Source: Thermococcus sp. (GTDB lineage Archaea; Methanobacteriota_B; Thermococci; Thermococcales; Thermococcaceae). From it: a DNA stretch of 12,961 nucleotides. Position 1 is the stretch's first letter. Each line of letters starts with the position of its first letter. Position numbers and translations under genes: made by a program. Shown one piece after another: positions 1 through 12,961 of this stretch. Location of the stretch: positions 1-12,961 of the forward strand of contig JAMONK010000088.1 of assembly GCA_027065835.1 (NCBI GenBank). The letters run 5' to 3'. Under the pieces are notes generated by a model. It saw nothing but the letters and a program-made list of their open reading frames with translations. It did no database searches and was not told the origin of the DNA.

Positions 1-8
1 CTCACCAT
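1..8 (-). CDS. Start codon of a gene running off the left edge (partial, product unknown)
   Basis: On the minus strand an ATG lies at 8-6, preceded by a GGTGAT Shine-Dalgarno motif (17-12) with the same four-base gap (counted from GGTGA) as the ahcY start in this window. A TATA-like box stands about 25 bases upstream of the SD. Only the initiator codon and five more bases are present, so nothing can be said about the product. The start is inferred from the promoter/SD arrangement. Confidence 0.5.
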
Positions 9-11
9 GTT

Positions 12-46
12 ATCACCTGCCCGAGAATTGGGTATCTCCTTAAAAG
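12..46 (-). promoter_or_regulatory. Archaeal promoter and SD for the outgoing gene
   Basis: On the minus strand TTTTAA occupies 45-40, immediately after the pcm stop codon (50-48). GGTGA begins at 17, about 25.5 bases from the centre of the TATA-like hexamer, which is the usual TATA-to-start distance in archaea. The transcript would then begin at or just before the SD, giving a leader of about nine bases. Confidence 0.5.
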
Positions 47-47
47 G

Positions 48-909
<862 letters not shown>

Positions 910-931
910 GATAGGTACATGTCGCGGAGGG

Positions 932-939
932 TTTATAAA
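932..939. promoter_or_regulatory. Palindromic TATA box shared by 5S rRNA and the divergent gene
   Basis: TTTATAAA is a perfect palindrome centred at 935.5. It predicts transcription starts about 25.5 bases away on each side: near 910 on the minus strand, where the 5S rRNA begins, and near 961-962 on the plus strand, where the ATG of the next gene lies. Purine-rich sequence flanks it upstream in both orientations (CGGAGG on plus, GCAAGA on minus), as expected for TFB recognition elements. No second TATA-like box serving either gene is visible in the 52 bases between the two starts. Confidence 0.75.
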
Positions 940-961
940 TCTTGCGGTGGTTCTCACGACG

Positions 962-2479
962 ATGGAAGACGAACTCATGAAGTTGCTCAACTGGGCGGGC
1001 GTCCGTGAACCCCTGACCCCAGCCAGGAGGATCCGGGAATTCCAGAGAACGCTACAGAGAGTAAAGAACGGAGAGGACGTGAGGGTAAGCGGATTCCTTA
1101 TAGGTAGAAAGCCTCCATACACCCCTGCCGATGCGGTTTACTGTCTCCTGTCACCGATACCTCCCTCCGAACTCCTCAGGCTTTCGGAGAAGGAACCCAG
1201 GGCTTATATTGTGCTGAAGATAACGGAGAGGACGGAACTGAGGGGCGATGTAAAACCCGGAAGATACGTGGTTGTGGAGGGGATCCTGGATGCCTACCGT
1301 TGGGGAAATCTCAGGATGATGCACTCGGTGAGCATTGAAGGGAGGGACTACTCCGAGTACTGGCTTGAGTACAAAAACGTCGCATTGAGTAGGGGTGAAG
1401 TTGAGGATCTCCTCTCCCAGACGCTTTACATCGGTGCGGAGATGCAGAGGGCCCTAACCTACGCCCTCTACGGAACCCCCGCTGTTTTAGGAGCGCCGGG
1501 AAACTGGGGGGAGGGGGTGGAGTTTGCGGTCTACCGGTACAAAGCCGAAAACGAACTCCTTGGCCTCTGGACGGCGCTCAAGTACCTCCATTCTCTTATC
1601 CCATGGGAGCTCCGGTTGAGGCGCGAGAGGTTCATCGAGGGCGTTGACCCGTTTCTCGACCTCGACCTGAGGCTCGGAAACCCCAATTCCAGGGGGCTGC
1701 GTTATTTCGTCCCGTACTCCAAGAGGAGCCTGCGCGGGATCCCCAAATGGGCCAGTAGGGAGCTGATGTACAAGAGGGCCGTGGGGCTGCTGCCCGAGAA
1801 CAGGGACGCGGATCCAACGGAAATGATAGCCAGGGTATCCGAGGCCCCCTTCGTCCTGGTTCCCTGGGAGGAGAGACCATACTACGAGAGGAACCGGGAG
1901 ATGGAGGAACTCATCCCCAATTTCATTGCCGCGATATTCCTCGGAAGAAGCAGGGTGAACTCCATGAACCCCGGTACGCTTGAGGACTTCAGGAGAAGGT
2001 TCATCAGGTGGCAGGAGGAGAAGAGGGGAGAATACGGGAAAAACTTCGAGGCCCTGATATCCCCCAGCGGATTGATGAACCCGTCACTCCGCTACCACCT
2101 CAACGTTCGCCTCTTCGGCTCGGCCGCACGCTTTGAAGGGGGTCTAAAACGATCAATATCGAGGGACGTCCTCAGGATAAACGACGCCGTGGTGAACGAC
2201 TGGATGACGGTTCTGAAGGATCGACCCGACGTGGCCATGAGGTTGCTGAAAGAATACGAGCGGTACATTCCAAGGGATGTGAGGGCGAATCGGGCCCTGA
2301 GGATGTTCAGCGACCTCGCATCCACCAGCCCCCAGGGGGAAGTTACGAGGGAGGAGTTCATGACGGCGCTGCTCGGTGCCGGGTTCAGCAGAGCCGATGC
2401 AGAAGAGATCATCGAAAGGTTCATAGCCGCGGGGTACATATACGAACCGTTCCCGGGCAGACTGAGGCTGGTGAAGTGA
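962..2479 (+). CDS. Uncharacterised protein, possibly a P-loop-less MCM-related protein with C-terminal winged helix
   Basis: Soluble 505-residue protein with no signal peptide or membrane segment. I do not recognise it as a whole. Residues about 38-125 look like an OB-type beta region. Residues about 143-177, SRGEVEDLLSQTLYIGAEMQ followed by RALTYALYGTPAVLG, recall the segment leading into the MCM ATPase core, but the expected P-loop GxxGxGK[ST] is absent (here GAPGNWGEG). Residues about 458-504, ending IYEPFPGRLRLVK, closely resemble the winged helix at the end of archaeal MCM proteins. The ATG at 962 is chosen because the TATA box at 932-939 predicts initiation exactly there, giving a leaderless message. 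An upstream in-frame ATG at 896 would lie inside the 5S gene. The stop overlaps the next start (TGATG), so it is coupled to RNase P component 4. The MCM link is inference; an unrelated wHTH protein is the alternative. Confidence 0.85.
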   Translation: MEDELMKLLNWAGVREPLTPARRIREFQRTLQRVKNGEDVRVSGFLIGRKPPYTPADAVYCLLSPIPPSELLRLSEKEPRAYIVLKITERTELRGDVKPGRYVVVEGILDAYRWGNLRMMHSVSIEGRDYSEYWLEYKNVALSRGEVEDLLSQTLYIGAEMQRALTYALYGTPAVLGAPGNWGEGVEFAVYRYKAENELLGLWTALKYLHSLIPWELRLRRERFIEGVDPFLDLDLRLGNPNSRGLRYFVPYSKRSLRGIPKWASRELMYKRAVGLLPENRDADPTEMIARVSEAPFVLVPWEERPYYERNREMEELIPNFIAAIFLGRSRVNSMNPGTLEDFRRRFIRWQEEKRGEYGKNFEALISPSGLMNPSLRYHLNVRLFGSAARFEGGLKRSISRDVLRINDAVVNDWMTVLKDRPDVAMRLLKEYERYIPRDVRANRALRMFSDLASTSPQGEVTREEFMTALLGAGFSRADAEEIIERFIAAGYIYEPFPGRLRLVK

Positions 2480-2859
2480 TGCGTATGTCAAAGAGGTCCA
2501 TAAGGGGGAGGGAGCAGAGGGAGAAGAGAAGGATAGCACGGGGGAGGATAGACGTACTCTTCACCCTTGCGGAGAGGGTATTCCCGTACGAGCCAGAGCT
2601 GGCCGATCGGTACGTTGAGATAGCACTCGCAGTCCAGCGCAAGGCCAAGATACGGATGCCCAGAAAGTGGAAGCACCGCTACTGCAAAAGATGTCATTCG
2701 TTTCTCGTTCCCGGCGCCACCGCAAGGGTACGGCTCAGAGGGGGACACGTAGTCACCAAGTGTCTGAGGTGCGGACACATCATGAGGTATCCCTACCTAA
2801 GGGAGCAGAAAGAGCGGAGAAAAAAGGGGACCTCCAAGAGCGTTCATTCTTCCCCATGA
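2479..2859 (+). CDS. rnp4: Ribonuclease P protein component 4 (Rpp21/Rpr2 family)
   Basis: Zinc-binding protein subunit of archaeal RNase P, the ribonucleoprotein that removes 5' leaders from pre-tRNA; it acts with Rpp29 on the specificity side of the RNA. The protein is about 126 residues and strongly basic. It has an N-terminal helical Arg/Lys-rich part (RGREQREKRRIARGRIDVLF), then a zinc ribbon with YCKRC and KCLRCGHIMRYP, giving two CxxC pairs 22 residues apart. Length and motifs match Pyrococcus Rpp21. The start ATG at 2479 shares its A with the preceding TGA stop. GGTGA at 2470-2474 is four bases before this ATG and ten before the in-frame ATG at 2485, so 2485 is equally plausible. The 3' end overlaps the convergent cyclase gene by 16 bases. 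Confidence 0.94.
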   Translation: MRMSKRSIRGREQREKRRIARGRIDVLFTLAERVFPYEPELADRYVEIALAVQRKAKIRMPRKWKHRYCKRCHSFLVPGATARVRLRGGHVVTKCLRCGHIMRYPYLREQKERRKKGTSKSVHSSP

Positions 2860-3422
2860 ACTATCGCAACCGCCCTGACGGGGCTGCCCGAACCGCCTTC
2901 TATCTTCAGCGGAAATCCTATGAAGGTGAACTCCAGCCCGATCAACAGGTCCAGGTTCACCAGATTCTCAAAGATGGGGACCTCATTCCCAAGGAAGATT
3001 CTGTGAACTATCTCGTCCCCGATGCTCATCCCGTCGGTTCCAACGGCCCTCACACCTTCATCCACTAGAAACTGGGCAACTTCGGGGGATAGGCCCCTAC
3101 CCCCGGTTAAAAGAAGAACTATCCTGCCCCCAACATCGACCTCCGGAAGCTCCTCCAGCAGAACCTCCCCCTCTCTCCCACGGAGATCAACGACGATTCC
3201 CTCCCCCATGAAGGACTCCAAGGGCATCTCGTCCACCGTTTTTCCTTCCGGGAGAAAATGGGCTGGGGCATCGACGTGTGTCCCTGAGTGCTCACCCATT
3301 TTCAGAACGTTCATGTAGTATCCGTCCCTGTCCATGACGGCCCAGAGTCTGATGCTTATCTCCGGGTCACCTGGATACCTTGGGGTGTCTTCTCCAATGG
3401 GGAGGGAGAGGTCAATTATCAT
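2844..3422 (-). CDS. Cyclase family protein (kynurenine formamidase-like metal hydrolase)
   Basis: A 192-residue soluble protein of the cyclase/KynB fold, metal-dependent hydrolases that include arylformamidase and isatin hydrolase. The diagnostic motif HSGTHVDAPAH spans residues 45-55. His45, His49 and Asp51 are the expected metal ligands and His55 the nearby catalytic His. The N-terminal DLSLPIGEDTPRYPGDP and C-terminal PLKIEGGSGSPVRAVAI strands are also typical. The ATG at 3422 is chosen because GGTGG lies nine bases upstream and the family begins with this DLSLP strand; an in-frame extension to 3470 would cross the TATA box. No kynurenine pathway gene is present here, so the substrate is unknown. 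It diverges from ahcY and overlaps rnp4 tail to tail. Confidence 0.88.
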   Translation of the reverse strand: MIIDLSLPIGEDTPRYPGDPEISIRLWAVMDRDGYYMNVLKMGEHSGTHVDAPAHFLPEGKTVDEMPLESFMGEGIVVDLRGREGEVLLEELPEVDVGGRIVLLLTGGRGLSPEVAQFLVDEGVRAVGTDGMSIGDEIVHRIFLGNEVPIFENLVNLDLLIGLEFTFIGFPLKIEGGSGSPVRAVAIVHGEE

Positions 3423-3460
3423 GGAACCACCAGCGGAATTATGCAAAAGAGAATAAAAAC
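3423..3460 (-). promoter_or_regulatory. Promoter and SD of the cyclase gene
   Basis: On the minus strand TTTTTATT lies at 3459-3452 behind a purine-rich CGAAGG element. GGTGG begins at 3431, about 25 bases from the TATA centre and nine bases before the ATG. The predicted leader is therefore only the SD and a few bases. Confidence 0.6.
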
Positions 3461-3560
3461 CTTCGCTCAATCAACACGAAGACAGGGCATAATGACCATA
3501 TCAAAACCTACCGCTTGCCATTTGGAAAACTTCAACGGTCCGCCCCTGAAACGGAACATC

Positions 3561-3597
3561 TTTTAAGCGACAACCCACTAATTCCCACGGTGATTCG
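3561..3597 (+). promoter_or_regulatory. Promoter and SD of ahcY
   Basis: TTTTAA at 3561-3566 is centred 25.5 bases before GGTGA at 3589-3593, which is four bases from the ATG at 3598. Transcription would start at about the SD, giving a leader of about nine bases. The divergent cyclase promoter is about 100 bases away. I see no clear operator, sRNA or riboswitch in the 3461-3560 stretch between them. Confidence 0.6.
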
Positions 3598-4863
3598 ATG
3601 GACTGCACGAGGGATTACTGCGTTAAAGACATCAATCTTGCTCCGGAAGGCGAGAGGAAAATAGACTGGGTCTCCAGGTTTATGCCGGTTCTCCAGACGA
3701 TAAGGAAGGACTTCGAGGAGAATAAACCCTTCAAAGGGGTCAGAATCGCGACGACGCTGCACCTTGAGATGAAGACGGCTTTCCTGCTTCTCACCCTTAA
3801 GGCTGCCGGTGCGGAGGTTTCGGCAGCGGCGAGCAACCCGCTCTCGACACAGGATGATGTGGTGGCCGCTCTGGCAAAGGCGGGGGTCAAGGTCTACGCG
3901 ATCCGCGGGGAGGACAGGGAGCAGTACTATGAGAACATGCACCGCGCTCTGGACATAAGGCCCAACATCATAATAGACGACGGCGCCGACATGATAAGTA
4001 CTGTCCACCGCGAAAGGCAGGAGTTAATAGACGAGATATGGGGTGCGAGCGAGGAGACGACGACCGGGGTGATAAGGCTCCGTGCCATGGAGAAGGACGG
4101 CGTGCTGAGGTTCCCCATCATAGCGGTGAACGACAGCTATACGAAATACCTCTTCGACAACCGCTACGGAACCGGCCAGTCAACGTGGGACGGCATAATA
4201 AGGACCACCAACCTGCTCGTCGCCGGAAAGAACGTCGTCGTTGTCGGCTACGGCTGGTGCGGCAGGGGAATAGCGATGCGCGCTCGGGGCCTCGGCGCCA
4301 CGGTTACAGTCGTCGAGGTTGACCCGATTAGGGCCTTGGAGGCGAGGATGGACGGTTTCCTTGTCATGGACATGAAGGAGGCCGCTAAGATAGGCGACAT
4401 CTTCGTCACCTCGACCGGCGATATCAACTGCATACGGCGGGAGCACTTCGAGGTCATGAAGGACGGCGTCATAATGGCCAACGCCGGCCACTTCGACGTG
4501 GAGATAAGCAAACCGGACATTGAGAGCCTGGCGGTCGAGATAAGCGAGCCGAGGCCGAACATAACCGAGTACAGGATGGCGGACGGAAGGAGGCTCTACC
4601 TTCTCGCTGAAGGCAGGCTGGTCAACTTAGCGGCTGCCGACGGCCACCCGGCGGAGATAATGGACATGAGCTTCGCTCTGCAGGCGAAGGCGGCCGAATA
4701 CATACTGAACAACCACGAGAGGCTTGAGCCGAGGGTCTACGTGCTCCCGAGGGAGATAGACGAGATGGTGGCGAGGATAAAGCTCGCCTCGATGGGGATA
4801 AAAATCGAGGAGCTCACCGAGGAGCAGAGGAAATACCTGGAGAGCTGGGAGCACGGAACCTGA
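3598..4863 (+). CDS. ahcY: S-adenosyl-L-homocysteine hydrolase (adenosylhomocysteinase)
   Basis: Cytosolic NAD-dependent enzyme that splits S-adenosylhomocysteine, the inhibitory product of methyltransferases, into homocysteine and adenosine. The 421-residue sequence is full length for archaeal members. It shows LHLEMKTA (His55), IIIDDGAD near 125-131, SEETTTG near 151-157 and [14 protein letters not shown] with Lys183 and Asp187. The NAD-binding turn [12 protein letters not shown] spans 213-224, followed by NAGHFD near 295-300 and [13 protein letters not shown] near 348-360. As in other archaeal enzymes it ends in ESWEHGT. The start has an SD (GGTGA) and a promoter at the right distance. It is followed by a poly-T stretch and then, 29 bases on, by trmO. 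It supports pcm and trmO, both SAM-consuming. Confidence 0.98.
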
Positions 4864-4868
4864 GTCCA

Positions 4869-4880
4869 TTTTTTTCTTTT
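4869..4880 (+). terminator. Oligo-T terminator after ahcY
   Basis: Seven T, one C, then four T follow the ahcY stop codon (4861-4863) by six bases. Archaeal RNA polymerase stops at such U tracts without a hairpin. Since trmO begins only 13 bases further on, termination may be partial, reducing rather than abolishing its co-transcription. Confidence 0.55.
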
Positions 4881-4892
4881 CGGGTGGTGGCC

Positions 4893-5549
4893 ATGAACCC
4901 CGAACCCTTCAAACTCGTACCCATTGGCCATGTGAGGAAGGAACCCGAGACCCACATCGAAATCCTGCCAGAGTTCCGGGAGGCAACCGAAGGCCTCAGG
5001 GAAGGCGACTGGGTTAAGCTCGTCCTCTGGTTCCACGAGAGCGACACGCCGGCGAGGAGAAAAGTCCTCAGGGTGCACCCCTACGGGAACCCGAAGAATC
5101 CGCTCACGGGGGTCTTCGCGACACGCTCGCCATACAGGCCGAACCCTGTGGCACTCTACACGGTCAGAATCCACCGCATCGAGGAGGGCAGGCTCTACAT
5201 AGACGAGATCGACGCCCTCGACGGGACGCCGGTCGTTGACATCAAGATTTTCGTCGAGCGCTACGACTGCCCCAAGGAGGTGCCGATAGAGGAGAGGGAG
5301 GCGGAGATACGGGCTGGGAGAATGATCGGTGAGGTGAATTTAATTCCGCGTAAGGAGGAGCACCTGGACGAGCTTGAGGAGGTTCCGCCCGAGGAGTACG
5401 ACGCGCTGATACTTGAGATAGGCCCGAAGACGACGATGCTGACTGCCAAAGAACTCGTCGAGCTCATCGATGCCCTCCAGGAAGTCTACGAGAGCCTGCC
5501 GGTGGAGATAAGGGACAAGCTCAGAAAACACGAAGGGCGCTCGCCGTGA
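4893..5549 (+). CDS. trmO: TrmO/TsaA-family tRNA (t6A37) N6-methyltransferase with C-terminal extension
   Basis: Member of the UPF0066/YaeB/TsaA family. Escherichia coli TrmO uses SAM to methylate N6-threonylcarbamoyladenosine at tRNA position 37; activity here is inferred from family. The core beta barrel covers residues about 5-150: IGHVRKEPET, then the signature GVFATRSPYRPNPVALYTV at 73-91 and DALDGTPVVDIKIF at 107-120. Residues about 150-218 form an acidic, mostly helical extension beyond the minimal TsaA domain. The ATG at 4893 is preferred over the in-frame GTGs at 4884 and 4887, because GGTGG (4883-4887) then serves as SD. It sits 29 bases after ahcY, which removes the SAH this enzyme would make. 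Confidence 0.88.
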   Translation: MNPEPFKLVPIGHVRKEPETHIEILPEFREATEGLREGDWVKLVLWFHESDTPARRKVLRVHPYGNPKNPLTGVFATRSPYRPNPVALYTVRIHRIEEGRLYIDEIDALDGTPVVDIKIFVERYDCPKEVPIEEREAEIRAGRMIGEVNLIPRKEEHLDELEEVPPEEYDALILEIGPKTTMLTAKELVELIDALQEVYESLPVEIRDKLRKHEGRSP

Positions 5550-5561
5550 AGCCCACGTAGA

Positions 5562-5576
5562 TCTTTTTCCCTTCTC
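5562..5576 (+). terminator. Pyrimidine-rich probable terminator after trmO
   Basis: TCTTTTTCCCTTCTC follows the trmO stop by about a dozen bases. The five-T run is short, so this is a weak call based on archaeal U-tract termination. Confidence 0.35.
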
Positions 5577-5712
5577 CATTCCGAGTTCAGGAATAGAGGA
5601 AGGGGTTACGAATGGGACGGGGCCCAGGTCCCCGGGGGAACGGCGGGCCCTAATGAGCGGGCCAAGCTCCCCAATGGCCTCAACCGTTGCCTTGAACTCG
5701 TTCCTGGCGGAC

Positions 5713-5731
5713 GTTCTGACGGGTTCTGACG
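5713..5731 (+). repeat. Short tandem repeat GTTCTGACG x2
   Basis: GTTCTGACG at 5713-5721 is repeated exactly at 5723-5731 with one G between. Two copies only; function unknown, and chance or replication slippage is possible. Confidence 0.6.
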
Positions 5732-5789
5732 ACAGGATGATGCCCCCGAAGGAGTGCGTCACGTGCAGAGCTGGAGCACGAACCTGAGC

Positions 5790-6698
5790 TCAGATCGGGT
5801 TAGTGCCCTCATCGGAGTACACCACGAAGCTCTTTCCGTTTTCTTTACCTTCGTAGACCCTCTTGAGGCTCTTCTTGATATCCCCGCATACCAGCACGAC
5901 CCTCTCGGGGTTTCCCCTCTGCGGGTAACTCAGAATCACCTCACGCTCCTGGGGGATACCGGTCCCCCTCAGAACCAGGCTGGGCACCTCACCCTCGATG
6001 ACCTCGTACTCAAAACGAGGCCCCACTGTAAGACGAGTCTTGACAACGGCGATTCTCTCGCCCCCTCCCGGTGAATACACACCCAGGGCAATGAAAAAGC
6101 CCAGCACGACAACAAGGAGGGGTATCAGGTAGTACGGCGCCGGGACCTTGTGGAGCAGCACATTCCAGTTGTCAAAGAGAAATGCGTATACGACAAGGCT
6201 CAGCAAGGCCGCAAGTCCGAATCCCATGGAGACGGATAGAAGATGGTGATACGTGGATGAGGCGATGTCGTCCGGTGCGACGCCCCAATCGGAGAGGGTG
6301 TTTACCCTGTCCCAGAGACGATCGACGTACATCCCGAAGAGCAGCATGATTATATAGCCGTGGACGTACCCCCATGAGACTCCCGTGCTCACGAAACCCG
6401 ACAGCTTTGGAAAGAAGGAGGTTAGTACACCGGCCGTGCTGAAGAGAAGGGGAACCATATAGACCAGCATCAAAGCCGAGACAACCCTACTCACCCGGTA
6501 CCTGAAGAGCAAGGCGAAAGAAACCAGTCCCAACAGGACAATTAGAACCCCCCGAACCGTCAGCTGGCCCGGGATACCGAGTGTGGAGATCGCGGTCTCA
6601 ACACCCTTTATGGAGAGCAGCGCATCGGCCGTCATCGGAATAAGGGGGGCGACCAGGAAGAACTTAAGCCCCAGGAGAACACTTTTCACGTGCACCAT
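5790..6698 (-). CDS. Six-helix membrane protein with C-terminal soluble domain (last gene of MoxR/DUF58 operon)
   Basis: A 302-residue protein I cannot assign to a family. Hydrophobic stretches suggest membrane helices at about 7-25, 48-66, 72-92, 106-125, 152-175 and 188-208. A hydrophilic loop (about 126-150, MYVDRLWDRVNTLSDWGVAP region) separates helices four and five. Residues about 210-302 form a soluble beta-rich tail (IAVVKTRLTVGPRFEYEVIE) ending near NGKSFVVYSDEGTNPI. Six helices put the tail on the same side as the N-terminus, probably the cytoplasm. The ATG directly follows the TAA of the DUF58 gene, and its SD GGTGAGG (6708-6702) lies within the end of that gene, so translation is coupled. 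Context implies a role with MoxR/DUF58; no enzymatic motif is visible. Confidence 0.88.
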   Translation of the reverse strand: MVHVKSVLLGLKFFLVAPLIPMTADALLSIKGVETAISTLGIPGQLTVRGVLIVLLGLVSFALLFRYRVSRVVSALMLVYMVPLLFSTAGVLTSFFPKLSGFVSTGVSWGYVHGYIIMLLFGMYVDRLWDRVNTLSDWGVAPDDIASSTYHHLLSVSMGFGLAALLSLVVYAFLFDNWNVLLHKVPAPYYLIPLLVVVLGFFIALGVYSPGGGERIAVVKTRLTVGPRFEYEVIEGEVPSLVLRGTGIPQEREVILSYPQRGNPERVVLVCGDIKKSLKRVYEGKENGKSFVVYSDEGTNPI

Positions 6699-7958
6699 TT
6701 ACCTCACCGTCATGATGGTTTTAGCCAGCACCGAGCTCACGCTCCCCTCCGAGGGATCCCAGTGAATAACCCTGGCCAGGGGGGAGAGCCTGACGGACAG
6801 TGCCCGTTTCTCAAGCTCAATGAGGGACACCGCACCGTCCTCAAAAACCGAGTAGGGTGATACATCAATGACGACGGCAGGGAGGCGTTTTCTGTAGGTG
6901 GAGATCACCGCGGTGAGGGAACCGGCGACGTCAGGGAAACCCTCCTCTATCAGGTTGGTCACGTATACGAGCAACGGGGTGTACTGGGCCACTATACGCT
7001 TTGTCTTTTCAACGGCGCTCCTGAAGCCCTCGGTGCTCCCCTCGATATGCTGGACCTCGGTCAGGGTGCGGAGTATGGAGTGAAACTGCTCGGATCCCGT
7101 GGACGGCATGAGAAGCTTACCGCTGCCGACGAGGTATAGCCCAACGTTGTAGCCGTGCTTCAGGAAGTAGTAGGAGAGGGAGGCCACCAGGCTGGCGGAG
7201 TACTCAAGGGGAGTCCCCAGGGTGCTTCCCACACCCATTCTCTCGGTGACATCGACGAGAAAGAAGACGGTCTTCTTGCCCTCACGCTCGTACTCGTTCA
7301 CCCTGGCCTCACCCAGCCGGGCGGTGGCCTTCCAGTTTATGAACTTCAGGGGGTCACCCGGAAGGTACTCCCGAATCTCCTTAAAATCCGTTGAAAGTGC
7401 ACCACGGACGGACTGGGCCGTTATGGGAACGGCGAGTTTCGACCTTCTTCTGGGAGCGCGAAGGTGCCGGGAGAGCACGAACTCCGGCATCACCGCCACG
7501 TCCTTCTCTCCCGTGAACACGGCGTACGTGGACTCCCTGACACCCAGAACGTGCTCACCGTAGACCTCCGTGGGTGGGAGGGTGTAGCGGCCCCTCCTCG
7601 GGAGCACGATGACGTACTCGTACTCAACCTCAAGCCTCCTGAGTCCCTTGAAGAAGGTCCTCACGTTGCTGCCCCCAACCAGGGACGCCTCCGGAGGAAG
7701 GGGATCCCTGATGACGACCCACCCCACACCCCTCTCCACAGATAGATTGACCCTGACCCTGATCTCCTCACCCACACGGTAAACCCTGCGGTCCGTGTCC
7801 TTTCTCACTCCGATGCCGCGCGGGCTTTCGATGACGAACCCAACAGCCAGCAGGGAGATCGGGAACAGTGCGTAGTAGGCAAAGTGTGGGCTGCCCACTA
7901 AGGCCGCTATGAATACGAACCAGAGTGACGTTGAGACGAGTTCCTTTACGGCGCTCAT
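6699..7958 (-). CDS. DUF58 domain protein with N-terminal membrane anchor
   Basis: A 419-residue protein of the DUF58 family, the usual partner of MoxR ATPases. Two hydrophobic N-terminal segments (about 10-25 and 26-43) form a hairpin anchor. A beta-rich region follows (about 55-150, with PRRGRYTLPPTEVYGEH). The DUF58 core STDFKEIREYLPGD, then KFINWKATARLGEARVNEYE, lies near 189-224. A von Willebrand A-like alpha/beta domain runs from about 230 (TVFFLVDVTERM) to the end. The metal-site motif DxSxS of true vWA domains is absent (DVTER). The ATG at 7958 shares one base with the MoxR stop (TGATG); a GTG at 7961 is an alternative. Probably links the ATPase to membrane or surface proteins; that role is inferred from family and context. 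Confidence 0.94.
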   Translation of the reverse strand: MSAVKELVSTSLWFVFIAALVGSPHFAYYALFPISLLAVGFVIESPRGIGVRKDTDRRVYRVGEEIRVRVNLSVERGVGWVVIRDPLPPEASLVGGSNVRTFFKGLRRLEVEYEYVIVLPRRGRYTLPPTEVYGEHVLGVRESTYAVFTGEKDVAVMPEFVLSRHLRAPRRRSKLAVPITAQSVRGALSTDFKEIREYLPGDPLKFINWKATARLGEARVNEYEREGKKTVFFLVDVTERMGVGSTLGTPLEYSASLVASLSYYFLKHGYNVGLYLVGSGKLLMPSTGSEQFHSILRTLTEVQHIEGSTEGFRSAVEKTKRIVAQYTPLLVYVTNLIEEGFPDVAGSLTAVISTYRKRLPAVVIDVSPYSVFEDGAVSLIELEKRALSVRLSPLARVIHWDPSEGSVSSVLAKTIMTVR

Positions 7959-8932
7959 CACTCCTCACGCATCTCTCCTTTGGGAACGGGGGTTTTGTTC
8001 AGGGCCTCCCGGATCACATCCTCCCCGCGTACGCCCTCGAAGGCATGTTCGGGCTTTAGAACGACCCTGTGGGCGAGGGCATCGAGGGCGTACTCCTTAA
8101 CGTCATCGGGTATGACGAAATCCCTTCCGGAGAGGGCGGCGTTTGCCTTCGATATCTTTAGGAGGGTGAGGGCGCCCCTCGGACTCGGTCCCGCCTCCAC
8201 CCTCTCATCGCCCCTGGCGTTCCTCACGAGCTCGGCTATGTAGCGGATCACGTCGGGGTGTATGTAAACGGAGTGCTCAACGAAGGCCTGCATCTCCAGA
8301 AAGGTTTCCCTGTCCGTCACAGGCTCCATGTCCGTTGTCGGGTCGTCCTTCGCCCACCTAAGCCTCGCCTCCAGTATGGCAACCTCATCCTCGAGGGTTC
8401 CAGGGTAACCAACGCTCATCTTCAGCGCAAACCTGTCAAGCTGGGCCTCAGGGAGGGGGTAAGTGCCCTCGAACTCAAGGGGGTTCTGGGTGGCTATCAC
8501 AAAGAACGGCTCATCGAGCTTAAGGGTGTCCCCCTCCACGGTGACCTGTCTCTCCTCCATGGCCTCGAGGAGGGCGGACTGAGTCTTGGGGGGTGCGCGG
8601 TTTATCTCATCGGCCAGCAGCACGTTGGTAAAAATCGGGCCCTTAACCAGCTCAAACGCCCCTGTGTTCTGGCGCCAAACTTTGGTTCCAATTATGTCCG
8701 CGGGCAGCAGGTCGGGCGTGAACTGTATCCTCCGGTACTCCAGCCCAAGGGCCTTTCCAAACGCCTTCGCCAGAAGGGTTTTCCCAAGGCCAGGATGGTC
8801 TTCAAAGAGCACGTTTCCGTTGACGAGTGCCGCTGCAAGGGTCTTCCTCACGACATCGCGGTTTCCTATGTACACCTCGGATATCGAATCAAGCACCTCC
8901 TTCGAGATGGCATACAATCTTTCAACGTTCAT
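7958..8932 (-). CDS. MoxR-family AAA+ ATPase
   Basis: Cytosolic AAA+ ATPase of 324 residues, the usual MoxR length. MoxR proteins act as chaperone-like ATPases that mature or activate partner complexes. Visible motifs: Walker A DHPGLGKT at 45-52, Walker B VLLADEINRAPP with Asp108-Glu109, and sensor 1 FVIATQNPLEFEGTYPLPEA with Asn150. The DRFALK stretch follows near 166-171, and sensor 2 GPSPRGALTLLKIS carries Arg252. All residues needed for ATP binding and hydrolysis appear intact. The ATG at 8932 is chosen because GGAGGT (8945-8940) precedes it and the family begins here; extending to 9121 would overlap the upstream membrane protein gene with unlikely sequence. It overlaps the end of that gene by 11 bases, and its own stop overlaps the DUF58 start. 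Confidence 0.97.
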   Translation of the reverse strand: MNVERLYAISKEVLDSISEVYIGNRDVVRKTLAAALVNGNVLFEDHPGLGKTLLAKAFGKALGLEYRRIQFTPDLLPADIIGTKVWRQNTGAFELVKGPIFTNVLLADEINRAPPKTQSALLEAMEERQVTVEGDTLKLDEPFFVIATQNPLEFEGTYPLPEAQLDRFALKMSVGYPGTLEDEVAILEARLRWAKDDPTTDMEPVTDRETFLEMQAFVEHSVYIHPDVIRYIAELVRNARGDERVEAGPSPRGALTLLKISKANAALSGRDFVIPDDVKEYALDALAHRVVLKPEHAFEGVRGEDVIREALNKTPVPKGEMREE

Positions 8933-9935
8933 TTGTCCTACCTCCAGACCTGAGTTCTTTAAAGATGCTTTCAACAATCTTCCTCCGCCTCTCGGCGTCC
9001 TTCCTCGCGTATTTCCTAACGAGCCACGGTGGGGTAAACGGGGTGATCCTCGTATCCTCGTAATCGACCACCGGACGAAGGAGCTCCTCCATCTCAGAAC
9101 GGGATATAACGGAGGAACCATAGAATGCTATGAAAGAAACCAGGGGGGCCTTTCGTTTGTTGAGCACAAAATCTTCCACGGCTTTTTTTGCGGTTCTGAA
9201 CTCCGCATCCTCCAGGAACGCCACTTCAGCCTCATGCCTCCTCCACTCACCCACAAGGTACGCACCGAAATTCCTGGTCGAGAAGTGGGAGTTTATCATC
9301 ACCGTTGCCAGAAAGAGGGAAGCGACGACAACCCCCCACTGTACAAGAACCGCGTATCTGGGAAATCTGCCGGATAGATATGGACTAATGGCAGCGTAAC
9401 CGAACACTATAACAAGAAGAATGACGAGACCAAGCAGATGACGTTCAATGAAGACGCCGCCGAACCGTTTCTCCACGAACGCGAGGATGTAGAGGGCCGC
9501 TATTCCAACCCCAAGGTACAGAAATGAACCTCCAAGTCCTCCAAGGCGGGGGATGAAGTATGGAGCCGTTACGGCGATTCCAGCACCAACACCCCTAACC
9601 AGCAGGTCGGGTCCCTCCCCCAGGCTCCCAGCGAGGGAGGCGATTGAGACCCCAACGACGAAGACCGCGAGGGCGGTGGTGAGGTTGTAGTTCATGCCGG
9701 AGAGGAGGGGGAGGTAGTAAACGGCAACCGCGATTCCTAGACCTTTAACGGCCCCCGAGAGGGACCCAAATCCCGCCATCGAGAACAGCCTGGCTATCAA
9801 GAGGGCGCTCAGAAACACCTCCGCGGAAAACAGGTACGGACCCAGATACGGTCTTAGAGGGCGGTAGGTAAACGCAGCGTACACGATAACCATGAGCACG
9901 GGATAGTAAGCGATGACCGTGTCAATCTTCTTCAT
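8922..9935 (-). CDS. Eight-helix membrane protein with basic cytoplasmic tail
   Basis: A 337-residue integral membrane protein that I cannot place in a named family. Likely helices at about 7-22, 33-53, 63-80, 86-104, 111-127, 134-154, 167-187 and 194-214 give an even number, so the C-terminal tail (about 215-337) lies on the same side as the N-terminus, most likely the cytoplasm. The tail is rich in charged residues (AEFRTAKKAVEDFVLNKRKA, RKYARKDAERRRKIVESIFK) and could contact MoxR or DUF58. The ATG at 9935 has a clear SD, GGTGAT at 9946-9941, located inside the end of the upstream surface-protein gene, with a 14-base gene overlap. Homologous slots in MoxR operons elsewhere often hold membrane proteins, but no specific match is claimed. 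Confidence 0.9.
   Translation of the reverse strand: MKKIDTVIAYYPVLMVIVYAAFTYRPLRPYLGPYLFSAEVFLSALLIARLFSMAGFGSLSGAVKGLGIAVAVYYLPLLSGMNYNLTTALAVFVVGVSIASLAGSLGEGPDLLVRGVGAGIAVTAPYFIPRLGGLGGSFLYLGVGIAALYILAFVEKRFGGVFIERHLLGLVILLVIVFGYAAISPYLSGRFPRYAVLVQWGVVVASLFLATVMINSHFSTRNFGAYLVGEWRRHEAEVAFLEDAEFRTAKKAVEDFVLNKRKAPLVSFIAFYGSSVISRSEMEELLRPVVDYEDTRITPFTPPWLVRKYARKDAERRRKIVESIFKELRSGGRTNER
8940..8945 (-). promoter_or_regulatory. SD fixing the MoxR start
   Basis: GGAGGT on the minus strand ends seven bases before the ATG at 8932. It lies inside the last codons of the upstream membrane protein gene, implying coupled translation, and it rules in the short MoxR start. Confidence 0.75.
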
Positions 9936-12900
9936 CCTTGATCACCCCCAATGTGGAAAGCGCGAGGAGGAACTCCCTGAAGTCATCATCGGAGAGTTCC
10001 ATCGTCCCATACTTGGCCTTTTCAAACAGTACCGTGACTTCATGAAGGGCATCCTCCGGAAACCTGCCGCTGAGCGCGGCGGCTATCTCCTCGGGGGTTG
10101 CTTCCTCCGTTCTCACCCCAAGTTTTCGGGCCGCGGGCAGGAAGCTCTCTTCGTAGAGCACTACCACGGCATCTTTGGGAGGCAGAACGTGTACGATAAC
10201 CTTCCGGGAACCCGCCCTCAGTTCATGGTCACCCTGGGGCAGCTTTAGCCGGAACTCTTTTCCTCGACCAAATAACTTACCGTCGAGGAACAGCTTCACG
10301 GGCTTCTCAAACCTCAGGGCGATCTCCTCGCCGGGCAGGTACACGGTTCTCCCCAGATCCAGGGTTTCAAAGCGCGTTGAAGTACCCCAGCGTGAGGTCC
10401 CTCTGGGGGAACCCAGCCGGAAGCCTGAGGAGTAGAGGTGAACGAACAGGAGCAACGGCAGGAGGATAAGAAGATACCTCAGAAAATCGAGGTTTAGACC
10501 GGAGCTTCCGGCCGTTATCGACCTTCCACCGACCATCAGCTTCAGGGAGTTTGGATCGATGTGAATGCCCCGGGGCAACTTCAGCACGGCCCTGCCCGCA
10601 TCGTCCGTCTTCACGAGGTACCTTGTACCGTTGAGGTCCAGAGAAACGATTTCGTTCTTAACTGGGTTTCCATCATTGTCCGTAAGCTGGACGGTGAGCA
10701 GAGTGCGGTTTGATGAGTTTTCCACGTTGATCAAAGGTGTTATCACCTTCCCGCGGTACGGGTCAACCCAGAGGCTCGCCACGGGGGTTCCATTGATGGT
10801 GAAGGTGGCGTTGTACGCCCCCAGCTCTGGGTCAAGCGGAAGGGAAGTGCTGAAGCGGCCGCTACGGAAGGGTACCGTCTTGACGCCCACGGGGGTGTCC
10901 AGTTTCAGGCTGCCGTTTTTCATCCCATCCACCCTCCCAGAGATCCGCAGTTCACCATTCCTCTCCACAGTCGATACGTTCACCCCCACGGCGGTGAAGG
11001 TTAGATTCGCCCGCGAGGGAAGGTGCATCTTTGAACCCGGATATGAAACGCTTAATCTATGCGTCCCGGGCGAAACAGAAACGTTTACAGAGAAATAACC
11101 CAGAGGGGACGTGTTAACGGTTCCAAGGGGATGGCCGTCCAGGGTGAGGCTGACGTTTCCGGTAACCCCGGCACCGAGGTCGTCCACAACCGTGCCCTCG
11201 AGGGTTATGTTACCGGCTGGAACCACCGACGGAACGACCAGTCTTATCCCGGTTTTGGCGGACACCGTTATCCCCCTTACGTCGACTGCGGGCTTATAAT
11301 TGATGGAAACAACCCGTGTAATCAGGTAGTATCTCCCAACGGGGAGCTCCCGGGGAAGGTGGCAGGTGAGGTTGAAGCCACCGTTTATCACGGTTCCGTT
11401 GCCGATCACAACGCCGGATGAAGTTAAGTTCCTGGTCAGGGTCACGTAAACCCTTCCGTAGGTGAGGTTTCCCCCCTCCGAAACGGCACTTCCCACAACG
11501 TGTATCAAACCACCGCGGACGATGTGCCCGTCCGGGTTAAAGGCCTCGGGGACGAAGCTATAGACGCTGATAGTGCCCACTACGTGTGCCCAGAACAGCA
11601 AAACACTCTCCTCCCCGTAGGAAGTTGTAGCGATGACCCTGATGGGGTAAAATGAGGGGGTGACCGTTTTTGGCACGTAAAATGTACGCATCGCACTGAA
11701 GGAGGGGAACCTCGACGTGACGACGAGTCTGGAGAAAAGAGGGGAAACCACACGGACATCTGGGGAGAGGATGTAGGAACCGGTCAAACTCCCGTTAACA
11801 TCAACCTCAATATTGTCGCCGGGGAGCCCCGTCACCACCGGCCTATCGGTGTCCAGGTAGAACCTTCCGCCGGTAACGTGTATGGAGAGGGGGTAAACCT
11901 CGCTGGACCATCCGAGCTCCACGATGGGATAGTAGTAGTTCCCTGGGTGAGCGAACCTCAGGGTTGCGTTGTGTGTGGGGGTGCCGTTAACGATTAACCA
12001 TCTGTCGTCGGGGAGGGACACGTGGACCGGTTGCCCGGGATGGACGGATATCTCCGTAGGCTCTTGGGATCGGTTGCCGCCCGTGTTCTCCTTCGGGGGA
12101 CGGTTCCAGTGGCTTCTCCCCGTCACGGCCGAGGTTGCATCGAAAGGTATCCACCCAGCCCCTTTGAAGTAAACCTCCGCCCAATACGCCCTCTGCGAGT
12201 CAGTGACCTGCTGAGCAAAGGGGACTGGCATTATCTTGTACCCTGAGACCAGTCTCGCCGATAGACCGTTCAGTCTGGCCAGAATCACAAAGGCACCGTT
12301 GAACGCCTTTGAATCCCCAATTGTTGAATGGAAGAGGAACCATTCGATGGGATCCTCACCAGCGGGCGGCCCGGGGGCGACAACCGAGTACCTGTAGTTG
12401 CTCAGGAGGTACGACTGTATGGCAACCGCCTTCTGGTAGTCGCCCTTCAGGCCGCGGGTTATGTTGCGGGCCAGCTCCCTGAGCTTGGGACTGGCGTTAA
12501 CGGCCGAGTACTCACCGAGCGGCGTTGAGTTAAGGGACTCCAAGATCCTAGGCGGAATCGTGAAGTGAAGGGCGGTGAACGTGTAAGATTTGACGGGGTT
12601 CACCGCCCTGAAAAGGCCAACTCCGGGGGAGTACTCGTACGGAACTGAGAGGTTAACGGTGTAAAGTGAAACCGGCAACCGAGTAAGGGGGGTGCTTGAA
12701 AGAACCGTTATCCTGTCCTTGAGGACGGTTTGAGCGAGCGTTATATGGGGGACTTCGGGCTTCCCCGTGGTGTAGCTGGTATCCTCCTCCACCCACCTGC
12801 CATCCACGTACCTCGAGTACACTCTAAGGCGGAGATACCTGGTATTGGCGGCGCCGGTAACTATTAGAACCTGTTCACCGGCGGCCTCGCCGGCGCTGGA

Positions 12901-12961
12901 CATCTCCCTGGACGGGGTGGGGGAACCGGCCGCAGGAACGGCGATCGTGGCACCGTTCGAG
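9922..12961 (-). CDS. Large surface protein: transglutaminase-like fold lacking Cys/His, Ig-like domains, one TM helix, DUF4129-like tail (5' partial)
   Basis: The frame is open through the right edge, so the N-terminus (probably signal peptide or membrane helices) is missing. Residues are numbered from the in-frame Met at 12903. A transglutaminase-like core spans about 150-258: IGDSKAFNGAFVILARLNGL, SARLVSGY, AYWAEVYFKGAGWIPFDAT. The expected catalytic Cys is Ser198 and the His of the HAW motif is Ala239; only Asp255 remains, so the enzyme should be inactive. Several beta-sandwich domains follow (about 340-790), including Ig/carboxypeptidase-regulatory-like repeats near 560-640 and 735-790. 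There are about 24 N-glycosylation sequons before the membrane helix (about 804-826). The cytoplasmic part has a beta domain (about 845-908) and a DUF4129-like helical end (about 925-985, EVTVLFEKAKYGTMELSDDD). This matches the TgpA-like partner of MoxR/DUF58 operons, though ours is unusually large and non-catalytic. Confidence 0.93.
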   Translation of the reverse strand, partial: SNGATIAVPAAGSPTPSREMSSAGEAAGEQVLIVTGAANTRYLRLRVYSRYVDGRWVEEDTSYTTGKPEVPHITLAQTVLKDRITVLSSTPLTRLPVSLYTVNLSVPYEYSPGVGLFRAVNPVKSYTFTALHFTIPPRILESLNSTPLGEYSAVNASPKLRELARNITRGLKGDYQKAVAIQSYLLSNYRYSVVAPGPPAGEDPIEWFLFHSTIGDSKAFNGAFVILARLNGLSARLVSGYKIMPVPFAQQVTDSQRAYWAEVYFKGAGWIPFDATSAVTGRSHWNRPPKENTGGNRSQEPTEISVHPGQPVHVSLPDDRWLIVNGTPTHNATLRFAHPGNYYYPIVELGWSSEVYPLSIHVTGGRFYLDTDRPVVTGLPGDNIEVDVNGSLTGSYILSPDVRVVSPLFSRLVVTSRFPSFSAMRTFYVPKTVTPSFYPIRVIATTSYGEESVLLFWAHVVGTISVYSFVPEAFNPDGHIVRGGLIHVVGSAVSEGGNLTYGRVYVTLTRNLTSSGVVIGNGTVINGGFNLTCHLPRELPVGRYYLITRVVSINYKPAVDVRGITVSAKTGIRLVVPSVVPAGNITLEGTVVDDLGAGVTGNVSLTLDGHPLGTVNTSPLGYFSVNVSVSPGTHRLSVSYPGSKMHLPSRANLTFTAVGVNVSTVERNGELRISGRVDGMKNGSLKLDTPVGVKTVPFRSGRFSTSLPLDPELGAYNATFTINGTPVASLWVDPYRGKVITPLINVENSSNRTLLTVQLTDNDGNPVKNEIVSLDLNGTRYLVKTDDAGRAVLKLPRGIHIDPNSLKLMVGGRSITAGSSGLNLDFLRYLLILLPLLLFVHLYSSGFRLGSPRGTSRWGTSTRFETLDLGRTVYLPGEEIALRFEKPVKLFLDGKLFGRGKEFRLKLPQGDHELRAGSRKVIVHVLPPKDAVVVLYEESFLPAARKLGVRTEEATPEEIAAALSGRFPEDALHEVTVLFEKAKYGTMELSDDDFREFLLALSTLGVIKDEED

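Follow-up and report, generated by a model that had tools for sequence, protein, structure and literature searches.

A palindromic TATA box very probably shared by 5S rRNA and a divergent leaderless mRNA in Thermococcus

Features of the 5S locus

The window, that is the whole stretch of 12,961 nucleotides that was analysed (Thermococcus sp., contig JAMONK010000088.1), carries a 5S rRNA gene on the minus strand and, divergent from it, a gene for a 505-residue protein followed by rnp4, with a symmetric TATA box between the two units. The relevant features are the following.

786..907, minus strand: 5S rRNA gene (Rfam RF00001, model positions 1-120, full length, 87.9 bits, gathering score 38)
909, minus strand: predicted 5S transcription start, the G after C910, 22 nt beyond the box, placed by spacing and by the pyrimidine/purine rule
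923..931, plus strand: BRE position of the gene direction, CGCGGAGGG (BRE part 1.9 bits, site total 11.4)
932-939, no strand: palindromic TATA box TTTATAAA, proposed to be common to both directions, the sole copy in the window (0.055 expected from base composition)
940..948, minus strand: BRE of the 5S direction, ACCGCAAGA in the minus-strand reading (BRE part 3.2 bits, site total 12.9)
961, plus strand: predicted mRNA start, the G after C960, one base 5' of the ATG
962..2479, plus strand: uncharacterised 505-residue protein, most likely read from a leaderless mRNA, with its ATG at 962, 22 nt beyond the box
2479..2859, plus strand: rnp4, RNase P component 4 (NCBIfam NF003045, 189.9 bits, scan from 2476), joined by a TGATG overlap to the stop of the 505-residue gene

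The centre of the box (935.5) lies 26.5 nt from the ATG at 962 and 26.5 nt from the predicted 5S start, G909, which confirms the earlier note in placing a symmetric box about 26 bases from the 5S start on one side and from the ATG on the other. The 5' end of the 5S as delimited by Rfam (907) is found 28.5 nt from the same centre, and the two predicted starts, 909 and 961, are 52 bp apart. The reading frame of the 505-residue protein extends upstream without a stop as far as an ATG at 896, within the 5S gene, so that the start of this gene is not fixed by the window alone; it is fixed by the relatives.

Promoter sites were scored with a profile derived from 220 intergenic upstream sequences, all taken from 400 kb of one related genome; in background upstream regions the best scores have a median of 4.1 and an upper quartile of 10.2 bits. 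Among the 25,888 position-orientation pairs of the window, the box ranks first when read towards the 5S (12.9 bits) and third when read towards the gene (11.4 bits), and it is the sole site with at least 9 bits in both directions. The next plus-strand site between about 700 and 1000 scores 3.5 bits versus 11.4 for the box, and the earlier claim that no alternative TATA-like box is visible here stands. Sites with at least 9 bits both ways number 13 in 400 kb of genome G024, so two-way boxes as a kind are not rare.

Two further sites came to light in this scoring. The PIMT gene, placed 3' of the 5S on the minus strand (window 720-753), seems to own a promoter, with a box at 746-753 that scores 11.5 bits (rank 2 in the window) and lies 23 nt before its ATG at 722, again suggesting a leaderless mRNA. 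At positions 18999-19060 of L156 in genome G024, two ATGs 56 nt apart flank one A+T-rich box that may be a further shared promoter; this was the one plausible protein-coding pair of 74 divergent pairs with ATGs 45-62 nt apart in 400 kb.

The 505-residue protein has no match in Pfam, NCBIfam or PDB sequences, and the 12 of its 28 homologues that carry a name are all called hypothetical; its C-terminus may resemble an MCM-type winged helix. The gene order is constant in the 30 loci examined in this respect (L001-L030), rnp4 coming next at -5 to +3 nt in every one of them and being preceded by GGTGAT in 27. This order supports the earlier proposal that the 505-residue gene would be expressed together with rnp4.

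Start spacing and promoter replacement among relatives

Within the family, the 505-residue protein was matched in 79 of 94 genomes and the 5S in 89 of 94, with at least two 5S matches in 76. The comparison set consists of the 64 loci, out of the 79, with a recognisable divergent 5S. In L036 the contig begins inside the 5S, and the same box and spacing are visible. The 5S is inverted in three loci (L053, L054 and L063, with two distinct upstream sequences, that of L063 being the same as that of L054), no 5S is present in the examined stretch of five (L072-L076), and the contig ends in two (L037 and L068). L010 has lost the start of the 5S and the box. Three of the 79 matches stood outside the comparison, namely the one in G049, which by its coordinates agrees with the shared spacing, and two fragments, in G003 and G053. 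At the contig end of L068 (genome G081) other DNA occupies the expected position of the 5S and a TATA-like CTATAAAC is placed 23 nt before the ATG, an arrangement that may be an assembly join.

TTTATAAA is present in 63 of the 64 loci and TTTATAAG in the other one (L043). The expectation that the symmetric box would be conserved across relatives is borne out as far as its identity in these 63 loci is concerned; its symmetry is lost in L043, where both genes are kept and where TTTATAAG still agrees with the TATA consensus whichever way it is read.

Of the 64 loci, 57 have an in-frame ATG placed 21-24 nt beyond the box. The first in-frame ATG of these 57 is placed at 22 nt (19 loci), 23 nt (19), 21 nt (11), 24 nt (5), 20 nt (2) or 19 nt (1). 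Box-to-ATG distances in the background are two-peaked, at about 21-23 nt (leaderless) and about 29-34 nt (leadered), and the spacing of 21-24 nt, which matches the first peak, is therefore the leaderless spacing of the lineage. The sequence of the spacer between a CGGT near the box and the ATG is variable, and in the shared loci a conserved Phe is preceded by an N-terminus of 22 to 27 residues. Since the N-terminus changes in length and the first ATG does not leave the range of 19-24 nt, the start codon tracks the box and not the protein. Position -1 of the ATG is G in 47 of the 57 shared-box loci and position -2 is C or T in 43, which matches the pyrimidine/purine start rule given for T. onnurineus in the accessible text of PMC5316973 and on these grounds puts the predicted mRNA start at 961. 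The A+T content of the spacer is 0.56 both in the shared loci and at other 5S copies, with no signature of a melting region. Taken from the sequences, the 505-residue protein is most likely translated from a leaderless mRNA.

The ATG of the seven other loci stands 48-54 nt away from the 5S box. All of these loci bear a second TATA-like site (6.2-9.9 bits), which is located 21-24 nt before the ATG in all but L032. In this locus the second site precedes the ATG by 16 nt and a further in-frame ATG by 22 nt. The loci with an inverted 5S likewise show a site (8.2 bits in L053, 6.2 bits in L054), located 21 nt upstream of the ATG. The replacement sites of L030, L031 and L054 are moderate, at 6.2-6.8 bits. 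Among the loci without a 5S, scored for L072-L075, the best site is placed 21 nt before the ATG in L074 and 30-32 nt before it in L072, L073 and L075.

The proposal of one box common to the 5S and a leaderless divergent mRNA thus finds strong support in the compared sequences, through the spacing of 57 of 64 loci and the second sites of the seven exceptions. On this basis, one and the same TATA box is very probably used for 5S rRNA and for a leaderless mRNA that runs on into rnp4, and TTTATAAA at 932-939 is, with high probability, a bidirectional archaeal core promoter for the 5S and for the leaderless 505-residue/rnp4 mRNA.

In a tree of 75 N-terminal sequences the displaced and the inverted loci cluster together (support 99/97), although the program flags long branches among the inverted loci, whose exact place is unsure; a separate group (98/90) is made up of the genomes in which no 5S lies next to the gene. 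The shared arrangement probably has a single origin, at the base of Thermococcus sensu lato, and was kept from then on. In the simplest history one clade, the only one in which 5S inversions are seen, would have lost the sharing through a new gene promoter, a direction of change that we infer because the root is a midpoint.

BRE strength and competing readings of the box

The 5S direction outscores the gene direction and has the stronger BRE in all 64 loci, and the mRNA is for this reason probably the weaker product. In the proposed mechanism TBP would sit on the symmetric box and TFB would then settle on one of its sides. With TFB at the stronger BRE (940-948), the polymerase would start the 5S near 909 on the minus strand; less often, TFB at the weaker BRE (923-931) would lead to a start at about 961 on the plus strand and to a leaderless mRNA encoding the 505-residue protein and rnp4. 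One clade would have escaped from this sharing by gaining a separate promoter for the gene.

A regulatory switch could be built on the same mechanism, to which it adds without excluding it: TFB orientation would trade 5S against the gene/rnp4 mRNA, and the two products would be anticorrelated in vivo. One box can carry only one initiation complex at once, a point of established biochemistry that speaks for such a trade. The bidirectional promoters of E. coli, as described in the accessible text of PMC12825309, resemble the present box in that pseudo-symmetric DNA is bound by the polymerase in either orientation, one at a time, and differ from it in using sigma-type -10/-35 elements, where TBP and TFB would act here. 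There, one product is repressed when the other is substantially activated, so that strong one-way activation can repress the opposite direction; at the five promoters examined, however, basal activity did not suffice for competition (PMC12825309). A 5S promoter may be strong enough for it. Against the switch stand the further 5S copies of the family (at least two matches in 76 of 94 genomes), the unequal BREs of the two directions and the fact that no regulator site was found, and we consider it unlikely. The wider version, a genus-wide control in which 5S initiation would sterically limit the 505-residue/rnp4 mRNA, rRNA output would set the RNase P subunit in opposite phase, TFB orientation would decide and release of the one clade would have required a new promoter, is decidedly unlikely.

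The box might instead serve the 5S alone, with a leadered mRNA that starts elsewhere, for example within or beyond the 5S gene, and with a spacing that is merely inherited packing. This reading draws on the frame open to 896 in the window and on the 22 of 57 shared loci without an in-frame stop at or after the box (a stop lies between box and ATG in 23 and overlaps the box in 12). A ribosome-binding motif GGDGRD, which if transcribed would mean a leader, is found no more than 20 nt before the ATG in 11 of the 57, the window being one of them (GGTGGT at -16, adjoining the 5S BRE). Locus L010 also retains the gene without the box: this complete genome (G071, one contig) lacks, by deletion, both the shared box and the 5' part of the 5S, the remainder of the 5S directly adjoins the ATG, and the gene should accordingly have lost its promoter. 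However, no plus-strand site from about 700 to 1000 exceeds 3.5 bits outside the box, the motif is absent in 46 of the 57 loci whereas rnp4 has its GGTGAT in 27 of 30, and wherever the ATG lies far from the box a further TATA-like site appears near the ATG. A box for the 5S alone is thus very improbable.

The other 5S copies place the palindrome in context. A TTTATAAR box without the 505-residue gene is present at 38 of 54 such copies (TTTATAAA in 37, TTTATAAG in 1), and the palindrome is therefore rejected as a sign of selection for two-way use: it is the ordinary 5S box in these organisms. The 16 copies without TTTATAAR (L079-L090, L105, L106, L129 and L130) all come from g3 genomes, whose 5S copies bear other boxes, several of them asymmetric, e.g. 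TTTTTAAA; the 505-residue protein is matched in two of nine g3 genomes (G004 and G012), in neither case beside a 5S. The symmetry of the box permits two-way use and is no proof of it, and the argument rests on start spacing and replacement sites.

Second 5S copies often have, as their divergent neighbour, a gene starting MG(L/I)(L/I)ED (L096-L100, L078, L102, L107-L109 and similar loci). By eye, this neighbour usually has its own TATA-like site and a ribosome-binding motif, e.g. GAGGTGAT, in contrast to the leaderless 505-residue gene.

The BREs of the shared and the other copies were compared with the same profile. Over the 57 shared loci the 5S-side BRE part has a mean of 4.26 bits and the gene-side BRE part one of 0.19, the latter ranging from -3.4 to 2.0 (1.9 in the window); the 38 other box-bearing copies average 4.06 on the 5S side and -3.61 on the opposite one. 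The comparison within genomes covered 29 of the 57 shared-locus genomes, and in 24 of them (17 of 20 distinct pairs) the shared locus has a better gene-side BRE than the second 5S copy, a result that is suggestive only, because related genomes are not independent and the profile derives from one genome. The same comparison in four displaced genomes gave two better, one equal and one worse. The gene-side BRE falls below -1 bit in 15 of the 57 shared loci, 12 of which are of the GGTGCA type (-3.4), and this type accounts for all five of the 29 pairs with the opposite result. Half of the GGTGCA loci (6 of the 12 among the 57) also have a ribosome-binding-like motif before the ATG. This group is the weak point of the shared-box model.

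That two-way initiation is real but noise, a symmetric 5S box firing backwards next to a gene that merely tolerates it, would agree with the palindrome at 38 of 54 other copies and with the non-functional character that the P. furiosus authors assume for antisense RNA from bidirectional transcription (accessible text of PMC6640164); it is highly unlikely in view of the constant start spacing in 57 of 64 loci, the further sites of the exceptions and the higher opposite BRE at this 5S in 24 of 29 genomes. For the shared promoter, the pattern of spacing and BRE, as read from the compared loci, looks like constraint on a promoter in use.

Relation to known promoters and meaning for Thermococcus

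Pyrococcus furiosus and Thermococcus belong to the same order of archaea, and bidirectional promoters, bacterial and archaeal, were reportedly surveyed by Warman et al. in 2021. According to the accessible text of PMC6640164, pairs of starts that share a TATA box about 50 bp apart have been mapped in P. furiosus, one of them being confirmed in vitro. These BRE-TATA-BRE promoters are like the present one in having one near-symmetric TATA box with a weaker BRE on one side (there the antisense side), and the distance from start to start is also close, about 49-50 bp there and 52 bp between the starts predicted here. In the set analysed in that study the second product is an antisense RNA, whereas here the first product is 5S rRNA and the second a predicted leaderless operon mRNA, an arrangement present in 57 of 64 related loci.

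Leaderless mRNAs make up about 14% of T. kodakarensis mRNAs (PMC4247193) and were assigned to 117 T. onnurineus genes (PMC5316973), as far as the accessible texts of both papers go. The mRNA proposed here would resemble the first set in the distance of its TATA box from the start, about 23 nt in T. kodakarensis (a median of 23 bp; PMC4247193), and the second in the placement of the box between -30 and -20 (PMC5316973). Given its predicted start, it would resemble both in starting at, or within 8 nt of, the start codon, in the use of ATG, which is preferred there, and in the pyrimidine that precedes the start (PMC4247193, PMC5316973). The terms '5S rRNA' and 'bidirectional' are absent from the main texts of these two papers, as are 'rRNA', 'tRNA' and 'stable RNA' from the main text of PMC12825309. 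No archaeal rRNA promoter shared with an mRNA occurred among the literature matches listed, whose coverage leaves outside most subscription journals and the supplementary tables of start sites. Two-way archaeal TATA promoters are already known, and the present one would be a conserved version that joins a stable RNA to an mRNA.

In the P. furiosus study, to the extent of its accessible text, two-way promoters are regarded as giving rise to antisense RNA without function, whereas the single box described here appears to yield two useful products. Natural cases exist in which the link between the 5S and the gene was broken and replaced. Thermococcus is moreover a genetically tractable genus (T. 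kodakarensis), and the locus offers a compact system to measure the partition of TFB orientation at one box and to see whether its two products compete.
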